In this document: positions 1-64,000 of the stretch, piece by piece
Layout: every line of letters starts with the position of its first letter
Numbering within the stretch: the first letter of the stretch is position 1
Source of the DNA: Terriglobia bacterium
Lineage (GTDB): Bacteria; Acidobacteriota; Terriglobia; UBA7540
DNA: 64,000 nucleotides
Direction of reading: 5' to 3'
Assembly (NCBI GenBank): GCA_035712365.1
Contig: DASTAW010000027.1
Location: 1 to 64,000, forward strand
Notes under the pieces: generated by a model
Told to the model about the DNA's origin: nothing
Databases searched by the model: none
Seen by the model: the letters and a program-made list of their open reading frames with translations, nothing else
Made by a program: the position numbers and the translations under genes

Positions 1-291
1 GAATTTTTGCAGTCCCCAAAAAGGCACTTTTCGCGCTGGTTTTGAGGCAAATGGGACAAAAAAACACGTTTTTTGAAAAACGAACCGGAGAGGTTGTTGA
101 AAACAAAGGAAAATTGCCAAAAAACGAACCGGAAACGAACCTAAAACGAAGCGGAGAAGTTGTTGAAAACACGTAGCTGTGGAAAAAACAAACCGGAACG
201 AACCTAAAAACAAAGCTACCGATCTCATTGAAAACATTAGAGAGTCAAAAAAACGAGCCTGACGCAAACCGGCGCACACATCTGCTAATTT
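1..291. repeat. AT-rich tandem repeat region, about 66-bp period
   Basis: This stretch carries no gene and is much richer in A than the rest of the window. Three similar units of 28-29 bases start at 78, 144 and 208. The first two match at 26 of 28 positions, and each unit ends in TTGAAAACA. Between them the word AAACGAACC or a close variant recurs about eight times (near 79, 123, 133, 145, 186, 197, 209 and 251). From 75 to 240 the plus strand is strongly purine-rich. It lies immediately downstream of the minus-strand aminotransferase stop at 292. There is no hairpin-plus-T-run terminator and no CRISPR-like spacing. Function unknown. Confidence 0.7.
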
Positions 292-1554
292 TTAGCGCGG
301 TTTCTCTGCGCGGCGCCGGGCGCTCTCCCGCACGCCCTCGATCAAGCGGCTGACTTCATCGCTGGTGGTGTAACAGGCGCAACCAGCACGAACGACACCC
401 TGGCCGGCGCAGCCCAAACCTTCCACCGCCGTGGCGGCATAAAAGTTTCCATGCGAGACAAAGACGCCACGTTTCGCCAGATGTGCGGAAACGTCGGCGG
501 AGGGAACGCCTTGGACGATGAACGACACGGTGGGCGTCCGGCGTTCCGCGGGTGTAGGTGCGAACGGCTTAACGCCGGGGATGTCCGAGAGGCCGTCCCA
601 CATTTGCGCCACCAGCGCGTGACCTCGTGCCTCGAGCCCGGCAAGCGCTGCATTCAGCTTCGCTCGTCTGGACGGTCCCGTTGCCAACGAGGCAAGGAAA
701 TCCACGGCAGCGGCGGCGCCTGCAATGCCTTCGTGGTTCTGGGTGCCAGTTTCGGCCCTTTCCGGGGCTGTGTCAGGCGCCGGCAGGAGCTTGGGGAAGT
801 CGATTGATTGCAGGAGGTCCTCTCGACCGTAGAGAGCGCCCATGTGCGGACCGTAGAATTTGTAAGCCGAACAGGAAAGAAAATCGCAGCCCCATGCCTT
901 CACGTCGGTAGGAACATGCGGAGTTGAATGCACGCCATCGGCGAAAAGAATCGCGCCGACGCTGTGCGCGATTTCAGCAGCGCGGCGAACGTCATTGATG
1001 GTGCCCAGAGCGTTTGAAGCCACTCCGATGGCCAGCACCTTAGTCCGCCGGTTCACCTTGGCTTCCAGGTCCCGCCAGTCGAGCTGGCCGGTCTCTCGCA
1101 GCATCTTCACCGAGCGGACCGTTACGCCGCGCTCCTTTGTCAGGGCCTGCCAGGGGTCGATGTTTGCATGGTGGTCCAGCTCGGTCACCACAATTTCATC
1201 GCCGGGACCGTAGGCGCGGCCAAGCGCGCGGGAAAAGTGAAACGTCAAGGTGGTCATGTTTGGGCCAAAAACAATTTCCGAGGGGCTGGCATTCAGCAGG
1301 TCTGCCATTGCCGCCCGTCCCTTGCGGATGATGGCATCGGTTTCATTGCTGGTGGCGTAGCCCCAGTGGGTGTTGGAGTTGTGATGATAGAGATAGTTGC
1401 TGATGGCCTCGACCACGGGGCGGGGGACCTGCGTACCCCCGGGCCCGTCAAAGTAGGCGACGGGGCAGCCGCGTTCGCGGCGCTCGAGCGCGGGAAATTG
1501 GGCGCGAATGCTTTCGACGGTTCCAATGTCGGTCTGGTTGGCTGCAGTGCTCAT
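292..1554 (-). CDS. Class V aminotransferase, cysteine desulfurase-like (420 aa)
   Basis: A PLP-dependent enzyme of the aminotransferase class V fold, closest in look to the 'cysteine desulfurase-like' group. PLP-fold motifs are visible: FDGPGGTQ near residue 36, ELDHHAN near 125, FADGVHS near 204 (the Asp and His that contact PLP) and SAYKFYGPH near 229, where Lys232 is the expected Schiff-base lysine. The frame stays open upstream, but the ATG at 1554 was chosen because GGAG lies a few bases before it and the family homology begins just after it. It lies 134 bp downstream of the aldolase gene on the same strand, so co-transcription is possible. Substrate cannot be told from sequence; true desulfurase activity is unproven. 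Confidence 0.9.
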   Translation of the reverse strand: MSTAANQTDIGTVESIRAQFPALERRERGCPVAYFDGPGGTQVPRPVVEAISNYLYHHNSNTHWGYATSNETDAIIRKGRAAMADLLNASPSEIVFGPNMTTLTFHFSRALGRAYGPGDEIVVTELDHHANIDPWQALTKERGVTVRSVKMLRETGQLDWRDLEAKVNRRTKVLAIGVASNALGTINDVRRAAEIAHSVGAILFADGVHSTPHVPTDVKAWGCDFLSCSAYKFYGPHMGALYGREDLLQSIDFPKLLPAPDTAPERAETGTQNHEGIAGAAAAVDFLASLATGPSRRAKLNAALAGLEARGHALVAQMWDGLSDIPGVKPFAPTPAERRTPTVSFIVQGVPSADVSAHLAKRGVFVSHGNFYAATAVEGLGCAGQGVVRAGCACYTTSDEVSRLIEGVRESARRRAEKPR

Positions 1555-1688
1555 AGTGGCTCCATAGGGTCCGTGCGCAGGAGTGATTTGTCGAGCGCCA
1601 CATTGCAGCGCCAAGGCTGCGGGGCGAGGCCCGTCAGCCGCTGCCAATCTCACACCTCCGGTTAAATTGTACCGGTCCGCGCCCGAGA

Positions 1689-2600
1689 TCATCGCGCACC
1701 AGAAAGTAACGGGCTGAGGCTGCTGTTTTCGATCATGCCGCGCAATCGAGCTTCCTGCGTATTGGTAAGGTTTTCGCGCGGCGCCAGACACGGTCCGCAG
1801 TCGAAGCCTTGCCACTTGAGCATGGTCTTCACGGCCGAGAGCATGGGGAATTCGAGCGTGGTCCGGATGAGTTCATTCACCTGGTCCTGGGCGCGGCGGG
1901 CTTCGTCCCACTTGCCGCCGAGCGCGCTCTGGTAGATCTGGAGAAAGAGTTCAGGAACGAGATTATAGAATGTTCCGATTCCTCCGCCGGCGCCCATCAG
2001 CAGTCCGGCTGCAAACACTTCATCACGGCCGTTGAAAATCACTTTGCCGGACTGGCTGATCTGGTGCAGCTTGTAGAGATCGAAGTCCGTGAACTTCAAT
2101 CCAATTACGTTGGGAATCTGGCAGAGGTCGAGAAGGTGATCGAGAGTTACTGTCAGCCGGCTTGCTTCCGGATAGTAGTAGACCAGAAGCGGCAGTCTGC
2201 TGGCTTGCGCCAATTGCTCGTAGTAGCCGCGCAGTTCGTCGAAGCTGTAGTTTCCGGCCGGGGGCAGACTGCTCACCGCGCCGGCGCCGATGTGCTCCGC
2301 CTGACGCGCGAGTTCACTGGCGTCCGCGAGGCGCGCTGCGCCAACATGCACGATAACGGTCCGGCCGCCTGGCGTGCACCGCACAGCCGCTTCCGCCACT
2401 TGCCGTCGCATGCTGACGGGCTGCAGGCCGCCTTCGCCGGTCTGGCCGCACACGTAGACGCCGTGGACTCCGGCCTCATACAGCCGCGCCAGAAGCCGTT
2501 CAAAGGTTTCAACTGCAAATTCTCCGTTTGCGTTAAACGGAGTGACAACCGCGGGAAAAACTCCGCGGAAACGATGCTTCCACTCTTCACCGGGCGGCAT
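1689..2600 (-). CDS. Dihydrodipicolinate synthase / N-acetylneuraminate lyase family aldolase (303 aa)
   Basis: A class I TIM-barrel aldolase of the DapA/NanA superfamily. The pyruvate-binding motif GQTGE is at residues 52-56, the catalytic tyrosine in YYYPEAS near 143 and the Schiff-base lysine in GLKFTD near 169. Length is normal for the family. It starts 46 bp downstream of the secreted sialidase on the same strand, so N-acetylneuraminate or a related 2-keto acid is the most reasonable substrate. The family also includes 2-keto-3-deoxy sugar acid aldolases, and the sequence alone does not settle this. The cell's lysine-pathway DapA is probably elsewhere. No other sialic acid genes (nanK, nanE, transporter) lie in the window. 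Confidence 0.88.
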   Translation of the reverse strand: MPPGEEWKHRFRGVFPAVVTPFNANGEFAVETFERLLARLYEAGVHGVYVCGQTGEGGLQPVSMRRQVAEAAVRCTPGGRTVIVHVGAARLADASELARQAEHIGAGAVSSLPPAGNYSFDELRGYYEQLAQASRLPLLVYYYPEASRLTVTLDHLLDLCQIPNVIGLKFTDFDLYKLHQISQSGKVIFNGRDEVFAAGLLMGAGGGIGTFYNLVPELFLQIYQSALGGKWDEARRAQDQVNELIRTTLEFPMLSAVKTMLKWQGFDCGPCLAPRENLTNTQEARLRGMIENSSLSPLLSGAR

Positions 2601-2646
2601 GATGATTTAGTCTTCCAGAGGTCAGGGGTAGTTGATTCATGCTAAT

Positions 2647-3858
2647 TCAGTTGAAATGGTCGGCGCCGTGCGCAAGCCACGTCAGGTTGAAACGTGCAAA
2701 CTCAATCTCCTCATTGGCGTTTGCTGCGCCCCTTTCGTACAGCAGGCCGATCGTCCCATCGTGCAACACCGCGAGTGATGAATACGCGGAAGGCCCTGCG
2801 TAAATCATCCGGGCCACCGGCCACGTTTTCCCTTCGTCGTAGCTCAGGCGGACGGTCATGCGATCGCGCCGGGCGGTATCGGCCGGGTTTGAAAAGAGCA
2901 GGCGGTTTCTGCCCGCTTCAGTAGCAAGCGTGTACCGAATCATGCTGGCCTGGCAAATGGGCTCAATCAATGCCAGGTCAAGCCGTACGGGAGACCACGT
3001 GAGTCCGCCGTCGTGGCTCAGCGCAATGGCCCGATGCTGCTTGCCCGCATAACTGCGCATGTTCAGCAGCAGGGAGCCATCAGCCAACTGGACCACAGCC
3101 GACTCGTTGGTTTCGGGCCCCGCGCTGCCGCCGATCTTCCAGGTTTCGCCATGATCGTCGCTGTAAATCACGTGCGAGTAGAGAGCGCCCGTTCCCGCCA
3201 GCTTGTGATCGCAGGGAACCACCAGTCGCCCGTTCTCAAGCTGAATGCCGTTGCCGGGACCCGTGGCATACCAGGTCCAGTTGGATTTCTTCGTCGAGGA
3301 GGTGATATCTTGCAGGGCGGCCCAATGCACTCCGTCGTCGCTGCTGTGCGTAATCCACACGGTGCGCGCCCCTTTGGGCGGGCGCTCGTCGATCTCTTTC
3401 TCCGTCACGCCCGCGGGGCTCGCCGTCAGCAGCAGCCAGATGACGCCGGTAGTGCGGTCCCTGACCGGCGTGGGATTTCCAACCGTGAAGCCCGGAAAGC
3501 GCGCCACCACCTGCGCCTGCATCCAGGCCTTCCCGCCGTACACGCTCCGCCTGAGCACGACAGCGGTGGGCGCGGAATCGCTGGCAGACCCAGAACGTGC
3601 CTCGCAGAAAGCCAGAAGAGTACCTTTGCTGGTGACGAGCAACGCAGGAATGCGATGGGCAGCGTAGCCGCCGTCGTTCGCGTGGTAGACGGCAGTCTGC
3701 TGGATGAACCGGCGCGCGGCGTCAGCGCGGCCCGGCGTGAACAACCAGGCCGCGGAAACTAAAACCGCGATCGCAATGTTTTGCACAATTGATCGCTGAT
3801 CGAGACTCGTTCGTTTCCATTTACGGAAGGACGTTCGAGTTCGCAAACCCAAATGCAT
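2647..3858 (-). CDS. Secreted exo-alpha-sialidase-type BNR/Asp-box beta-propeller (403 aa)
   Basis: A GH33-like six-bladed propeller predicted to cleave terminal sialic acids outside the cytoplasm. A basic N-terminus and hydrophobic stretch (about residues 24-47) form a signal peptide ending near GRADA. The HRIPALL motif with its substrate-binding arginine is at 68-74. Four Asp-boxes are clear: SSDDGVHW (172-179), SDDHGETW (233-240), SHDGGLTW (281-288) and SYDEGKTW (339-346). Glu252, Tyr359 and Glu375 stand where nucleophile-pair residues are expected, though this assignment is by eye. It heads a likely three-gene minus-strand unit with the aldolase and aminotransferase. Some acidobacterial BNR proteins act on other sugars, so substrate identity is an inference. 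Confidence 0.88.
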   Translation of the reverse strand: MHLGLRTRTSFRKWKRTSLDQRSIVQNIAIAVLVSAAWLFTPGRADAARRFIQQTAVYHANDGGYAAHRIPALLVTSKGTLLAFCEARSGSASDSAPTAVVLRRSVYGGKAWMQAQVVARFPGFTVGNPTPVRDRTTGVIWLLLTASPAGVTEKEIDERPPKGARTVWITHSSDDGVHWAALQDITSSTKKSNWTWYATGPGNGIQLENGRLVVPCDHKLAGTGALYSHVIYSDDHGETWKIGGSAGPETNESAVVQLADGSLLLNMRSYAGKQHRAIALSHDGGLTWSPVRLDLALIEPICQASMIRYTLATEAGRNRLLFSNPADTARRDRMTVRLSYDEGKTWPVARMIYAGPSAYSSLAVLHDGTIGLLYERGAANANEEIEFARFNLTWLAHGADHFN

Positions 3859-4201
3859 ACAATACCTGCGGAGTCAGGTTCCGTAATACACACACGCTCT
3901 GCGCCAGCATGGCAAAAATTCAAGCATCGCATTTTACCACTGCCGGCGCTCAGAATCTGAATCCTGCGGTCGAGGCCGTGCCGGCATGCGGGTGAAAACC
4001 GCCCATCGAGGGCCAACGACAAACTTCCGCCCCTTCGTTACGGCGGTCGCGGTGGGCGGCTCTCGTGAGCAAAAAACGCTCCAGCAGAAGTTCGAAAAGC
4101 TCCGCCGATTTGCAGGATCCGCGCGCGGCGGATAAAAGTTTTTAGGGCAGCCGACGCCGCTGGCGGTCCAAGGGTCCTGTCGTCCAGACGGAATATTCCT
4201 G
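3859..4201. other. Intergenic gap, no recognisable gene
   Basis: These 343 bases separate the sialidase start from the stop of the EamA transporter, both on the minus strand. Two short overlapping reading frames exist, but neither has a ribosome binding site or recognisable protein character. The sialidase promoter should lie at the left end; no convincing -35/-10 pair is visible. Confidence 0.5.
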
Positions 4202-5278
4202 TTACTCCGGCGCGGTCACGGCGAGCCCGATAGTGAGCGGCTGAGGAGCGTCAGTCGCCCGGTTGTTGTGAAGGCGGGCGTCTGCGGCCGCCGGGTTGAT
4301 CGGGAGATGAAAGAGTGGGCGCAACCCTGGCATTTCAGAGGCGCTTGGATTGCCGGAGCCGCCTTTCTTACCCCCGCTGAGCCCTACCAGCACCAGACCA
4401 GCGACCACCAGGCAAGTAGCAGCACACTTGGAAATAAGCTGCCATTTGTGGAAGTCCTCCTTTAACCACTGTGGCCTGAACTTGGTCAAGAGCAGTGCGC
4501 CGAAGAAAATGATCACGTACCGCACGCCAGAGATCGCGTCAACGATAGCGGGATGGGTCAGGCTGACGGCATAATAGATCAGAAGTGATCCCACCCCTGA
4601 GATGATCCGGTTCACAAAATACCAGAACCGGCTGCGCGGTCGGCTGTCTCCAGATTCTCTGAAGATTTGTTTCCGCCAGGAAGGCGGAACCAATAATGAG
4701 ACGGAACCGGCAAACGTGCCCAGAGTGAACCAGACGTACCCGCTGACGAAGTTCGAGTGATTGTAGACTATCTTCTCCAATACATTGACCAGACCCAACG
4801 TCCCGGCCGCAAGCGCGACGGGTATCAGCATTTTCTTCAGCGGGTGTTTTTCAGACGCGAACATCATGAACCCACCGGCGCTCATTAAAATGAACCCAAA
4901 GAGTTGCCAGCCCGTCATCTGGCTGCTCAACAACGCCAGGGCGATGAGAGCGGTTGCGACAGGCGAAAAGCCTCCGACGATGGCCAGTGCCTCAGAAGCT
5001 TCGCCCCGCTTCAGCGCGACGTAGTAAAAGAACACACCGATCAGGTGCAAAATTCCGGCGGTGAATGCGATCCCAATGATCGCAAGCGGAGGAGACTTGT
5101 ATCCGAATGGAATGAGGGCAAGGCCGAAGACGCTCAAGGACCCCAGCCAGAAGACGTAACTAAAAAGGTTCTTGGTGCCGCGCTTCTTCAGAAGCACCTT
5201 GTCCCAGAGTAGAGACACGCCGATCAGAGCGTGCGCCAAAACGGCGATCAAGGCACCGTTTTTAAGCAAATGCAGCAA
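4202..5278 (-). CDS. EamA/DMT-family membrane transporter (358 aa)
   Basis: A ten-helix integral membrane protein of the drug/metabolite transporter superfamily. Two homologous halves of about five helices each are visible: residues about 5-135 and 150-300. They are separated by a short charged loop near ASEKHPLKK. Helices such as LIGVFFYYVALKRGEA and AVSLTHPAIVDAISGVRYV match the usual EamA ends of helices 3-4 and 8-9. The last ~60 residues, after LVGLSGGKKGG, form a soluble Ala/Pro-rich tail longer than normal for the family. It stands alone between unrelated genes. Substrate unknown; exporters of amino acids or metabolites are common here. Confidence 0.85.
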   Translation of the reverse strand: MLHLLKNGALIAVLAHALIGVSLLWDKVLLKKRGTKNLFSYVFWLGSLSVFGLALIPFGYKSPPLAIIGIAFTAGILHLIGVFFYYVALKRGEASEALAIVGGFSPVATALIALALLSSQMTGWQLFGFILMSAGGFMMFASEKHPLKKMLIPVALAAGTLGLVNVLEKIVYNHSNFVSGYVWFTLGTFAGSVSLLVPPSWRKQIFRESGDSRPRSRFWYFVNRIISGVGSLLIYYAVSLTHPAIVDAISGVRYVIIFFGALLLTKFRPQWLKEDFHKWQLISKCAATCLVVAGLVLVGLSGGKKGGSGNPSASEMPGLRPLFHLPINPAAADARLHNNRATDAPQPLTIGLAVTAPE

Positions 5279-5968
5279 GAAGTTCTCTCAAGAGGAAAAC
5301 AGCGTGGTTCCGACTCAAAACCGGCGCTGAGTCAGCTACGGCGCAACGGCATTCGTTGGTTCCTCGAGACGTAGAGGAACATCAGTTGCTACCTTTCTTC
5401 CCGGCCTTTTTCTTGTGACTTGCGCTTCTTGTATCGCTCCTTCTTGCGGCGCCACACATAATAACCTGCTCCAACAACGACCGCCATAAGGGCCATGACA
5501 CCCTTTCGAGGTATTCCAACAATCTGTCAGGGGTGTTCGCAAACAGAAACCCCGCCATGGACATCATAACCCGTGTCGCTACACCGAGAGGGTTGTGAAG
5601 GGCAAAGCTTCTCCATTCCCAGCATGCCGGCCCGCGGACCCGCCAACGTGCGCAAGCCGAAAATGTACCGGGCCCGAAAAACGCCGGCCCCACCAGGGCG
5701 CACCACTTGTGGGTCGATCCTGCTCGAATGCTACGAGGGGGGACTCCGTGCGCGATTGCCAGTGCGGCGGCGATCGGGGCGGCACATTCGAGACGGTTAC
5801 TCCGTACGATGAGTTTGTCGTCTTCGTGACGGCGGAAAACTCACCCCAGCCCGCTGCTCCCAGCGGCGAAAAGGTCCTGACAGCAAATGTGTCGAGTTGA
5901 ATGTGAGTCGATCGAGGACGGTACGCCAACGAGCCGTCTTCGGATGGAATCTTACCGGCCGGGCAAAA
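5279..5968. other. Long gap between EamA transporter and tRNA-Arg
   Basis: Apart from the possible 35-aa membrane peptide at 5389-5496, these 690 bases show no gene I can support. Frames of 79-116 codons on both strands overlap each other across 5570-5930, lack ribosome binding sites and have an unnatural amino acid mix. The part near 5830-5968 lies downstream of the minus-strand tRNA-Arg. Confidence 0.45.
5389..5496 (-). CDS. Possible 35-aa single-pass membrane peptide
   Basis: A short frame starts with ATG at 5496 and stops at 5389. It encodes a hydrophobic stretch (LMAVVVGAGYYVW) followed by a very basic tail rich in Arg, Lys and Glu. This is the organisation of a small one-helix membrane protein with a cytoplasmic basic end. 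An AAAGGG sequence lies about five bases before the ATG, a fair ribosome binding site. No homologue is recognised. Longer overlapping frames in this gap look worse. It could be chance. Confidence 0.3.
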   Translation of the reverse strand: MALMAVVVGAGYYVWRRKKERYKKRKSQEKGREER

Positions 5969-6045
5969 TGGTACGCCTGGAGGGATTCGAACCCCCGACC
6001 TGTTGCTCCGGAGGCAACCGCTCTATCCATCTGAGCTACAGGCGC
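5969..6045 (-). tRNA. tRNA-Arg (anticodon CCG)
   Basis: The minus strand folds into a complete cloverleaf. The acceptor arm is GCGCCTG/CAGGCGT (with a G-U first pair). The D arm is GCTC/GAGC, and the anticodon arm GTTGC/GCAAC has loop CTCCGGA, giving anticodon CCG (reads CGG, Arg). A T arm with TTCGAAT follows. Discriminator A is followed by an encoded CCA at 5971-5969. The folded part without CCA is 5972-6045. Confidence 0.97.
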
Positions 6046-6104
6046 ACTTAAACAGAGTGTAATGTCTTGGCCAGAAGCGGTCAAGGCTTGCGAGGTCTGC
6101 TTCG

Positions 6105-6794
6105 TCAGTCAGCATTGAAGCTTGAACCGCTTAAACCGCTGGCAGACCGTTGCGGATCCAGACAATACGCCACCAGCGTTTCCGGCCAGAAGGTCACGCG
6201 AACTTTCTCAATGCGACCCGTCGGAAATAGTTTTCGCAGTCCGCTTGCCGAAAGAAGTCCGAGCTCCTGCGTTTGACCTTTGGGGATGTGGCTGCCTAGC
6301 AGGCTGTTGTAGCCGCGCTGCAGGCCTTCCGGCATGAACTGGATGAACGGCAGATGGTAGTGGCTCTCAAACGGATACCAATAGTTTGGCGTTGTGATAA
6401 ACCAGCTCCTGCCCACCCGCATCACTTCCTGTGCGAACTGCTCTTGCCGGCCCGGTCCCAGGATGTGCTCGACGACGGCATTTGAAAATACGATGTCGAA
6501 ACTCTTGTCGGGAAAGGGCAGGGAACACCCGTCAAATACCACGTAGGTGGACAGGGGGTAGGCCTGGCGCGCGCTTCTCACTTCGCCAAGGTCGTAGCCG
6601 CCGGCAACGATCCGCGACGGGTAGGGATAAACGTCCTCAAAAGTGTATCGGAGGAAAACCTTGCCGCTTGCGCCAATGTCCAGCACGCGCTCTTCCGGAC
6701 GCGGTTGGAACAGGGTTTCGAAGAGCTGGAACTTCTTCGTCCTGGACTTGTGGCTGAAACTCCTCAGGACCGATTTGAAGTAGGAACTTTCCAT
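6105..6794 (-). CDS. Class I SAM-dependent methyltransferase (229 aa)
   Basis: A Rossmann-fold methyltransferase of the Methyltransf_11 type. The AdoMet-binding motif I is VLDIGASG near residues 37-44. The acidic end of strand 2 is GYDLGE near 66, and motif IV is FDIVFSNAVVEHI near 99-111, followed by MRVGRSWFITTPN. The helical C-terminal half (YWYPFESHYHLPF onwards) resembles methyltransferases that sit among glycan or lipid biosynthesis genes. It is flanked by tRNA genes and has no metabolic partners nearby, so the acceptor substrate is unknown. Confidence 0.85.
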   Translation of the reverse strand: MESSYFKSVLRSFSHKSRTKKFQLFETLFQPRPEERVLDIGASGKVFLRYTFEDVYPYPSRIVAGGYDLGEVRSARQAYPLSTYVVFDGCSLPFPDKSFDIVFSNAVVEHILGPGRQEQFAQEVMRVGRSWFITTPNYWYPFESHYHLPFIQFMPEGLQRGYNSLLGSHIPKGQTQELGLLSASGLRKLFPTGRIEKVRVTFWPETLVAYCLDPQRSASGLSGSSFNAD

Positions 6795-7050
6795 GTGCGA
6801 ATATGCCCGCAGTTTTCGTCGCGCGGGATGGCCTGAAGCGAATCAATCGCGATCAACTATCTTGCAGCAAATTCCGCCACAGCGCAGTATTTTGTTAGGA
6901 TCCTCCCGCGCTGACAGGCAGGGGAAAATCGCTGGGGAACTTCTTGTCTTGCGGTGATTGGTCCGAAAGCCCTAAAATCACTGGAGCCACAAACTTGCCG
7001 GAACGGCCTGCTGGCAATCCTCAAGCAAGTTTGCATTACGGTCTCGACAC

Positions 7051-7140
7051 GGAGAGGTGTCCGAGTGGCTGAAGGAGCACGCTTGGAAAGCGTGTTCACG
7101 AGCAATCGTGACGTGGGTTCGAATCCCACCCTCTCCGCCA
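7051..7140 (+). tRNA. tRNA-Ser (anticodon GGA)
   Basis: A class II tRNA with a long variable arm, as required for serine. The acceptor is GGAGAGG paired with CCTCTCC. The anticodon arm CACGC/GCGTG encloses TTGGAAA with anticodon GGA at 7085-7087. A variable stem-loop around 7094-7112, a TTCGAAT T loop and encoded GCCA at the 3' end complete it. A perfect 16-bp palindrome (CGTACCGTACGGTACG, 7141-7156) follows directly. Confidence 0.97.
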
Positions 7141-7338
7141 CGTACCGTACGGTACGCGGCTCAACCAAGCGATTGGCGCTGATCGACAAGGAGCCTTCCA
7201 GAGTCAGATCCAAATTCAGCCGGCTTTGGGACACAATTATGGGCAGGCGTCTGGGGCGTTTGCCGCGACATATGTCTTCCTTGCCGGAAATTATTGGGAA
7301 TTGAGATCAATCGGAACGCAGAGGTAGCGCAACCGGCC

Positions 7339-8058
7339 CTAGGCCTCGAATTTGGATACTTCCGACGACATCAGCGGGCCTTCCCCCAGGCGCTCAAAGA
7401 CACGCTGCACCATCCTATCGCAGCGAGCACCCATGAAAGGAAACGCATCCGCACGCGCCGCGCCTGCGCGATTATAAAGCTCCCGGCGCAGGAGCACGCG
7501 GGCGCGATGCAGTCGGACCTTCACGTTCTCTTCGGTGAGGTTGAGGGCGCTGGCGGTTTCCGCGGTGCTCATTTCCTCGACGTCCCGCAGCATGAGCACC
7601 GTGCGGTAGGCTTCAGGCAGAGAGAGGACCGCCGCCTCGAGGAGCCTGCTCATCTCCGCCGTGGAAGCTTGCTGCTCGGGGCTCGCCAAGCGGCTTGTCA
7701 ATTCGCGACTAGCCTCGCCTTTCAGCATAACCATCTCCTCCAAACCTTCCAACTGTCTTCGCCTCCCGGCCCGGGCTAATGCCTCGTGCACCGCAATTCG
7801 GGTCAGCCAGGTTGAAAACGCCGAACGGCCCGCGAACTGGTTCAGGTGCTGATAGGCGCGGACGTATGCGTCCTGCGTAACGTCTTCCGCTTCCGCCTCG
7901 TCGCGCAAAATTGCAAGTGCCACCCGAAATAGCCTTTGGTTGTAGCGCCGCATGATGATTTCAAAAAGCGCTGTTTCGCCCTGGAGGACGCGCGCCACAA
8001 CTTCTTCGTCAGGCCACTTCTCAGCTTTGGCCCTTTCAACTGCTTCTGCCGCCTGCAT
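7339..8058 (-). CDS. ECF-type RNA polymerase sigma factor (239 aa)
   Basis: A group 4 sigma factor. Region 2 spans about residues 30-100 (IMRRYNQRLFRVAL, EDVTQDAYVRAYQHL, FSTWLTRIA). Region 4 spans about 137-195 (LPEAYRTVLMLRDVEEMS, then the helix-turn-helix up to VKVRLHRARVLLR). A further ~45 residues form a C-terminal extension containing GARCDRMVQRVFERL. No anti-sigma gene adjoins it. The ATG at 8058 is preceded by GAGGAGC. It diverges from the DoxX gene, and the shared 135-bp gap holds a TGTAACC box facing each way, so autoregulation and control of the DoxX unit are plausible but inferred. Confidence 0.93.
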   Translation of the reverse strand: MQAAEAVERAKAEKWPDEEVVARVLQGETALFEIIMRRYNQRLFRVALAILRDEAEAEDVTQDAYVRAYQHLNQFAGRSAFSTWLTRIAVHEALARAGRRRQLEGLEEMVMLKGEASRELTSRLASPEQQASTAEMSRLLEAAVLSLPEAYRTVLMLRDVEEMSTAETASALNLTEENVKVRLHRARVLLRRELYNRAGAARADAFPFMGARCDRMVQRVFERLGEGPLMSSEVSKFEA

Positions 8059-8097
8059 AATTAGCTCCTCATATCATAGAGCGGCGGGATGGCATTT

Positions 8098-8104
8098 GGT
8101 TACA
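8098..8104 (-). promoter_or_regulatory. TGTAACC box facing the sigma-factor gene
   Basis: TGTAACC on the minus strand, about 40 bases before the sigma-factor ATG. It matches the AAC-containing -35 elements common to ECF sigma factors and mirrors the box at 8151-8157. A matching -10 is not obvious: CGCTCTATGATA follows at a spacing of 14. Confidence 0.3.
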
Positions 8105-8150
8105 AAAACAAAGTGCTTTTGGGCTCCACGGAAGAAAAATTCTCCCACGC

Positions 8151-8180
8151 TGTAACCTCTTGCCGATCGCTCACTCATTA
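8151..8180 (+). promoter_or_regulatory. Putative ECF promoter of the DoxX unit
   Basis: TGTAACC at 8151-8157 is followed after 10 bases by CGCTCACTCA, an arrangement like ECF-dependent promoters. Transcription would begin just upstream of the GGAGG ribosome binding site at 8186-8190, giving a very short leader before the ATG at 8194. The facing box at 8098-8104 supports joint control, although the two spacings differ by about four bases. Confidence 0.35.
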
Positions 8181-8193
8181 CGGTTGGAGGCAA

Positions 8194-8640
8194 ATGATGC
8201 GAAAAGGTGCAAAACAGCTAGATCTGGCGTGGCTGGCATTGAGGATCGGGCTGGGGCTTTGTCCGATCATCGCCGGCATCGATAAATATTTCAATCGGCT
8301 CGCGGATTGGAGCATGTATCTGAGCCCGCTGGCGACGAAGGTGATACCGGTAACGCCGTCCACATTCATGCACGTTGTAGGCGCGGTCGAAATCGTGGCC
8401 GGCTTCCTCGTTCTTAGCCGGTGGACGAAACTCGGCGCCTACCTGGTGATGTTCTGGTTGCTTGGAATTGCTGTGAACCTTCTCACCACCGGCATGTTCT
8501 ACGATATTGCGGTCCGCGATGTCGAGCTTGCCCTGAGCGCTTTTGTGCTGGCGCAGATGACGAGCGCCCGGGAAGCGGGCGTCTGGGCAGGGACGGCTGC
8601 GGCACACGCCCGGCCCGCAGGGAACACGACGAATGTTTGA
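8194..8640 (+). CDS. DoxX-like small membrane protein (148 aa)
   Basis: A four-helix inner-membrane protein of the DoxX/DoxD type. It begins RIGLGLCPIIAGIDKYFNRL, with a Lys/Asp-bearing first helix end typical of the family. Hydrophobic segments follow at about residues 50-70, 75-100 and 108-128. The frame is open upstream, but ATG at 8194 follows GGAGG (8186-8190) and gives the standard DoxX N-terminus. It is followed after 23 bp by a secreted Cys-containing protein. DoxX relatives are linked to sulfur or redox chemistry at the membrane; a specific role here is not known. Confidence 0.85.
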   Translation: MMRKGAKQLDLAWLALRIGLGLCPIIAGIDKYFNRLADWSMYLSPLATKVIPVTPSTFMHVVGAVEIVAGFLVLSRWTKLGAYLVMFWLLGIAVNLLTTGMFYDIAVRDVELALSAFVLAQMTSAREAGVWAGTAAAHARPAGNTTNV

Positions 8641-8663
8641 ATAACAAAAACAGGAGGAAAAAA

Positions 8664-9005
8664 GTGAAGCAGAAAATGTTTGTGATGTTGTTTTTGTCGG
8701 TCTTTGCGATTTCCGCAGCGGCATGGGCCGAGCGGTTCAACAACGTGCCTCTGGTGGATGCGAATTGTGCCGTTAAAGTGAAGGCAAACCCTGACGCTCA
8801 CACTCGCGCCTGTGAACTTCAATGCCAGAAAGCCGGGCTCGGAATCATCACAGCGGACGGGAAGTTTCTGAAATTCGATGCGAAGGGCAATGCCGAAGCT
8901 ATTCAGCTCCTGAGCAAATCGACTAAAGCCGACCACCTTCGCGTCAACGTCACGGGCAAAGCTGCGGACGGAACTCTCGCGGTCCAGTCGATCAGCATGA
9001 AGTAA
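8664..9005 (+). CDS. Small secreted cysteine-containing protein of unknown function (113 aa)
   Basis: Starts with GTG at 8664, six bases after a perfect AGGAGG (8652-8657). No suitable ATG fits as well. Residues 1-22 form a signal peptide ending in AAAWA. The mature protein is about 90 residues with three cysteines (Cys35, Cys50, Cys54) in a DANC...RACELQC arrangement, suggesting a disulfide, metal site or redox role. It ends in a beta-rich half (DGKFLKFDA, LRVNVTGKAADG). I know similar acidobacterial proteins only as hypothetical. Its pairing with DoxX and an ECF sigma factor points to an envelope stress or redox unit, as an inference. Confidence 0.82.
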   Translation: MKQKMFVMLFLSVFAISAAAWAERFNNVPLVDANCAVKVKANPDAHTRACELQCQKAGLGIITADGKFLKFDAKGNAEAIQLLSKSTKADHLRVNVTGKAADGTLAVQSISMK

Positions 9006-9022
9006 GGGCAGCTCCTCGCGGG

Positions 9023-9060
9023 CCGGCGGCAATTCCAGTCTTTGGGTCGGAGGCCGCCGG
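9023..9060 (+). terminator. Possible terminator after the DoxX unit
   Basis: An 8-bp perfect stem CCGGCGGC (9023-9030) / GCCGCCGG (9053-9060), with a 22-base loop, is followed by TTTATT. It lies 18 bases after the stop of the secreted protein. The large loop and short T-run make it a moderate candidate. Confidence 0.4.
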
Positions 9061-9304
9061 TTTATTCCATCGGAAACGGTGATCTGCGAGTCGTGACGGG
9101 TCCGGATGGTGCGGGTTCATCGGGCGAACGGGGGCCGAAAGTGGCCGGTCTTCATCCATCAGGAGTCGCCCGGACTCGAGCAGGTCAACGTCCCGAACCC
9201 AAGGATCTATTCCATGCTGGTCCTTAAACAGTCGACGCGACAGGCTGCTGTAATTCGGGCATTCGAAAGAGTTCCTGCAAAGCGAGCAGTTGTTGAGATT
9301 GGCG

Positions 9305-10879
9305 CTACGCGTGCGCCAGAAGGTTTATGATGCCTTCCAGCGGGATGCGCAACCAGGACGGCCGGTTAGCGAGCTCATAACGGGCCTCGTAAAGAACCCT
9401 TTCAAGGATGAAAAGATCAAGCATCCGCCGAAAGGCATCTGGATTGGCAGGATAGGACGGACAGCCCTCGGCGGCTTTTCTGTACCCTTGCATCATCGCC
9501 TTCGAGGATGCCTGTAACCAACGGCGCGCGGACTTTTCGAGCTTCGCGAGCTGGTCGGTTTGCCCTGCGTCATATTCAAATAATGCTGACCACGCGGCAT
9601 AATTGAGGGAGCGCAGCATGCCTGCTACGTCCTTCAGAGGGCTTTGTTTGGCGCGCCGCTGCGCAAAGGAACGTCCGGGTTCGCCTTCAAAATCGATGAT
9701 GTAAAAATCATCTCCAGTCACCAGGACCTGCCCCAGATGGAGGTCGCCGTGGAAGCGGGTCTTCAACAGGCTTGAATCGGGCTCCGGGTTGAATGACGAA
9801 ATCAGATCAAAAATGCGATCGCGTTGGGTAAGCAATGCTGACACGCGGCCTTGCAGTTGAGGACTAAGCATTGCGCCGGAGTTCGCGAGCAGTGCGAAAG
9901 TGCTTTCAGCCTCGGACCGGATTTCCTGTTTCCGCACCTGAATGTCCGAGGCGCTGATGGGCTCAGGGCCAAACGCCGGATCACTAGTGTCTAATGCAAA
10001 TGCTTGTTGAAGCTCCCCAATGCGGGTGCCGAGGCGTTCCATCAGCGCGACATATGAATCATTGCGCAACTCATCCGACGCGCTCCCGCCGACTTCTTCA
10101 AAGAAGTGCTTCAGGTGATTCAATGTAAAAGACCAGCCGTCCCCGTGGTTTTGAACATAACGCTGGATCACAACAAGGGCCGTCGGCTGCCCGGTGTCAT
10201 CGAGTTCCTCAATCGAGCCCAGCAGCGGCGGGGTGTTGCGATAGTTGGCGACGTCGGTGAGATAACGCCCCATTTCGAGTTCGGGCTGAACTCCGCGCTC
10301 CAGCTTTCTGAAGGCCTTCAGCACCATTTTGTTCGCAACCAGAATGCTGGAGTTGCTTTGCTCAGCGCCGAGCTTCCTGATGTTCCACTCGTCTTCCTGC
10401 TCCAATGGGAAGTAGGCGTGGGTGTGGCTAAAACGCAGGCTGCCCCCGGCTCCGTCGATCCTGGGTTTATCTCCAACGGCCCGGACAAGGTCCGCTACGA
10501 AAGCGCTTTCTGCCAGCGCGTCACGCAGCGTCCCGTTTCGTGTACCGTCACGGATGCTGGCAAGGACTTCGGGTGACTCCGCGCCTGCTGGTGTGGACGA
10601 TTGCGAATTCCACACGGCGGCCAGCGGAATGAAGTATTCTTCGGAGCGGCCATCAGCGAGATGGACCCGGAAAATCGTAAGCAGCCATTTGCCCGGACTT
10701 CCGGGGAGGGCGAATCTGCTGACTAATTCCACGCGATCAATGTTAGTGCCTTTGGAAGCGAACCATCGCTGCCGGGAAAGGTAGGCCGGCAACACGTGCT
10801 GCTCCATCTGCCGGCGCGTTGATCCGCGTTCAAGGCCCTGCCAGTCGTCCGGAAAGTCCAAGGTAAAGGATTCAGACAT
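9305..10879 (-). CDS. Maltokinase-like aminoglycoside-phosphotransferase-fold enzyme (524 aa)
   Basis: Predicted to phosphorylate maltose to maltose-1-phosphate, the donor for GlgE glucan synthesis. The N-terminal cap domain contains LPAYLSRQRWFASKG near residue 31, a hallmark of maltokinases and TreS-fused kinases. The kinase core has QSNSSI near 174, the lysine of VLKAF near 188, the Brenner-type motif HGDLHLGQVL near 379 and the metal-binding IIDFEGEP near 397. A helical C-terminus follows. Length suits a free-standing enzyme rather than the TreS fusion. No treS, glgE or glgB is in the window; the neighbouring alpha-galactosidase is on the same strand 214 bp upstream. Confidence 0.88.
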   Translation of the reverse strand: MSESFTLDFPDDWQGLERGSTRRQMEQHVLPAYLSRQRWFASKGTNIDRVELVSRFALPGSPGKWLLTIFRVHLADGRSEEYFIPLAAVWNSQSSTPAGAESPEVLASIRDGTRNGTLRDALAESAFVADLVRAVGDKPRIDGAGGSLRFSHTHAYFPLEQEDEWNIRKLGAEQSNSSILVANKMVLKAFRKLERGVQPELEMGRYLTDVANYRNTPPLLGSIEELDDTGQPTALVVIQRYVQNHGDGWSFTLNHLKHFFEEVGGSASDELRNDSYVALMERLGTRIGELQQAFALDTSDPAFGPEPISASDIQVRKQEIRSEAESTFALLANSGAMLSPQLQGRVSALLTQRDRIFDLISSFNPEPDSSLLKTRFHGDLHLGQVLVTGDDFYIIDFEGEPGRSFAQRRAKQSPLKDVAGMLRSLNYAAWSALFEYDAGQTDQLAKLEKSARRWLQASSKAMMQGYRKAAEGCPSYPANPDAFRRMLDLFILERVLYEARYELANRPSWLRIPLEGIINLLAHA

Positions 10880-11093
10880 GTGTTCTGGCGGCGGCGAAAA
10901 TCCTGCCGGCGCTCGGGCTGGATTTCGCTTTTAGCTGCCTCTTTTATGATTCAACAATTACCACGCGGTTGCAAACGGTTCGACCCGCGGTGGCGCCTGA
11001 ATACCTGAGGTAAGAGGCTTGGTGATTGGCCGCTGGCTGCGCAAAGCCGGTGTTGTTTTCGGCCGGGCGGAGCGCCCAATGTGAGTGGTGGCG

Positions 11094-12260
11094 TTATGGC
11101 GCGGGCGTCACTTTGATCATGACGGCTCCGTGCTCCGCGACATCCGCCGAATAGCTGCCGTTGAAATTTCCAAGGTCCTTGCGCGCCCACAGGTCACGAA
11201 CGGTGGCGCGGCCGCCAATGCCAATCTGGCTGAACCTGACAGTAATCTTAATGATCCATTGCTCGCGGTTGAACAGGCCAACCGCTTTGCTGCCGTCGGC
11301 CAGGGGTTTCATCCAAATCTCGAGCGGGCCTTCTTCCCACACTCGCTGGCCTTCTACGCCAAGAGGGTCCTGGTCAACGGCAATGACTTCGGGGTTGGTC
11401 AGCATGGCGAGCGTTTCCGGAGTCATCTGCGTTAGATCGTTACCGGTGATCAGCGGCGCCGCCAGCAGGCACCACAGACTCATGTGCATGCGGTACTCAT
11501 CGGGCTTCATGCCGCCGTTGCCGATTTCAAGCATGTCCGGATCGTTCCAATGACCGGGCCCGGCAAACTGCGCAAGGCCTTCCTGTCCGAATCCGATAGC
11601 TACCATGCGATTGTAATCGTCCTTGATGTCGCCCGTGGTGCGCCAGAGGTTTGCGCCCGCGGATTGCGCCCAAGTCCACACTTTGCCACGGCCGTGGATG
11701 CTGTAAACGATGGGCCGGCCCGTTGCGAGCAGCGCCTGGTGCATCTTCTCAAACGCCGCGGGATATTGATCGGGCTGATAAACGAACCGCGCCGTACACC
11801 AGTCATATTTAAGGTAATCAACGCCCCACTGCGCATAGGTTGCGGCGTCCCGCTTCTCGTGCAGATAACTGCCCTCGTAACCGCCGCAAGTCTTGGGGCC
11901 GGGCGAAGAATAAATCCCGAGCTTGAGTCCCTTCGAGTGGACGTAGTCGGCAAGGGCCTTCATGTCCGGGAACTTCGAGTTCGGGTGGATCACTCCTTTC
12001 GCGTCGCGCTCGCCTTCCCAGCAGTCGTCGATGTTGACGTATTCATACCCAGCGGCTTTCATCCCGCTTGAGACCATCGCGTCCGCCTGGGCGCGCACGA
12101 TAGCGTCACTCACTTTGCAGGCAAAATGGTTCCAGCTATTCCATCCCATTGGCGGTGTTGGAACGAGGCTTGACTGGGCAAAAACGGCCGGCTGAAAAAA
12201 GCTGGACGCCAGCAAGCCAATGAAAGCGAGTGTGATATTGCGGGCCAATCTCTTGCTCAT
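11094..12260 (-). CDS. Secreted GH27 alpha-galactosidase (388 aa)
   Basis: Hydrolyses terminal alpha-1,6-galactosyl residues outside the cytoplasm. A signal peptide ends near residue 29 (PAVFAQ). The GH27 barrel begins TPPMGWNSWNHFAC and continues through YVNIDDCW near 74-81, a standard substrate-binding loop. DYLKYDWC holds the likely nucleophile Asp153, and the TTGDIKDD segment holds the likely acid/base Asp211 (assigned by eye against known GH27 order). WNDPDMLEIGNGG at 238-250 is also highly conserved. The C-terminal ~90 residues form the usual beta-sandwich. Only raffinose-, galactomannan- or glycolipid-type substrates can be suggested. Confidence 0.93.
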   Translation of the reverse strand: MSKRLARNITLAFIGLLASSFFQPAVFAQSSLVPTPPMGWNSWNHFACKVSDAIVRAQADAMVSSGMKAAGYEYVNIDDCWEGERDAKGVIHPNSKFPDMKALADYVHSKGLKLGIYSSPGPKTCGGYEGSYLHEKRDAATYAQWGVDYLKYDWCTARFVYQPDQYPAAFEKMHQALLATGRPIVYSIHGRGKVWTWAQSAGANLWRTTGDIKDDYNRMVAIGFGQEGLAQFAGPGHWNDPDMLEIGNGGMKPDEYRMHMSLWCLLAAPLITGNDLTQMTPETLAMLTNPEVIAVDQDPLGVEGQRVWEEGPLEIWMKPLADGSKAVGLFNREQWIIKITVRFSQIGIGGRATVRDLWARKDLGNFNGSYSADVAEHGAVMIKVTPAP

Positions 12261-12731
12261 TTTCCTCTCCGGCTGCTTGTTCAGTGGCGAAGGCCTTGGA
12301 CAACCAGCCGCTAACGATTTGGCGCGGCGTTGTCTATTGATGCCTCACCGGCGCCAGCCCCGCCCGCAAGGTCTCCGCGCGCGGGTAGCGGGGAGAAGCG
12401 GCCCTGCCCTGATCCCGCACCATCAGCTTGCCCTCTTTCTCCCACGGTTTGCCGGGAGCCTTTTTCTTTTTTGTTGCACCACACATCGCGACGCCGCATA
12501 TTATCACAAGGCGGGCCGGGAAGAGGAAAAGAGCAGTGGCTAGTGGATAGTGGATGGTGGCGAATTGGGGAGGGCGAAACAAAGAAAAGCCGCACACATC
12601 GCAAGAAACGCGACGTGTGCGCCACCCGCGATGACGCAGATGAAGCTGCTTCCCCCTGAAGACAAGACCCGCAGAGTTAGAGAACAACTCTGCGCCCCCA
12701 AACTGCGGCCCAAAGGGGGAATGACGAGCAG
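12261..12731. other. Intergenic gap with REP-like elements
   Basis: This 471-bp gap separates two divergent genes. It contains a CGCATATTATCACAAG word at 12495-12510 that recurs at three other places, an AGTGG/TAGTGGA-rich stretch at 12537-12560 that recurs near 18604-18640, and a hairpin at 12591-12621. No protein or RNA gene is supported. Confidence 0.5.
12591..12621. repeat. REP-like hairpin, family A (second half only)
   Basis: CGCACACATCGC / GCGACGTGTGCG arms around a 7-base loop, followed by CCACCCGCG. It matches the downstream hairpin of the full elements at 14217-14338 and 19301-19424, with compensating changes in the stem (CACAC/GTGTG in place of CATAC/GTATG). Confidence 0.65.
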
Positions 12732-13958
12732 ATGCTGGACACGATGACAACCGGTTGCTGCATTGTTGGCGGCGGTCCTGCGGGAGCGATGCTCGCTCTA
12801 CTTCTCGCCCGGCGGGGAGTTCCGGTTACGCTCCTTGAAATGCACAAGGATTTCGACCGCGAGTTTCGTGGCGACACGCTCCATCCAGCAGTTCTTGAGA
12901 TTCTTGACCAGATCGGTTTGGTCGAACGCATCCATCAGTTGCCGCACTCCAAGGCAACCGGGCCCACGGTGCAATTTCCCTCCGGCGCGTTCCGGCCTTT
13001 CGATCTTGCAAGGCTCAAAACGCGGTTTCCTTACATCCTGCTGGTCCCGCAAGTTCGATTTCTGGAGTTCATCACCAGCGAATCCGCAAAGTATCCCTCG
13101 TTTCGGCTGGTGATGCAGGCCAACGTTAAAAAGCTTATCGAAGAGGATGGGGTTGTCCTCGGCGTGCAATATCTTGCGCCTGACGGCTGGCATGAGGTAC
13201 GCGCCCCGCTCACCGTGGGCGCAGACGGCAGATTTTCTCAGGTGCGCCACCTGGCAAAAATTGAGCCTGTCAAGACTTCGCCTCCCATGGACGTGCTCTG
13301 GTTCCGGCTTCCCAAGCTGCCACAGGACCTGGATGTTCCGGGCGGAGTGTATGGCGGCATCGGCCGCGGCCGGATTCTGATCGCGCTGGACCGCGCGGAT
13401 TACTGGCAGGCAGGCCTGGTGTTTCCAAAAGGACAATATTCGCAAGTGCGCGATCATGGCGTGGAGGCGGTCCGAAAAACCATCACAGAAATCGAACCGC
13501 GATTAGCCCCGCATGTCGAAACGCTGCGAGACTGGCAGCAGTTTTCGCTGCTATCGGTCGAGGCCAGCCGCTGCCCACAATGGTACAAACCGGGCCTCCT
13601 GCTCATAGGCGATGCCGCGCACGTGATGTCTCCGGTGGGGGGCGTCGGCATCAACTACGCCATACAGGATGCAGTGGTGGCCGCAAACGTGTTATGCGGC
13701 CCGCTGAAGACGGGACGGGTTGAACCATCCAGTTTGGCGGAAGTGCAGCGCCAGCGCGAATGGCCCACCCGGGTCATCCAGGCCATGCAGGATTATTTTC
13801 AGAAGAATTTGATCGCCAACGTGCTCACCTCGCGGCAGCCTGCCCGTCCTCCGTGGCAACTGCGACTGCTGACCGCTATACCGCTCCTGCGAAACCTGCC
13901 GGCATATCTGGTTGCATTCGGCGCGCGCCGGGTGCGCCTTCTGGATAACAACGGGTAG
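12732..13958 (+). CDS. FAD-dependent monooxygenase, PHBH fold (408 aa)
   Basis: A group A flavoprotein oxidoreductase. The ADP-binding motif is CCIVGGGPAGAMLALLLARR near residues 9-28, ending in the acidic LLEMHKDF. The DG motif appears as LTVGADGRFSQVR near 160-172, and the ribose-binding GD motif as LLIGDAAHVMSPVGGVG near 292-308. FRGDTLHP near 45 is typical of aromatic or isoprenoid ring hydroxylases. A poly-G stretch (about 12719-12721) precedes the ATG at 12732; a start at 12744 is possible. No pathway partners are adjacent, so the substrate is unknown. Its upstream gap is dense in palindromic repeats. Confidence 0.9.
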   Translation: MLDTMTTGCCIVGGGPAGAMLALLLARRGVPVTLLEMHKDFDREFRGDTLHPAVLEILDQIGLVERIHQLPHSKATGPTVQFPSGAFRPFDLARLKTRFPYILLVPQVRFLEFITSESAKYPSFRLVMQANVKKLIEEDGVVLGVQYLAPDGWHEVRAPLTVGADGRFSQVRHLAKIEPVKTSPPMDVLWFRLPKLPQDLDVPGGVYGGIGRGRILIALDRADYWQAGLVFPKGQYSQVRDHGVEAVRKTITEIEPRLAPHVETLRDWQQFSLLSVEASRCPQWYKPGLLLIGDAAHVMSPVGGVGINYAIQDAVVAANVLCGPLKTGRVEPSSLAEVQRQREWPTRVIQAMQDYFQKNLIANVLTSRQPARPPWQLRLLTAIPLLRNLPAYLVAFGARRVRLLDNNG

Positions 13959-14012
13959 CGCAAGAGCTGTTATGCAACTCTGCGGCCGTTGATCTTGAAT
14001 AAAAGAACCGCA

Positions 14013-14027
14013 TCCCGCAGCGCGGGA
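14013..14027. repeat. Family C hairpin TCCCGC-AGC-GCGGGA
   Basis: A perfect 6-bp stem with a 3-base loop inside a GC-rich stretch. Equivalent hairpins occur at 18505-18519 (loop AAA) and 18690-18704 (loop AGC). Confidence 0.55.
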
Positions 14028-14065
14028 CCGCACGGCGGGACAACTCTCCGCTACCCGGAGGGTGC

Positions 14066-14096
14066 CGCATACGTTCCTCTGTTTGGAATGTATGCG
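14066..14096. repeat. REP-like hairpin, family A (first half only)
   Basis: Arms CGCATACGTTCC and GGAATGTATGCG around a 7-base loop. The stem has one internal G/T mismatch that is kept in other copies. Confidence 0.7.
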
Positions 14097-14109
14097 GGAC
14101 CTCGGCCCA

Positions 14110-14177
14110 TGTAGAGCCGGCCTTCAGGCCGGCACGCGTTCGTTGGAAAATTGCCGGGCTAAAGCCTCGGCGCTACA
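14110..14177. repeat. Family B palindromic element
   Basis: Begins TGTAGAGCCGGCC and ends CGGCGCTACA, so its ends are inverted repeats. An internal GCCGGCCTTCAGGCCGGC palindrome sits on the left and TTGCCGGGCTAAAG on the right. Copies at 18402-18469 and 20507-20562 share the same plan. Confidence 0.65.
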
Positions 14178-14182
14178 AAAAC

Positions 14183-14211
14183 GCGCTAGGCTTTTGGGGC
14201 CTGGCTGAAGA
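14183..14211 (-). pseudogene. 29-bp remnant identical to the 3' end of the SelA-like gene
   Basis: These 29 bases match 16838-16866 with a single difference. On the minus strand they read the last codons of the SelA-like protein (SQAPKA then TAG) plus a few bases past the stop. There is no longer reading frame attached, so this looks like a stranded gene end left by duplication or rearrangement, now wedged between family B and family A repeats. Confidence 0.6.
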
Positions 14212-14216
14212 GTCGG

Positions 14217-14338
14217 GTAGCGCATACGTTCCGCCTTTGGAATGTATGCGCCAGCAGGGGATTCCTGCGACATGATTTGCGATCGGAAAAGAAGGGTCGC
14301 ATACATCGCAAAGAGCGCGACGTATGCGCCACCCGCGT
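14217..14338. repeat. Full REP-like doublet, family A (copy 1)
   Basis: Two hairpins about 47 bases apart. The first, 14221-14250, has arms CGCATACGTTCC/GGAATGTATGCG. The second, 14298-14328, has arms CGCATACATCGC/GCGACGTATGCG. The copy at 19301-19424 keeps the same order and spacing; the last ~54 bases of the two copies are identical. Confidence 0.75.
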
Positions 14339-14388
14339 AGATCGCGAGGATCGCGCCACCCCGCGAAAATCTGATGCGCCAGTGGCCC

Positions 14389-15576
14389 TCAGGGGTGTAT
14401 TGATGGCGACGGATTTTCTTCCGGAAACGGCTCACCGGGCTTGGCGACGTGGATGAAATGGTCTGTAAAAACGGTGTGGCCGCCGGGCAATTCACCGCGC
14501 GGCATGTGGCACTGGACGCAGTTGCTGGTGCCGACCGGACAGGCTGCGCCGGGGTGTTCACGAGTGAGCGTGGACTCAGGCTGCTGAAGGTGGCATGCCA
14601 GGCACTTGGAATCGTAGTAGGAAAGGTCATCGGGGAGGTTCTGATGCGGGTCATGGCAGGCAAGGCAAGTGATTCGTGCATCGTTCGGGTTCCAGCAGCG
14701 GCTTAAAACCAGGCGGTAAGCCTGAAAGCGGATTGTCACCACACTCCGCAAGCCCAGGGCATGCACGTCCTGGATGGTACGATGGCAAGAGCCGCAAAAT
14801 TTGACGGAATCTCCGGGCGAAAGGCGTGCCGGATTAGTAATGAAGAGCTGTCGAAGATCGCCCTTTTTCATTGCCGCCACATGCCGCTCTCCGGGACCAT
14901 GACAATGTTCGCATGCAACCCCAGGTGTCATCTGTGGGACGTGAAGCTGGCCGTTGCTGACGGCTCCCGTGAAATGGCAGGAAAAGCAGGCCGACGCCCC
15001 CTCGGGAGTCATCTCGCGGCCCATGGCCTCTTCAACTGAATCGTGAGGGCCGTGTCGTTGACCTATGGTCAGGTCCAGGCCGTTTATGGAGGCATAGAAG
15101 CTGACCCGCGACTCCCAATACCCTCCATTCCGCTCAAAAACATAGGTCTGACCACCCACGCCATCACCCACGGCCAGCAGGAGCGGAACCGAAATCGTGT
15201 GATTGCCGTCGCTAACCGAGTAGGTAGCCCGCCCAGCTTGCAATTGGATACGGTAAAAATAAGGCCCGATTCGCACGGACATGTCCGGATTGATGCGAAG
15301 GACCTCTGAATCAGAGGCGAGCTTTCCCGCGTGCGCCATGGGAGTGCCCGCCTGTGTTGCGGCTTCAGGGGTATGGCACTCGGCGCAGACCTTTGCTCCT
15401 ACAAAGCCAGTCGGCTGGTTTGGATGATGCGCCCTGCCGGCAGGCGCGGCCCCTTGCGTCGGGAGCGACATCCCTTGCAGGGACGCGAAGGCAAAGAATG
15501 TCGTGGCTTGAACAAGGAGGGCGGCCAGCCGAATCGCCAGGATTCGAAAGCTCGGGCCATGTGGCAACTTCGACAT
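14389..15576 (-). CDS. Secreted multiheme c-type cytochrome, seven CXXCH motifs (395 aa)
   Basis: Carries seven CXXCH heme-attachment sites in order: CAECH, CFSCH, CEHCH, CGSCH, CLACH, CLACH and CVQCH. A hydrophobic segment (about residues 14-35) follows a basic N-terminus, so the protein is exported and matured in the periplasm. The motif pattern resembles cytochrome c554-like and 'doubled CXXCH' electron carriers seen with Acidobacteriota and Planctomycetota. Spare histidines (for example HAGKL, FTDHFIH) could be distal ligands. The frame opens at 15657; ATG 15576 was chosen because it gives a normal signal peptide, but no ribosome binding site is clear. Partner enzymes are not evident. Confidence 0.88.
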   Translation of the reverse strand: MSKLPHGPSFRILAIRLAALLVQATTFFAFASLQGMSLPTQGAAPAGRAHHPNQPTGFVGAKVCAECHTPEAATQAGTPMAHAGKLASDSEVLRINPDMSVRIGPYFYRIQLQAGRATYSVSDGNHTISVPLLLAVGDGVGGQTYVFERNGGYWESRVSFYASINGLDLTIGQRHGPHDSVEEAMGREMTPEGASACFSCHFTGAVSNGQLHVPQMTPGVACEHCHGPGERHVAAMKKGDLRQLFITNPARLSPGDSVKFCGSCHRTIQDVHALGLRSVVTIRFQAYRLVLSRCWNPNDARITCLACHDPHQNLPDDLSYYDSKCLACHLQQPESTLTREHPGAACPVGTSNCVQCHMPRGELPGGHTVFTDHFIHVAKPGEPFPEENPSPSIHP

Positions 15577-16052
15577 ACACGATCTGGCCGCCATCCTTTC
15601 GGCTGAAGACATAGTTTCAGGTTGAGGCTGGGGCCAACAGCTCAAGGCCCCGGCCACGCTTAGACGGAACTTCTATTTGAATCCTCAGCCCCCAAATGAT
15701 TTTACACCTCGCTGCACTGGCAGCCAATGCCACCGGGACAGTAATGGCCGCTGGTTTCTACGATTTCCAAGCGGGACTATTGTGAGGGCTAAGGCCCTCG
15801 CGTCGCAAAGCCGCAAACGCCCGCCGAGCACAGGTGGCGCATCCTACGTTCCACTGTTTGGAATCGATGCGTCTTCTCTGAAAACTTCTTGGGCTACCCA
15901 TGCCGCCGCGTATTATCACAAGACGCGCAGGGCAGCGTTGCTGATTGACTCCGGTGGCTATTTTGGGGGAAGGGCCGTACTGGTGTTGATGCGTATACAT
16001 CGCAAAGAACGCGACGTGTGCGCGGCCCGCCCGTGCTACATTCTCCGCGAAA
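15577..16052. other. Intergenic gap with degenerate family A repeats
   Basis: The gap contains a degenerate family A first hairpin at 15838-15871, a CGTATTATCACAAG word near 15908 and a family A second hairpin at 15991-16023. A full element appears to have been stretched by about 100 bases. A 164-codon plus-strand frame crosses these repeats and is not credible as a gene. Confidence 0.5.
15838..16023. repeat. Expanded, degenerate family A element
   Basis: The left hairpin (15838-15871) keeps the CGCAT/ATGCG and TTCC/GGAA stem blocks. The right hairpin (15991-16023) keeps GCG..ATACATCGC / GCGACGTGTGCGC. Between them lies the recurrent TATTATCACAAG word. Order matches the complete copies. Confidence 0.55.
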
Positions 16053-16517
16053 TCATCTTGCAAATAAATGCGGGACGTACCAACGCGCGTAGGTGGCGAA
16101 TCCCAAAAGCAGGACCACCCACCAGGTCAGCAGCAAGCTTCGCATCCAGAGCTTGTAACGCGCGATTCTGAGTCTTTCGGGCAAAAGCTTCGCGCCCGCG
16201 GACAACAGGATGTACAAGCCAGCGCATTCAACGACGGTCCCGAGCGCCGCATGCGCTGTCGCCAGCGCGTAGTAGGCTTTGCCCAGCTTCAGTGGAATCC
16301 TTGGACTCACGTGGCCGCGAAAAGACGGGACCATTACCAGCGCAATGACGGCAGCGTTGAGCAGTACAATCAACGACTGGCACCACGCGTGGGCGCGAAA
16401 CCTCCGCATGCGGGCGAGAAGCGCACCGGCGATCAGCCCCGCTCCCATGCCGAACTCGAGAAGCAGAACCACGTCGGCGTAGCGCGGAGCTGCGGTTCCA
16501 AGGAAGCTTGTGTTCAT
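16053..16517 (-). CDS. Integral membrane protein, DUF420-like (154 aa)
   Basis: A small membrane protein with about four to five helices (residues about 15-36, 45-66, 82-105 and 125-148). A conserved-looking His falls in an otherwise hydrophobic helix (ALATAHAALGTVVE) and an Arg-rich turn follows (RLRIARYKLWMR). The layout resembles DUF420 proteins, which often accompany heme-copper oxidase or cytochrome assembly genes, but the assignment is by shape only. A GGAGAT ribosome binding site precedes the ATG. It lies next to the multiheme cytochrome on the same strand, separated by 476 bp of repeats. Confidence 0.75.
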   Translation of the reverse strand: MNTSFLGTAAPRYADVVLLLEFGMGAGLIAGALLARMRRFRAHAWCQSLIVLLNAAVIALVMVPSFRGHVSPRIPLKLGKAYYALATAHAALGTVVECAGLYILLSAGAKLLPERLRIARYKLWMRSLLLTWWVVLLLGFATYARWYVPHLFAR

Positions 16518-16840
16518 TGCATTTATCTCCGTGGGGCTGCCACCAGACGGATGCGTCTTCGCTATGTAGACACGTTTTCGGACAAATTTATTCCCGCGTC
16601 ATAAAGGCTTCAGCCGGTAGCGGAGAGTTTCATGTCCCGGAAATTCTGCGGGGCTTGTCTTTCGGGCAGGCAAAAGCTGCGGAGTTCAAAAACAACCCCG
16701 CGCTACACAAACTCTTTTCTGTGGAGCGTACGAATTTCTTAGCCTACGGACATCCGGCGAGGCAATGAGCCCTCACCCGGTCGCCTTGCGCGACCACCTT
16801 CTCCCCAAGGGAGAGGGCAATCATTCTTCCCATTGGCGCG
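16518..16840. other. Intergenic gap with a GC hairpin
   Basis: No gene is supported. At 16779-16795 a GGTCGC/GCGACC hairpin is followed by CTCCC/GGGAG arms near 16801-16813, just downstream of the SelA-like stop on the minus strand. On that strand it could serve as a transcription stop without a T-run, or be another dispersed repeat. Confidence 0.4.
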
Positions 16841-18295
16841 CTAAGCTTTTGGGGCCTGGCTGAAGATTTCAACGAGCCGGTCCGCGACGACTTCAGCCTC
16901 GCCCTCTTTAAGCTGCCAGACTGCAAAGCCGAAAATGTTCGGGTCGGCGTTTCGCCGGTGGTGCTCGCCGCCTGGGGACTCGCCGCCATTTTCCCAGGCG
17001 GTGGGTGCAGGGGTTATTGATTGCGATTGCGGATCCCACATCAGGTTGCCTTCCTGAACGTTGTGCTCGGTGTTGTCTTCCGGCCAGCGCCCGGACATGC
17101 CGCCCGCGCCGGCATGCGAGGCGCCGATGGCGAGCGGTCGAGTAGCAGCCAGTTGCTCCATCAGCTCCTGGCCGGTGATCTTGACCCTGGCCGGGTCAAT
17201 TCGCCAGCTATAGTAAGGGGTGACATTCCCAAGGCCGTTGGGGTCAAATCGTCGCGGCAGTTCGGTTACTCCAAACTTCTTCAGCGCCCTGGTGATGAGC
17301 TGCGCGTCACGGTCGTAGCCGGCGATCGTCTTGTTGTAGTCCTGATTGACGAAAAGTTCCAGAGCTTTCAGGAAGGCGAAGATTTCCTCTTTGCCAACCT
17401 TGCAGGGACGCCCAATCGTGTCCTCATTGGGGCTCATGTTTAGCAGCGCATAGTGGATCAATTGTTCCTTGCCGATCAGCAGGCCGGTGGCCTGCGGTCC
17501 CTTGATGTCCTTGCCGCCGCTGAAGGCGACAAAGTCCCAGCCTTCCTGCGGCATGGTCCACAGCCGCTCGATGGGCGGCACGTCGGCAGCAGCGTCATTG
17601 AAGGCGTAAATGTTGCGCGCACGCGCAATTTCAAGGATTTCCTTACCGGAGACTTTTCCTCGGTCTTCATTGATGTGCAGGAAATGGATGGCCAATGTTT
17701 TCGGATTGATGGCGTTGATCATCTCGTCTTTGGTTTCCACTTCCACCAGTGTCGCTCCGGTTTGGCGGACCTGGTGGTCAAACGGATTGCGATGGGCTTT
17801 CTGAATGATCACCTGGGTCTTCGGAAACCCGGTCACGTTGGGACACTGCCTGATGCGCGGTGTCAAATCTTCCGTCATCATGCCGGCGTATGCCACCATG
17901 ATGCCAGCGGCCGCGCCGCTGGTTACCAGGCCCGTATAGCCGGCGGGCCACTTGCAGAGCTTCGCCATCCACTTGCCGGCAGCCACTTCCAGGTCATTAA
18001 TGCTGGTGCAGTGCTCGTTGCCCTGCCGGTAGAGCTCCATGGCCTCGGCGGGGATTACCGATCCGCCAATGACGGTGAGCGTGCCGTTGATGTTGACCAG
18101 CGGCGTTACGCCGAGCTCGCCCCAGACGTCACCGGTGGAACCGAGCCCGCTCTTGATGGGAACAACCGGATGACCGCTTGCGGATGACTTGGACTTGCCG
18201 AATGACATTCCCGACGGCGCAAGCAGCCCTCCGCTGGTGACGGCAAGCGCGGATAGAAATGAACGCCGGTTCGATTTCGACTTAAAGTTGATCAC
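16841..18295 (-). CDS. Tat-exported SelA-like PLP-dependent protein (484 aa)
   Basis: An aminotransferase-fold enzyme of the SelA / D-glucosaminate-6-phosphate ammonia-lyase-like group. The N-terminus has a twin-arginine signal (SNRRSFLSALAVTSGGLLAP, about residues 8-27), so it should be folded with PLP before export. Family marks include VNINGTLTVIGGS near 67, VTSGAAAGI near 123, FNDAAADVPP near 234 and FSGGKDIKGPQATG near 259-272, where a lysine should bind PLP. RRNADPNIFGF lies near the C-terminus. It is located among envelope and secreted proteins. Substrate unknown. A 29-bp copy of its 3' end lies at 14183-14211. Confidence 0.85.
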   Translation of the reverse strand: MINFKSKSNRRSFLSALAVTSGGLLAPSGMSFGKSKSSASGHPVVPIKSGLGSTGDVWGELGVTPLVNINGTLTVIGGSVIPAEAMELYRQGNEHCTSINDLEVAAGKWMAKLCKWPAGYTGLVTSGAAAGIMVAYAGMMTEDLTPRIRQCPNVTGFPKTQVIIQKAHRNPFDHQVRQTGATLVEVETKDEMINAINPKTLAIHFLHINEDRGKVSGKEILEIARARNIYAFNDAAADVPPIERLWTMPQEGWDFVAFSGGKDIKGPQATGLLIGKEQLIHYALLNMSPNEDTIGRPCKVGKEEIFAFLKALELFVNQDYNKTIAGYDRDAQLITRALKKFGVTELPRRFDPNGLGNVTPYYSWRIDPARVKITGQELMEQLAATRPLAIGASHAGAGGMSGRWPEDNTEHNVQEGNLMWDPQSQSITPAPTAWENGGESPGGEHHRRNADPNIFGFAVWQLKEGEAEVVADRLVEIFSQAPKA

Positions 18296-18351
18296 TGATT
18301 CCTCCCGTTTTGATGGCTTCCTTTGGACCTTCTAACTCGCTGACCGGCTGG

Positions 18352-18381
18352 CGCATACGTTCCGCCGCTAGGAATGTATGC
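18352..18381. repeat. REP-like hairpin, family A (first half only)
   Basis: CGCATACGTTCC / GGAATGTATGC arms around GCCGCTA, directly followed by a GCATGC word and 20 bases later by a family B element. Confidence 0.65.
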
Positions 18382-18401
18382 CGCATGCCGGCATTTGCTT
18401 C

Positions 18402-18469
18402 TGTAGCGCCGGCCTTCAGGCGGGCGCCGTGTGGTTCAGAAGACTGCCGGGCTAAAGGTCGGCGCTACA
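18402..18469. repeat. Family B palindromic element
   Basis: TGTAGCGCCGGCCTTCAGG at the left end and GGGCTAAAGGTCGGCGCTACA at the right make inverted ends, as in the copy at 14110-14177. Confidence 0.65.
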
Positions 18470-18504
18470 ACTGCGTGACCCAGACCCTGCTCACGTCATT
18501 TCGG

Positions 18505-18704
18505 TCCCGCAAAGCGGGAGAAGAATCTGCTTCTCTTCGGGCGTCGCAGCCTGCGCGGGAAATCCCTTGCACAACCCCTTGCGAGGCCGCATATTATCAG
18601 GATTAGTGGTGAGTGGATAGTGATTAGTGGACAGCGGGAGTGGTAGGGGGCAGAAACAAGAAGGGCCGCATACATCGCAAATGCCGCGGTCCCGCAGCGC
18701 GGGA
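18505..18704. repeat. Two family C hairpins flanking an AGTGG-rich stretch
   Basis: TCCCGC-AAA-GCGGGA (18505-18519) and TCCCGC-AGC-GCGGGA (18690-18704). Between them lies a stretch of TAGTGG/GAGTGG words (18604-18640) resembling 12537-12560. Confidence 0.5.
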
Positions 18705-18784
18705 CGGCGCCCGGCACCAGCCTCGGGCAGGGAAGTCGCTGTAGTTAGATTGGCCAACAAACTTAGAAATTCGAAAGGAGAGCT

Positions 18785-19294
18785 ATGAAGAGATTATCGG
18801 TTGCCTTCATGATGTTTGCGTTGTCGATGACATGCGGGGTCCTGGTTGCGCAGCAGGCCCCGGCTGGAGGGGCAGGAGGCAGGCATATGCGACACGCGAT
18901 GACTCCGCCGGCGACAGGCCCAATGCTCAACCTTGCCAACCAACTTGCCGACGCGATTAACAAGCAGGACGCCGCCTCACTCGAAAAGTTGCTGGCGCCG
19001 AACGCTGTCTACCTCGACGAGGACGGACACGCTCCGCCGGCGCGCGCGTGGGTGCGCAAGCTAACAACGGGCACCGCTGCGAAGCACATCGAAATTTCAG
19101 AAACTCATGGCCAGACGTGGGACGACTCGGGATGGGTGTCGTTTAATTACACCCTCACCGAACAGTACCAGGGCCAACCCAAAACTCTGAAAGGTACGGC
19201 AAGCATCGTTGCCGAAAAGGCGGCATCCGGCGACTGGCAAATCAAACTGATTCACGGAGCCTTGGACCAAAAGGTCGCCGGCATTACGCAATAG
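18785..19294 (+). CDS. Secreted NTF2/SnoaL-like protein (169 aa)
   Basis: A signal peptide (residues 1-22, ending VLVAQ) precedes a short Gly/His/Met-rich linker and an NTF2-like fold from about residue 45. The fold contains LADAINKQDAASLEKLLAPNAVYLDEDG, then WVRKLTTGTAAKHIEISE and WVSFNYTLTEQYQGQPKTLKGTASIVAEK...WQIKLIHGA. This is the DUF4440/SnoaL order. ATG at 18785 is preceded by AAAGGAG. Members act as enzymes or as plain binding domains, so activity is not inferred. It stands alone between repeat-rich gaps. Confidence 0.82.
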   Translation: MKRLSVAFMMFALSMTCGVLVAQQAPAGGAGGRHMRHAMTPPATGPMLNLANQLADAINKQDAASLEKLLAPNAVYLDEDGHAPPARAWVRKLTTGTAAKHIEISETHGQTWDDSGWVSFNYTLTEQYQGQPKTLKGTASIVAEKAASGDWQIKLIHGALDQKVAGITQ

Positions 19295-19604
19295 GAGGAG
19301 GGTAACGCATGCGTTCCGCGGTTTGGAATGTATGCGCCAGCAGTGGATTCCTGCAGCATCATGCGCTGTCGGAAAAGAAGGGTCGCATACATCGCAAAGA
19401 GCGCGACGTATGCGCCACCCGCGCCATCATCAGCAACGCCGCATATTATCACAAGCCGGGCAGGGCAGAGATGGGCCGGACGTGAATCGCGCACGTGGCA
19501 ACGACGGTGATGCATGCGCCTTCCACGGTCCATCTTCGGCGCTTGCTCTACTATGGAAGGCAGGAGGGTGCTAAATTAGAGAGAAGGCACGTGAGGGCGC
19601 AGCA
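19295..19604. other. Intergenic gap with a complete family A element
   Basis: The gap begins with the complete REP-like doublet (19301-19424), then GCATATTATCACAAG at 19441-19455. The remainder up to the methyltransferase start shows no gene. Confidence 0.5.
19301..19424. repeat. Full REP-like doublet, family A (copy 2)
   Basis: First hairpin 19306-19336 and second 19384-19414. It starts only seven bases after the NTF2-like stop codon, so it will be in that gene's 3' transcript end. The last ~54 bases are identical to copy 1. Confidence 0.75.
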
Positions 19605-20465
19605 ATGGGTATCGATATACACGCACTATATTTTCTGCGGAGCGTCAAAAATAAAAAACCGTTGGGCGACACCATTACCATCGGTCGTCAAAGGCTCGAC
19701 GTTGTCGAATCCACGGTCAGGAAACTGGTCGGCACAAAGCCGTCCTACAAAAATCAGCCCTACTGTGAAGATTTGCTCACAGAATATTTCGGCGCTACGA
19801 AAGTGGATTCACTTGACAACTCAACTTTTGAAAACGCGACCCACGTTCACGATATGAATGAGCCGTTGCCGAAGAGCCTTTATGAAAAATATGACACCGT
19901 GATTGACGGCGGCAGCCTGGAGCACGTTTACAACGTGCCGCAAGCGTTAAAGAACTGTTCGCACCTTTTAAAGCCGGGCGGCCAGATTATGCATTTTTCG
20001 CCGGCGAACAATTTCTGCGGGCACGGATTCTGGCAGGTCTCACCGGAGCTGTTTTTTTCGCTCTATTCGGCGAAAAACGGCTACCGCGAAACGGAAGTCC
20101 TGATCGCAGACTTATCCGATACAACAAGATGGTACAGGGTGAAAGAACCCAGGGACGGGAAGCGGGTGGTTGTCTATTCGCTGACTCGGCTGAATGTGCT
20201 GGTGCGGACCGTGCTGGACAGGGCGGATTTTTCGCATTCACAGGTTCAGCAGAGCGACTATGTCTATGAATGGGGAAATTCTTTGCCCACAGCATCAAAG
20301 CCGGATTTGGAATCACCCGGCTTGAAACAGAAACTGAAGAAAATACCGCTCCTATATCCCCTTTTGGCTCCAATCTATCATCATTACTTGTGCTCAAAAG
20401 CAAAGACCGGCTTGAACGGCAGAAATCCGGGGCTGACTGTGATTGACCTCAGGTGCTGCCTCTAA
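19605..20465 (+). CDS. Methyltransferase-like protein (286 aa)
   Basis: A class I methyltransferase-like fold. The core is visible at about residues 60-140: EDLLTEYFGATKVDSLDNS, then YDTVIDGGSLEHVYNVPQALKNCSHLLKPGGQIMHFSPANNF, which corresponds to motif IV and post-motif segments. A glycine-rich motif I is poor. The C-terminal third is rich in basic and hydrophobic residues. Codons here are more A/T-rich than neighbours (for example the Lys/Asn-rich N-terminus), hinting at recent transfer. Similar proteins sit in polysaccharide loci, but no such locus surrounds it. The start at 19605 has no strong ribosome binding site. Confidence 0.72.
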   Translation: MGIDIHALYFLRSVKNKKPLGDTITIGRQRLDVVESTVRKLVGTKPSYKNQPYCEDLLTEYFGATKVDSLDNSTFENATHVHDMNEPLPKSLYEKYDTVIDGGSLEHVYNVPQALKNCSHLLKPGGQIMHFSPANNFCGHGFWQVSPELFFSLYSAKNGYRETEVLIADLSDTTRWYRVKEPRDGKRVVVYSLTRLNVLVRTVLDRADFSHSQVQQSDYVYEWGNSLPTASKPDLESPGLKQKLKKIPLLYPLLAPIYHHYLCSKAKTGLNGRNPGLTVIDLRCCL

Positions 20466-20506
20466 TCATTTACTGAGGATTGCAAAATATCGTGACAACG
20501 CTCACT

Positions 20507-20562
20507 TGTAGCGCCGCCGTCCCGGCGTGCACTTCTCATGGCCGGCAAGATGCCGGCGCTAC
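20507..20562. repeat. Family B palindromic element (shorter variant)
   Basis: Begins TGTAGCGCCG and ends CCGGCGCTAC, with internal GGCCGGCAAGATGCCGGC. It lies about 70 bases before the chosen start of the propeller gene, whose open frame runs back into it. Confidence 0.6.
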
Positions 20563-20630
20563 GGAAGTCCGTCACTCTATATGGGCGCCACGACTGCCGC
20601 CAGCCCGCGATTGGGGAGTCTATCGAAACG

Positions 20631-22262
20631 ATGGAAACGATTGCAAGAACACGCCTGAAAGCTATTAAAGCGGCGTTGGTTGTCTTCGTGGCTGTCGCGG
20701 CCGTTGTGGGAATCGTGACGACCGCGGCGGCGCAGGATGTTCTGACCTGGCATAGCGACAATGCGCGGACGGGGCAGAATCTCAATGAAAAAATCCTGAC
20801 CTTACAAAACGTCAACCCCAGGACCTTCGGCAAGCTGTTCGTAATTCATGTCGATGGCAAAGTGGATGCCGAACCGCTCTACGTCAGCGGAATCGAAATT
20901 CCTCAGCACGGAAAGCAGAACGTGCTCTACGTGGCCACCGAGCACGACAGCCTTTACGCATTCAACGCCGATACGGGAAACGCTCTCTGGCATGTCCGAT
21001 TGCTCAAAGCTGGAGAATCGCCGTCAGACGATCGCAGTTGCGGTCAGGTGGTCCCGGAAATCGGCGTCACCTCGACGCCAGTGATCGACCTTCACCGCGG
21101 CCCTCACGGAACGATTTACGCGGTGGCGATGAGCAAGGACCAGCAGGGAAATTATTTTCAAAGGCTTCATGCGCTGGATCTCCAGAATGGCAGGGAAGAA
21201 TTCGGCGGGCCGGTGGATATTCACGCGACGTTTCCGGGCAAGGGCGCCGTCAGCCATAACGGCACGGACGTTTTCGATCCGAAACAATATGAAGAGCGGG
21301 CGGCCCTGCTGCTTTCGGGTGGAGTGCTCTATACCAGTTGGGCGTCACATTGTGATATCGATCCTTACAACGGCTGGGTGATTGGCTACGACGCCCAAAC
21401 ATTGAAGCAGGAAGGCGCGCTCGATTTTACCCCAAACGGTGAAAAGGGTTCGGTGTGGCAGAGCGGCGCAGGGCCGGCTGCCGACCCGCAGGGCTACATC
21501 TACCTGCTGGCGGCGAATGGAAGTTTCGATACGACCCTCGACGCCAGAGGATTTCCGTCGCGAGGCGATTTCGGCAACTCTTTCTTGAAGATCGCGGCGA
21601 GCGGCGGCAGGCTTTCTGTGGCGGATTACTTCACCATGTACAACGTCGAGGCTGAAAACTCTCGCGACGATGACCTGGGTTCTGGCGGGCCGCTGGTGCT
21701 GCCTCCCATGAAGGATGCTTCCGGAAAAATCTGGCATCTGGTGGTGGGAGCGGGAAAAGACCTGAGCATTTACATCGCGAACCGCGACGACATGGGGAAA
21801 TTTAATCCCAAGGGCAACCAGCAAATCTATCAGGAAGTGCCTCATGCCATGAAGCACGGCTTTTCGCGCCCCATTCCGGCGTATTTTGATGGCCGCCTCT
21901 ACTACGCGTCAACCGATGACGCGCTCCGCGAATACCGGTTTCAGAAAGCCCGGCTGATCGCCAAACCCGTCTCTGAAACCAGCATGGCGTTTAACTACCC
22001 GGGTGCAGCGCCCAGCATCTCCGCGGATGGCGCGCGAAACGGCATCGTCTGGGCAACGGAAAATAAAGATCCCGCGGTGCTGCACGCGTTCGATGCCAAC
22101 AACCTGGCGCGCGAATTGTACAGCAGCAACGCGGCCCCATCGGGAAGGGACCATTTTGGCGCTGGAAACAAGTTCATCACTCCCATGATCGCCAACGGAA
22201 AAGTCTATGTGGGAACGACTAACGGAGTGGGAGTCTTTGGCCTGCTGAAACGGGGGCAGTAA
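20631..22262 (+). CDS. Secreted PQQ-like beta-propeller protein (543 aa)
   Basis: An eight-bladed-type propeller with WD-like blades. The best is VLYVATEHDSLYAFNADTGNALWHVRL (about residues 102-128), with others at IVWATENKDPAVLHAFDA and GKVYVGTTNGVGVFGL. Residues 13-37 are a hydrophobic signal segment ending TTAAAQ. The frame is open from 20538, but the earlier part runs through a family B repeat and ATG 20631 gives a proper signal peptide, so that start was chosen. Catalytic PQQ-dehydrogenase residues are not evident. Acidobacterial relatives are annotated as pyrroloquinoline-quinone-binding, without known activity. Confidence 0.85.
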   Translation: METIARTRLKAIKAALVVFVAVAAVVGIVTTAAAQDVLTWHSDNARTGQNLNEKILTLQNVNPRTFGKLFVIHVDGKVDAEPLYVSGIEIPQHGKQNVLYVATEHDSLYAFNADTGNALWHVRLLKAGESPSDDRSCGQVVPEIGVTSTPVIDLHRGPHGTIYAVAMSKDQQGNYFQRLHALDLQNGREEFGGPVDIHATFPGKGAVSHNGTDVFDPKQYEERAALLLSGGVLYTSWASHCDIDPYNGWVIGYDAQTLKQEGALDFTPNGEKGSVWQSGAGPAADPQGYIYLLAANGSFDTTLDARGFPSRGDFGNSFLKIAASGGRLSVADYFTMYNVEAENSRDDDLGSGGPLVLPPMKDASGKIWHLVVGAGKDLSIYIANRDDMGKFNPKGNQQIYQEVPHAMKHGFSRPIPAYFDGRLYYASTDDALREYRFQKARLIAKPVSETSMAFNYPGAAPSISADGARNGIVWATENKDPAVLHAFDANNLARELYSSNAAPSGRDHFGAGNKFITPMIANGKVYVGTTNGVGVFGLLKRGQ

Positions 22263-22411
22263 GCCGGAAGCGGAAAGCTCAGTGCTCGTGCCAGAGATGT
22301 GCCGCCGCAGCCTTCGCACACCTCGCAGGATCGCGATACAGGTATTCGGCATTGACGTGATTCGGAATGTAATTAGGCGCGCGTTGAATGGTTTTGGGTC
22401 CATGAGTTATA

Positions 22412-22417
22412 TATAAT
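22412..22417 (+). promoter_or_regulatory. Perfect TATAAT immediately before the VOC-SpoIIE gene
   Basis: TATAAT at 22412-22417 abuts the TTG at 22418. Transcription starting about seven bases downstream would begin at or beside the GTG at 22424, which would make the message leaderless. A good -35 is not seen. Confidence 0.35.
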
Positions 22418-23680
22418 TTGCTGGTGGGCAGACATCCCTCGGAGCACCAGACGCACCGCTGCAGTTTTTCGCCCGGCCGGCGTGATCCATATCTGCGCCT
22501 GAACACCGTCACGGTTTTCGTTCGAGACCAGGAGCAAAGTCTTCGATTCTATCTGGACCAGCTTGGATTCAGTCTGGCTTTCGATGTCCGGCTTCCGTCC
22601 GGCGACCGCTGGTTAACGGTGTCTCCGCCCGACGGCACGGGCATGATTTCGCTGGCGGCCCCGGCGCCTGACGGGGAGAACGACAAGCTGATCGGCCGCG
22701 CCACTCACATTTCTTTCTTCACAGATGATTTCTCCGCCAAATACGAGGAGTGGCTCGCGCGGGGCGTGCGCCTGCACGGCGCTTGCACTGGGCAGGATGA
22801 CGGCGTAATCTCCGCGACCGTTGAGGATTTGGATGGCAACTCGTTTACGCTCCTTGCCTTTGACGCGATGAATAGGGAACTCGAATCGCAGCGTCGTGCG
22901 CACGATGAGCAGCAGGAAAGGGAACAACGGTCCGCCCTGGAATTGGAGATGGCCAGGCAGACACAGGCGAGGCTGTTGCCTCAAACCCCGCCAGCCCTCA
23001 GAACTCTCGACTGCCACGGCGGCTGCTTCCAGGCGCGCGAGGTCGGCGGCGACTACTACGATTTTCTCGAACTCGGCCGCGAGCGGACAGGGTTGGTGAT
23101 CGGCGATGTGGCAGGGAAGGGAACGGCCGCCGCGCTGCTCATGGCCAATCTGCAAGCCCATCTGCGCAATCTTTCCTCGACGTACTGGTACCGTCCCTAC
23201 ACACCGATGGCGCTTGAGCAGCCAGGGCGCCTCCTGCAGGCGGTCAATCGGCTCATGTATGAAAATACGTCCGAGGGCGCGTACTCCACGCTCTTCTTTG
23301 CGGAATTTGACGACAGCACCCGGCGGGTGCGATATGCCAACTGCGGTCATCCGCCCGCGCTTGTGCTGCGAAGCGACAATCGCGTCGAGCGCCTCGATTC
23401 CACCAGCACCGTGCTGGGCCTGTTCAGGGGCTGGGATTGCGCCATTGGGGAGTGCCAGCTCCTCAAGGGTGACACGCTTGCGCTCTACACCGACGGCGTC
23501 ACCGAATCGATGAATGATGCCGGAGAACAGTTTGGCACGCGGCGCCTGGCCGAAGCCTTGTGGCAAAATCGAGATCTGCCGCCGCCAGACTTGCTGTCCT
23601 CACTTGTGGATGAGGTTCGGCGCTTCAGCCCTCGAGAACAAAAAGACGACATCACAGTGATCGTCGCCAGATGTCGATGA
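22418..23680 (+). CDS. VOC-domain and SpoIIE-type phosphatase fusion (420 aa)
   Basis: Two domains. Residues about 27-130 form a glyoxalase/bleomycin-resistance (VOC) module: LNTVTVFVRDQEQSLRFYLDQLGF at its start and VEDLDGNSFTLLAFD at its end. A Gln/Glu/Arg-rich coiled linker (about 135-165) joins it to a PP2C-like SpoIIE/RsbU phosphatase. That domain has GGDYYDF near 190, VIGDVAGKGTAAALLMANLQAH near 205, YANCGHPPALVLR near 307, LYTDGVTESMND near 358 and KDDITVIVAR at the end, which are the metal-binding aspartates. It probably dephosphorylates an anti-sigma antagonist in response to a small ligand. The start is TTG 22418 or GTG 22424; upstream is a stop. Confidence 0.88.
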   Translation: MLVGRHPSEHQTHRCSFSPGRRDPYLRLNTVTVFVRDQEQSLRFYLDQLGFSLAFDVRLPSGDRWLTVSPPDGTGMISLAAPAPDGENDKLIGRATHISFFTDDFSAKYEEWLARGVRLHGACTGQDDGVISATVEDLDGNSFTLLAFDAMNRELESQRRAHDEQQEREQRSALELEMARQTQARLLPQTPPALRTLDCHGGCFQAREVGGDYYDFLELGRERTGLVIGDVAGKGTAAALLMANLQAHLRNLSSTYWYRPYTPMALEQPGRLLQAVNRLMYENTSEGAYSTLFFAEFDDSTRRVRYANCGHPPALVLRSDNRVERLDSTSTVLGLFRGWDCAIGECQLLKGDTLALYTDGVTESMNDAGEQFGTRRLAEALWQNRDLPPPDLLSSLVDEVRRFSPREQKDDITVIVARCR

Positions 23681-23759
23681 ACGCGGCGTCGCCCGGCAGT
23701 GGGGAACCCAGAGCTATCGAAGTATGCTTTCGGCCGTCGGGGCAGGGCAAATTGCAAAA

Positions 23760-24401
23760 ATGATGAAGATGGTGACCTTTCCTCGATGTGTTTGTTTTGC
23801 TCTCCTCCTCGCATCATTCTGTGGCTGGGCGGTTGCCGACGATCACCCGGCAGTTACGTTCACCAAAATAAAGGTTAACGTCCCCGCCGAGAATGCGTAC
23901 ATCATCCGATTTCATGTGGACCAGCCGTCCCCCGCTTCCTCGTACGAAACCGGAAACCTCCACATCCTTTACAGTGACAAGACGGAGATCATCCAAACGC
24001 TGCTTCCGAAGGAGAAGAGCACCGAAAAGAACGTCATCTACAACCAGGAAGGTATCGACGAAGTCAAACTTGCGCCTGACAAGAGAACCATCGGGTGGGA
24101 AGAGACTTTTGACAATTGCTGCACCTCTTACTCCGTCCCGCTTGTCCTGGCCGTTTATCGCTCCGGCGGCGCCATCCTGCGTATCCAGCCAGGGCAGATG
24201 CTTTGGTACTGGACGTTCCGCGACGGTGGGAAGCGCGTCGCGGCGGTGTGGGGCGCAACGCACGGGCCTGAAGTTGGCGATTATCAGCTTTATGACGTCG
24301 AAACAGGCCACCTGGTTTCGGAGGTCTTTGGCGATCCGGCAACGCAGTCCCTCAGCGCCGATGCCCCGGAATGGGCAAAAGAGGTTGATCGCCAGAGGTA
24401 A
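23760..24401 (+). CDS. Secreted protein of unknown function (213 aa)
   Basis: A signal peptide at residues 1-26 (MMKMVTFPRCVCFALLLA, cut near AVADD). The mature part is beta-rich, with no motif I recognise. A GWEETFDNCCTSYSVPLVLAVYRSG segment has a vicinal Cys pair, and there is a hydrophobic QMLWYWTFRDGGKRVAAVWG stretch. The reading frame opens at 23724; ATG 23760 is preferred because it gives a compact signal sequence. It follows the phosphatase by 79 bp on the same strand. Similar proteins in Acidobacteriota are hypothetical. Confidence 0.72.
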   Translation: MMKMVTFPRCVCFALLLASFCGWAVADDHPAVTFTKIKVNVPAENAYIIRFHVDQPSPASSYETGNLHILYSDKTEIIQTLLPKEKSTEKNVIYNQEGIDEVKLAPDKRTIGWEETFDNCCTSYSVPLVLAVYRSGGAILRIQPGQMLWYWTFRDGGKRVAAVWGATHGPEVGDYQLYDVETGHLVSEVFGDPATQSLSADAPEWAKEVDRQR

Positions 24402-24700
24402 TCCCCTCCAGGAACCAAGCCCCCTTGGCAGCGTCCACGAGCTTGTCGTCGCGCACTCCGAATAACTCCTAAGGATATTGCTGAGTCTGTGCGCCAGGAG
24501 ATCTCCAAGTCCATCAGAAAAACCCTGAGCGAGGGCAGCCGCATTTCTCAGGCTTTGGAGCTTTCAGGGATTTTGCCCCGTCTGTTTCAGGTGTTTCCCG
24601 CACTAGTTTGCGGATTCTTCTCGGATTGACCTGGCCACCGGATGGGTCCACACTGGCCATAAATCTTACAGTACGCCTCGGGGGCGGTTGGGGGTAGACC
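24402..24700. other. Intergenic gap, nothing recognisable
   Basis: The 299-bp gap upstream of the XRE regulator has no gene-like frame with a ribosome binding site. A G-rich stretch (GGGGGCGGTTGGGGG, 24679-24693) ends just before the regulator's ATG and may serve as its ribosome binding site. Confidence 0.4.
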
Positions 24701-25348
24701 ATGGCTACTTCGCGCATGGAAGTGCAGACGGAATTATTTACGGGGACAGTGGATGGTTTGACGAACGCCCACGTCAGAAGGCAAATCCAGCGGCTTCGGC
24801 GATTAAAGGGTTGGACACAACACGACCTGGAGCAGGCTGCGGGAATGTCCCCCAATTCGATCGACGGACTGGAGTCGGGGCTCCGGCGCATCAACGTGGA
24901 CACCCTGCAACGGATCATGGAGGCCCTGGAGTCCGACATCACGGACGTGTGGCCCGCTGTTAATCGCGGAGACAGCGTACTCAGAAGCGGGCAGGCCAGT
25001 GACCCGCTCAGTTTCTCACGCTTGACTGAGATACACTCGCTTACCGGCGCCGAGGCTTCCTGCATGTTCTCGAGCGAGGACTACCTCGATATGGCCGGTG
25101 CAGCCGCCGAAGCGATGGCAGAACCCGCGCTTCGCACCCTTTGCGCAATCAATCTGTATGACGAGGAGAGAGAGCGTCTGTGCCGCGAGGTGCTTGGAGG
25201 GACCGACACGGACCCCTGGGTCACCTATCGTCACTCGGAGAACGGTTGCAGTTTATATTTGTGTCTCAAGAATCCCCACCTGGAGTTCTGGGCTGAAGGC
25301 TTTGTCGAACGCTGCCTTTCCGCCTGGCTCTCCACGCCTCCCATGTGA
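24701..25348 (+). CDS. XRE-family helix-turn-helix regulator (215 aa)
   Basis: An HTH_3 domain at about residues 24-80: RRQIQRLRRLKGWTQHDLEQAAGMSPNSIDGLESGLRRINVDTLQRIMEAL, with the recognition helix around MSPNSIDGLE. The ~130-residue C-terminal part (from about 100) is of unknown type, with an MFSSEDYLDMAGAAAEAMAEP helix and several cysteines. It may sense a ligand or partner. It stands alone upstream of the large TonB receptor gene, in the same direction and 388 bp away. A regulatory link is possible but not shown. Confidence 0.82.
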   Translation: MATSRMEVQTELFTGTVDGLTNAHVRRQIQRLRRLKGWTQHDLEQAAGMSPNSIDGLESGLRRINVDTLQRIMEALESDITDVWPAVNRGDSVLRSGQASDPLSFSRLTEIHSLTGAEASCMFSSEDYLDMAGAAAEAMAEPALRTLCAINLYDEERERLCREVLGGTDTDPWVTYRHSENGCSLYLCLKNPHLEFWAEGFVERCLSAWLSTPPM

Positions 25349-25736
25349 GCTACTTTTCCTCTGCGTTGCGGCGCCTTTGATGGAGTGCGTGACCAACCGG
25401 ACTGAAGCCTGCCGTTTCTAATCAAAGCAAAGCGGGCCCGTAATCTCTTTAATGTACAACTGTAACTTCTGCATTGCATTGACACTCTCCAACAGTCCAA
25501 CTACGCTTGAGAAGTTTCTAACGCTGCGTGCCACGAGGCGCATCGACATTAAATTCGTTGCACCACAACGAAGAGCGGAAACTCTTTATCTGCCGTAGCC
25601 GCTCGGTTAAGTCCACGCCGATTCGGCACAAGGCCCTGCGTCGGGTCAAGTCAACATGAAACCTTTTCGCGTAACGGGAAGGGCGAGTGTGCCCTGCCTG
25701 CTGTGGCAGGTCGAGACAGGCAAGGGAGGCTTTCGG
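25349..25736. other. Gap upstream of the TonB receptor
   Basis: No gene is seen. A TTGACA at 25479-25484 is followed after 17 bases by TACGCT, a weak sigma-70-like promoter candidate about 230 bases before the receptor start. The reading frame of the receptor is open from 25656. Confidence 0.35.
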
Positions 25737-28700
25737 ATGATGCCCGGCAATGCATGGATATCGGAATTCTCCTCAGCGCCCATTCCGCGCAAGCAAAAAA
25801 GGAAGCATTTGGCCCTTCCACGGGGCCTTCGGTGGATGATCGTGGGTATTGTTTTCACTCTGCTGCCAGCGGCCAGCGCCCTTGCCCAGGCCAATTTTGC
25901 GTCCGTCAGCGGAGAAGTGTTCGACGTACAGAAAGCAGTCATTCCAGGCGCCAAGGTCACCCTGCAATCTTCCAGCACCGGTCTTAGCCGGAGCACGGTG
26001 TGCAATGGCGATGGCTTTTACGCTTTCACTGCCGTGAACCCGGGCGAGTATGTGCTGCGTGTCGATGCGCCGGGATTTCAAAGCCAGTTGCGCAGGTTCG
26101 TGCTTGCGGTCAATCAGGCGCTGCGGCTTGATGTCACCGCGCAAGTGGGAGGCGAAACGCAGCATGTGGTGGTGCAGGGGACGCCTGCCCCGTTGCGAAC
26201 CACAGACGCGACGCTCGGCGAGGTGATTGACCCCACCCTCACCAGGCAGCTTCCCTTGAACGGCCGGCATGTGCTCGACCTGGCAGTTCTGGCTCCCGCT
26301 ACCGCACCCAACATGAGTATGGGCGTTCAGGATGGGAATCAAAACCAGCTTTATTGGCGTCCCGGCCAGGGGACGGAATTCACGACTTCCGGAGGCCGCG
26401 CCAATTCAAATTACTATCTCCTCGATGGAACAACGGATTCAGATCCAACCTTCTGGACCCTGTCTCTAAGTCCTTCACCAGACGCCATCCAGGAATTCAA
26501 AGTCCAGACCGGCAGCTATTCAGCCGAGTTTGGCGGGGCGGGAGGGGCACAGGTCAACATGATCACCCGTTCTGGCACCAACCAATTGCACGGAACGGCC
26601 TATGAATACCTCCGCAACACGGCCCTCGATGCCCGCGTGTGGAACGCGACGAATGTTCCGCACCTCGTTCAGAACCAGTTTGGCGCTTCGCTCGGGGGGC
26701 CTATCCAAAAAAACAAGACCTTCTTTTTCGCAAACTATGAAGGCTTTCGATTCAGCAACCAGGTCTACCAGGTTGAGACTGTGCCTACCATGGCGGAGCG
26801 CATGGGGGACTTCAGCCAGAGCGGGCAAACGATCTATGACCCGACCAGCTCAGCCCCCAACCCTGACTACAACCCGTCGCTCCCGGTAAGCCCCGGCAAT
26901 CCCAAAGTGATCCGCAGCCCGTTTTCAGGAAACGTCATTCCGCCCTCGATGATCAGTTCGGTGGCGTCGGGCGCGCTCCAGGCTATTCCGCTGCCGAACG
27001 TCCAGGCCGGAACGGGAATGGGCATGGGGATGGGTCCTATGGCGGCCGGCAGGGACTCGAACAATTACCTGGACGTGCGCACGGCCACCCAGCCGTCCGA
27101 CCAGGGCACCTTCCGGATTGACCGCAATTTTGCCACGGGCGACACCTTATTTGCGCGGTATTCCATCGAGCACGAAAGCGGCTTTACCCCGGTGAACCTT
27201 CCTGGCTTTGGTTTGTTTGACGACAACCTCGCCCAACACGCCACGGTTTCCTACACGCATATCTTCTCGCCAACGATGATCAACAACATCTCCTTTGGCG
27301 TATCGCGGCTTTCGATGCACGAATTCTCTGAAAACAACTTTACGCACGACTACGTTTCTCAACTCGGGATCCAGGGAGTCTCCTGGGGAGGCAAGGGGTC
27401 CTGGGGCATGCCCTATTTCAACGTGCAGGGTTACACTCCCATGGGGGATTCATTCAGCGCCACACCGGTGCAGGATTGGGACACCTTTGTTCAACTGTCA
27501 GACACCCTGACCTGGCAGGCGGGCCGCCACGCGCTCAAGTTTGGCGGCGGCTATTTGCCGTTTTTCTGGCCCATGTGGGGCTTTTTCGAGACCCGCGGAT
27601 ATTATCAGTTCACAAATGGGTTCACCACGCGCACGGCCACGAACGACGGCACGGGAGCCGGCCTGGCCAGCTTCCTGCTGGGTCTGCCGGTCGTCAAGCA
27701 GCGCCAGGCTGGCGTGCCACAGATGAACCTGAGGCAGTGGTATGGAAATGGGTACATCGAGGACAATTGGCGGGTCACCAACGCCACCACGCTGGATATT
27801 GGATTGCGCTACGAATATATGAGCGCGTTATCCGACCTGGACCAGCCGGGAGCAAACCTGGTGTTCCAGAATGGCCAACTCGGCGCCTTTGTGGGCGGGC
27901 AGGCTGGAACGCCGCGGGGCTTGTGGTATCCCAATGCTCTGAACTTCGCTCCGCGTTTCGGCTTTGCGCACCAGGTGCGAAAGCTGGGAATCGTGCTCCG
28001 TGGCGGCTTCGGCATGTTCTTCACACCCGTGGACATGAACACATGGTGCAATCAGCGCCACAATCCGCCTTATGTCTTTGCGGAAACTCTTCAGAGTGAT
28101 AATTACGTCCCCAGCCTTTCCGGCTTTGATTTCGCTCCTCCAGTTTTGGGTCAGACTGTCGTCAGCTTCAGTTCTCTCGATGCGCGCTCTCATCCGCAGT
28201 ATATCGAACAGTGGAGTTTCACCGTGCAAAAAGCGCTTCCTGGAAATTTCGTGATGGAAGCAGGGTACCAGGGTTCGCGCGGCTACCACTTGCAGCGCGC
28301 GCACCTGATCAACAACGCCCCGCCAGGACCCGGGCCTATCGGCCCACGCCGGCCCTATCACACGATTACCTTCCTGCCCGGCACTTCATTTGAGGGCGAC
28401 AACCCCGAAAACTTCGCCATCCAGAGCAACACGTTTCCTGTTTCGGCCATCAATTACCTCGAGAATACGGCCAATAGTTGGTATGACGCGGGCTGGATCG
28501 ACGTTCGCCGGGAGTTCCATCACGGCTTGACCTTCCTTGCAAATTACACGTGGTCGAAGAGCCTCACCGACGCGCCGGACTTTCGCTCCGCCATGATGCA
28601 GGCCGTGATTCCCCAGAACAATTCGGACCTGGCGGCCGAGAAGGGACTGAACGGTATGAATGTTCCGCACCGGTTCGTGGCCAGTATGGTATACAACGTG

Positions 28701-29195
28701 CCAGGATGGCGCGGGCGGACGTTCCTCCGCCGCCTGACATCGAATTGGACCCTGGGCAGCATTTTTACGGCCCAGGCTGGCATGCCATTCACGGTTGGTG
28801 TTTTCGGCGATACCGCAAATGCCGGAACGCTGTTGGGGCAGAATCCCATTCGCGCCAACGTCACCGGACTCCCCCTGTTTCCCGCGGGTGCGCGCACAAC
28901 GGCGCAATGGTTCAGTCCCGCCGCTTTTGCCGCGCCTGCTCCATACACCTTTGGCAATGCCGGCGTTAATACCGTCTCCGGGCCCGGATTTATGGGTCTC
29001 GACCAAGCGGTGCAACGGCAATTCGGTATCACTGAGCGCGTGCAGTTCACCCTGCGCGCGGAGGCATTCAACGCTCTAAACCACAGCAATTGGGGTTATC
29101 CCAATAACTATGTGAACACGCCCCAGTTTGGCTCAATCACCATGGCCGAGGGCACGGGGCGTGAAATCCAGTTGAGCGCGCGCTTCGAGTTCTGA
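25737..29195 (+). CDS. Oar-like TonB-dependent receptor with carboxypeptidase-regulatory-like domain (1152 aa)
   Basis: An outer-membrane protein of the group expanded in Acidobacteriota. A signal peptide ends near residue 51 (ASALAQ). An Ig-like CarboxypepD_reg domain follows (FASVSGEVFDVQKAVIPGAKVTLQ...PGEYVLRVDAPGF, about 53-115). The plug domain comes next (TRQLPLNGRHVLDLAVL, then DGTTDSDPTF and IQEFKVQTGSYSAEFGGAGGAQVNMITRSGTNQLHG), and then a beta-barrel ending in an aromatic FEF. A Gly/Met run (GTGMGMGMGPM) interrupts it near residue 425. ATG 25737 follows GGGAGG; upstream codons to 25656 are less likely. Its cargo is probably an oligosaccharide or peptide, unproven. Confidence 0.93.
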   Translation: MMPGNAWISEFSSAPIPRKQKRKHLALPRGLRWMIVGIVFTLLPAASALAQANFASVSGEVFDVQKAVIPGAKVTLQSSSTGLSRSTVCNGDGFYAFTAVNPGEYVLRVDAPGFQSQLRRFVLAVNQALRLDVTAQVGGETQHVVVQGTPAPLRTTDATLGEVIDPTLTRQLPLNGRHVLDLAVLAPATAPNMSMGVQDGNQNQLYWRPGQGTEFTTSGGRANSNYYLLDGTTDSDPTFWTLSLSPSPDAIQEFKVQTGSYSAEFGGAGGAQVNMITRSGTNQLHGTAYEYLRNTALDARVWNATNVPHLVQNQFGASLGGPIQKNKTFFFANYEGFRFSNQVYQVETVPTMAERMGDFSQSGQTIYDPTSSAPNPDYNPSLPVSPGNPKVIRSPFSGNVIPPSMISSVASGALQAIPLPNVQAGTGMGMGMGPMAAGRDSNNYLDVRTATQPSDQGTFRIDRNFATGDTLFARYSIEHESGFTPVNLPGFGLFDDNLAQHATVSYTHIFSPTMINNISFGVSRLSMHEFSENNFTHDYVSQLGIQGVSWGGKGSWGMPYFNVQGYTPMGDSFSATPVQDWDTFVQLSDTLTWQAGRHALKFGGGYLPFFWPMWGFFETRGYYQFTNGFTTRTATNDGTGAGLASFLLGLPVVKQRQAGVPQMNLRQWYGNGYIEDNWRVTNATTLDIGLRYEYMSALSDLDQPGANLVFQNGQLGAFVGGQAGTPRGLWYPNALNFAPRFGFAHQVRKLGIVLRGGFGMFFTPVDMNTWCNQRHNPPYVFAETLQSDNYVPSLSGFDFAPPVLGQTVVSFSSLDARSHPQYIEQWSFTVQKALPGNFVMEAGYQGSRGYHLQRAHLINNAPPGPGPIGPRRPYHTITFLPGTSFEGDNPENFAIQSNTFPVSAINYLENTANSWYDAGWIDVRREFHHGLTFLANYTWSKSLTDAPDFRSAMMQAVIPQNNSDLAAEKGLNGMNVPHRFVASMVYNVPGWRGRTFLRRLTSNWTLGSIFTAQAGMPFTVGVFGDTANAGTLLGQNPIRANVTGLPLFPAGARTTAQWFSPAAFAAPAPYTFGNAGVNTVSGPGFMGLDQAVQRQFGITERVQFTLRAEAFNALNHSNWGYPNNYVNTPQFGSITMAEGTGREIQLSARFEF

Positions 29196-29427
29196 CGGCC
29201 CGCGGCACAATTTCAAAACTCCTGCTGGTAATCGCGGTTATCAATCCGCGTCCGCGCGAATTGCCAGGCGGGGTCCGCCTGCTGGCTGCTAGTCGTCCGG
29301 ATATTCTTCGACGTAATGCTGCCGAGTGTGAAACCCACAGACTCTCGCTACCCACGAAAAAATGGTTTTATAGTATTCTATGGCCTCGGGGAAATATGCC
29401 ATTTTCCCTTCACGACAAGGAGGTTCG

Positions 29428-29799
29428 ATGAGACGTTTCGCGGCGATCCCGATCCTGTGCATTCTGGCTTTTTGCGTGGCGCTGAAAGCGCAGGACAAGT
29501 CAAAATCCAGCCCGCTGGTCGGCACGTGGAATTGCACGGCGCACGGCGGCGAAAACGGCGATGTGTCGTTTACCATTACTTTCGAGGAAACGGATAACGG
29601 ACTGACCGGATCAGTGTCCGCCCCACAAGGCGATGCTGACCTCACCTCCGTATCCTTTAAAGACAACCAGCTTAAAGCTGAAATCAAAACGGACGAGAAT
29701 GATTACGCGCTGACCGCAACTTACGCCGATGGCAAGCTGACCAGCGGCGTATGGTCGCGCGACGGGGAAAAACAGGGAACCTGGGAGGGCAAGAAATAG
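29428..29799 (+). CDS. Small secreted protein (123 aa)
   Basis: The ATG at 29428 is preceded by AAGGAGG, a strong ribosome binding site. Residues 1-21 form a signal peptide ending ALKAQ. The mature ~100 residues look like a small beta-barrel: LVGTWNCTAHGGENGDVSFTI, LTGSVSAPQGDADLTSVSF, LKAEIKTDENDYALTATYADGKLTSG and QGTWEGKK. This is the pattern of acidobacterial lipocalin-like hypothetical proteins. No function is known. Confidence 0.8.
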   Translation: MRRFAAIPILCILAFCVALKAQDKSKSSPLVGTWNCTAHGGENGDVSFTITFEETDNGLTGSVSAPQGDADLTSVSFKDNQLKAEIKTDENDYALTATYADGKLTSGVWSRDGEKQGTWEGKK

Positions 29800-29924
29800 G
29801 ACGCCGCGCCCGTCTTTTCCACCGCCACTCCAACCGCTGAGGGCTGCGCGGCCCGCCCTTTGTTTCGGGAGCAGCTCTCGGCGCCAGTGCAGTATCCCCA
29901 AAGCAAAGGAGCCTTGCCACTGCT

Positions 29925-31610
29925 ATGCCACCGTCTCGCAATCAGGTATTTGACGCCCTCGTCGTCGGTTCGGGGGCGTCGGGTGGCTGGGCCTGCAAGC
30001 GGCTGGCGGAAGCCGGCATGAAGGTGGCACTGCTCGATGCGGGGCCTCCGCAAAAGGACAGCAATTTTACCGAGCACATGGCGCCGTTCCAGATGAAGTA
30101 CCGCGACATGGCGCGAACCGTCATCCTGAAGACGAGGCCCATTCAGGGCCAATTCTACGAATGCTCTGAAACCAACTACGAATGGTTTGCAAACGACCTC
30201 GAAGAGCCTTTCACCACCTATCCCGGCAAACCGTTTATCTGGGGTGGCCGGCTGCGCATTGGCGGCGGCCGCACAAATGTCTGGGGGCGGCTGAGCCTGC
30301 GTTACAGCGATCTGGATTTCAAAGCGGCGTCGCACGACGGTTACGGAGTTGACTGGCCGCTCGGTTACAAGGATCTGGCTCCGTACTACGACATCGTCGA
30401 GCAGTACGTCGGCGTCGCCGGTCAGGCGGAAGGGAATTCGGTCATCCCGGACGGGGTTTTCCAACCCGCCATGCCGATGACCTGCGCAGAACTTCGCTTC
30501 CGCCAGCGCGTGAAGACAAAACTGGGCCGGATGGTGACGCCCGGCAGGACCGCCAACTTAACAAAACCCCTCAATGGGAGGCCAGCGTGCCACTACTGCG
30601 GACCCTGCGAACGCGGCTGCGCAACCCATTCTTACTTTAACTCCTCATTCACAACCGTTCCGGACGCGCTAAAGACGGGCAATTGCACCTACGTGCCGAA
30701 CGCCATGGCGTTCAAGGTGCTGATGGATTCCGAGCGCAATCGCGCTAAAGGCATCCTCTATATCGATCGCAACACGCGCCAGCCTAACGAGGTGTTTGGC
30801 CGCACCGTGGTCCTTTGCGCTCAGAGCTATGAGTCGCTGAGGATCATGCTGAACTCAGCCGACCGGCACCACCCGAACGGCCTGGCCAATTCCAGCGGCG
30901 TCCTGGGCCATTATCTGATGGACCACATCGCCGGAGGAGGCGCCGAGGGCGAGCTTCCGGACCTGCCGGCCACGCCCAATATCAACGGGCCCAACCGGCC
31001 CTGCGGCATTTACGTGCCGAGATTTCGCAACCTGCCCAACGGCCCCCGAAGCAAAGAATTCCTCCGCGGTTACGGCTATGAAGGAAACGGCGGCGGCGGA
31101 TTCAATCGAAACGCTGCGGGCTTCGGCGAACAATACAAGCAGCGCGTCCGTGAAGGCGTCACTTCGGTAACAATTGAAGTGTTTGGTGAGGTTTTGGGCC
31201 GTTGGGAGAATTTTGCCGATATCGATCCGGAGGTGGTGGACGCCTACGGCATTCCCGTGCTGCGCTTCCACATGACCCACGGGGAAAATGAAGCGGCCAT
31301 GCTGCGGGACGCCGTCACCTCGGCGGCCGAGATGATGGAGGCCGCAGGCGCCAGGAACATCCGGCCATGGAGGCGAGCGCTGCCGCCGGGCCGCGTCCGG
31401 CACGAGGTCGGAATTGCCAGAATGGGAGATAATCCCAAGACATCAGCCCTGAACCAGTTTCAGCAGTCTCACGAGATCCCAAACCTGTTTGTCACAGATG
31501 CCTCCGGCTTTCCGTCCAATCCGTGCCAGAATCCCACCTTGACCATCATGGCGCTGTGCGTTCGCTCCTGCGATCACTTGATGGCCGAAATGAAGCGAGG
31601 AAACGTCTAG
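29925..31610 (+). CDS. GMC-family oxidoreductase with a Cys cluster (561 aa)
   Basis: A flavoprotein of the glucose-methanol-choline family, gluconate 2-dehydrogenase-large-subunit-like. FAD binding is seen at ALVVGSGASGGWACKRLAEAG near residues 11-31 and GGRTNVWGRLSLR near 113. The active-site end is HEVGIARMGDNPKTSALN near 490, followed by NLFVTDASGFPSNPCQNPTLTIMAL. An unusual cluster CHYCGPCERGC (C-x2-C-x2-C-x3-C) sits near 222-232. No Tat signal is visible and no gluconate dehydrogenase subunit 3 or cytochrome adjoins, although such subunits usually carry export and electron transfer. It probably oxidises a sugar or alcohol. Confidence 0.9.
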   Translation: MPPSRNQVFDALVVGSGASGGWACKRLAEAGMKVALLDAGPPQKDSNFTEHMAPFQMKYRDMARTVILKTRPIQGQFYECSETNYEWFANDLEEPFTTYPGKPFIWGGRLRIGGGRTNVWGRLSLRYSDLDFKAASHDGYGVDWPLGYKDLAPYYDIVEQYVGVAGQAEGNSVIPDGVFQPAMPMTCAELRFRQRVKTKLGRMVTPGRTANLTKPLNGRPACHYCGPCERGCATHSYFNSSFTTVPDALKTGNCTYVPNAMAFKVLMDSERNRAKGILYIDRNTRQPNEVFGRTVVLCAQSYESLRIMLNSADRHHPNGLANSSGVLGHYLMDHIAGGGAEGELPDLPATPNINGPNRPCGIYVPRFRNLPNGPRSKEFLRGYGYEGNGGGGFNRNAAGFGEQYKQRVREGVTSVTIEVFGEVLGRWENFADIDPEVVDAYGIPVLRFHMTHGENEAAMLRDAVTSAAEMMEAAGARNIRPWRRALPPGRVRHEVGIARMGDNPKTSALNQFQQSHEIPNLFVTDASGFPSNPCQNPTLTIMALCVRSCDHLMAEMKRGNV

Positions 31611-32194
31611 CAGTTTGCCGCATCAGGCCGCTCGCCGCCCTGACCCTGCGAAGCGGGAGAAGCATGGAGTGTTCCTTGCGTGCGGGAAGCAACAGCCCGC
31701 TGGACAATGCACGGATCGGCACATCGGCAGACTGGTCCATTTGTAAGTTAACATAACATACCTTATCAGACGTTATGAATAGCCAAAAACTGGCTGTTTT
31801 GCAGCCTTTCAGCCTTCTCCCAGGCCGATTCCCTTTCGGCTAAGCCACAGCCTCAATGGCCGATGGTTGATTGCATCTCAGGCCCGCGGGCTATAGTCAG
31901 CGCGTCGAGCGGTCGAGCGTTCTCAATCAGAAGTTGGGTTACAGATGATCGCGACCGCGTGAGGTCCTGGCCCAAATCCTCCGGGACAAACGCGCAATCG
32001 CCCGTTTGCGAGCCTTAGCGGCTTTGCGGCTTTGCGCGAGGAGGATTGTTTTTGAAAGATGTACTCCGCAGTTCGGTAGGCAAGAGCCTAATCACGCAAA
32101 GGCGCGAAGGCGCAAAGCGGACGACATCGCTTACTCTACGCTGACCTTCGCTGGCAAATGGCACTCTGGCTGTGGGTATAGTTGGCCGGACCGT
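31611..32194. other. Intergenic gap with a long imperfect inverted repeat
   Basis: 584 bp without a credible gene. It holds an A/T-rich patch (31745-31780) and the inverted repeat 32015-32116. A 71-codon plus-strand frame across the right part is made of the repeat and lacks a ribosome binding site. Confidence 0.5.
32015..32116. repeat. Family E imperfect inverted repeat (TTTGCG-rich)
   Basis: The left arm (32015-32039) reads a run of GCGGCTTTGCG words ending TTTGCGCGA. The right arm (32092-32116) is its near complement, beginning TCACGCAAAGGCGCGAAGGC. About 20 of 25 positions pair, with a ~52-base centre. Arms of this type are widely dispersed in bacterial intergenic DNA. Confidence 0.55.
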
Positions 32195-33436
32195 TCACTG
32201 GGCGGAAGCCATGGAAACTGAGCTGTGAAGCTGATAAGCGGCGCAGGTGAACTTCCTGTGGCGAAGGGCCCGGCAGGCTTCAATGGCGGCTGCGGCGGTC
32301 ATTTCTGAGAAACGCGCCAGATAGCGACCGCTGCTCAGCCTTACGACCAGCGGATTCCCGTCTCTTAAACCCTCCGGGTCGCTATGGAGGGCGCTTTTGA
32401 GGGCTCGTCGGGCGTGGGTTGGGCTGCGGAAGGCCCCCCCGAGCTGGACGAACCAGCCGGCATCAGGGCGTTCCGCTTCCTCCTGCTGCGTGTCGTCTAC
32501 AGAAACTTTTTTGAACGTGGCAACCGGGGTCCGGGCAGCGGTGGATTCTTCAGCGCGATCCAGCGTGGCCTTGCGGATGTCTGAAAACCCCGTGTTGAGC
32601 AAACGGACCATATGGCGGTCTCGAGCGCGTGCCGTCTTGCCTCCCATCACCACCCCCAGCAGGCGATGATCATTGCGGACGGCCGAGGTCACGATGTTGA
32701 ATCCGGAGGCGGACGTATAGCCGGTTTTCATGCCGTCAACGCCGGGATAGCGGGCCAGGAGATGGTCGTGGCCGTAGATGGTTCTGCCGCGGAATTCGAA
32801 TCTCCGCGCCTTGAAGAAATTGTAGTACTCCGGGAAGTCCCCGATGATTGCCAGTGCCAGTTTTGACATGTCGCGCGCGGTGGTCACCTGGTCGGCATCC
32901 GGCAGCCCCGAAGCATTCCGGAAGGTTGTTCGGGTCAGCCCGAGCGCGCGGGCCCGTTGATTCATCATCTCGGCAAACCTGGACTCCGAGCCGCCGATGG
33001 CTTCCGCCAATACGACCGCCGCATCGTTAGCAGAGCGCGTGGTAATGGCCAGAATCGATGCCCGGACGGAAATCTGCTCGCCGGGCTTGAGGTAGAGTTT
33101 GGTCGGGGCCTGCGCCGCGGCGTGCTCGGAGACGGTCAATTCCTGCGTTAGCGTCATTTTGCCTGAGCTGAGCTGCTGGAAGGTCACGTACAGGGTCATC
33201 AGCTTGGTGAGTGATGCGGGATAGCACAGGCTGTCGGGATGATTGGCTTCAAGGATTTTCCCCGTCTCGGCATTCAGCAGGATCGACGCCTGCACGCGCG
33301 CGCCAGCCAGCGGCGCCCACACGCTTATCGTGAGCGCGGCCACAACCAGCCACGAACATACCGAGCATAGGCGATATCTTCTATGATGTGACGGTGTATT
33401 GCTGGAAACTGCACCTAGACCCGGCCGAACCCTCAT
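32195..33436 (-). CDS. D-alanyl-D-alanine carboxypeptidase with SPOR domain (413 aa)
   Basis: A low-molecular-weight penicillin-binding protein (peptidase family S11) that trims peptidoglycan stem peptides. A hydrophobic export segment lies at about residues 25-46. Active-site motifs are complete: SLTK (Ser75-Lys78), SAN (135-137) and KTG (237-239). The C-terminal ~75 residues (WFVQLGGAFRSPTHARRALKS...YLARFSEMT) form a SPOR domain, which binds denuded septal glycan and suggests a division-site role. A TTG directly precedes ATG 33436; AGGGGG lies just upstream. It is not in an operon. Confidence 0.93.
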   Translation of the reverse strand: MRVRPGLGAVSSNTPSHHRRYRLCSVCSWLVVAALTISVWAPLAGARVQASILLNAETGKILEANHPDSLCYPASLTKLMTLYVTFQQLSSGKMTLTQELTVSEHAAAQAPTKLYLKPGEQISVRASILAITTRSANDAAVVLAEAIGGSESRFAEMMNQRARALGLTRTTFRNASGLPDADQVTTARDMSKLALAIIGDFPEYYNFFKARRFEFRGRTIYGHDHLLARYPGVDGMKTGYTSASGFNIVTSAVRNDHRLLGVVMGGKTARARDRHMVRLLNTGFSDIRKATLDRAEESTAARTPVATFKKVSVDDTQQEEAERPDAGWFVQLGGAFRSPTHARRALKSALHSDPEGLRDGNPLVVRLSSGRYLARFSEMTAAAAIEACRALRHRKFTCAAYQLHSSVSMASAQ

Positions 33437-33928
33437 CAAGCCCCCCTGCTCACTCGTCTAACTGGATTAAACCTGATTCAACTACGCGCTCAACCTGCTG
33501 CTTCCCGACTGCACCACTTTGACTGCTGGCTCACAGGCTCAGCAGTTTTCCGCTCAAAGAAGATGTGTCTTCCAACGCAATAAACTGAACAAATTGGCAG
33601 GGTGGAATGGGCCCTCAGACTCGAGAGCATTGATGCTGGTTGTCCCTCCCCACTCGAACGTCATACCCCGAAATCTCGATCTGCTTTCTTCACCGACATC
33701 CCGATGGCAAAATGAGCCGTGCCATCGGTCGGGGCCATTGTATCAAAACATCGCGCGCTTACAAAGAAAAAATGCAAGATTTCAGCCAGAAGTCTAGCTC
33801 ACCGCTTTTGGGCCGTCCAGAGGGTGAATTCTCTAATGCTCTATCAGGTCCTGTCCCTATGGCTCCTTTGGGCCGGTTTTTGACAAGACGCGGTTTCAGC
33901 TCGCGGGTTTTCGGGTAAAATCATTGGC
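33437..33928. other. Gap between divergent carboxypeptidase and aspartase genes
   Basis: 492 bp with no gene-like frame. A TTGACA occurs at 33880-33885 and TAAAAT at 33916-33921 before the aspartase ATG, but the 30-base spacing is too long for a normal sigma-70 promoter. Confidence 0.4.
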
Positions 33929-35347
33929 ATGCAAACACGAATTGAGCATGATTCGCTTGGAGATGTTCATGTTCCAGCAGAGGCGTTTTACGGGGCACAG
34001 ACGGCCCGCGCCGTTGAGAATTACCCCATCAGCGGCATTCGGGCGCACCGGGTGCTCATCAAGGCGTACGGCTTGCTGAAGCAGGTCTGCGCGGAGACCA
34101 ACCTTCAACTGAAAATGATTCCCCGGCGAGTGGGCCAGGCGGTGGTGCGGGCTGCCGCAGACGTGGCAGCCAACCGGCTCGACGGGCAGTTTGTGGTGGA
34201 CGTTTATCAGGCGGGTGCCGGCGTCAGCTTCCATATGAATGTTAATGAGGTGATTGCCAACCGCGCCATCTGGTATCTCACCGGCAAACGCACCAACAAA
34301 CTCGGCAATTATTCCATCGTTCATCCCAATGACCACGTCAATTTCGGTCAGTCAACCAATGACACCTTTCCGACGGCCATGCGCCTCGCTTCCCTGCTGC
34401 TTCTGGAAGAGTTTTATCCGGCGCTCAAGGAGCTTGAAACGGCTTTCCGCAGGAAAGGCCGCGAGTTTGACAAGATTATCAAGAGTGGCCGAACGCATCT
34501 GCAGGACGCTGTGCCGGTGCGCCTGGGCCAGGAATTCGCTGCCTATGGCGTAACGCTTGGGCAGCTCCGCGAGCATATCCGGCAAAACGCCGGACCGCTT
34601 GCTGAGCTTGGCATCGGCGGCAGCGCCGTCGGAACGGGCTTGAACGCCCATCCACGCTATCCGCGCCTGGTGGTCAGGCGCCTTTCCGTGCTCACCGGAT
34701 TGCGCCTCCGTCCGGCGGCTGACCTGCGCGCTGCCATGCAGTCGCAGTTTGCCTTGGCCTCGGTCTCCGGTGCTCTTCGCAACCTGGCGCTGGAGCTCAT
34801 CCGCATTGCCAATGATCTGCGCCTGCTCACCAGCGGTCCGCTGACAGGCTTCAACGAGATTGTGCTGCCGGCGCTGCAGCCAGGCTCGAGCATCATGCCC
34901 GGCAAGGTGAATCCGGTGATGGGCGAACTGCTCGACATGGTGGCCTTCCAGGTAGTCGGGTGCGATACCGTGGTGGCGCTTGCCGTGCAGGCCGGGCAAC
35001 TGGAATTGAACGTCATGATGCCGGCGATGATCTGGAACGTGCTCCACGCAACCGAAATCCTGAAGAACACCTGCCATGTGGTTGCCAGTCGCTGCATCGA
35101 GGGAATCCGCGCCAATCGCGAGGTCTGCGAGCGCTACGCCTACCTGTCTCCGTCGATTGCCACGGCGCTCAATCCGGTGATCGGCTATACCCGCGCCGCA
35201 GAAGTGGTGAAGAAGTCGCTGCGAACCGGCAAAACAATACCTGAAGTATGCCTTGAAGATAACGTCATGAGCGAAAAGGAACTGAAGGAGATCCTCGATC
35301 CTTACCGCATGACAGAACCGGGACTTCCGCCAGCCCGCCAAAAGTAG
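33929..35347 (+). CDS. aspA: Aspartate ammonia-lyase, aspartase/fumarase superfamily (472 aa)
   Basis: Interconverts aspartate with fumarate and ammonia. Superfamily regions are clear: DSLGDVHVPAEAFYGAQTARA at the N-terminus, the VHPNDHVNFGQSTNDTFPTAMR substrate site near 131-152, SGRTHLQDAVPVRLGQEF near 187-204, and the signature GSSIMPGKVNPV near 320-331 with the catalytic serine loop. The run after it (MVAFQVVGCD..LELNVMMPAMIWNVLHA) is closer to aspartases than to class II fumarases, but the signature has G where many aspartases have A. A fumarase-like activity is therefore not excluded. It stands alone. Confidence 0.88.
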   Translation: MQTRIEHDSLGDVHVPAEAFYGAQTARAVENYPISGIRAHRVLIKAYGLLKQVCAETNLQLKMIPRRVGQAVVRAAADVAANRLDGQFVVDVYQAGAGVSFHMNVNEVIANRAIWYLTGKRTNKLGNYSIVHPNDHVNFGQSTNDTFPTAMRLASLLLLEEFYPALKELETAFRRKGREFDKIIKSGRTHLQDAVPVRLGQEFAAYGVTLGQLREHIRQNAGPLAELGIGGSAVGTGLNAHPRYPRLVVRRLSVLTGLRLRPAADLRAAMQSQFALASVSGALRNLALELIRIANDLRLLTSGPLTGFNEIVLPALQPGSSIMPGKVNPVMGELLDMVAFQVVGCDTVVALAVQAGQLELNVMMPAMIWNVLHATEILKNTCHVVASRCIEGIRANREVCERYAYLSPSIATALNPVIGYTRAAEVVKKSLRTGKTIPEVCLEDNVMSEKELKEILDPYRMTEPGLPPARQK

Positions 35348-35759
35348 GCTGCGGCAGCGTGGCGCCGGTGCTCGGCATCCTGAGAAGGTGTATTCCTACA
35401 GCACGTCAATCTGAAGCCGGCTTGTGGCCGAAGAATCGGACTTGCTCTTCTCTGCGGCAGCAGGTTCCTCGTTGCCCTTCGGCCCCTCGGAATGGCGGGG
35501 AGTAGGGCTCGGAATGCGGATGAGCAGGCGCCAGCCGTCCAGCTCGCAGCTCAAAAGCAGATGCGGACTTATTGTCATGGCCGTTCATAATTGGTAAGTT
35601 GTGAAGTATACCCGTTGAGGTCGGGTTTTTGCGATGGTCGGTGACCGCACGGAACTTGGCTGTGCGCCAGGTGCGGGCCACGGGAGAGCCGGAGCAGATT
35701 TAACCAATTGCTCGACGGCCGCCGCCGCAACCGGCGCGACGAAATCAGGAGGGCGATCG
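35348..35759. other. Gap before the FNR-type reductase
   Basis: Apart from the doubtful 60-codon minus-strand frame 35396-35578, no gene is seen. The reductase frame is open from 35634, but its true start has a strong ribosome binding site at 35747-35753. Confidence 0.4.
35396..35578 (-). CDS. Possible small protein (60 aa)
   Basis: A short frame with an N-terminal hydrophobic/aromatic half (LLLSCELDGWRLLIRIPSP) and a charged Pro/Glu/Lys/Ser tail. The composition looks natural, and the ending QIDVL is ordered, but the ribosome binding site is weak and no family is recognised. It could be chance. Confidence 0.3.
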   Translation of the reverse strand: MTISPHLLLSCELDGWRLLIRIPSPTPRHSEGPKGNEEPAAAEKSKSDSSATSRLQIDVL

Positions 35760-36503
35760 ATGGCAGCAACAGCAAATGAACCAACCCACGTGACAGTAAA
35801 ACTCGTCGGCCGTGAAGAAGTGGCCGAGCGCACATCTTTATTTCGATTCGAAAAGCCGCCCGGCTGGACGTTCAAATCAGGCCAGACTGTTGACATCACG
35901 TTGCTCGACCCGCCGGAAACCGATGCAGAAGGTAACACGCGGACTTTCTCGATCGCCAGCGCGCCGGATGAACCCACGTTGATGATTGCGACACGGATGC
36001 GCGACTCGGCCTTTAAGCGCACGCTCGGGGCCATGCCGCTGGGAACGGCGGTGAAGATCGAGGGTCCATTTGGCAACTTCGTTCTTCACAACAATCCGGC
36101 GAAAACAGCCGTGCTGCTGGCGGGCGGCATCGGCGTCACGCCGTTTCGGAGCATGGCATTTCGGGCAGCGAAGGAGAAGCTGCCGCACCGGGTCTTCCTG
36201 TTCCTCTCAAACCGGCGGCCGGAGGACGCCGCATTCCTCAAAGAGCTTGAGGCGCTGGAAAGGCAAAATCCGAATTACAAGCTGATTGCCACCATGACCG
36301 GAATGGAGAATTCCAGCCGGCCGTGGAATGGAGAAACCGGATTCATCGACAAGGAAATGCTCTCCAGACATGTGAAGGACGCCCTTTCTCCGATCTATTA
36401 CATTGCCGGCCCGCCGGGAATGGTGAACGGCCTGCGGGAAATGCTCCACCAGGCCGGAGTGGACGACGACGATATCCGGGCGGAAGACTTCCCTGGTTAC
36501 TGA
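35760..36503 (+). CDS. Ferredoxin-NADP reductase-like FAD/NAD oxidoreductase (247 aa)
   Basis: A two-domain flavoprotein of the FNR superfamily. The FAD domain (about residues 10-105) has the RTFSIAS motif near 64-70 and GPFGNFVL near 100. The NAD(P) domain has VLLAGGIGVTPFRSM near 116-130 and IYYIAGPPGMVNGLREML near 215-232. No 2Fe-2S domain is fused, so it must pass electrons to a separate partner. AGGAGGG precedes ATG 35760, which fixes the start. It stands alone; physiological partner unknown. Confidence 0.88.
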   Translation: MAATANEPTHVTVKLVGREEVAERTSLFRFEKPPGWTFKSGQTVDITLLDPPETDAEGNTRTFSIASAPDEPTLMIATRMRDSAFKRTLGAMPLGTAVKIEGPFGNFVLHNNPAKTAVLLAGGIGVTPFRSMAFRAAKEKLPHRVFLFLSNRRPEDAAFLKELEALERQNPNYKLIATMTGMENSSRPWNGETGFIDKEMLSRHVKDALSPIYYIAGPPGMVNGLREMLHQAGVDDDDIRAEDFPGY

Positions 36504-36660
36504 GCAGGTATGCGGCATAGTACAGACCTCCGTCGCCGCAGTCTGCGGCACTTGTTCATTGCGTCAGTGATGGAAGACGGGTTGTCCTCGGTGTCGTAAT
36601 GTTACCCGCTCAAACTTTTGTAGCGTCAGTAATTTGCACCGGTCGGGATGAAGAAAGCCC

Positions 36661-36689
36661 TTGACGACTGACTGACCATTATCTATACC
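36661..36689 (+). promoter_or_regulatory. Sigma-70-like promoter
   Basis: TTGACG (36661-36666), a 17-base spacer and TATACC (36684-36689), about 57 bases before the ATG of the small secreted protein. Five of six and four of six positions match consensus. Confidence 0.45.
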
Positions 36690-36745
36690 ATTCAGAATGC
36701 TGACGTCTACATTTGGTCCCCTGCCAGCAAGACAAGGAGGCGTCT

Positions 36746-37279
36746 ATGAAATCACTTCGAATGCTTTCACCCGCTGGCTTTCTGGTGCTCGTGATTTTGG
36801 GAGCCTGCTTCAGCGCCGGCATGGCGAGCGGTCAAGATTCCAAGGGACAATTGAGCGGTTGGGATAATCTCAAATCCCTGACGTCAGGTCAGGAAATTCT
36901 CGTCGTAATGAACAACGTCAAATCCCACCAGGGTAAGCTCCAGTCTCTCAGCGACAGCGGAATTACGCTTCGGCAGGCAAAGGGTGAGCTGACGCTGGCC
37001 CGCAAGGACATTCTTCGCGTATCCCAGAAGATAGGGCAAAACCACCAGACCCGAAACGCGTTGATTGGCATGGTCGTTGGAGCAACTGCGGGCCTTGTGA
37101 TTGGACTAAGCCCTTATTACGGCCAAAGAAACTGTACATTAGGCCCCGACTTCGCTTGCGGTAATCCCCCCAATCCGCACCTCGCGGAGGCCCTTACGCC
37201 TGTAGGTGCTCTGGCCGGCGGCGCTGTCGGCGGACTATTGCCGACGGGCGGATGGCACGAAGTCTACCGCGCCCGCTGA
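36746..37279 (+). CDS. Secreted/periplasmic protein with glycine-rich hydrophobic segments (177 aa)
   Basis: ATG 36746 follows AAGGAGG. A signal peptide ends near residue 30 (MASGQ). Next comes a small beta unit, LTSGQEILVVMNNVKSHQGKLQSLSDSGITLRQAKGELTLARKDILRVSQK (about 45-95), which resembles an Sm-like or NfeD-like barrel strand order. Two Gly/Ala-rich hydrophobic stretches follow (IGMVVGATAGLVIG and GALAGGAVGGLLP), like glycine-zipper segments. This architecture is common and uncharacterised in Acidobacteriota. It is downstream of a plausible sigma-70 promoter and ends convergently with the protease operon. Confidence 0.8.
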   Translation: MKSLRMLSPAGFLVLVILGACFSAGMASGQDSKGQLSGWDNLKSLTSGQEILVVMNNVKSHQGKLQSLSDSGITLRQAKGELTLARKDILRVSQKIGQNHQTRNALIGMVVGATAGLVIGLSPYYGQRNCTLGPDFACGNPPNPHLAEALTPVGALAGGAVGGLLPTGGWHEVYRAR

Positions 37280-37357
37280 CGGCCCACAGCTGGCGTACAC
37301 GCCCGACCTGTAGTGTCTGCAACCGCGGCAGACCGAATCGCAAATCACAATTGAATT

Positions 37358-38335
37358 TCAGAACCAGAAGTGCCACGCGGTATCCACCAGCGCATGGGTA
37401 AAGGCTGAGGCGGAGGTGCGTTTTCGGATGCGCCAGGCGTTGCCATAAAAAATTCCCGCCAGGGTGGCCATGATGGCGTAGCGCCAGTTGGGCACCGGCG
37501 CGTGGTGCAGGTGCGAAAGCCCGAAGATGACTGAAGCCACCAGCAGCCCGTTCCGCCCGTGATGCGGCGGCTTGAAAGTCTTTACCAGCAGGTTCTGCAG
37601 GATTCCCCGGAAAAGAAATTCCTCCGGAATGGCCACGGTGAGATAGATGCCCACGAAGTCCGCAGCGAAAGCAACCACGTTGAGGTGATGAGCGTGCGGG
37701 TGAATGAAATGGAGCACCAGGCCGAGTGGTATGGCCAGAATGATGAATGCGATGAAGTTCAGGCTTCCTTCGGTGAGGTCGCCGGCCTTAAAGAGCAATT
37801 TGTACCCGGCGTCTTTCAGGCCGCGGACGACGAGAAAGGCATAAGCGCCGACGCACACGCAAAATATGGGGCGGAAGATATAGATATCTTCCGGCCAGAT
37901 CCAGATGCCGCTCAGCCATCCGGCGCTGACCGGCAACCCCAGGCTGAGCATGGCCGCGAAGTCCCGCCAGCTTGCGCTCTCGGCGTAGTGTTTGCGATTG
38001 GGGAGCAGCAGCAAAGTGGGCACGGCGATATAGGCGATGAGCTTTGCCAGCGCCGGATATGAAAATGTTCGAGTGCTGCAAGCCAGGATGAAATAAGGAA
38101 TAAGAAGGGCAATCGGCATCAGGATGGCAAGCAACAGTGAATCATGCGTCCGCTTTCTGAGCCAGTGGATAAAGTCCGTCGAAGTGAAGGCGACGAAAAC
38201 GCCCAGCAACAGCGCGAGGGACTCCATCAAAGCGGCCAGCCGCCAGGGATCCAGTTGAATTTGAAGTAGGAGAATGGCCTCCGCCAGTGCAGCCGCAAGT
38301 GAGAGGCCAACCACGCTGAAAAGCGCAATTTTCAT
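37358..38335 (-). CDS. CPBP-family intramembrane metalloprotease (325 aa)
   Basis: A multi-pass protein of the CAAX-protease/bacteriocin-processing family. About eight hydrophobic segments precede the C-terminal catalytic core: PEEFLFRGILQNLL near 234-247 (Glu-Glu and Arg), VIFGLSHLHHA near 265 (His), IMATLAGIFYGNAWRI near 284 and FTHALVDTAWHF near the end (second His). ATG 38335 lies just after the stop of the upstream M16 gene, so translation is probably coupled. It completes a three-gene protease operon. Its target and link with the M16 pair are unknown. Confidence 0.88.
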   Translation of the reverse strand: MKIALFSVVGLSLAAALAEAILLLQIQLDPWRLAALMESLALLLGVFVAFTSTDFIHWLRKRTHDSLLLAILMPIALLIPYFILACSTRTFSYPALAKLIAYIAVPTLLLLPNRKHYAESASWRDFAAMLSLGLPVSAGWLSGIWIWPEDIYIFRPIFCVCVGAYAFLVVRGLKDAGYKLLFKAGDLTEGSLNFIAFIILAIPLGLVLHFIHPHAHHLNVVAFAADFVGIYLTVAIPEEFLFRGILQNLLVKTFKPPHHGRNGLLVASVIFGLSHLHHAPVPNWRYAIMATLAGIFYGNAWRIRKRTSASAFTHALVDTAWHFWF

Positions 38336-38339
38336 CCGG

Positions 38340-39833
38340 CTATCTTTCGGGAGCGGGACGATCCGCCGTGGACTTCTGCGGCTCGGAGAACGCGCGACCC
38401 ACGTCCGCAATAGGAATTACGCGCGCGGCGCCAAGCTTGTCGAGGTCCCCTTTGAAGGCGGCAACATTGCCGACCAGCACGATGATATCGTCATCCGGGT
38501 TGAGGTACTTCCGCGTGACGGCCAGCACCTCATCCGCGGTGAGCGCGCGGACCCGCTTTGGAAGCTCGGCCCAATATTCTGGCGGAAGATGATAGAGCAT
38601 CGTCTCCAGCACCTGGTTGGCCACCTGGCTTGCAGACTCAAACTGCAGCGCCTCATGGCCCACCAGGTAATCACGCGCGTTCTGGATTTCCCATTGCTCG
38701 ATCGGCCGGTTGCGCAGGCGCGAGATTTCATCCAGGACCATTTCGGTGGCTTTGATTGTTTCGGCAGAGCGCGTTGACGTCTTGGCCACCCACCCGCCCA
38801 GCGTGGAGTAGCAGTCAAGGTCGCTCGAAGCGCCATAGACCAGTCCGTGCCGCGTCCGCAGGGCGTAAAACAGCCTGTTGGCGGCAGGCCCGCCCAGCAC
38901 CTGGTTGGCAATGGCCAGCGCGAAGTAATCGGGGCTCGAACGCGGAACGCCGAGGTTGGCCACCCGAATCTCGGTCTGCACCGCGTCGGGTTTGTTAATG
39001 ACAACCACCTGCCGCTGCTGCGGCGAGCGCGGCTGATTGTCGGGCGGGAGAGTTGCGCCGGGGACATTCTTCCAATTACCGAGAAAGCGCTGTGCCAGAG
39101 TGATGCAGTCGGCTTCTGTAATGTCGCCCGCCACGGCAAGAATGGTGCGTGAAGGCACGTAATTTCGCTGGTGAAAATGGACGAGCTGCTTGCGGGTCAC
39201 ACGCACAATCGAGTCGCTGGTGCCGTCTTCCGAGTGCGCATAATCTGTTCCGGCAAAAAGCATCCGCCGCAAGACTGTATCGGCCACGTAGCCGGGATCC
39301 TGGTTGACGACATTCAGCGCGGAGAGTGTTTGCTTCCGAATACGCTCCACTTCATCCGGCGCAAATGCAGGATGGACCAGCAAATCGGACATTACATCGA
39401 AGGCGAGCTCCTTGTGGCTCGAAAGCACACTGACGTTGGCATAGGATTGGTCCCAGCCCGCGCCGGTGTCAATCGATCCTCCGGCCTGGTCAATGGCCTG
39501 GGCGATCTGATAGGCGGTCCTGTGCTTTGTGCCCTCGGGCAGGAGCCCGGCCACCATGCTGGCGGCCCCGGGAATGCCTGGCGGATCAGCCTCAGCGCCG
39601 GCCTCGACGATGGCGTAAAGCCGCACGATCGGCACATCGTGACGCTCAATCAGCACAATGCGAAGTCCGTTCGCCAGTTGATGCACTGCGGGCATGTGGA
39701 AGGTGATCTCCTCAGGCGGCGGAACAACCGGAGGCAGGTCCCGCGCGCGCAAGGGCAAAAATGCCAGGCAGGCCGCCAACACGGCGAGGCCGCAAAGTAC
39801 CACCTTCCTCCTGATGTGCGTCTTCAAGATCAA
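38340..39833 (-). CDS. M16-family peptidase-like subunit lacking the zinc site (497 aa)
   Basis: An insulinase/PqqL-type protein with signal peptide (about residues 8-30) and two M16 domains. The HxxEH position reads GAASMVAGLL, so zinc cannot bind. The C-terminal domain keeps the Arg/Tyr motif (NRLFYALRTRHGLVYG near 320), which contributes to the active site of the partner in two-subunit M16 peptidases such as the mitochondrial processing peptidase. It overlaps the upstream zinc-binding subunit by four bases, ATGA, so the two are translationally coupled. Confidence 0.92.
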   Translation of the reverse strand: MILKTHIRRKVVLCGLAVLAACLAFLPLRARDLPPVVPPPEEITFHMPAVHQLANGLRIVLIERHDVPIVRLYAIVEAGAEADPPGIPGAASMVAGLLPEGTKHRTAYQIAQAIDQAGGSIDTGAGWDQSYANVSVLSSHKELAFDVMSDLLVHPAFAPDEVERIRKQTLSALNVVNQDPGYVADTVLRRMLFAGTDYAHSEDGTSDSIVRVTRKQLVHFHQRNYVPSRTILAVAGDITEADCITLAQRFLGNWKNVPGATLPPDNQPRSPQQRQVVVINKPDAVQTEIRVANLGVPRSSPDYFALAIANQVLGGPAANRLFYALRTRHGLVYGASSDLDCYSTLGGWVAKTSTRSAETIKATEMVLDEISRLRNRPIEQWEIQNARDYLVGHEALQFESASQVANQVLETMLYHLPPEYWAELPKRVRALTADEVLAVTRKYLNPDDDIIVLVGNVAAFKGDLDKLGAARVIPIADVGRAFSEPQKSTADRPAPER

Positions 39834-41215
39834 TGCCCACCTGCACTCAATTTTGGAGTGACCGGGCCGTTCCGGCCAGGATTCACTTCCAGAAGCGTCC
39901 TATTGCTATGTACGAAATATTTGCGGGCCACTGCCTGCACCTGCCCGGCGGTGACGGCCAGAAAACGTTCCGCCTCCGAATTGATCAGATCAGGATTATC
40001 GAGTACGGCGGAATCGTAGCCCAACTGGTCGGCCAGGTCCTTGGAGTTTTCACGATTGCTGGCAAGATCAAAAAGCACCTGGTTCTTTGCCTTGTCGAGT
40101 TCTGCTGGAGAAAGCGGATTGTCTTGTAGTCGCTCGAGAATTGCGTCAATGGCCGCCTCGCCCTCGGCTGGAGTGTGTCCATCGTTCATCACGGCAAAAA
40201 CAAAAAACAGGTTTGGGTCTTCGCTGAACTCGGCTGAAGTTTGGGCTTCTACCGCAAGCTGCTGCTGGTAAACAAGCTGATGATAAATCATGCCGCTGTC
40301 GCCGGCAGAAAGAATTTTGGAAGCAATCTGGAGCGGGTAGGCGTCGGGCGTGCCATCGGCCGGAATGTGGTACGCCGCCACAAACGCCGGCAGGGCGACG
40401 TCTCTCGTCATGCTGACCACGCGGCCGGCGGTCTGCGGCGGCTCGATAGGAATATTGTTCGTGGCTGGCAATGTTCCCGCCGGTATGGGTCCGAAATACT
40501 TTCGGATGGATTGCTCGGCATCGCCAAGCGAAAATTTGCCGGCAATCACGATGGTCGCATTATTGGGTACGTAGTATGTGTTGTAAAAATTGCGGATCGC
40601 ATCCACCGTCGCGTGGCTGACATCGTCGGTGGTGCCGATCGGCAGGTGGCGATAAGGGCCCACCGTAAAAGCGTTTTCGTAAAGTGTGGGGATAACGGCG
40701 CCGTAGGGAGGGTTTTCATAACGCCGCCGGTGCTCGTCTTCCACCACCGTCCTTTCGTTGTCAAGCGCGGCCTGGCTGATATCCAGGTTGCGCATCCGAT
40801 CGGCTTCAAGCCACAACGCCACGGGAAGGTTTGAAGTTGGCATCGTCTCCCAATAGACGGTGGCGTCGGTGGTGGTGTAGGCGTTGTCGATCCCGCCCAC
40901 TCTGACGATGTAATCGGAAAAGCGTCTGCCGATCGTCCGGGTGCCGTCGAACATCAGGTGCTCAAGAAGGTGGGCGAATCCCGTCTTCCCGGGCGCTTCA
41001 TTGCGTGAGCCAACGTGATACCAGACCTCAACGGTGATCACCGGCGCATCGCCTCGATTCACCATTACGGCGCGAAGTCCGTTGGGCAAGCGGAGCGTGT
41101 GGACCTCAACCGGTGGGATCGCTGTCCCTGCAGTAGCCGCATGCGGCGCAATCAGGATGAGCAGGACAAGCACCGCGAGGGTGCGAGCACGCAACAAAAT
41201 GGAAGGGCCTCTCAA
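39830..41215 (-). CDS. M16-family zinc peptidase, catalytic subunit (461 aa)
   Basis: A periplasmic pitrilysin-type peptidase. A signal peptide ends near residue 30 (ATAGT). The inverted zinc motif is complete: HLLEH in GFAHLLEHLMFDGT near 81-94, with the downstream glutamate in NERTVVEDEHRRR near 154-166. The second domain has the usual PAFVAAYHIP strand. It pairs with the zinc-less subunit that overlaps its stop and with the CPBP protease after that. It probably degrades peptides after uptake or secretion. It starts the operon; the NAD synthetase upstream is 128 bp away on the same strand. Confidence 0.94.
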   Translation of the reverse strand: MRGPSILLRARTLAVLVLLILIAPHAATAGTAIPPVEVHTLRLPNGLRAVMVNRGDAPVITVEVWYHVGSRNEAPGKTGFAHLLEHLMFDGTRTIGRRFSDYIVRVGGIDNAYTTTDATVYWETMPTSNLPVALWLEADRMRNLDISQAALDNERTVVEDEHRRRYENPPYGAVIPTLYENAFTVGPYRHLPIGTTDDVSHATVDAIRNFYNTYYVPNNATIVIAGKFSLGDAEQSIRKYFGPIPAGTLPATNNIPIEPPQTAGRVVSMTRDVALPAFVAAYHIPADGTPDAYPLQIASKILSAGDSGMIYHQLVYQQQLAVEAQTSAEFSEDPNLFFVFAVMNDGHTPAEGEAAIDAILERLQDNPLSPAELDKAKNQVLFDLASNRENSKDLADQLGYDSAVLDNPDLINSEAERFLAVTAGQVQAVARKYFVHSNRTLLEVNPGRNGPVTPKLSAGGH

Positions 41216-41343
41216 GCTGCCTCGATCAGGAGGTCAAACGCTGACGCACAGGAGCCACGGAATGTCCGCGGATTCTGGTCCCGCGAAGCGAGATCAGCAT
41301 GACATCAACGCCCCGAGATGATGCCGGCAATTTTAGTTGTTCG

Positions 41344-42987
41344 TCACGAACCGGTGAACCGCTGGGCAATCGGATAACGCCTGCCCATTCCAAAGGCCTT
41401 GGCCGTCACCTTGAGCGCGGGCGAGGCCTGCTGGCGCTTGTATTCAGCGCACATCACGCGCCGCATCACGTCCTGAACCAGCCCCAGGTCAACTTTGTAC
41501 TTCGCCGCAATGTCCCTGGCGCACAACCGCTCCTCGATGATGCTCTTCAGGATAACGTCCAGCACCTCGTAAGGCGGCAGGGTGTCCTGGTCCGTTTGAT
41601 TTGGCCTCAGCTCCGCGGAGGGCGGCTTGACGAGGCAGGAGCATGGAATGCGCTCTTTCTCGCGGTTCAGATAGCGCGCCAGCGTGTAGACCATCGTTTT
41701 GGGCAGGTCGGCGATCACCGAAAGTCCCCCGGCCATGTCGCCATACAGCGTGCAGTAACCGACGGCCAGTTCCGACTTGTTGCCCGTGCTCAGCACCATG
41801 GCGCCCAGCTTGTTCGACAGGGCCATCAGAATGTTTCCGCGAATGCGCGCCTGAAGGTTCTCTTCGGTCACGTCAGCGGCGAGCCCCTTGAAAGAGGGTT
41901 CCAGCGTCCCAAGATAGCCCTCATAAAGAGGTGTGATAGGGATGATGCGGAAATCAACGCCCAGCCGTTTCGATAGGTCTTCCGCATCCACCAGGCTGCC
42001 GCTTGAAGAATACGGCCCGGGCATGGCAATGGCATGAACGTTTTCGGGACCCAGCGCATCAACCGCCAGCGTCAAAACCACGGCTGAGTCAATTCCGCCG
42101 CTGACTCCGACAATAGCCTTCTTGAAGCCGCACTTCCGCATGTAATCGCGCGTGCCCAGCAGCAGCGCCTTGTAAACGGCCTCAATCTCGGAGGCTGGAG
42201 CATCGTGGATGTCGGCCTTCGCGCCGGCGGGGTCAAACACGATCAAATCCTCCTCGAAAGATCGGGCACGGGCAATCAGCGTGCCTCCGGCGCTGAAGGC
42301 CAGACTTGAGCCGTCGAGGATGAGCTGATCGTTGCCGCCCACGTGATTGACGTAAGCCACCGGGATCCGATGCTCCACCGCAATCGTCCGGAGCATGTCA
42401 TGCCGCAATTTGATCTTTTCGGTGCTGTAGGGAGACGAGGCGATGTTGAGAAGCAGCTTGGCGCCTGCGCGCGATATCTCCTCCACGGGATCGCGGGGAT
42501 AGAGCCGCTTGCGCCAGAAGTTCTTGTCATTCCAGATGTCTTCGCAGATCGTGACCCCGATCCGCATGCCCTCGAGGTCGTAAATCCCCAATGTATTTCC
42601 GGGCTCGAAGTAGCGGGATTCGTCAAAGACGTCGTAAAACGGCAGCAGAATTTTGACGTAGTCGAGAAGAATTTTCCCACGGTAGACGAGCGCCGCGGCA
42701 TTCGACACCGTCTTGCCCAGTTGCACGCGCGAAGAGCGAACGTAGCCAATCAGGGCGGGGATTTCCGGCAGCAGATGGCTCAGACGCGAAAGCTCTGCCT
42801 CAGACCGCTCAATGAAATCCTGCCTTTCCACCATGTCGCGCGGCGGATAGCCGCAGACGGCCATTTCCGGAAAAACCACCAGGTCGGCCTTGCGCTCGAC
42901 GGCCATCCTGGCGTAGTGCAGGATTTTTGCGACGTTTCCCTCAAAGTCTCCAACGGTGGTATTGATCTGAGCCAGCGCGATCTTCAT
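41344..42987 (-). CDS. nadE: Glutamine-dependent NAD+ synthetase (547 aa)
   Basis: Amidates nicotinic acid adenine dinucleotide with ammonia from glutamine. The N-terminal nitrilase-type glutaminase (about 1-250) shows its triad: Glu in VVFPEMAVCGYPP near 42, Lys in YVKILLPFYDVFDESRYF near 113 and Cys in GVTICEDIWND near 147. The C-terminal ATP-pyrophosphatase domain (about 265-547) has the P-loop VGVSGGIDSAVVLTLA near 293 and NKSELAVGYCTLYGDMAGG near 403. Length is normal for the two-domain enzyme. ATG 42987 sits at the start of MKIALAQINTTVGDFEGN, the standard N-terminus. Confidence 0.97.
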   Translation of the reverse strand: MKIALAQINTTVGDFEGNVAKILHYARMAVERKADLVVFPEMAVCGYPPRDMVERQDFIERSEAELSRLSHLLPEIPALIGYVRSSRVQLGKTVSNAAALVYRGKILLDYVKILLPFYDVFDESRYFEPGNTLGIYDLEGMRIGVTICEDIWNDKNFWRKRLYPRDPVEEISRAGAKLLLNIASSPYSTEKIKLRHDMLRTIAVEHRIPVAYVNHVGGNDQLILDGSSLAFSAGGTLIARARSFEEDLIVFDPAGAKADIHDAPASEIEAVYKALLLGTRDYMRKCGFKKAIVGVSGGIDSAVVLTLAVDALGPENVHAIAMPGPYSSSGSLVDAEDLSKRLGVDFRIIPITPLYEGYLGTLEPSFKGLAADVTEENLQARIRGNILMALSNKLGAMVLSTGNKSELAVGYCTLYGDMAGGLSVIADLPKTMVYTLARYLNREKERIPCSCLVKPPSAELRPNQTDQDTLPPYEVLDVILKSIIEERLCARDIAAKYKVDLGLVQDVMRRVMCAEYKRQQASPALKVTAKAFGMGRRYPIAQRFTGS

Positions 42988-43059
42988 AGTATGAATGCGA
43001 AAGCAGCAACCTCGCTGTTAAGGATAAAATTCCAAGTATACTGGAGCCGGCAAAAGGAA

Positions 43060-43641
43060 TCAGCATTCCCCGCAGCGTCCTGGCTTGCGCGCCAGCAGCG
43101 AGGCAGTGCCTTGCCCAGCCCACACCTCCCGATAATAGATGATCTCCCAGTCTCCGAACGTCTCGATCAGTTCATGCCGTTCCAGCAGATGAGCAGGATC
43201 GAGTGGCTTGCGGCCAAACTGGCGGTGCTCCAGAGTGTAGGTTTCATAAACCAGCAATCCACCCGGACGGAGGGATGCGCGAATCGAGGGGTACAAGCCG
43301 GGATCGCGATACTTGAAGCAGATCACAACGGAAAAGGTATTGGCGGGAAGAGCGAACCGGGTAAGATCAGCCTGAGCAAGATAGACGTTCAGATTTGACC
43401 GCGCGGCGGCTTCCCTGCCCGATTTCAGGGCTTCCATCGAACGGTCCACACCGATCACGGCCAGTCCGTGCCGGGCCAGGTAGAGCGCGTTCCGCGGATA
43501 CCCGCATGCGAGGTCAAGCGCCAGCCCTTTGCGCGGCAGAAGACCGGAAAAACGCACCAAGAGTGAGCTCGGCTCTGTGGACGCACACCTGCCACCCTCT
43601 GCTTCCTGGAAAACAGTTGCTGAGTTGGGAAATGACGACAT
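43060..43641 (-). CDS. SAM-dependent methyltransferase, TehB-like (193 aa)
   Basis: A class I methyltransferase. Motif I is LALDLACGYPRNALYLARHG near residues 41-60, and GVDRSMEAL near 64 ends strand 2. QADLTRFALPANTFSVVICFKYRDPGLYPSI near 90-120 is motif IV and after, then LRPGGLLVYETYTLEHRQFG. The RDPGLY segment and the short length resemble tellurite-resistance TehB and thiopurine methyltransferase relatives. It lies 72 bp upstream of nadE on the same strand. Substrate unknown. Confidence 0.85.
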   Translation of the reverse strand: MSSFPNSATVFQEAEGGRCASTEPSSLLVRFSGLLPRKGLALDLACGYPRNALYLARHGLAVIGVDRSMEALKSGREAAARSNLNVYLAQADLTRFALPANTFSVVICFKYRDPGLYPSIRASLRPGGLLVYETYTLEHRQFGRKPLDPAHLLERHELIETFGDWEIIYYREVWAGQGTASLLARKPGRCGEC

Positions 43642-43700
43642 GGGGAGCGAAGCCGCCTGCCGCTCAGGTTAAGCAGGCAGGCGTCCGCTGAAACTGCCAG

Positions 43701-44027
43701 CTACGTGCTAAAGGAGCTTCCGCAACCACAAGTTGTCTTGACGTTCGGGTTCTCGAATTTGAAACCGGAACCCTCCAGGCTTTCAACAAAGTCGATTTTG
43801 GTCCCGTTCAGGTACATCAGCGATGCCTGATCGATAAAAACTTTCAGCCCGTCAAACTCGTAAATCTTGTCAATCGCATTTGTCTGGGTCTCAAAGTTCA
43901 TCTGGTACGAAAAGCCGGAGCAGCCTCCGCCCACCACGGACACGCGTAGCCCCGCAGGTGCGGGTGTCTGCTGCGCCAGAATCTCTTTGACCTTGTCGAC
44001 CGCATGCACGGTTAGTTCAATAGCCAT
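43701..44027 (-). CDS. erpA: A-type iron-sulfur carrier, ErpA/IscA-like (108 aa)
   Basis: Carries Fe-S clusters to apoproteins. The three ligand cysteines are present: Cys36 in VVGGGCSGFSY, and Cys100 and Cys102 in TTCGCGSSF. Length is normal, and the FEFENPNVKTTCGCG-type ending is standard for HesB/IscA proteins. AAGGAG precedes the ATG. It stands next to a methyltransferase with no isc or suf genes in view. ErpA, IscA and SufA cannot be told apart with certainty, so the symbol is tentative. Confidence 0.88.
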   Translation of the reverse strand: MAIELTVHAVDKVKEILAQQTPAPAGLRVSVVGGGCSGFSYQMNFETQTNAIDKIYEFDGLKVFIDQASLMYLNGTKIDFVESLEGSGFKFENPNVKTTCGCGSSFST

Positions 44028-44352
44028 TCTTTACTCCTTTGGCTCGTCGAATGTGTAATGCCTCTACAACAGCCAGCTCCTTATTAAGTTAGCAAAGCGC
44101 ACCGGAAAAATCAAATCTACCGTTGCGCCGAGGGCGGGCCGGAAAGCTCAAAGTGGACTGAATTTCGGATACCGGCGATAATAGAAATTCGACAGTGGCG
44201 GAGTCCGCTCCCAGGCTGCACGAGGCGCAAATCGGGCGGCTCTCGAACGGCTTAACTGGCTGATGAGACTGACCGTTGAGGTGAGAAGAAAGAAGCGAGA
44301 TCGCGAAAGTCCATCCCGTTCTGCTTAACCTTCCTTTTCGCGGGGGTGCAGG
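44028..44352. other. Gap between divergent genes, nothing recognisable
   Basis: 325 bp separate the ErpA-like gene from the plus-strand secreted protein. No frame or RNA is recognisable. Promoters for both genes should lie here. Confidence 0.4.
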
Positions 44353-45348
44353 TTGAAAGTTGTGCGGCAGGCATACTTAAGAACCATTTTGAGCATCGGT
44401 TTTCTGGTAGCAAGCGTCCTTTGCGCTTCCCCGCTCTTTGCACAATACGCCGGCGCGGACGCTTTGGCCAGCTTTCCTGCGGATACTCAGCAGATGGCTT
44501 ATACCAACCTCGCCACGCTTCGCGCAGTGCCCCAGTATCCGCTGATCCAGGCCCACCTGATGAGTCCACAGCTTCGTAATCTGGAAACGCTGCTGCAAAG
44601 CGCCGGCGTCGATCCTGACACGCAGGTCAATGAGCTGGTCCTGGGCTGGCGCGGAGATGTGCAGGATGCCACTCGCTTCTTCGGCCTCGCCGAGGGCACC
44701 TTTGACCCTAATCAGATCCATGACTTTTTTGTGAACAATAAAATGCTGATCCAGCGGTATGGAGGCTACGACCTCTATGCTTTTGGCGCGGGCAGCGCGC
44801 GGACGGACATGTTCTTCACGTTTATCGACAGTTCGAAAGCGGAATTCGGCCGCCTTGGCGACATCAAGGCCCTGATTGATGTCCGCAACGCCAGCCGCCC
44901 CGCCCTGGATTCCAACGATGATTTCCGCCGCTGGGAAGGCGACCTGGATGGCGTAGCCCCGCAATGGGGAATTTCAACCGGACAGGCCGCCGCCAACCAG
45001 GCCATTCCCTGGCTGACGCAAGGCAAGAAAGTCCAGATCGATCCCAGCGCGCTTTTCGGCTCGGTCCGGGCGGTGCTTTACCGTGTGGACTGGGGCAGCC
45101 AGGTGATGGCCCACCTCTCCATCCTCTGCAAGACTGCCGAAGCGGCGAGCGGACTGAACCAGCTTCTTGGGCTGCTGCGGAGCGCCCAGCCGGCCGTCGC
45201 GCAGAACCTGTCTCCAGCCCTCTCGCAGATCCTGCAGAATTTGAACGTCCAGGTCGAGGGTTCCAAACTGAACCTGGAAGCCTCGGCGTCCATCAGCGAT
45301 CTGGCGCAATTGCTGAACGCTCCGGTGTCCAACCAGGCCGGCCATTAG
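44353..45348 (+). CDS. Secreted protein of unknown function (331 aa)
   Basis: A TTG start at 44353 gives a proper signal peptide (residues about 8-31, ending SPLFAQ); no ATG lies nearby in frame. The mature protein is acidobacterial in style, with ASFPADTQQMAYTNLATLRAVPQYPLIQ near 38-65, a mixed alpha/beta middle and many Gln/Asn. ELVLGWRGDVQDATRFFGLAEGTFDP near 95 suggests an ordered domain. It ends 45 bp before the isocitrate dehydrogenase ATG on the same strand, so they may share a transcript. No family recognised. Confidence 0.78.
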   Translation: MKVVRQAYLRTILSIGFLVASVLCASPLFAQYAGADALASFPADTQQMAYTNLATLRAVPQYPLIQAHLMSPQLRNLETLLQSAGVDPDTQVNELVLGWRGDVQDATRFFGLAEGTFDPNQIHDFFVNNKMLIQRYGGYDLYAFGAGSARTDMFFTFIDSSKAEFGRLGDIKALIDVRNASRPALDSNDDFRRWEGDLDGVAPQWGISTGQAAANQAIPWLTQGKKVQIDPSALFGSVRAVLYRVDWGSQVMAHLSILCKTAEAASGLNQLLGLLRSAQPAVAQNLSPALSQILQNLNVQVEGSKLNLEASASISDLAQLLNAPVSNQAGH

Positions 45349-45393
45349 ATTCGCACCTGCCTGACCAACACAGATGTCTCCAAAGGAAAAACC

Positions 45394-46395
45394 ATGACCG
45401 TTAAAGTGACGCTGATTCCGGGAGACGGCATCGGCCCCGAAGTCACCAAAGCCACCCTGCGGTTGCTTGAAGCCGCCCGCGCCCAAATTGACTGGGTCGA
45501 AATGCCCGCAACTCCTGTCGTCGGACGCCGCAAGGGAGAGACCGAGTTGAATCCCATTGTGGAATCCATTCGCAAGACGCGCGTGGCGCTGAAAGGGCCC
45601 ATCACGACGCCCGTCGGGACCGGCCATCGCAGCATCAACGTTGCACTGCGCAAGGCGCTCGATCTTTATGCCAATCTGCGACCGGTGAAGCGCCTTCCCG
45701 GAGTGAAAACGCCGTTTGACAATGTAGACCTGGTAATCGTCCGCGAGAATACTGAAGACCTTTACTCTGGGCTCGAGCACGAAGTCACGCCGGGGGTGGT
45801 TGAAAGCCTGAAAGTGATCACCGAGTTTGCCTCGAAGCGCATCGCGCACTTCGCGTTTGACTACGCGCGGCGAATGGGCCGCAAGAAAGTCACCGCCATC
45901 CACAAAGCCAACATCATGAAGCTTTCCGACGGTCTGTTCCTGCAATCCATCCGCGAAGTAGCCCGTGAGTATCCGGAAATTAAATTAGACGATTACATCA
46001 TCGACAACTGCTGCATGCAGCTCGTAATGCGCCCCGAAAGGTTTGACGTGCTGCTGCTCGAAAACCTTTATGGCGACATCGTCTCCGACCTCTGCGCGGG
46101 ACTGGTGGGCGGATTGGGACTGGTTCCTGGAGCCAATATCGGCGCCGAATGCTCGCTGTTTGAAGCGGTCCACGGCAGCGCCCCGGACATTGCCGGGAAG
46201 GGTCTGGCGAACCCCACGGCCATGATGCTTTCAGCAATCCTGATGCTGCGCCACATCAACCAGACTGAGGTCGCCGACCGCGCCGAGCGGGCCATCCACA
46301 AGGTCTACCGCGAGGGCAAAAACCTGACGCACGACGTGGGCGGCACCGCCACAACTGAAGAATTCACCACCGCCGTGGCGGGCGAGTTGGAGTGA
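45394..46395 (+). CDS. NAD-dependent isocitrate dehydrogenase (333 aa)
   Basis: Oxidatively decarboxylates isocitrate to 2-oxoglutarate in the TCA cycle. Features: IPGDGIGPEV near residue 8, then GHRSINVALRKALDLYANLRPVKRL near 72-96, the Ser/Asn/Arg substrate-binding stretch. ENTEDLYSGLEHEV lies near 117, the catalytic Lys in AIHKANIMKLSDG near 169, and Asp in LLENLYGDIVSDL near 218. EAVHGSAPDIAGKGLANPTA near 249 carries the NAD-type cofactor loop. It is of the short, NAD-type subfamily rather than the icd type; an isopropylmalate or tartrate dehydrogenase role is less likely. Confidence 0.9.
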   Translation: MTVKVTLIPGDGIGPEVTKATLRLLEAARAQIDWVEMPATPVVGRRKGETELNPIVESIRKTRVALKGPITTPVGTGHRSINVALRKALDLYANLRPVKRLPGVKTPFDNVDLVIVRENTEDLYSGLEHEVTPGVVESLKVITEFASKRIAHFAFDYARRMGRKKVTAIHKANIMKLSDGLFLQSIREVAREYPEIKLDDYIIDNCCMQLVMRPERFDVLLLENLYGDIVSDLCAGLVGGLGLVPGANIGAECSLFEAVHGSAPDIAGKGLANPTAMMLSAILMLRHINQTEVADRAERAIHKVYREGKNLTHDVGGTATTEEFTTAVAGELE

Positions 46396-46448
46396 TCGCG
46401 AAGTGGACGTTGCGCATGCTCATGCTCGCTGGCCCACCTGCACTACGC

Positions 46449-47624
46449 TCAATGACCTTCGGGCGGAGGCAGCTTGAAGATCAGCAGCGTGTGAAAGTTT
46501 TCCATTACGGCCAGCAGCCTGCCGTCCGGAGCCAACGAGACGCCCGATGGAAGAGTTACCAGCCAAGGCGAATGGCCGGCCGGCGGCAAGCCTGGGACGC
46601 GAAAGACATGCAGATGTGCAGTTGGGCCATCAAAAACGTCGAGGTATTGTAGTACGTGATCTCGACTGAAAGCGGGAACTACGAACCTCGACACGTCCGG
46701 GGCGGATGCTGGCAATCCGAGAACACTGCCAATGAACCCGGGACTACGGCGTCGGATCACGTGCTTCTTTGCCAAATTTACGATTGAAATATCTCCAGGC
46801 CACCCGCGCACAAGAATCAAGCTATCCCCGACAAACTCAGGCGGCCCATAGCGGAGGTTTATGCCCCCGACTCTCCGCAGCATCTCACCGTTGAGCGCCT
46901 GAGCTGTCAGCGTACACGGTGGTCTTCCGCCAGGTGGGAGGCACCGGATGTAGGTGATGTATCTGTCGGAAACAGGACTGCCCTGCCCTCCAGGTTCGGG
47001 TGGAACGTTCCTCCAGATACGGAGGACGCGAAGCTGCGTTGCGTTGACCCACGCCCAGGTTGCTGGTTTGAGCCCGGCGTCTTGAATAAAGAGCGCATTT
47101 CTGCCGCTCGGTGAAGCTCTGCCCACCCAAACCTCTCTGTCGTTGCCAGGCAATTGAACTTGCTCTTGCAATTTCAGATTGTCACTGTAGAGCGCGACTC
47201 GGTTTCCGAGCAGCACAAGTAACCCCGAGTTTGTAGCCGCGACGATCCCCGAGTGACGAGGGAAATCCGTCGGCCAGTCGGCTTGTATCAGTGTCTGGCC
47301 GGAGTGCGCATTAAGAAGGGCCACATGAACGGAAAAAGCGGAGTTTTCGTCGAACTCCCCACGCCGAACCAACTTCGGCGGCCGTGGATTATGAACAACA
47401 AAGGCCACCGCAAGCGTGTCCTGATCAACAAACTCCACCAGACGGTTTAGCGGTGGCTCAACGACCTTGCCGAGAAAACTCAGATCGATTTGGCGCTCAG
47501 GGCTGAGAACGGGAACCTTGGATGAAAATCCGTTATCGGCGGTTAGCAGAAACAGGAATGCGCAGACTCGCGCTGCGATTCGAAGCAAGCCAGCTTGCAA
47601 CAGACGCCGGAACATCCTCAGCAC
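46449..47624 (-). CDS. Secreted propeller-like protein of unknown function (391 aa)
   Basis: An N-terminal hydrophobic export segment (about residues 12-28). The rest is beta-rich with irregular repeated units such as SGIVAATNSGLLVLLGNRVALYS, RYITYIRCLPPGGRPPC and SGVSLAPDGRLLAVMENFHTLLIFKL, suggestive of a beta-propeller. Cys residues in RCLPPGGRPPC may bridge. No catalytic motif is visible. Similar proteins occur, as hypotheticals, in Acidobacteriota. It runs opposite to the isocitrate dehydrogenase and ends 53 bp from it. Confidence 0.75.
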   Translation of the reverse strand: MLRMFRRLLQAGLLRIAARVCAFLFLLTADNGFSSKVPVLSPERQIDLSFLGKVVEPPLNRLVEFVDQDTLAVAFVVHNPRPPKLVRRGEFDENSAFSVHVALLNAHSGQTLIQADWPTDFPRHSGIVAATNSGLLVLLGNRVALYSDNLKLQEQVQLPGNDREVWVGRASPSGRNALFIQDAGLKPATWAWVNATQLRVLRIWRNVPPEPGGQGSPVSDRYITYIRCLPPGGRPPCTLTAQALNGEMLRRVGGINLRYGPPEFVGDSLILVRGWPGDISIVNLAKKHVIRRRSPGFIGSVLGLPASAPDVSRFVVPAFSRDHVLQYLDVFDGPTAHLHVFRVPGLPPAGHSPWLVTLPSGVSLAPDGRLLAVMENFHTLLIFKLPPPEGH

Positions 47625-47722
47625 GCCCTACCCGTGGGTATCGAACACTTACACTGAATACTACGCCCACTGATAGGTCAGATCAAATTCAAGCCGAAGT
47701 CCCTATTAGCGACCGTCGTCAA

Positions 47723-48511
47723 TCATAGATCCACTTGAGAGCAATCGGTGGGGTCAAGCTGACTGGATGCGTTGTTGTCCGGAACCGAGCCCGAGTAAAT
47801 CCGCCGGGGTTCGCAGCCGTCGCGCACGGGGCCGTACCAGCGGGCGAGGTGTTCGGCGGGAACGCCTAATGAGTAGAGGGTTTGAATCCACACCCAACTG
47901 GAGAGTGTTCGAAAGAGCCCCTGCACGCGCCAGCGGCGGTCAGAAACCACGATGGGCGGATTCAGGCAAACCGTTCGTCCGGCGCGCTCGAGGCGCCGAA
48001 TAAATTCATAATCGTCCATGATGGGGATGGGCTTGAAACCACCCAGCCGCGCAAAGACGCTACGCCGCACAAACACTCCAGAGTCACCGTAGTAAATCCC
48101 GAAAGGCCGCCGCACCCGGTAGCACCAGGTAAAGAAGCGTTCGACGAAAGTAACGCCCTGAAAAACAATTTGAAAATTGCCGCCGACCACGGAATTGTCA
48201 CGCAAGCCGTGTTCGATTGACTCGACCGTTTCGGGTGGGGCCAGCATGTCTGCGTGGAGAAAAAGGAAAATGTCGCCAGACGCCTGGCGCGCCGCTTCAT
48301 TCAACTGGATGGCGCGGCTGCGAACGCTTTCGACCAGGCGCAGCGGGCGCGGATGTGTCGCGGCAATCCCGCGCACAATTTCCCGCGTCCGGTCGGTGCT
48401 GCTGCCGTCGGCAACCAGCACTTCAAAATCGCCGCGGACGCGTGTCAAGCGGTCGAGCACGGTCAGGATGGAAGTCGCTTCATTGTAAGTCGGAATAATG
48501 ATGCTGACCAT
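47723..48511 (-). CDS. Family 2 glycosyltransferase, TIGR04283-like (262 aa)
   Basis: A GT-A fold transferase. The nucleotide-binding VSIIIPTYNEATSI opens the protein, VLVADGSSTDRT is near residue 32, and LFLHADMLAPP near 84-94 carries the DXD-like metal site. GVFVRRSVFARLGGFKPIPIMDDYEFIRRLERAG near 145-178 holds the catalytic Asp region. The set matches the TIGR04283 type found with arsenosugar or carotenoid-linked genes, but none of those genes are adjacent. Acceptor unknown. Confidence 0.88.
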   Translation of the reverse strand: MVSIIIPTYNEATSILTVLDRLTRVRGDFEVLVADGSSTDRTREIVRGIAATHPRPLRLVESVRSRAIQLNEAARQASGDIFLFLHADMLAPPETVESIEHGLRDNSVVGGNFQIVFQGVTFVERFFTWCYRVRRPFGIYYGDSGVFVRRSVFARLGGFKPIPIMDDYEFIRRLERAGRTVCLNPPIVVSDRRWRVQGLFRTLSSWVWIQTLYSLGVPAEHLARWYGPVRDGCEPRRIYSGSVPDNNASSQLDPTDCSQVDL

Positions 48512-48558
48512 ACGCTGAATGGATGATCACTGACAATCAGGTGGTGGCTCGACACTGT

Positions 48559-48619
48559 GTGGCACGGCCATCCTTGCCGTGTCCTGTGACCTCAGCACAG
48601 GCGAGGACGCCCGTGCCAC
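48559..48619. repeat. Family F inverted-repeat element (GTGGCACGG ends)
   Basis: GTGGCACGG at 48559-48567 is mirrored by CCGTGCCAC at 48611-48619, with GCCATCCTTGCCGTG and CACAGGCGAGGACG inside. It fills the short gap between the glycosyltransferase start and the accA stop. It resembles widely dispersed intergenic elements. Confidence 0.55.
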
Positions 48620-48622
48620 CGA

Positions 48623-49576
48623 TCAACTTTCAGTGACAAAGGTGGCCAGGGTTCGCAGCCTTTCCGTGCGACGGCGAAGCAGTTCCTCCGGCGAAAGGCC
48701 CGTGAGTTCCGCCAGGGTTCGCTCGAGCGCAGTTCGAATGGTCGCTGCCGCAGCCTGCGGGTCGGCGTGCGCGCCCTCCGGCGGCTCAGGAACGATCTCG
48801 TCAATGATCTTGAGGGCGAGAAGGTCATCGGCGGTCAACTTAAGGATGCGCGCGGCCTCTTCTTTGTGCTCCCAGTCCCGCCACAGGATGACAGAGCAGC
48901 TTTCCGGAGCAATCACCGAGTAGACAGCGTTTTCCAGCATCAGCACGCGGTCGCCTATAGCGATAGCCAGCGCGCCGCCGCTGCCGCCTTCGCCGTGAAT
49001 CACCGGCACAATCGGAACGCGCAACTTGGGAATTTCCTTCAGATTAAAGGCAATGGCTTCGGCCTGGCCGCGCTCTTCGGCCCCGATTCCGGGATACGCT
49101 CCCGGCGTATCCACAAAGGTGATGATGGGCAGGTTAAACTTGGCGGCAAGCTGCATCAGCCGCAGGGCCTTGCGGTAGCCTTCCGGATTGGTCATGCCGA
49201 AATTGCGGCGCAGCTTCTGTTTAGTGTCGCGCCCCTTCTGGTGGCCCGCCACCATCACGGCCTGGCCGTTAAATCGGGCAAAGCCGCCCACGATCGCGGC
49301 ATCATCGCCGAAGCGGCGGTCGCCGTGAAGTTCAGTGAAGTCCGTGAAGAGCATCTGGATGTAGTCCAGGGTGAAGGGACGCTGCGGATGCCGCGCCAGC
49401 AAAACACGCGTCCAGGCATCCTTGTTCGCCGCATCGGCGCCACTTTGCAGCGAATCAAGCTGCTCCTGGAGGCGCGTCACCTCTTCGTGGGCTACAGAAC
49501 CCGGCTGCAGCTTCAGCTCCGCAATCTGCTTTTCCAGGTCCTGCACAATGGCCTTTTGTCCACTTGGCTTCGTCAT
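48623..49576 (-). CDS. accA: Acetyl-CoA carboxylase carboxyltransferase alpha subunit (317 aa)
   Basis: Transfers the carboxyl group from biotin to acetyl-CoA, first step of fatty acid synthesis, together with AccD. Characteristic stretches: LEKQIAELK coiled N-terminus, [20 protein letters not shown] near residue 84-103, [31 protein letters not shown] near 111-141, [23 protein letters not shown] near 153-175 and [21 protein letters not shown] near 194. Length is normal. It lies 47 bp after dnaE on the same strand, the same neighbour order as in many bacteria. Confidence 0.97.
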
Positions 49577-49623
49577 AGAGATGATTGTCTACTCAAACGG
49601 CTGTTGAGTGTCCTGACTCGAAG

Positions 49624-52600
49624 TTAAACTCCACCGGGAGTGCCGTTGCGCTTCTCCACGGCAACAGCCTCGTTGCCCAACAGTCCGCGCAGGCCGGCCA
49701 GCAGATCGTCGGTTGCGTCCACCACCTTCGGGTCTTGCGGTTTCAGCAGCACGCGAAAATCTCCCGGCCGCTCCACCACAAACAGTACGGGATGGTGCCC
49801 CGGATGGGCCCGCAACAGGGTCCCCAGTTCCTGCAGCACGCGGTCGGAAACTTCAGCCGGATTGATTCGGATGTGCAGCGCCGGCTTGTTGCCGTTGACG
49901 GCTGTGTCGAGCGGTTTTGCTTCGCTCACCACCACCTTGGCGCGCGCGTTTTCGTCATGCCGCACTTTGCCCTTGATCAGCAACACCGCGTCCTGCTTCA
50001 AAATTCCCTTAAGCTGCTCGAGCGCTTGCGGGAAGATCAACAGATCCACCGTGCCGCGCAAGTCCTCCAGAATTCCGGCGCCCCAAAGCGCTCCTTTCCT
50101 GCTGGGGCGGATGCGCAGGTTGGTCAAAATACCGCCCAGAGTAACGGGGGCGTCATTCTCCAGTTCATCGACAACCGAAGTGTTGGCCTGAGTCAATTCG
50201 CGCAACTGCGGCAGGTATTTTTCAAGCGGATGGCCCGTGACATAAAAGCCCAGCAATTCTTTTTCACCCGCCAGGCGTTCCGCTTCCGAAAATTCCTCGA
50301 GGTCAGGCAGATTGGCTGGCGCGGCAGAAGCAGGTTCCCCTCTGCCGCCGAAAAGGCCGTGCTGCCCGCTATCGGCGATGCGTTGATGGCGCTGGCCCCA
50401 CTCCATAGCCCGGTCCAGCACCGCGAGAAGCTGCGAACGCCGGGCGCCCATGGAATCCGTCGCTCCTGCCTTGATGAGGCTTTCGATCACCCGCTTGTTC
50501 AGCAGGCGCAGGTCAACACGTTCGCAAAACTGAAACAGGTTGTCAAAACGGCCCAGCTTGTTACGGGAGTCCACCACGGAAACAATAGCGGCGTCGCCCA
50601 CGTTCTTGATGGCCGTCAGGCCAAAACGGATCTGGCCGTCGCTGGGCGTAAACGTGCGCTCGCTGGAATTAATGTCCGGCGGAAGGATATTGATGCCCAT
50701 ATCGCGGCATTCGTTCAGGTAATGCGTCATCTTATCGGAGTTGCCGATTTCGGAGGTCAGCAGAGCGGCCATGAATTCAACCGAATAGTGCGTCTTCAGA
50801 TAGGCCGTGTGATACGCCACCAGCGCGTAAGCAGCCGAATGCGATTTGTTAAAGCCGTAACCGGCAAACTGCGCCATCAGGTCAAAGAGTTTTTCCGCTT
50901 TGGCCGCCGGCACGTCCTTCGCTTTTGCGCCTGCCAGGAATTTCTCCTGCATGGCAACCATCACTTCGTGTTTCTTCTTGCCCATGGCGCGGCGCAGGAC
51001 ATCAGCTTCGCCCAGGCTGAACCCGGCAACGGCCGCGGCAATCTGCATCACCTGTTCCTGATAAACAATTACGCCGTATGTTTCATCCAGAATTTCTTCG
51101 AGCTGTGGCAGATCGTACGTGACGCGCTTCTTGCCGGTTTTTCGGGCGATGAAGTCGTCAATCATACCGCCCTGGATGGGACCCGGCCGGTAAAGCGCGT
51201 TCAAGGCTGTCAGGTCGGCCAGCCGGCTGGGCTTGACCCGCCGCAGAATCTCCGTCATGCCGCGGCTTTCAAATTGGAAGATGCCCGCCGTCAGCCCCTT
51301 GCCTAGCAGCTCATAAGTCTCGGCATCGTCCTTCGGCAGCGTATCAAGGTCGAGCCTTTCGCCGCGCGTGGCCTCGATCAGCTTCAGGCAATCGTCGAGC
51401 ACCGTGAGGGTGGTCAGCCCCAGAAAATCCATCTTAAGCAGGCCAATCTTCTCAAGATCATCCATGGCGTACTGGGTGGTGATTTCATCCTTGCTGCTCT
51501 TATATAGAGGGACGATCTCCTGGAGCGGCTGCGGAGAGATCACCACGCCCGCAGCATGAGTGGAAGCGTGCCGCGCAAATCCTTCGAGGCGCCCGGCAAT
51601 CTCCAACAGGTCGGACACGCGCTGGTCCTGTGCCTTAAGCTGGCGAAGCTCGGCAGACTGCTTCTGCGCGTCATCGAGAGTGATGTTCAGGACAGGAGGA
51701 ACGAGCTTGGCGATCTTGTCCACTTCGGCAAAGGGCATATCCATCACCCGGCCGGCATCACGAATGACTGCTTTGGGTCCCATGGTGCCGAAGGTGATGA
51801 TCTGGCTGACGTTTTCACGGCCGTACTTTTCCGTAACGTAGTTGATCACTTCACCGCGCCTGCGCATGCAGAAATCAATATCGATATCGGGAAAGGAGAT
51901 CCGTTCGGGATTGAGGAAGCGCTCGAAAAGCAGGTCGTGCTGCAGGGGATCAACGTCCGTGATGTGCAGCGCGTAGGACACCAGGCTGCCGGCAGCCGAT
52001 CCGCGCCCTGGACCGACAGGGATGCACTGCTCACGCGCGTAGCGGATGAAGTCCCACACGATCAGGAAATACCCCGAAAAGCGCATCTGTTTAATGAGGT
52101 CCAGTTCAAGTTCCAGGCGACCATTGTAGGCTTCGAGCGGATGCTTTAGCCTCCCTGCGGCGTGCAGTCGCTCAAGCCTTTCGAGCCGTTTTGAAAAGCC
52201 TTCCCGCGTCACCTTTTCAAAAAAACTGTCCAGGGATTCGCCGGGTGGTACTTCAAAGTGCGGAAAGACGTGCTCCTTCTGTTCGAGCTTAACGTTGCAT
52301 CGCTCAGCAATCTCCAGCGTGCGGGTCACGGCATCGGGAACCTCGCTGAAGACCGCGGCCATTTCTTCATAGGTCTTGAAATAGAACTGGTCCGTCGGGA
52401 ACTTCATCCGGTTCGGGTCGCTGAGGGTCTTTCCCGTCTGGATGCAGACCAAAACCTCCTGGGCGCGGGCGTCATCCCGTGTGAGGTAATGGCAGTCATT
52501 GGTGGCGATCAACGGAATACCGCTCTCGCGCGACAGGCGGACCAGGTGCGGGTTGATCTTGTGCTCCTCCGGCATACCCTGGTCCTGGATTTCCAGAAAG

Positions 52601-53115
52601 AAGTTCCCTTTGCCGAAAATCTCCTGCAAATCGTGGGCAGACTGGAGCGCTGAGTCATAGCGCTCGGCAGACAAAGCCACGGCAACCTCTCCCCGCAGGC
52701 ACGCCGAAAGGGCGATCAGGCCTTCGGAATGGCGGGAGAGCAGGTCTTTATCAATCCGGGGCTTGTAGTAGTATCCTTCCGTGTAAGCAGCGGACACCAG
52801 TTTCACCAGGTTCTGGTAGCCGCGCTCGTTCTCGCAAAGCAGAACAAAATGATAGGGCCGGTCGGCATCAGGTGAGCGGTCAAAGCGATTAGTGGCCGCA
52901 ACATAAACCTCGCAGCCGATGATAGGCTTGACTCCATGTTTGCGGGCCGCCTCGTAAAACTTCACGGCGCCAAACAGGTTGCCATGGTCGGTTATCGCTA
53001 CCGCCGGCATCTTTCGTTCGGCGGCCAACTCCATCAGCCGGTCGATCCCGCAAGCGCCATCCAGCAGACTGTAGTCCGTGTGCAAATGTAAATGAACAAA
53101 GTTTTCGGAAGCCAT
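49624..53115 (-). CDS. dnaE: DNA polymerase III alpha subunit (1163 aa)
   Basis: The replicative DNA polymerase catalytic subunit. The N-terminal PHP domain starts FVHLHLHTDYSLLDG, with ITDHGNLFGAVKFYEAA after it. Palm residues follow: GPGRGSAAGSLVSYAL near 385-400 and PDIDIDFCMRRRGEVINYV near 420-438, with its paired aspartates. The GFNKSHSAAYALVAYHTAYLK fingers segment is near 748-768. An OB-fold (VTLGGILTNLRIRPSRKG) is near 980. The frame is open to 53238, but homology starts at MASENFVHLH, so ATG 53115 was chosen. Length is normal for DnaE1. Confidence 0.97.
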   Translation of the reverse strand: MASENFVHLHLHTDYSLLDGACGIDRLMELAAERKMPAVAITDHGNLFGAVKFYEAARKHGVKPIIGCEVYVAATNRFDRSPDADRPYHFVLLCENERGYQNLVKLVSAAYTEGYYYKPRIDKDLLSRHSEGLIALSACLRGEVAVALSAERYDSALQSAHDLQEIFGKGNFFLEIQDQGMPEEHKINPHLVRLSRESGIPLIATNDCHYLTRDDARAQEVLVCIQTGKTLSDPNRMKFPTDQFYFKTYEEMAAVFSEVPDAVTRTLEIAERCNVKLEQKEHVFPHFEVPPGESLDSFFEKVTREGFSKRLERLERLHAAGRLKHPLEAYNGRLELELDLIKQMRFSGYFLIVWDFIRYAREQCIPVGPGRGSAAGSLVSYALHITDVDPLQHDLLFERFLNPERISFPDIDIDFCMRRRGEVINYVTEKYGRENVSQIITFGTMGPKAVIRDAGRVMDMPFAEVDKIAKLVPPVLNITLDDAQKQSAELRQLKAQDQRVSDLLEIAGRLEGFARHASTHAAGVVISPQPLQEIVPLYKSSKDEITTQYAMDDLEKIGLLKMDFLGLTTLTVLDDCLKLIEATRGERLDLDTLPKDDAETYELLGKGLTAGIFQFESRGMTEILRRVKPSRLADLTALNALYRPGPIQGGMIDDFIARKTGKKRVTYDLPQLEEILDETYGVIVYQEQVMQIAAAVAGFSLGEADVLRRAMGKKKHEVMVAMQEKFLAGAKAKDVPAAKAEKLFDLMAQFAGYGFNKSHSAAYALVAYHTAYLKTHYSVEFMAALLTSEIGNSDKMTHYLNECRDMGINILPPDINSSERTFTPSDGQIRFGLTAIKNVGDAAIVSVVDSRNKLGRFDNLFQFCERVDLRLLNKRVIESLIKAGATDSMGARRSQLLAVLDRAMEWGQRHQRIADSGQHGLFGGRGEPASAAPANLPDLEEFSEAERLAGEKELLGFYVTGHPLEKYLPQLRELTQANTSVVDELENDAPVTLGGILTNLRIRPSRKGALWGAGILEDLRGTVDLLIFPQALEQLKGILKQDAVLLIKGKVRHDENARAKVVVSEAKPLDTAVNGNKPALHIRINPAEVSDRVLQELGTLLRAHPGHHPVLFVVERPGDFRVLLKPQDPKVVDATDDLLAGLRGLLGNEAVAVEKRNGTPGGV

Positions 53116-53272
53116 TCCGAGCCATTCTATCAAAAATCGGTTCCGAGATGTGATGGGCGAAATCAAAATCCCGGATCGGAGCAGGAAGCGCACCGCCACC
53201 GGCGTCACAGGCGCGCAGCAAGCCTTTACATTGCACACGGTCTATTCTGAGGGAATAGGTAATCGAGCCGTA

Positions 53273-53848
53273 CTACTTGTTCCCCCGGGAGGGTTTGGTT
53301 GTCGCCTTGGTCTGTTCTTGGGGTGGCGAAGGCATCTGGGGTGGGGCCGTGAGGGCCTGCTGCGCCGAGGGCGGAAGCTTGTCAGCATTCGCCAGCAACA
53401 AGCTGACGTTCCAGATCTGCTCATCCGTCAGCAGTCCTGTAAACCCGGGCATGCCCGACAGGCGGATGCCGTGCTTGACTTTCCAGTAGCTCTCGCCTAC
53501 CGGATCGTCCGTCACCATATGGCCGGATACAAAGAGTTGGGGCGGACGGGGAAACATTCCCTTTGCGGCGTTGGAGGCCGGCTTTCCCGGCAGGCCATGG
53601 CAACCCGCACAGTTGTGCCGGTAGACCTCAATGCCCGCCAGGAGCTCTCCTTCTGCAGCGTGGGTGGATTTGGTCTTTGGAGCTTGGCGGTCGATGGTTG
53701 CGTGCAAGGCCGTTCTGGAGAAAAATCTCTCAAACGGCATCGGCGATTCCGCCGTCGCGACGGGCGCGAATCCAGACCGGCAATAAACGTAGAGTGCCGT
53801 CGGTATAAGGAGAATTCCGATGATGACGCCCAAAATAAATTTACCCAT
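53273..53848 (-). CDS. Membrane-anchored monoheme cytochrome c (191 aa)
   Basis: An N-terminal membrane anchor (residues 4-22, MGKFILGVIIGILLIPTALYVY) is followed by a cytochrome c domain. The heme site is CAGCH at about 80-84, and the distal Met is likely in RLSGMPGF near 130-137. A Pro/Gln/Lys-rich tail ends the protein. The fold and spacing suit a small electron carrier of the CcoP/class I type. It sits between dnaE and cca, on the same strand, with no oxidase genes nearby. Confidence 0.88.
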   Translation of the reverse strand: MGKFILGVIIGILLIPTALYVYCRSGFAPVATAESPMPFERFFSRTALHATIDRQAPKTKSTHAAEGELLAGIEVYRHNCAGCHGLPGKPASNAAKGMFPRPPQLFVSGHMVTDDPVGESYWKVKHGIRLSGMPGFTGLLTDEQIWNVSLLLANADKLPPSAQQALTAPPQMPSPPQEQTKATTKPSRGNK

Positions 53849-53919
53849 GATTACCGGTCACCTCCACTCACCAGCCACCATGATCTGGTCCACTAAGCTC
53901 AGAAAAGGCCGGCGCTCTT

Positions 53920-55494
53920 TCAGCCCCTTCCACGCCTCGGCTTCCGCCGGGTGGCACTAGCCATTTCGGCAACCCTGGCCGTCCGTTTGACGCCCGCGGG
54001 TTTACTTTCAGTGCCAGCCTTCGCATGCTTGGTCTTCGCTTTGGGAGTATTGGCAAGCTTAGCGGGCGTCGCTGCCGCGGCAGGCTTATTCTGTTTGGAA
54101 GCTTCAGCGATTTTTTCGATCGTGGTAGGTTTGGCGCTGCGGCCGCTCCTGGCAGGCTGTACGGGCGGCGCCGGAGGTTCTTTAATACCTGCCAGCGACC
54201 GAAGTTCCTGAACCAGTTGCTGGTGGGTCTTGATCTTCCCATCCAATTGGTCAAGAAAGATACGTTCCAGGATCTTGTCAAACTTCGGGCCGGGCTTCAC
54301 GCCGAGCACCAGCAGCTCGGTTTCCGGCAGGTGCGCCCGAAGCTGCGGAGCTTTAACCAGATAGTTTTTGATTCGGCTTTGAATCTTGGCCTGGGGATAG
54401 TAGGCCAGCAGGTAAAGCAGCAACGGCCTGGGCTGCTGCGACAACAGCTTATAAGCCTGGCTCGGAATGCCGCACCTGGCACTGGACAGCAGGCGGGCCA
54501 TTTTTTTGGCCTCACGGTCCAGGTTGAGAGCCAGTTTAATTAGCTTAGGATCAATCAGAACCTTCTTTGCCAGGCGCTGCCGCTGAGAAGTGTTCATTTT
54601 TGAGACAAGGCAATCAAAATTCAACAGGAACACGTCCTCGCCGGGAGATTTCCTGGACAGGACGATGATCTTGCGGAAACGGTCAAACGCGATTCGAGTA
54701 AGGTTGCGATCAAGGCCCAACAAGATGCCGCGGTCCTGGTACAACTTTAAGACTTTTTCCGGATAGTCCTCGCGAAGAACCGCCTCGATCTCACCTGCCT
54801 GCTTGCCCGCAGGAAGGTCTGACCATATCCGTTCCTCGAGCGCCGCCTCCAGCCACCGCTGGGTCTTCTCCTCAACCTTAAAGCCAAAACGCAGCCCGAA
54901 GCGAAACAGCCGATAAATGCGCACGGGATCGTCCCAGAAGCTTCGTGAATGCAGCGCACGGATCTCTTGTCTTTCAAGGTCCCCTGCCCCATTCTTCGGA
55001 TCCAGAAGCAGTCCCCGAGAATTCGGATGCAGAGAGATGGCCATCGCATTAAATGCAAAATCCCTGCACTTCAGGTCCTCAAAAATCATGGCCGGCCTGA
55101 TCTCAGGCGGGCGGCCCGGAGCGGAGGGAATTTCCTGGTGGCATTGGGTGATTTCCGCCCGGACCCCGCTCGTGAACCATAGCTCCGCTGAACCGCGACG
55201 GTCGTCAATTCTGGAACTGACTATCTCAACCTGGCCCGCAGCCCATGTCGAAGCCGTTGTGTGAAGTCCTTTGGGCTTGCCGGGTAGTAAATGCCGCAAG
55301 ACTCTATGGATGTTTCCTTCGACGGCAAAGTCGAGGTCCCGGACCACCGCCTGGCCGAAGGTCATGTCGCGGACAGCACCGCCCACCAGGTAAAGGTTGA
55401 TTCCCTCGCCATAAGCGGTCCGGCTGAGTTCATTGACGAGCTGGAACTGCGCGGGCGAAAGCCGGCTCTCCATCAGGAAGTTGTAATCGGTCAT
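53920..55494 (-). CDS. cca: CCA-adding / poly(A) polymerase family nucleotidyltransferase with basic tail (524 aa)
   Basis: Adds or repairs tRNA 3' CCA, class II. Head motifs: LVGGAVRDMTFGQAVVRDLDFAVEG near 36-60, with the GG/RD and DLD catalytic set. Then RDFAFNAMAI near 145 and DPVRIYRLFRFGLRFGF near 190-206 (the RRFGF-like template site). The body ends near residue 435. The remaining ~90 residues are Lys/Ala/Pro-rich low complexity (for example TPAKLANTPKAKTKHAKAG), possibly a nucleic-acid-binding tail. tRNA versus polyA specificity cannot be told from sequence. It is 33 bp downstream of xerD on the same strand. Confidence 0.88.
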   Translation of the reverse strand: MTDYNFLMESRLSPAQFQLVNELSRTAYGEGINLYLVGGAVRDMTFGQAVVRDLDFAVEGNIHRVLRHLLPGKPKGLHTTASTWAAGQVEIVSSRIDDRRGSAELWFTSGVRAEITQCHQEIPSAPGRPPEIRPAMIFEDLKCRDFAFNAMAISLHPNSRGLLLDPKNGAGDLERQEIRALHSRSFWDDPVRIYRLFRFGLRFGFKVEEKTQRWLEAALEERIWSDLPAGKQAGEIEAVLREDYPEKVLKLYQDRGILLGLDRNLTRIAFDRFRKIIVLSRKSPGEDVFLLNFDCLVSKMNTSQRQRLAKKVLIDPKLIKLALNLDREAKKMARLLSSARCGIPSQAYKLLSQQPRPLLLYLLAYYPQAKIQSRIKNYLVKAPQLRAHLPETELLVLGVKPGPKFDKILERIFLDQLDGKIKTHQQLVQELRSLAGIKEPPAPPVQPARSGRSAKPTTIEKIAEASKQNKPAAAATPAKLANTPKAKTKHAKAGTESKPAGVKRTARVAEMASATRRKPRRGRG

Positions 55495-55527
55495 GTTTGC
55501 CTACACGCAAGCCATTCTCCGCGGCCT

Positions 55528-56433
55528 TCAGGCCCGCGGGTGATGAGTTTGATAAACCTGTCGCAACCGTTCCTTAATGACGTGGGTGTAAATCTGCGTA
55601 GTCGAGATATCACTGTGCCCCAGCATCGACTGAATAGACCTGAGGTCCGCACCCCGCTCAAGGAGGTGCGTGGCAAAAGAATGCCGCACCATGTGTGGGG
55701 TCAATGAGACGTGGATTCCGGCCCGGCGCCCATAAGCCGACAAGATCTTCCAGAACCCAACGCGCGAAAGCCGACCGCCTCGCTGGTTCAGAAACAAGTA
55801 CGGAACGCCGGCCCGCTTCGCCAGAGGTCCCCGCCCGCTCCGAAGATAGGATTCGACAGCCCGCAAGGCGGACTTTCCGACAGGAACCAATCGTTCCTTG
55901 TTTCCCTTGCCGACACAACGGACGATACCCATGTTGGGCTCAAAATCCTCCCAGCGCACGTTCAGCAGCTCCGAAACGCGCATTCCCGTGGCATATAAGA
56001 GCTCCAACAGGGCACGATCGCGAAGACCCATCGGAGTGGCCGGGTCGGGCTGTGCAAGCAAGGACTCGACTTCCGTAAAACTAAGGTACTTGGGCAGAGA
56101 ATGGGAAAGGTGGGGGGCCTCAATCTCATGGGCCGGATCGGCGGCAATCCTCCCTTCCTTTACCAGGAACTGAAAGAAATGGCGAAGCGCGGCTAACTGT
56201 CTTGCTCTAGACCGTGCACTCAAGCCTTGCCCGTGAAGCGTCTCAAGGAACTTGCGAATATGCTCGTGCCGGACCTCGCCGAGCCCCAGATCAGAACGAT
56301 GGAGGAAAGAAGCGAACTTTTTCAGATCGCGCCCGTAGCTGGCGATGCTGTTAGGCGCCAGACCCCTCTCGACAGTGGCGTAATCCAGAAAGTCGGCAAT
56401 TTCCGGCGAAATGTTGGCAAGTGGATCCGGCAT
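55528..56433 (-). CDS. xerD: Tyrosine recombinase XerD-like (301 aa)
   Basis: Resolves chromosome dimers at dif together with XerC. The SAM-like N-terminal domain spans about 1-100. The catalytic set is complete: Arg in LYATGMRVSELLNV near 146-159, Lys in GKGNKERLVPVGK near 176, HxxRH in TPHMVRHSFATHLL near 246-259, a second His in MLGHSDISTTQIYTHV near 270-285 and the Tyr nucleophile at IYTHV. Length is normal. XerC versus XerD is a judgement: the HSDISTTQIYTHV end fits XerD. Confidence 0.92.
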   Translation of the reverse strand: MPDPLANISPEIADFLDYATVERGLAPNSIASYGRDLKKFASFLHRSDLGLGEVRHEHIRKFLETLHGQGLSARSRARQLAALRHFFQFLVKEGRIAADPAHEIEAPHLSHSLPKYLSFTEVESLLAQPDPATPMGLRDRALLELLYATGMRVSELLNVRWEDFEPNMGIVRCVGKGNKERLVPVGKSALRAVESYLRSGRGPLAKRAGVPYLFLNQRGGRLSRVGFWKILSAYGRRAGIHVSLTPHMVRHSFATHLLERGADLRSIQSMLGHSDISTTQIYTHVIKERLRQVYQTHHPRA

Positions 56434-56911
56434 TCGTGGGGCCCAATGCGCTTCTATTTCACCATTCCAGAGTCAGAATGATTGATGTCTTACACTAGGG
56501 CGTAGTGTCCATCAGACTGAAAATACTCGACTAACAAACCCAGATAGCATCCATTTGTGAAGAAGCCGATAGCCTTCGACCGCTATCTGATTCCAACTAT
56601 AATTCTCTCGAAACAGCCTTGATTTTGTGAAACTCGCCCGGCTTTGTCAATAGCAAGTACAATTAGCTCAATAAAGTAGCCATGCTAAGAGAAATTCCAA
56701 CCTAAGTCCGTCTGGTCCCGCCAGCGACAAAGCGAATCGCATCTTAGCACATACTGTTTCGTCAGACCAAGGTGGTTTTCGTTGGCGGTTTCGTTGGATG
56801 CGCCTGCTGAAGGGTTTCCCGTGGCCTTTCTCGCAGCAGGGACAAATTGGCCGGCTCCGGGGCAATCGCCGAGGTGCATTTCGAGAGCACAACACCTCGA
56901 TCGAAAATTCG
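56434..56911. other. A/T-rich gap upstream of xerD
   Basis: 478 bp between the xerD start and the stop of the response regulator. It is more A/T-rich than its surroundings. It contains the promoter candidate at 56622-56650. No credible gene is present. Confidence 0.45.
56622..56650 (-). promoter_or_regulatory. Sigma-70-like promoter, probably for xerD
   Basis: On the minus strand TTGACA (56650-56645) is followed by a 17-base spacer and CAAAAT (56627-56622). It lies about 190 bases upstream of the xerD ATG. The -35 is perfect and the -10 matches four of six. Confidence 0.4.
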
Positions 56912-57613
56912 CTAAGCTTGGCTTGTTGAAGAGGTTACAGGAGGCAACTCAAGCTGGCGGTGAATGGCATACAACACAAGTTCAAGCCTGTCAGAAACGC
57001 CCACCTTGTCGTAAATCGACCTGAGATGGTTTTTGACCGTCTGCTCGGTAATGCGAAGGTGCGCGGCAATGTCTCGATTTCGCCAACCCTGTGTGAGGCA
57101 ACTGATAATCGTCTTTTCTCTGGCGGTGAGGGTATCAACAGGTCTCTGGTGGTCAGCGTTGGGCGGATTAACAGGGACGGCTCCGCTGTCCGTCTGTGGC
57201 GGGTCGGTGACATCGCCGTCGAGGACCCTGCGCACGATTTCGACAAAGTATTCAGGTTGCGCGGATCTTGCGACGACTCCCGACACTCCATCGAGTAACA
57301 GCTTTTCCTTCTGCCTATCAGCGAGATGCGAGTAACTTACGAGGACTCTGCAATTGGGCGAGTCAAAGCGGAGCCGTTCAACAAAACGATCGAACCCGGT
57401 GAGGGCTATCTCTTCCTGGACAAGAATTAAGTCGGGCCGAAAAGACCTGTTCATCGCCACCATCTGAACGGAATTCTCAGCCTGAGCGACTACACGGAGA
57501 TCGTCCTCGACGCTGAAAAGCTTCTTCAGGCCCAGCCTGAAGACGCCTTCGCCATCAGCAATCAGAATTTTGGCCCTGGCCTTGTAATTGTTCTGCTTCC
57601 TCTCTTGCATCAT
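56912..57613 (-). CDS. NarL/LuxR-type response regulator with a degenerate receiver (233 aa)
   Basis: An N-terminal receiver-like domain (about 14-130) joins a LuxR helix-turn-helix (about 163-225; LTAREKTIISCLTQGWRNRDIAAHL, then TEQTVKNHLRSIYDKVGVSDR). The receiver has lost its usual chemistry. The phosphoacceptor Asp is Gln66 (PDLILVQEEI), the acidic pair keeps Asp20 but has Gly21 (IADGEG), and the lysine position reads Arg116. It probably works without phosphorylation. The start has two adjacent ATGs, with weak ribosome binding. No kinase is adjacent; PilZ follows upstream on the same strand. Confidence 0.88.
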   Translation of the reverse strand: MMQERKQNNYKARAKILIADGEGVFRLGLKKLFSVEDDLRVVAQAENSVQMVAMNRSFRPDLILVQEEIALTGFDRFVERLRFDSPNCRVLVSYSHLADRQKEKLLLDGVSGVVARSAQPEYFVEIVRRVLDGDVTDPPQTDSGAVPVNPPNADHQRPVDTLTAREKTIISCLTQGWRNRDIAAHLRITEQTVKNHLRSIYDKVGVSDRLELVLYAIHRQLELPPVTSSTSQA

Positions 57614-57711
57614 CGAATCTCTGTTTAATACAAAGCACCCCGATATGACCGCTTGTCGCTGGCGATAACGGGAAGCTGAATATTGTTCGAAAAATCCGTG
57701 CAGCCGGCTAC

Positions 57712-58068
57712 CTATGCCGGTTGGTTACTGGATCGTTCGGTACGCTTGCCGGAGGCCAGACGATAGTCATCAATGACCACCCCGAGTCCCGCGCGGTCCC
57801 CTGTCTTTTTCTGCCGAACCACGCGTCCCATGCACTGCAACTGCATGGGCGTATTGGTAACCTCAGTTGGGAGGGAGACTGTAAACTGGATTGGAGTATC
57901 GTGGCGAAGCCGTACCGGAGCCAGAATAAAGAGGCCGTTACCGCTCATACTCTCTGTGGTGCCCTGAGCGGCACGCTCCCTCCCCGCCCTCGTCTTCCAA
58001 CGAATCTGGACGGGAAGCTCCACTGGAATTCTCGTACCACCGCGAATGCCCTTACGCCGGAAGGCCAT
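57712..58068 (-). CDS. PilZ-domain protein (118 aa)
   Basis: A single-domain PilZ protein, the usual c-di-GMP receptor fold. The Arg-rich N-terminus (FRRKGIRGGTRIPVELPVQI) offers the RxxxR part, and TESMSGNGLFIL near 38-49 the D/NxSxxG part, although the first position of the motif reads Glu. The strand pattern PIQFTVSLPTE...GRVVRQKKTG...GLGVVID fits. ATG 58068 is preceded by AAAGGAG, better than the upstream ATG at 58083. c-di-GMP binding is likely but the changed motif leaves doubt. Confidence 0.85.
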   Translation of the reverse strand: MAFRRKGIRGGTRIPVELPVQIRWKTRAGRERAAQGTTESMSGNGLFILAPVRLRHDTPIQFTVSLPTEVTNTPMQLQCMGRVVRQKKTGDRAGLGVVIDDYRLASGKRTERSSNQPA

Positions 58069-58285
58069 ATTTCTCCTTTCCACTTCAGCTATCGGAATTC
58101 CCGTTGTGTATCTTTACGTTTTCGTACCAGGCCCGTGCGGTAATTCTGGCCAATACCGGCCGGGCTGGCTATTGCCACACCTCCCCGCCCTTGCTAACCT
58201 TTCACGTGAGGCATGCATTCCAGAGGAAAAGCAAGGATGGGGCGACAGCCTATGCAAGCCCTTCCTTTAAGAAGGAGCGTCAGCC

Positions 58286-59308
58286 ATGAGGCTTGGTGAG
58301 ATTGCAGAGAAGCTCGGCTGTAAACTGGAAGGACCCGCAGAACTTGAAATTACTGCGGTGGCCGGCTTGGAGGAGGCCGGTCCGTCAGAACTGACGTTCC
58401 TTTCAAATCCCAAATACAGGCGTACGCTCCGGGAGACTAGAGCGGGGGCCATCATTTTGTCGCCCGAGGAACCCGACCCCGGGCGTCCGACCCTGCGGTC
58501 CGCCAACCCTTATCTGGATTTTGCCCGGGCGCTGGAATTGTTTTATCCTCCTGTCCGAGTTGATCCCGGCATCCAACCGACCGCCATCATAGCGCCAGAT
58601 GCTGAAATTGGCCGCAATCCGTCGATCGGCCCCTACGTGGTGATCGGATCGGGAGTCGAAATCGGCGATGACTGCGTGATCAAGGGCCACGTGGTGATCT
58701 ATGACGGCGCCAGGATTGGCCACCGCTTTTTGGCCCACTCGCACGTGGTTGTCCGGGAAAACGTGCAGATCGGCAATGATGTTGTCCTGCAGAACGGAGC
58801 GATCATTGGGAGCGATGGATTCGGCTTTGCGCGCCAGGCCGACGGCTCCTATTACAAGATCGTGCAGGCCGGGCGCGTCGTCATCGAGGACGAAGTTGAG
58901 GTGCAGGCAAACGCCTGTATTGACCGCGCGACGGTGGGCGCCACTCGCCTCCGCCGAGGCTCAAAGATTGACAACCTCGTCCAGGTGGGTCATGCCTGCG
59001 ACATTGGTGAGAATACTCTGCTCTGCGGGCAGTCGGGACTGGCGGGCAGTTGCAAGGTTGGAAAGAATGTAGTCCTTGCGGGCCAGGTTGGCGTGGCCGG
59101 CCACCTGACAATTGGCGACAACGTGATTGCCACTGCGCAGACCGGGATCCCTTCCGATGTCGAACCCAACAAGACCATTTCCGGATATCCGGCCATGGAT
59201 AATTCGCGCTGGCTGAAGTGTTCGGCGGTTTTCGCCCGCCTTCCGGAGATCTATGCGACCCTGCGGGGGCTCATTAGACATCCAAGGCCATCGAACGAAA
59301 GCACGTAA
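58286..59308 (+). CDS. lpxD: UDP-3-O-(3-hydroxyacyl)glucosamine N-acyltransferase (340 aa)
   Basis: Third enzyme of lipid A synthesis. The N-terminal uridine-binding domain (about 1-100) begins RLGEIAEKLGCKLEG, with ELTFLSNPKYRRTL near 37-50. A left-handed beta-helix of hexapeptide repeats (IGRNPSIGPYVVIGSGVEIGDD and on, about 105-300) follows. The catalytic His is expected in NLVQVGHACDIGENT near 232-246. Length is normal. AAGGAG precedes the ATG. The usual neighbours lpxA, fabZ and bamA are absent here, so it stands alone, divergent from the PilZ gene. Confidence 0.95.
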   Translation: MRLGEIAEKLGCKLEGPAELEITAVAGLEEAGPSELTFLSNPKYRRTLRETRAGAIILSPEEPDPGRPTLRSANPYLDFARALELFYPPVRVDPGIQPTAIIAPDAEIGRNPSIGPYVVIGSGVEIGDDCVIKGHVVIYDGARIGHRFLAHSHVVVRENVQIGNDVVLQNGAIIGSDGFGFARQADGSYYKIVQAGRVVIEDEVEVQANACIDRATVGATRLRRGSKIDNLVQVGHACDIGENTLLCGQSGLAGSCKVGKNVVLAGQVGVAGHLTIGDNVIATAQTGIPSDVEPNKTISGYPAMDNSRWLKCSAVFARLPEIYATLRGLIRHPRPSNEST

Positions 59309-59365
59309 GCAAGATCGTCCGACGAATATCATGGACCTACCGGAAACTCTACCTTGAAGCTGGAT

Positions 59366-60094
59366 TCAATCACCGTCCGGCCCAAGCGGCCGCTCCTCAA
59401 GCAAGAGCCCTTCTATGATCGCCTGCCGGACCTGCTCGGCAACCATCGAGCGATCTGCAATGCTGCAACCCGCGGTGGGAATTAGATCGTGGATTGTAAT
59501 TCGCAGCGGCCCAGGACCGATCCTGAAATCACCGCGGCGCATAATCTTGTTTGCTCCCGACACCGAAATTGGAACAATCGGCACGCCGGCCTTGATCGCC
59601 ATCACAAAGACGCCCTTCTTAAAACGCTGCAGGCGTCCGGTGCTGCTCCGAGTTCCCTCCGGGAAGGCCAGGAACGAATGTCCGGCCTTCAAGGAAGCGA
59701 CGGCCTGGTCCACGGCTTGAAAGGCCCGTTCTCGATGAGTTCGGTCCACAGCAATGAATCCCCGCATGCGCATGCCCATGCCTATGATTGGAACGCGGAA
59801 AAATTCCTGTTTCGCCATGATCAGAACGGGCGGAAGGACTGATGCCAGGGCGGGAGGATCACAATTGCTCTGATGGTTTGCCATAAAGACCACGGCCTTC
59901 CCCATAGGAATCTTTTCTTTGCCCGTGACGATCAGCCTGACTCCGGCCAGACGGAGAGCGATCCTGGCACTGAAGACTCCGACTGAATAGAGGGCGTCCG
60001 TGTTCCCCAGGAGCAAGCTCCATAGGGTTAGCGGAAGTCCAAGAATCAGCAGGAGGAGGAGCATGACCGCATAAACAAGCAGAGTTCTGGACAT
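59366..60094 (-). CDS. plsC: 1-acyl-sn-glycerol-3-phosphate acyltransferase-like (242 aa)
   Basis: Adds the second acyl chain in phosphatidic acid synthesis. An N-terminal membrane helix (LLVYAVMLLLLLILGLPLTLW) precedes the acyltransferase motifs: NHQSNCDPP near 72-80 (NHxxxxD type, with Gln and Ser before Asp), the arginine-bearing MRMRGFIAVDR near 107, FPEGTRSSTG near 145-154 and GVPIVPISVSGA near 171. The catalytic His is present. It overlaps the M61 peptidase stop by one base (60094), so they are translated in one unit. The symbol is tentative. Confidence 0.9.
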   Translation of the reverse strand: MSRTLLVYAVMLLLLLILGLPLTLWSLLLGNTDALYSVGVFSARIALRLAGVRLIVTGKEKIPMGKAVVFMANHQSNCDPPALASVLPPVLIMAKQEFFRVPIIGMGMRMRGFIAVDRTHRERAFQAVDQAVASLKAGHSFLAFPEGTRSSTGRLQRFKKGVFVMAIKAGVPIVPISVSGANKIMRRGDFRIGPGPLRITIHDLIPTAGCSIADRSMVAEQVRQAIIEGLLLEERPLGPDGD

Positions 60095-61938
60095 CAGTTT
60101 ACGGCGGCTGCGCCCTTCCTCAATTCACCTTTCAACCAGCCTCGGCGTACGGCGAGTTGGGACTGGGTGGCATTGGGCATCTCTTCAATGTGATAAACCA
60201 GCGCATTCTTCGACCCCAGCACAAACGCGATGTCCAGAACTTTCGCCCCCCGTCGCACGGTGAATACGACGTTCTGGCCCGGCTTGAAATAAATCAGTTC
60301 GCGATCTGGTGTGACGGGCAGTTCAACGCCGTTCATCGTCAAGAGCACATCGCCAGCGCGAAGCCCCGCCTTCTCCGCACTGCTGTCCGGAACAACTGCC
60401 TCAACTTGAATAGGACCTTCAAAGGCCTGGAGTGAATCAAATCCGAGGTCAGGAACCTCCTGGGTTTCGATCTTGAGGGCCAGCCCGGCATAACCAAGAT
60501 ATTTTCCATAATCGAGGTCGCCGGTGCCGTTAATGTTCGTGCGGAAAAATTCCTGGACCGGGAAAGCAGGCGCAAGCTGAGCGATGATGTTCTCGAGATC
60601 GGCATCACTGAAGAAGCGGCCTCGCGCGGCAAAGTCGCGATTCAATTGTCTCATCACGTCATCCAGACTGAAACGGTTATCGCTCGCATGGCGAATGCCA
60701 AGGTCGAGCAGATAGCCCAGCAATTCGCCCTTGTTGTAATAAGAGATGCTTCTTTCCGGCCGTGAGTAGTCGGGATATTTCTCAAGCCAGGCTTCCCGCC
60801 CGGATTCTTCGGCACTCTGCAAATTCCTCGCCGGTCTCGACTTGAGTTGACGGACCCCCTCAGCCAGGTGGGCATAAAATTGTTTGCTATCGATCAAACC
60901 TGAACGAAGCAACACTAGCTGCGCGTAAGTGCTCGTGACTCCTTCAGAAAACCAGAGGTCGCTGGTGTCATTCCCGTGGATGTAGTCGATAGGTTCGAGC
61001 CCCTGTGGACGAATGCGCTTTACGTTCCAGAGGTGAAAAAACTCGTGTGCGGCAATAACTTCGAGCGTATCAAGGCCAGTACGCATCCGGTCGGCGGGAA
61101 TACTGATGGCCGTGCCGTCGCAGTGTTCCATACCACCCTCACCCTTCTCCGGGAAGAAGAACATAAAGGTATAGCGCTTGAACGGGACATCCTGCATCAG
61201 GGCTGTTTCTTTGGAGGTGATTTTCTTGAGCACCTCCAGCAGGCGCTGAGGCGAATAGAGGTCCTGCTCGCCGTCAATGGTAATGCGATACTCCGCGCCC
61301 GCCTGGACATAGTCGTATTCCTGGAACTTCCCTGCCTCGGCCGGGCTATCCACCAGCCGGTCATAGTTGGGCGCCTGGTACTCGCCGGGTGACAGACCGT
61401 CATCCAGCATCGTGACCAACTTCCAGCCGTCCGGCAGCAGGAATTTAACCCGCACGGGACGCTGACGCTCATTCGGCAGATAAAAGAGCAGTAGAGCAAA
61501 GTTCAGAAAAGCGTGGCGGCTGTCGAGGATCGCGGAGAAAACGCCCTCCTGGTTGGCATAGACCTCGTAATGGATTTCCAAATCGGCGCATCCTCCGACG
61601 CTTGCCCACGTATTGATGTCCACGCGACGCAGTTGCGCCGGCCGCCCCTGGCACTGCGCTTCAACATTCTGCACGTCGCGAACGAAGTCACGAATCTGGT
61701 AAAGATTGTTCCAGGCGGGAACCTGGAATTCCGTTTCCGCGGCGGCGTCCGGCACATTCATGGTGACATCCACCAGATGCGAGGCCGGCTTTCGCAAGTC
61801 CAGCAGGTACCGGATGGAGGTATCCTGCGTCCGTGCAACCGCAGAGCCGGCAACGAGCAGGCACAGCACGGTGACAAGGCAAGGGACCGCTTGGGAGCAT
61901 CGCAACAGCGCAATAACTGTATTGAACGGTTTTCTCAT
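60094..61938 (-). CDS. M61-family metallopeptidase with C-terminal PDZ domain (614 aa)
   Basis: A glycyl-aminopeptidase-like zinc peptidase. A signal segment lies at about residues 14-36. The zinc motif HEFFHLWNVKRIRP is near 298, with the third-ligand region LWFSEGVTSTYAQLVLLRSG near 325. The N-terminal beta domain spans about 40-200. A PDZ domain is near 510-590 (VVPDSSAEKAGLRAGDVLLTMNGVEL). The frame also allows GTG at 61965; ATG 61938 gives the cleaner signal peptide but has GGGCGG directly against it. It is likely translated with the plsC-like gene and follows the permease by 45 bp. Confidence 0.9.
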   Translation of the reverse strand: MRKPFNTVIALLRCSQAVPCLVTVLCLLVAGSAVARTQDTSIRYLLDLRKPASHLVDVTMNVPDAAAETEFQVPAWNNLYQIRDFVRDVQNVEAQCQGRPAQLRRVDINTWASVGGCADLEIHYEVYANQEGVFSAILDSRHAFLNFALLLFYLPNERQRPVRVKFLLPDGWKLVTMLDDGLSPGEYQAPNYDRLVDSPAEAGKFQEYDYVQAGAEYRITIDGEQDLYSPQRLLEVLKKITSKETALMQDVPFKRYTFMFFFPEKGEGGMEHCDGTAISIPADRMRTGLDTLEVIAAHEFFHLWNVKRIRPQGLEPIDYIHGNDTSDLWFSEGVTSTYAQLVLLRSGLIDSKQFYAHLAEGVRQLKSRPARNLQSAEESGREAWLEKYPDYSRPERSISYYNKGELLGYLLDLGIRHASDNRFSLDDVMRQLNRDFAARGRFFSDADLENIIAQLAPAFPVQEFFRTNINGTGDLDYGKYLGYAGLALKIETQEVPDLGFDSLQAFEGPIQVEAVVPDSSAEKAGLRAGDVLLTMNGVELPVTPDRELIYFKPGQNVVFTVRRGAKVLDIAFVLGSKNALVYHIEEMPNATQSQLAVRRGWLKGELRKGAAAVN

Positions 61939-61983
61939 CCGCCCGATCTGGAGATGTTTGTACACACACTGCGCGTGCGAGCT

Positions 61984-63363
61984 TTATACTCTACGCCGAT
62001 TCCGGTTTCCAAGGGAAGTCCACCAGTAGAGGCCGGCCCCGAAGCAAACGGTCAGCAACCCGAGGAATGATTCCGTGGGGCGAAGCCGGACAGTAGATAT
62101 CAACATGCCGCAACTGGCCACCAGGAACACCACCGGCACGAGAGGAAAGAAACAGTCCACCGCAGGAAGTTTCCGCCAGTCCGCGCGCCTCCTCAATCGA
62201 AAGATTCCGGCCGTCGCCAGCGCCGACAAAAGAACCAGCATGAATCCGATGTAGTAAATCAGCGCCTCGAACGTCCCTGTAACGATCATGGCTACCGTTG
62301 CCAGCGCCTGGAATAACACTGCAACTACCGGCGCCTGGAATCGCGGGTGGACCCGCGCGGCCGAGCGAAAAAAACAGCCGTCCCTGGCCATCGCGTAGTA
62401 AACCCGCGGTCCCACAATCACCATGGCGCTGATGCATGAAAGCAGAGCCGCCGCCATCATGCCGCTGAATATCGCGCCGCCGCGTCCTGCAAAGAGCGCC
62501 TGCGCTGCCTCCGAACCGACCGGCAGAACGCCTTTCAGTCTTTTGAGCGGGAGCGCATAAATAAACGCTACGTTACACGCCAGATAGAACACGATCACCA
62601 GCAGCGTTCCCCCAACAAGGGCCATCGGCAGCGAACGCTCGGGGTCCCGAATTTCTTCTGCCACGTAAGTTGCGGCATTCCAGCCGCTATACGCGAACAT
62701 CACGAAGGTGAGGGAAACGGCAAACTGCAGCGCAAGATCATGGGAAGAAGCCCTCACGGCTGGCAACTCAAAATGGCGCCAGTTGCCGTGGCCGATCATA
62801 AAAGCAAGGGCCAGGAAGGCGCTCAGCACTCCGATCTTCAGCAAGGTCAGCGTATTTTGCAGGCCGGCGGCCAGATGCAGCCCCAAAATGTTGACCAAGG
62901 CAAAAGCGGCGACGACGACGACCGCCAGGAGTTGGCCGTTGCCCAGATGAATCCATGCGACTCCCGAATGAAGGAATGAATCGGAAGAGGACGGGGACAG
63001 CGAAGGAAAGAAAAAGCTGAGGTATGCCGCAAAGGCCAGACCGCCTGCGGCAATGGGAGCCGAAAAGCCCGCGAAAAAGGAGACCCATCCGCTCACAAAT
63101 CCCCACACCGGCCCCCAGGCTTCTCGCAGGTAGACGTATTCGCCGCCGGACCGCGGCAGGTTGACGCTCAATTCGCTGTAAACCAGACAACCCGCCACGG
63201 CCACAATGCCGCCCACAATCCATACGCCGAGCACCAGCGAACCGCGCCCGAGGTCCGCGGCAAGAAATCCCGTGGTAGTAAAAATGCCAGTGCCGATCAT
63301 GTTCGCCACTACAAGAGCCATGGCACTGAACGTGGTCAACTCTCGTTTGAGCGAAGGCGGCAT
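61984..63363 (-). CDS. APC-superfamily amino acid permease (459 aa)
   Basis: A 12-helix-type secondary transporter. The N-terminus has LTTFSAMALVVANMIGTGIFTTTGF (helix 1 with the GTG substrate-loop motif). Helix 2-3 contains VYSELSVNLPRSGGEYVYLREAWGPVWGF, a strong APC signature. FVMFAYSGWNAATYVAEEIRDPERSLPMAL near 215-244 is the helix 6-7 signature. ATG 63363 was chosen because it gives the standard N-terminus; an upstream ATG at 63423 would add 20 residues. Probably an amino acid exchanger or permease, L-type-like. It heads the minus-strand unit with M61 and plsC. Confidence 0.9.
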   Translation of the reverse strand: MPPSLKRELTTFSAMALVVANMIGTGIFTTTGFLAADLGRGSLVLGVWIVGGIVAVAGCLVYSELSVNLPRSGGEYVYLREAWGPVWGFVSGWVSFFAGFSAPIAAGGLAFAAYLSFFFPSLSPSSSDSFLHSGVAWIHLGNGQLLAVVVVAAFALVNILGLHLAAGLQNTLTLLKIGVLSAFLALAFMIGHGNWRHFELPAVRASSHDLALQFAVSLTFVMFAYSGWNAATYVAEEIRDPERSLPMALVGGTLLVIVFYLACNVAFIYALPLKRLKGVLPVGSEAAQALFAGRGGAIFSGMMAAALLSCISAMVIVGPRVYYAMARDGCFFRSAARVHPRFQAPVVAVLFQALATVAMIVTGTFEALIYYIGFMLVLLSALATAGIFRLRRRADWRKLPAVDCFFPLVPVVFLVASCGMLISTVRLRPTESFLGLLTVCFGAGLYWWTSLGNRNRRRV

Positions 63364-63459
63364 CAGAAAACCCGATTTCCAGTTCGATTCGTTCCGATGA
63401 CGGACGAAGCGGAGAAAGAGCAATCGCTTTGCGGGGGAAGCCCCTCAGGGCTTCCCCAT

Positions 63460-64000
63460 CTACCCTGCCGGATAATAGACTCCGTCGGCTATCAGTTCTG
63501 CGGGCCCGGAAAGGAGGACTTCCTTGTCCTCGGGCCATTCGACTTCCAGAGCGCCCGCCAGCGTACGGACCTTAACCGACCGCCGCGTGAAACCGTTCAA
63601 GATGCATGCCACTACGGCCCCGCAGGAACCGGTACCGGACGACATGGTTTTCCCCACCCCGCGCTCCCAGTAGCGGACTTCGATCTCCGTTTTTGATAGG
63701 ACACGGATAAATTCCACATTGGTTCTGTTCGGGAACAACGCGCTTCGCTCAATTTCACGGCCGACATCCTCCCAGGGGACACTCGAAAAGTCCTCTACGA
63801 AAAGCGAGCAGTGCGGGTTCCCCATGGATGTAACGGTTGCCGCCAGAACTCCGTAAGTTACGCGGATCGGGTAACCGATCACTGGCGAGGGATGCTTTCC
63901 AGCAAGAAACGGAATTTTCTCCGCATCCAGGATGGGCCTGCCCATGTTGACGCGGAACCTCCACTTCCCCTGCTTCATCTGTGCAACGGTCGACAGGAGT
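63460..64000 (-). CDS. dapF: Diaminopimelate epimerase, 3' part only (at least 180 aa)
   Basis: Interconverts LL- and meso-diaminopimelate for lysine and peptidoglycan. The frame runs off the right edge, so the N-terminal half, with the first catalytic Cys, is missing. Visible: FRVNMGRP, VTSMGNPHCSLFVEDF (the NPH motif), FPNRTNVEFIRVLSKTEIEVRYWERGVGKT and SGTGSCGAVVACILNG. At the place where the second catalytic Cys normally precedes GTG, this protein has Ser (TMSSGTG), although a Cys follows three residues later. This is odd for DapF; see findings. Right border is the window end. Confidence 0.88.
   Translation of the reverse strand, partial: LLSTVAQMKQGKWRFRVNMGRPILDAEKIPFLAGKHPSPVIGYPIRVTYGVLAATVTSMGNPHCSLFVEDFSSVPWEDVGREIERSALFPNRTNVEFIRVLSKTEIEVRYWERGVGKTMSSGTGSCGAVVACILNGFTRRSVKVRTLAGALEVEWPEDKEVLLSGPAELIADGVYYPAG

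Follow-up and report, generated by a model that had tools for sequence, protein, structure and literature searches.

The window, the whole 64,000-nucleotide stretch of contig C27 analysed here, contains a set of hairpin-forming elements between positions 12474 and 19473. Five of the seven window proteins that were scanned exceed a Pfam cut-off; the two that fall below it are encoded at 16053-16517 and 16841-18295, and the latter has an ortholog in a congener. A first-pass annotation of the window had read the elements as intergenic, RAYT-mobilised REPs. Their intergenic position holds, in the sense that the REPs of the window lie between ORFs judged to be real (they do overlap some ORFs that are unsupported).

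The 122-bp unit at the center of this description is a REPIN: two REP hairpins, inverted with respect to each other with their feet pointing outward, the whole being foldable into one long hairpin. The REP stems come in two variants, TTCC and TCGC, and the second hairpin is an inverted copy of the first. Two complete short REPINs, each consisting of a TTCC REP, a spacer and an inverted TCGC REP, were delimited by similarity and with a covariance model, R1. The first (14215..14338) comprises a TTCC REP with the foot GTAG (14215..14254, + strand; R1 match E 5.3e-10) and a TCGC REP with the foot GTGG (14294..14334, - strand; E 4.0e-12). The second (19300..19424) starts 6 bp past the end of a DUF4440 ORF, and comprises a TTCC REP with the foot GTAA (19300..19340, +; E 9.1e-10) and a TCGC REP with the foot GTGG (19380..19420, -; E 4.0e-12). 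These are the complete copies that had been noticed by eye; they align over 14217-14338 and 19302-19423 with 90% identity (E 4.9e-41), and the near-identical tail of ~54 bases that had been pointed out is seen in the alignment. Folded as DNA, the 14215 copy forms one hairpin with z scores of -6.2 and -6.6 for its two strands, and the 19300 copy scores -3.7 on one strand. (A third segment, L021:2328-2476, gives z -1.7, with 12 shuffles equally good, but excludes the right REP and is uninformative for that REPIN.)

What had been listed as a stretched, degenerate copy at 15838-16023, together with four TATTATC words, resolves into a second REPIN subtype of ~190 bp with a long spacer, which recurs in the congener. 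The window example (15832..16028) runs from a TTCC REP through a TATTATC box to a TCGC REP, and was delimited by alignment with the congener (71% identity to L165:3348-3529 over 182 columns). Its TTCC REP (15832..15875, +) is degenerate, matching R1 with E 0.06 in the genome search and 0.0012 in a smaller search; its TCGC REP (15988..16028, -) matches with E 8.1e-6. TATTATC spacer boxes lie, all on the + strand, at 12474..12525, at 15902..15935 within the long REPIN, at 18565..18603, where the orthologous place in the congener also has a match, and at 19428..19473, past the second short REPIN. Four matches with at most three mismatches compare with 0.05 expected, and none of 100 shuffles reaches four. 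By eye, TTGCAC-N19-TATTAT in the TATTATC box might conceivably be read as a promoter.

The half copies noted at 12591, 14066 and 18352 are likewise present, the first as a TCGC hairpin and the other two as TTCC hairpins. The TCGC REP at 12587..12627 (-; E 1.9e-10) is the CACAC/GTGTG variant, has a TATTATC box upstream, and probably formed the right end of a long REPIN whose left REP has been lost. A single TTCC REP occupies 14060..14100 (+; E 1.0e-10). Another, at 18346..18386 (+; E 8.4e-9), may represent the left end of a long REPIN that has been interrupted; a half-hairpin of the TCGC type at 18658..18681 (+), found by similarity search and absent from the first-pass list, may be the right end of that same element. 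The repeat at 14100-14185 was considered as a second genome-wide family and discarded, because its only good copies are two within the window, besides a partial one.

The compensating stem changes that had been remarked on are borne out in alignment A2, in which pairs 16/29 and 17/28 change in concert in 12 of the 26 distinct sequences and 99.0% of stem cells are paired. None of 500 shuffles matches the observed paired cells, covariation score or double-changed cells. With few variable columns, however, 128 of the 500 shuffles attain as many double-changed pairs (3), and all 500 attain as many pair types. The 33 model sequences were picked by a regular expression that required a G.T pair, so that this pair is circular in A2; among 56 REPs collected more widely, the same position is G.T in 41, A-T in 12 and something else in 3. 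Covariation of the TTCC/TCGC halves is not circular, since the regular expression left the halves free to mismatch. An IUPAC pattern with a fixed loop, written for both hairpins (11 matches against 5 for its reversed control) proved to be a poor probe because it required the wrong loop length; the regular expression and then R1 took its place.

Searching the 4.67-Mb genome with the covariance model (E<=1e-3), as the first-pass annotation had proposed, yields at least 62 distinct REPs, a minimum figure given that scoring covered 150 of 2244 candidates. The paucity of further copies that it had held to be fatal to its reading is therefore not seen; nor are copies in conserved coding sequence, a statement that applies to the window, where coding overlap was examined. 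Neighboring REPs within 200 bp of each other form 18 pairs: 10 are inverted with their feet outward, 7 point the same way, and 1, lying between two adjacent REPINs, has inward feet. Every one of the 10 inverted outward pairs joins one TTCC REP to one TCGC REP. REPs in doublets resemble one another more than others do (mutual likeness 0.895 vs 0.782, exceeded by none of 5000 permutations, the others including sister-family hairpins); with the strict family only, the difference is smaller (0.905 for 12 doublet REPs vs 0.84 for 26; 10 of 5000 permutations). These permutation tests are not independent because the copies share ancestry. About half of the REPs carry the tetranucleotide GT[AG]G at the stem foot (30 of the 58 that were extracted; 12 have GTCG and 16 another foot), as do 15 of 20 REPs in inverted doublets (the second member of the C7 doublet has CTCG). 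The TCGC foot is GTGG in all six short units compared (five of this genome and one of the congener), and the TTCC foot is GT[AG]G in two of them.

The doublet is dispersed as a unit. The full short unit with its conserved spacer occurs at five genomic sites with unrelated flanks (600 bp on either side have nothing in common except one 26-bp match), the copies within the window being extragenic, and the congener has one copy that is 82% identical. Copy number and sites differ between the congeners. The comparison of allelic sites that had been suggested was made for the gap between two genes that are adjacent in both genomes: it measures ~0.3 kb and has no REP match in the congener, and 2.2 kb here, where it holds a REP and a REPIN. 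Since whole genes differ there as well, the congener's gap does not qualify as a clean empty site.

No transposase gene is found in the window, as had been stated: Y1_Tnp is without a match on contig C27. The RAYT genes that had been proposed as objects of search lie elsewhere in the genome, in which nine Y1_Tnp matches exceed the Pfam cut-off. All three genes scanned exceed the cut-offs of PF01797 and of the NCBIfam model for REP-associated tyrosine transposases, NF047646, and all three match the IS200 model NF033573 below its cut-off. Invariant H60, H62 and Y144 in three RAYTs agree with HUH and Y---NP motifs; these are Y1/HUH proteins whose motifs (EHFH, WQ and YMHNNP) fit class 2 (Y---NP), with an exact match to none of the subclasses in Table 1 of PMC6006769. 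That paper separates off, close to subclass 2.2, some sequences that are enriched in GTGG. The best two structure matches of the RAYT profile are IS200-class transposases, and E. coli TnpAREP (4ER8, E 2.7e-7) is third. The RAYT gene of contig 38 (L023:2703-3254) is bracketed within ~120 bp by REPs at 2584-2624, 2640-2680 and 3252-3292. A partial RAYT of the congener, with 82% identity across residues 66-182, is followed directly at its stop codon by the same REP (L149:2362-2402, 3' side). Among the RAYT-like ORFs, 34 of 55 have no hairpin of the strict definition within 250 bp.

RAYT and REP divergence are correlated (Mantel r=0.635, n=21, 0 of 9999 permutations; r=0.42, n=16, 2 of 9999 after thinning). 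Within this genome, RAYTs that are 89% alike go with near-identical REPs, and RAYTs that are 60% alike do not. Co-occurrence of the RAYT clade and the REP model across 61 genomes is weak (18/8/14/21, one-sided p 0.022; 0.030 without this genome and 0.097 when at least 10 REPs are required).

The genome-wide count, the RAYT gene with flanking REPs and the REP-less orthologous gap support the original reading, which is largely right. With considerable confidence, the elements can be called REPINs (non-autonomous elements of two inverted REPs and a spacer), most likely mobilized by the contig-38-type RAYT. They are probably passenger DNA, copied about by a RAYT encoded elsewhere in the genome. 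In the scheme that we favor, this RAYT would bind one folded, single-stranded REP at the GTGG/GTAG foot, the HUH/Tyr active site would cut beside the bound REP, and the entire doublet would be moved or copied to other sites; single hairpins would be mostly decayed remains. Single-strand cleavage, transposition and mobility itself are inferred, and no excision, insertion or target-site event is seen in the sequences compared.

The choice of the contig-38 RAYT from among the RAYTs of this genome is inferred from its flanks. These hold the TTCC REP only; the TCGC REP is not among them and directly brackets none of the RAYTs examined. It is thus conceivable, if rather unlikely, that the REPINs are mobilized by another RAYT (one of the C39/C64 type, for example) or by several, each serving one REP type. 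The C39 gene is surrounded by four near-identical REPINs, the genome has the further Y1 genes already counted, and weak model matches of TCGC or similar type occur near the C21 Y1 gene (~0.9 kb away) and near a below-cut-off match at C33:175439 (~1.2 kb away). Yet the REPs nearest to the C39 RAYT are of another family, a different hairpin, GGGTGGCGCAGATA.., directly flanking both the C39 and the C64 RAYT, and bracketing by the window's own family is confined to C38 among the RAYTs of this genome that were examined.

A role of the hairpins in the host, as RNA stabilizers, terminators or regulatory structures in place of mobile passengers, is improbable. The compensating stem changes and the REPIN that begins just past an ORF end are what such a role might lead one to expect, and REPs have been credited with roles in cell physiology (PMC8266576); a transposase that needs the hairpin would also be expected to yield compensating changes, however, and the congeners differ in copy number and sites. 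Moreover, the elements belong to no known structured RNA of Rfam, which has no family at gathering score in 12301-19800 and (up to E 1) a single match, which lies away from the hairpins at 15180-15226. Miniature IS200/IS605 derivatives moved by an insertion-sequence-class TnpA are very improbable indeed: hairpin ends, a Y1-type enzyme and a C21 IS200-like gene (split across two frames, with a Y..EQ motif and a weak REP-model match, E 5.7e-5, ~900 bp away) are compatible with them, but the hairpins are not the ends of a Y---Q tnpA gene, and the REP-bracketed gene has the RAYT motif Y---NP, in keeping with the model scores given above.

As REPINs probably moved by a RAYT, these elements are of a known type. 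(The comparisons that follow refer to portions of the papers cited.) They resemble the REPINs of P. fluorescens SBW25 (Bertels and Rainey 2011, PMC3116915) in the inverted REP doublet with spacer, the one-hairpin fold, the greater conservation of doublets than of singlets, the RAYT association and the reading of singlets as remnants; they differ in number (at least 62 REPs here, 1,422 16-mers there), in that inverted pairs here always combine two stem types, and in a spacer that is well conserved within each subtype. In Pseudomonas, deep sequencing has been applied to excision junctions (PMC3116915). With the E. coli REP/BIME and TnpAREP system (PMC8266576, PMC6006769) they share the GTAG/GTGG foot, an imperfect stem on one strand, mixed pairs of related REPs and a RAYT flanked by its own REPs; the imperfection is mostly a G.T wobble here and an AA-GC bulge in E. 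coli, and the RAYT motifs are EHFH and YMHNNP in place of DHLH and YIHYNP. Class 3 TnpAY1 genes of acidobacteria (PMC6006769) and acidobacterial TIRYTs (PMC3733652) also combine a Y1 gene with dispersed flanking repeats, but the former have Q in place of NP in the Y motif and CnGA in place of the GT[AG]G foot, and the latter have terminal inverted repeats in place of short REP hairpins. PMC3733652 gives Proteobacteria, Cyanobacteria, Chloroflexi and the PVC group as sources of GTAG-tagged REPs and, for Acidobacteria, names TIRYTs; PMC6006769 names class 3 genes for Acidobacteria. A limited search of the open-licence literature turned up nothing on REPINs with GT[AG]G feet in Acidobacteriota, which is weak evidence of absence. 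The modest novelties are a host group in which little has been described, the consistent heterodimers and the spacer box. This is a clear REPIN/RAYT system in a probable acidobacterium, and its relatives offer many RAYT/REP pairs with measurable co-divergence, suited to tests of how RAYT recognition follows the REP. For annotation, intergenic hairpins of this kind should first be considered as remains of REPINs, and only then as candidates for regulatory roles.

It is tempting, though doubtful, to regard RAYTs of the EHFH type (PEHFH / WQR / YMHNNP, in Acidobacteriota and Planctomycetota) as an undescribed subclass that moves asymmetric REPINs, obligate heterodimers intermediate between insertion sequences and symmetric REPINs. 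If so, the TCGC REP would retain the GTGG guide foot, the foot of the TTCC REP would be free to decay, and the REPIN would have left and right ends as in IS200/IS605. The four REPINs of C39, which have GTGG at both feet, count against this.

Family A is a REP family whose two hairpins are the same REP in opposite orientations, each with its own stem variant, and with feet (typically GT[AG]G tetranucleotides) pointing outward. On the proper strand the first reads GGGTAG-CGCATACGTTCC..GGAATGTATGCG; its partner, read from the minus strand, is GGGTGG-CGCATACGTCGC..GCGATGTATGCG. The stem usually contains a G.T wobble. The 122-bp unit noted at 14217-14338, a REPIN (two inverted REPs and a spacer), has its second copy at 19302-19423 (90% identity). 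The search of the genome (4,667,009 bases in 65 contigs; the window is bases 1-64000 of contig C27) places near full-length copies also on contigs C7 (83%), C40 (83%) and C62 (79%), and as a query the unit gives at least 47 hits with E of 0.001 or less, 40 of the 54 candidates having been scored. Both hairpins and the intervening spacer are common to all five aligned copies, and their 600-bp flanks are unlike apart from a 26-bp match shared by the two copies in the window. Folded as DNA, the 120-base unit forms a single long imperfect hairpin (z -6.2 and -6.6 on the two strands); the 19300 copy has z -3.7 on one strand.

The compensating stem changes that the first-pass annotation had seen hold in the stem alignment of the REPs: 99.0% of the stem cells are paired, and in 12 of the 26 distinct sequences two neighbouring pairs switch in concert. 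For three measures none of 500 shuffles of this alignment reaches the observed value; the number of double-changed pairs is reached by 128 of the 500, and the number of pair types by all of them.

A covariance model built from 33 hairpins extends the count genome-wide to at least 63 REPs at E<=0.001 (150 of 2244 candidates scored), or at least 62 after removal of one opposite-strand overlap. They are clumped, 8 of 62 lying in C27 at 12.6-19.4 kb and another 8 in C39 at 131-135 kb. Among the 58 with extracted bases, 30 are of TCGC type, 21 of TTCC type and 7 other, and the feet are GTGG (28), GTCG (12), GTAG (2) or other (16); this typing is loose, and some matches (GCAGA.. stems) are sister families. 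Neighbouring REPs no more than 200 bp apart form 18 pairs: 10 inverted ones with outward feet, 7 in a common direction, and a single inward-footed one, which lies between two adjacent REPINs. Each of the 10 inverted pairs joins a TTCC to a TCGC REP and so is a heterodimer (8 from the genome-wide typing, one with its TCGC member decayed to CCGC, plus the pairs on C62 and C7). This consistency is suggestive rather than statistical, because the pairs reduce to about three independent cases, five copies going back to a single short unit and four to a single unit on C39. Similarity is higher among doublet REPs than among the remaining ones (0.895 versus 0.782; 19 of 20 doublet REPs against 42), and stays higher in the strict family with C39 duplicates collapsed (0.905 for 12 versus 0.84 for 26; 10 of 5000 permutations). 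The REPINs of SBW25 have the same pattern, which Bertels and Rainey (PMC3116915) take to indicate that it is the doublet that replicates.

A second, longer subtype accounts for what had been described as a stretched, degenerate copy. Stretched it is, but not merely degenerate, since its order (TTCC REP, then the box conserved around GCCGCATATTATCACAAGCCGGGCAGGGCAGAG, then TCGC REP) recurs in the congener G002. There the REP model matches both REPs at L165:7608-7805 (coordinates of the extracted locus), either side at L165:5196-5377, and the left REP at L165:3338, where the right one has decayed. The TATTATC words, previously listed as companions of the hairpins, are thus the spacer box of a REPIN subtype of ~190 bp. 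The half copies at 12587 and 18346/18658, with a box nearby, look like broken long elements. At E<=0.01 the box has 5 occurrences in this genome, with 2 in the congener G001 and 8 in G002. Degenerate TAGTGGATAGTGG-like tracts follow shortly after two of the boxes, at 12535-12560 and 18605-18640.

Comparison of an allelic site bears out a difference in REPIN presence between species but does not yield a clean empty site. A SelA-like ORF (16841-18295; its family matches all stay below the cut-offs) and an ORF that is quinoprotein-like by eye (20538-22262) match adjacent ORFs in G002 (86% and 84% DNA identity). In this genome the 2.2 kb between them carry two ORFs as well as a REPIN, a REP and a half REP; the orthologous gap of G002 is 0.3 kb, and the REP model, taken to E 0.1, matches nothing in it. 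The genes differ too, so the gap is not a clean empty site. It does hold the box, without REP hairpins, and the box may therefore have an existence of its own, apart from REPs. A short REPIN (82%) is present in G001 upstream of a gene homologous to that at 18785-19294; the contig breaks off within this G001 gene, so the comparison covers its upstream side.

No Y1 transposase match lies in the window (PF01797 has 0 matches on C27), and the RAYT anticipated by the first-pass annotation is found elsewhere: the genome has 11 PF01797 matches, 9 of them above cut-off. The 183-aa RAYT on contig C38 (L023:2703-3254) is bracketed by family-A REPs of TTCC type, two upstream (L023:2584-2624 and 2640-2680) and one at the stop codon (L023:3252-3292). 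The RAYTs of C64 and C39, 89% alike and each 60% to that of C38, have hairpins of a different family on both sides; beyond its immediate hairpins the C39 gene has family-A REPINs farther out. They represent a second RAYT type (L010:1468-2016, L021:4722-5273) accompanied by REPs of its own, which once more come in two unlike forms, GGGTGGCGCAGATAT.. flanking one end of the gene and GGGTGGCGCAGATACG.. the opposite end. The three proteins, which are those scanned, all exceed the NF047646 and PF01797 cut-offs and carry the motifs EHFH, WQ and YMHNNP. These fit class 2 of the published Y1 scheme, none of the subclasses listed there (PMC6006769 Table 1) being exact. In the PDB, the RAYT profile matches two IS200-class transposases first (6.3e-8, 1.8e-7) and E. 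coli TnpAREP (4ER8) third (2.7e-7). The best named relatives of the RAYTs, the top 20 of 46 loci, are Acidobacteria, Acidobacteriota, Acidobacteriaceae, Acidiferrum or Terriglobia MAGs, which makes the host a probable acidobacterium. The genome also has a further RAYT fragment (C28:352-468; 69% to the C38 RAYT over residues 143-181) and an IS200-like transposase gene in two frames (C21:21507-21847; L009/L019) with the Y..EQ motif of insertion-sequence type.

Across relatives, 34 of 101 genomes match the C38 RAYT at E<=1e-10 and 32 of 61 match the REP model under stricter filters, the own genome counting in each. Co-occurrence at the genome level is weak: both are present in 18 of the 61, the RAYT alone in 8, the REP alone in 14 and neither in 21, with a one-sided p of 0.022 that becomes 0.030 when the own genome is left out and 0.097 when at least 10 REPs are required. 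Single loci give better evidence. The same REP lies at the stop codon of the G002 RAYT that is most similar over its aligned part (L149:1570-2361; 82% identical to the C38 RAYT over residues 66-182); its N-terminal part is not alignable to RAYTs, whereas the C-terminal part and adjoining REP are kept. Among 55 distinct RAYT-like ORFs in the extracted loci, 21 have a GGGT[AG][GC]-footed hairpin within 250 bp; the other 34 have none by this strict definition, some loci ending near the gene. In the 21 pairs, RAYT protein distance follows REP distance (Mantel r 0.635, 0 of 9999), as it does in 16 pairs thinned to <=75% identity (r 0.42, 2 of 9999), host kinship being ignored in both.

These elements are very probably a REPIN/RAYT system, most likely moved by a RAYT of the C38 type. 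On the model of TnpAREP biochemistry (PMC8266576), one REP, as a folded single strand, would be recognized through its foot and stem, cleavage would follow next to the recognized REP, and strand transfer would then move the whole doublet. To the known kind this adds a host group, consistent heterodimers, two spacer subtypes, and RAYT and REP variants paired across relatives. That an undescribed RAYT subclass moves obligate, asymmetric heterodimers, the TCGC foot being kept while the TTCC foot decays, is unlikely. In six copies of the short unit the TCGC REP has GTGG in 6 and the TTCC REP GT[AG]G in 2, a pattern that would fit recognition via the TCGC REP alone. Against this, the copies are few and related, both feet are kept in the C39 REPINs, and the C38 RAYT is bracketed by TTCC REPs. 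Our assessments of the C38-type system and of this alternative are each set slightly lower on account of the doublet comparison in the strict family and of the foot counts.

Two other repeats were noticed. A GTAG-footed inverted pair, TGTAG[A/C]GCCGGCCTTCAGGC...GCCGGGCTAAAG..CGGCGCTACA, occurs at 14100-14185 and 18402-18470, beside or inside family-A elements, with one partial match on C39. A repeat of the CCCTCACCCGGTCGCC.. type, at 16760-16821, has three matching places in G001.
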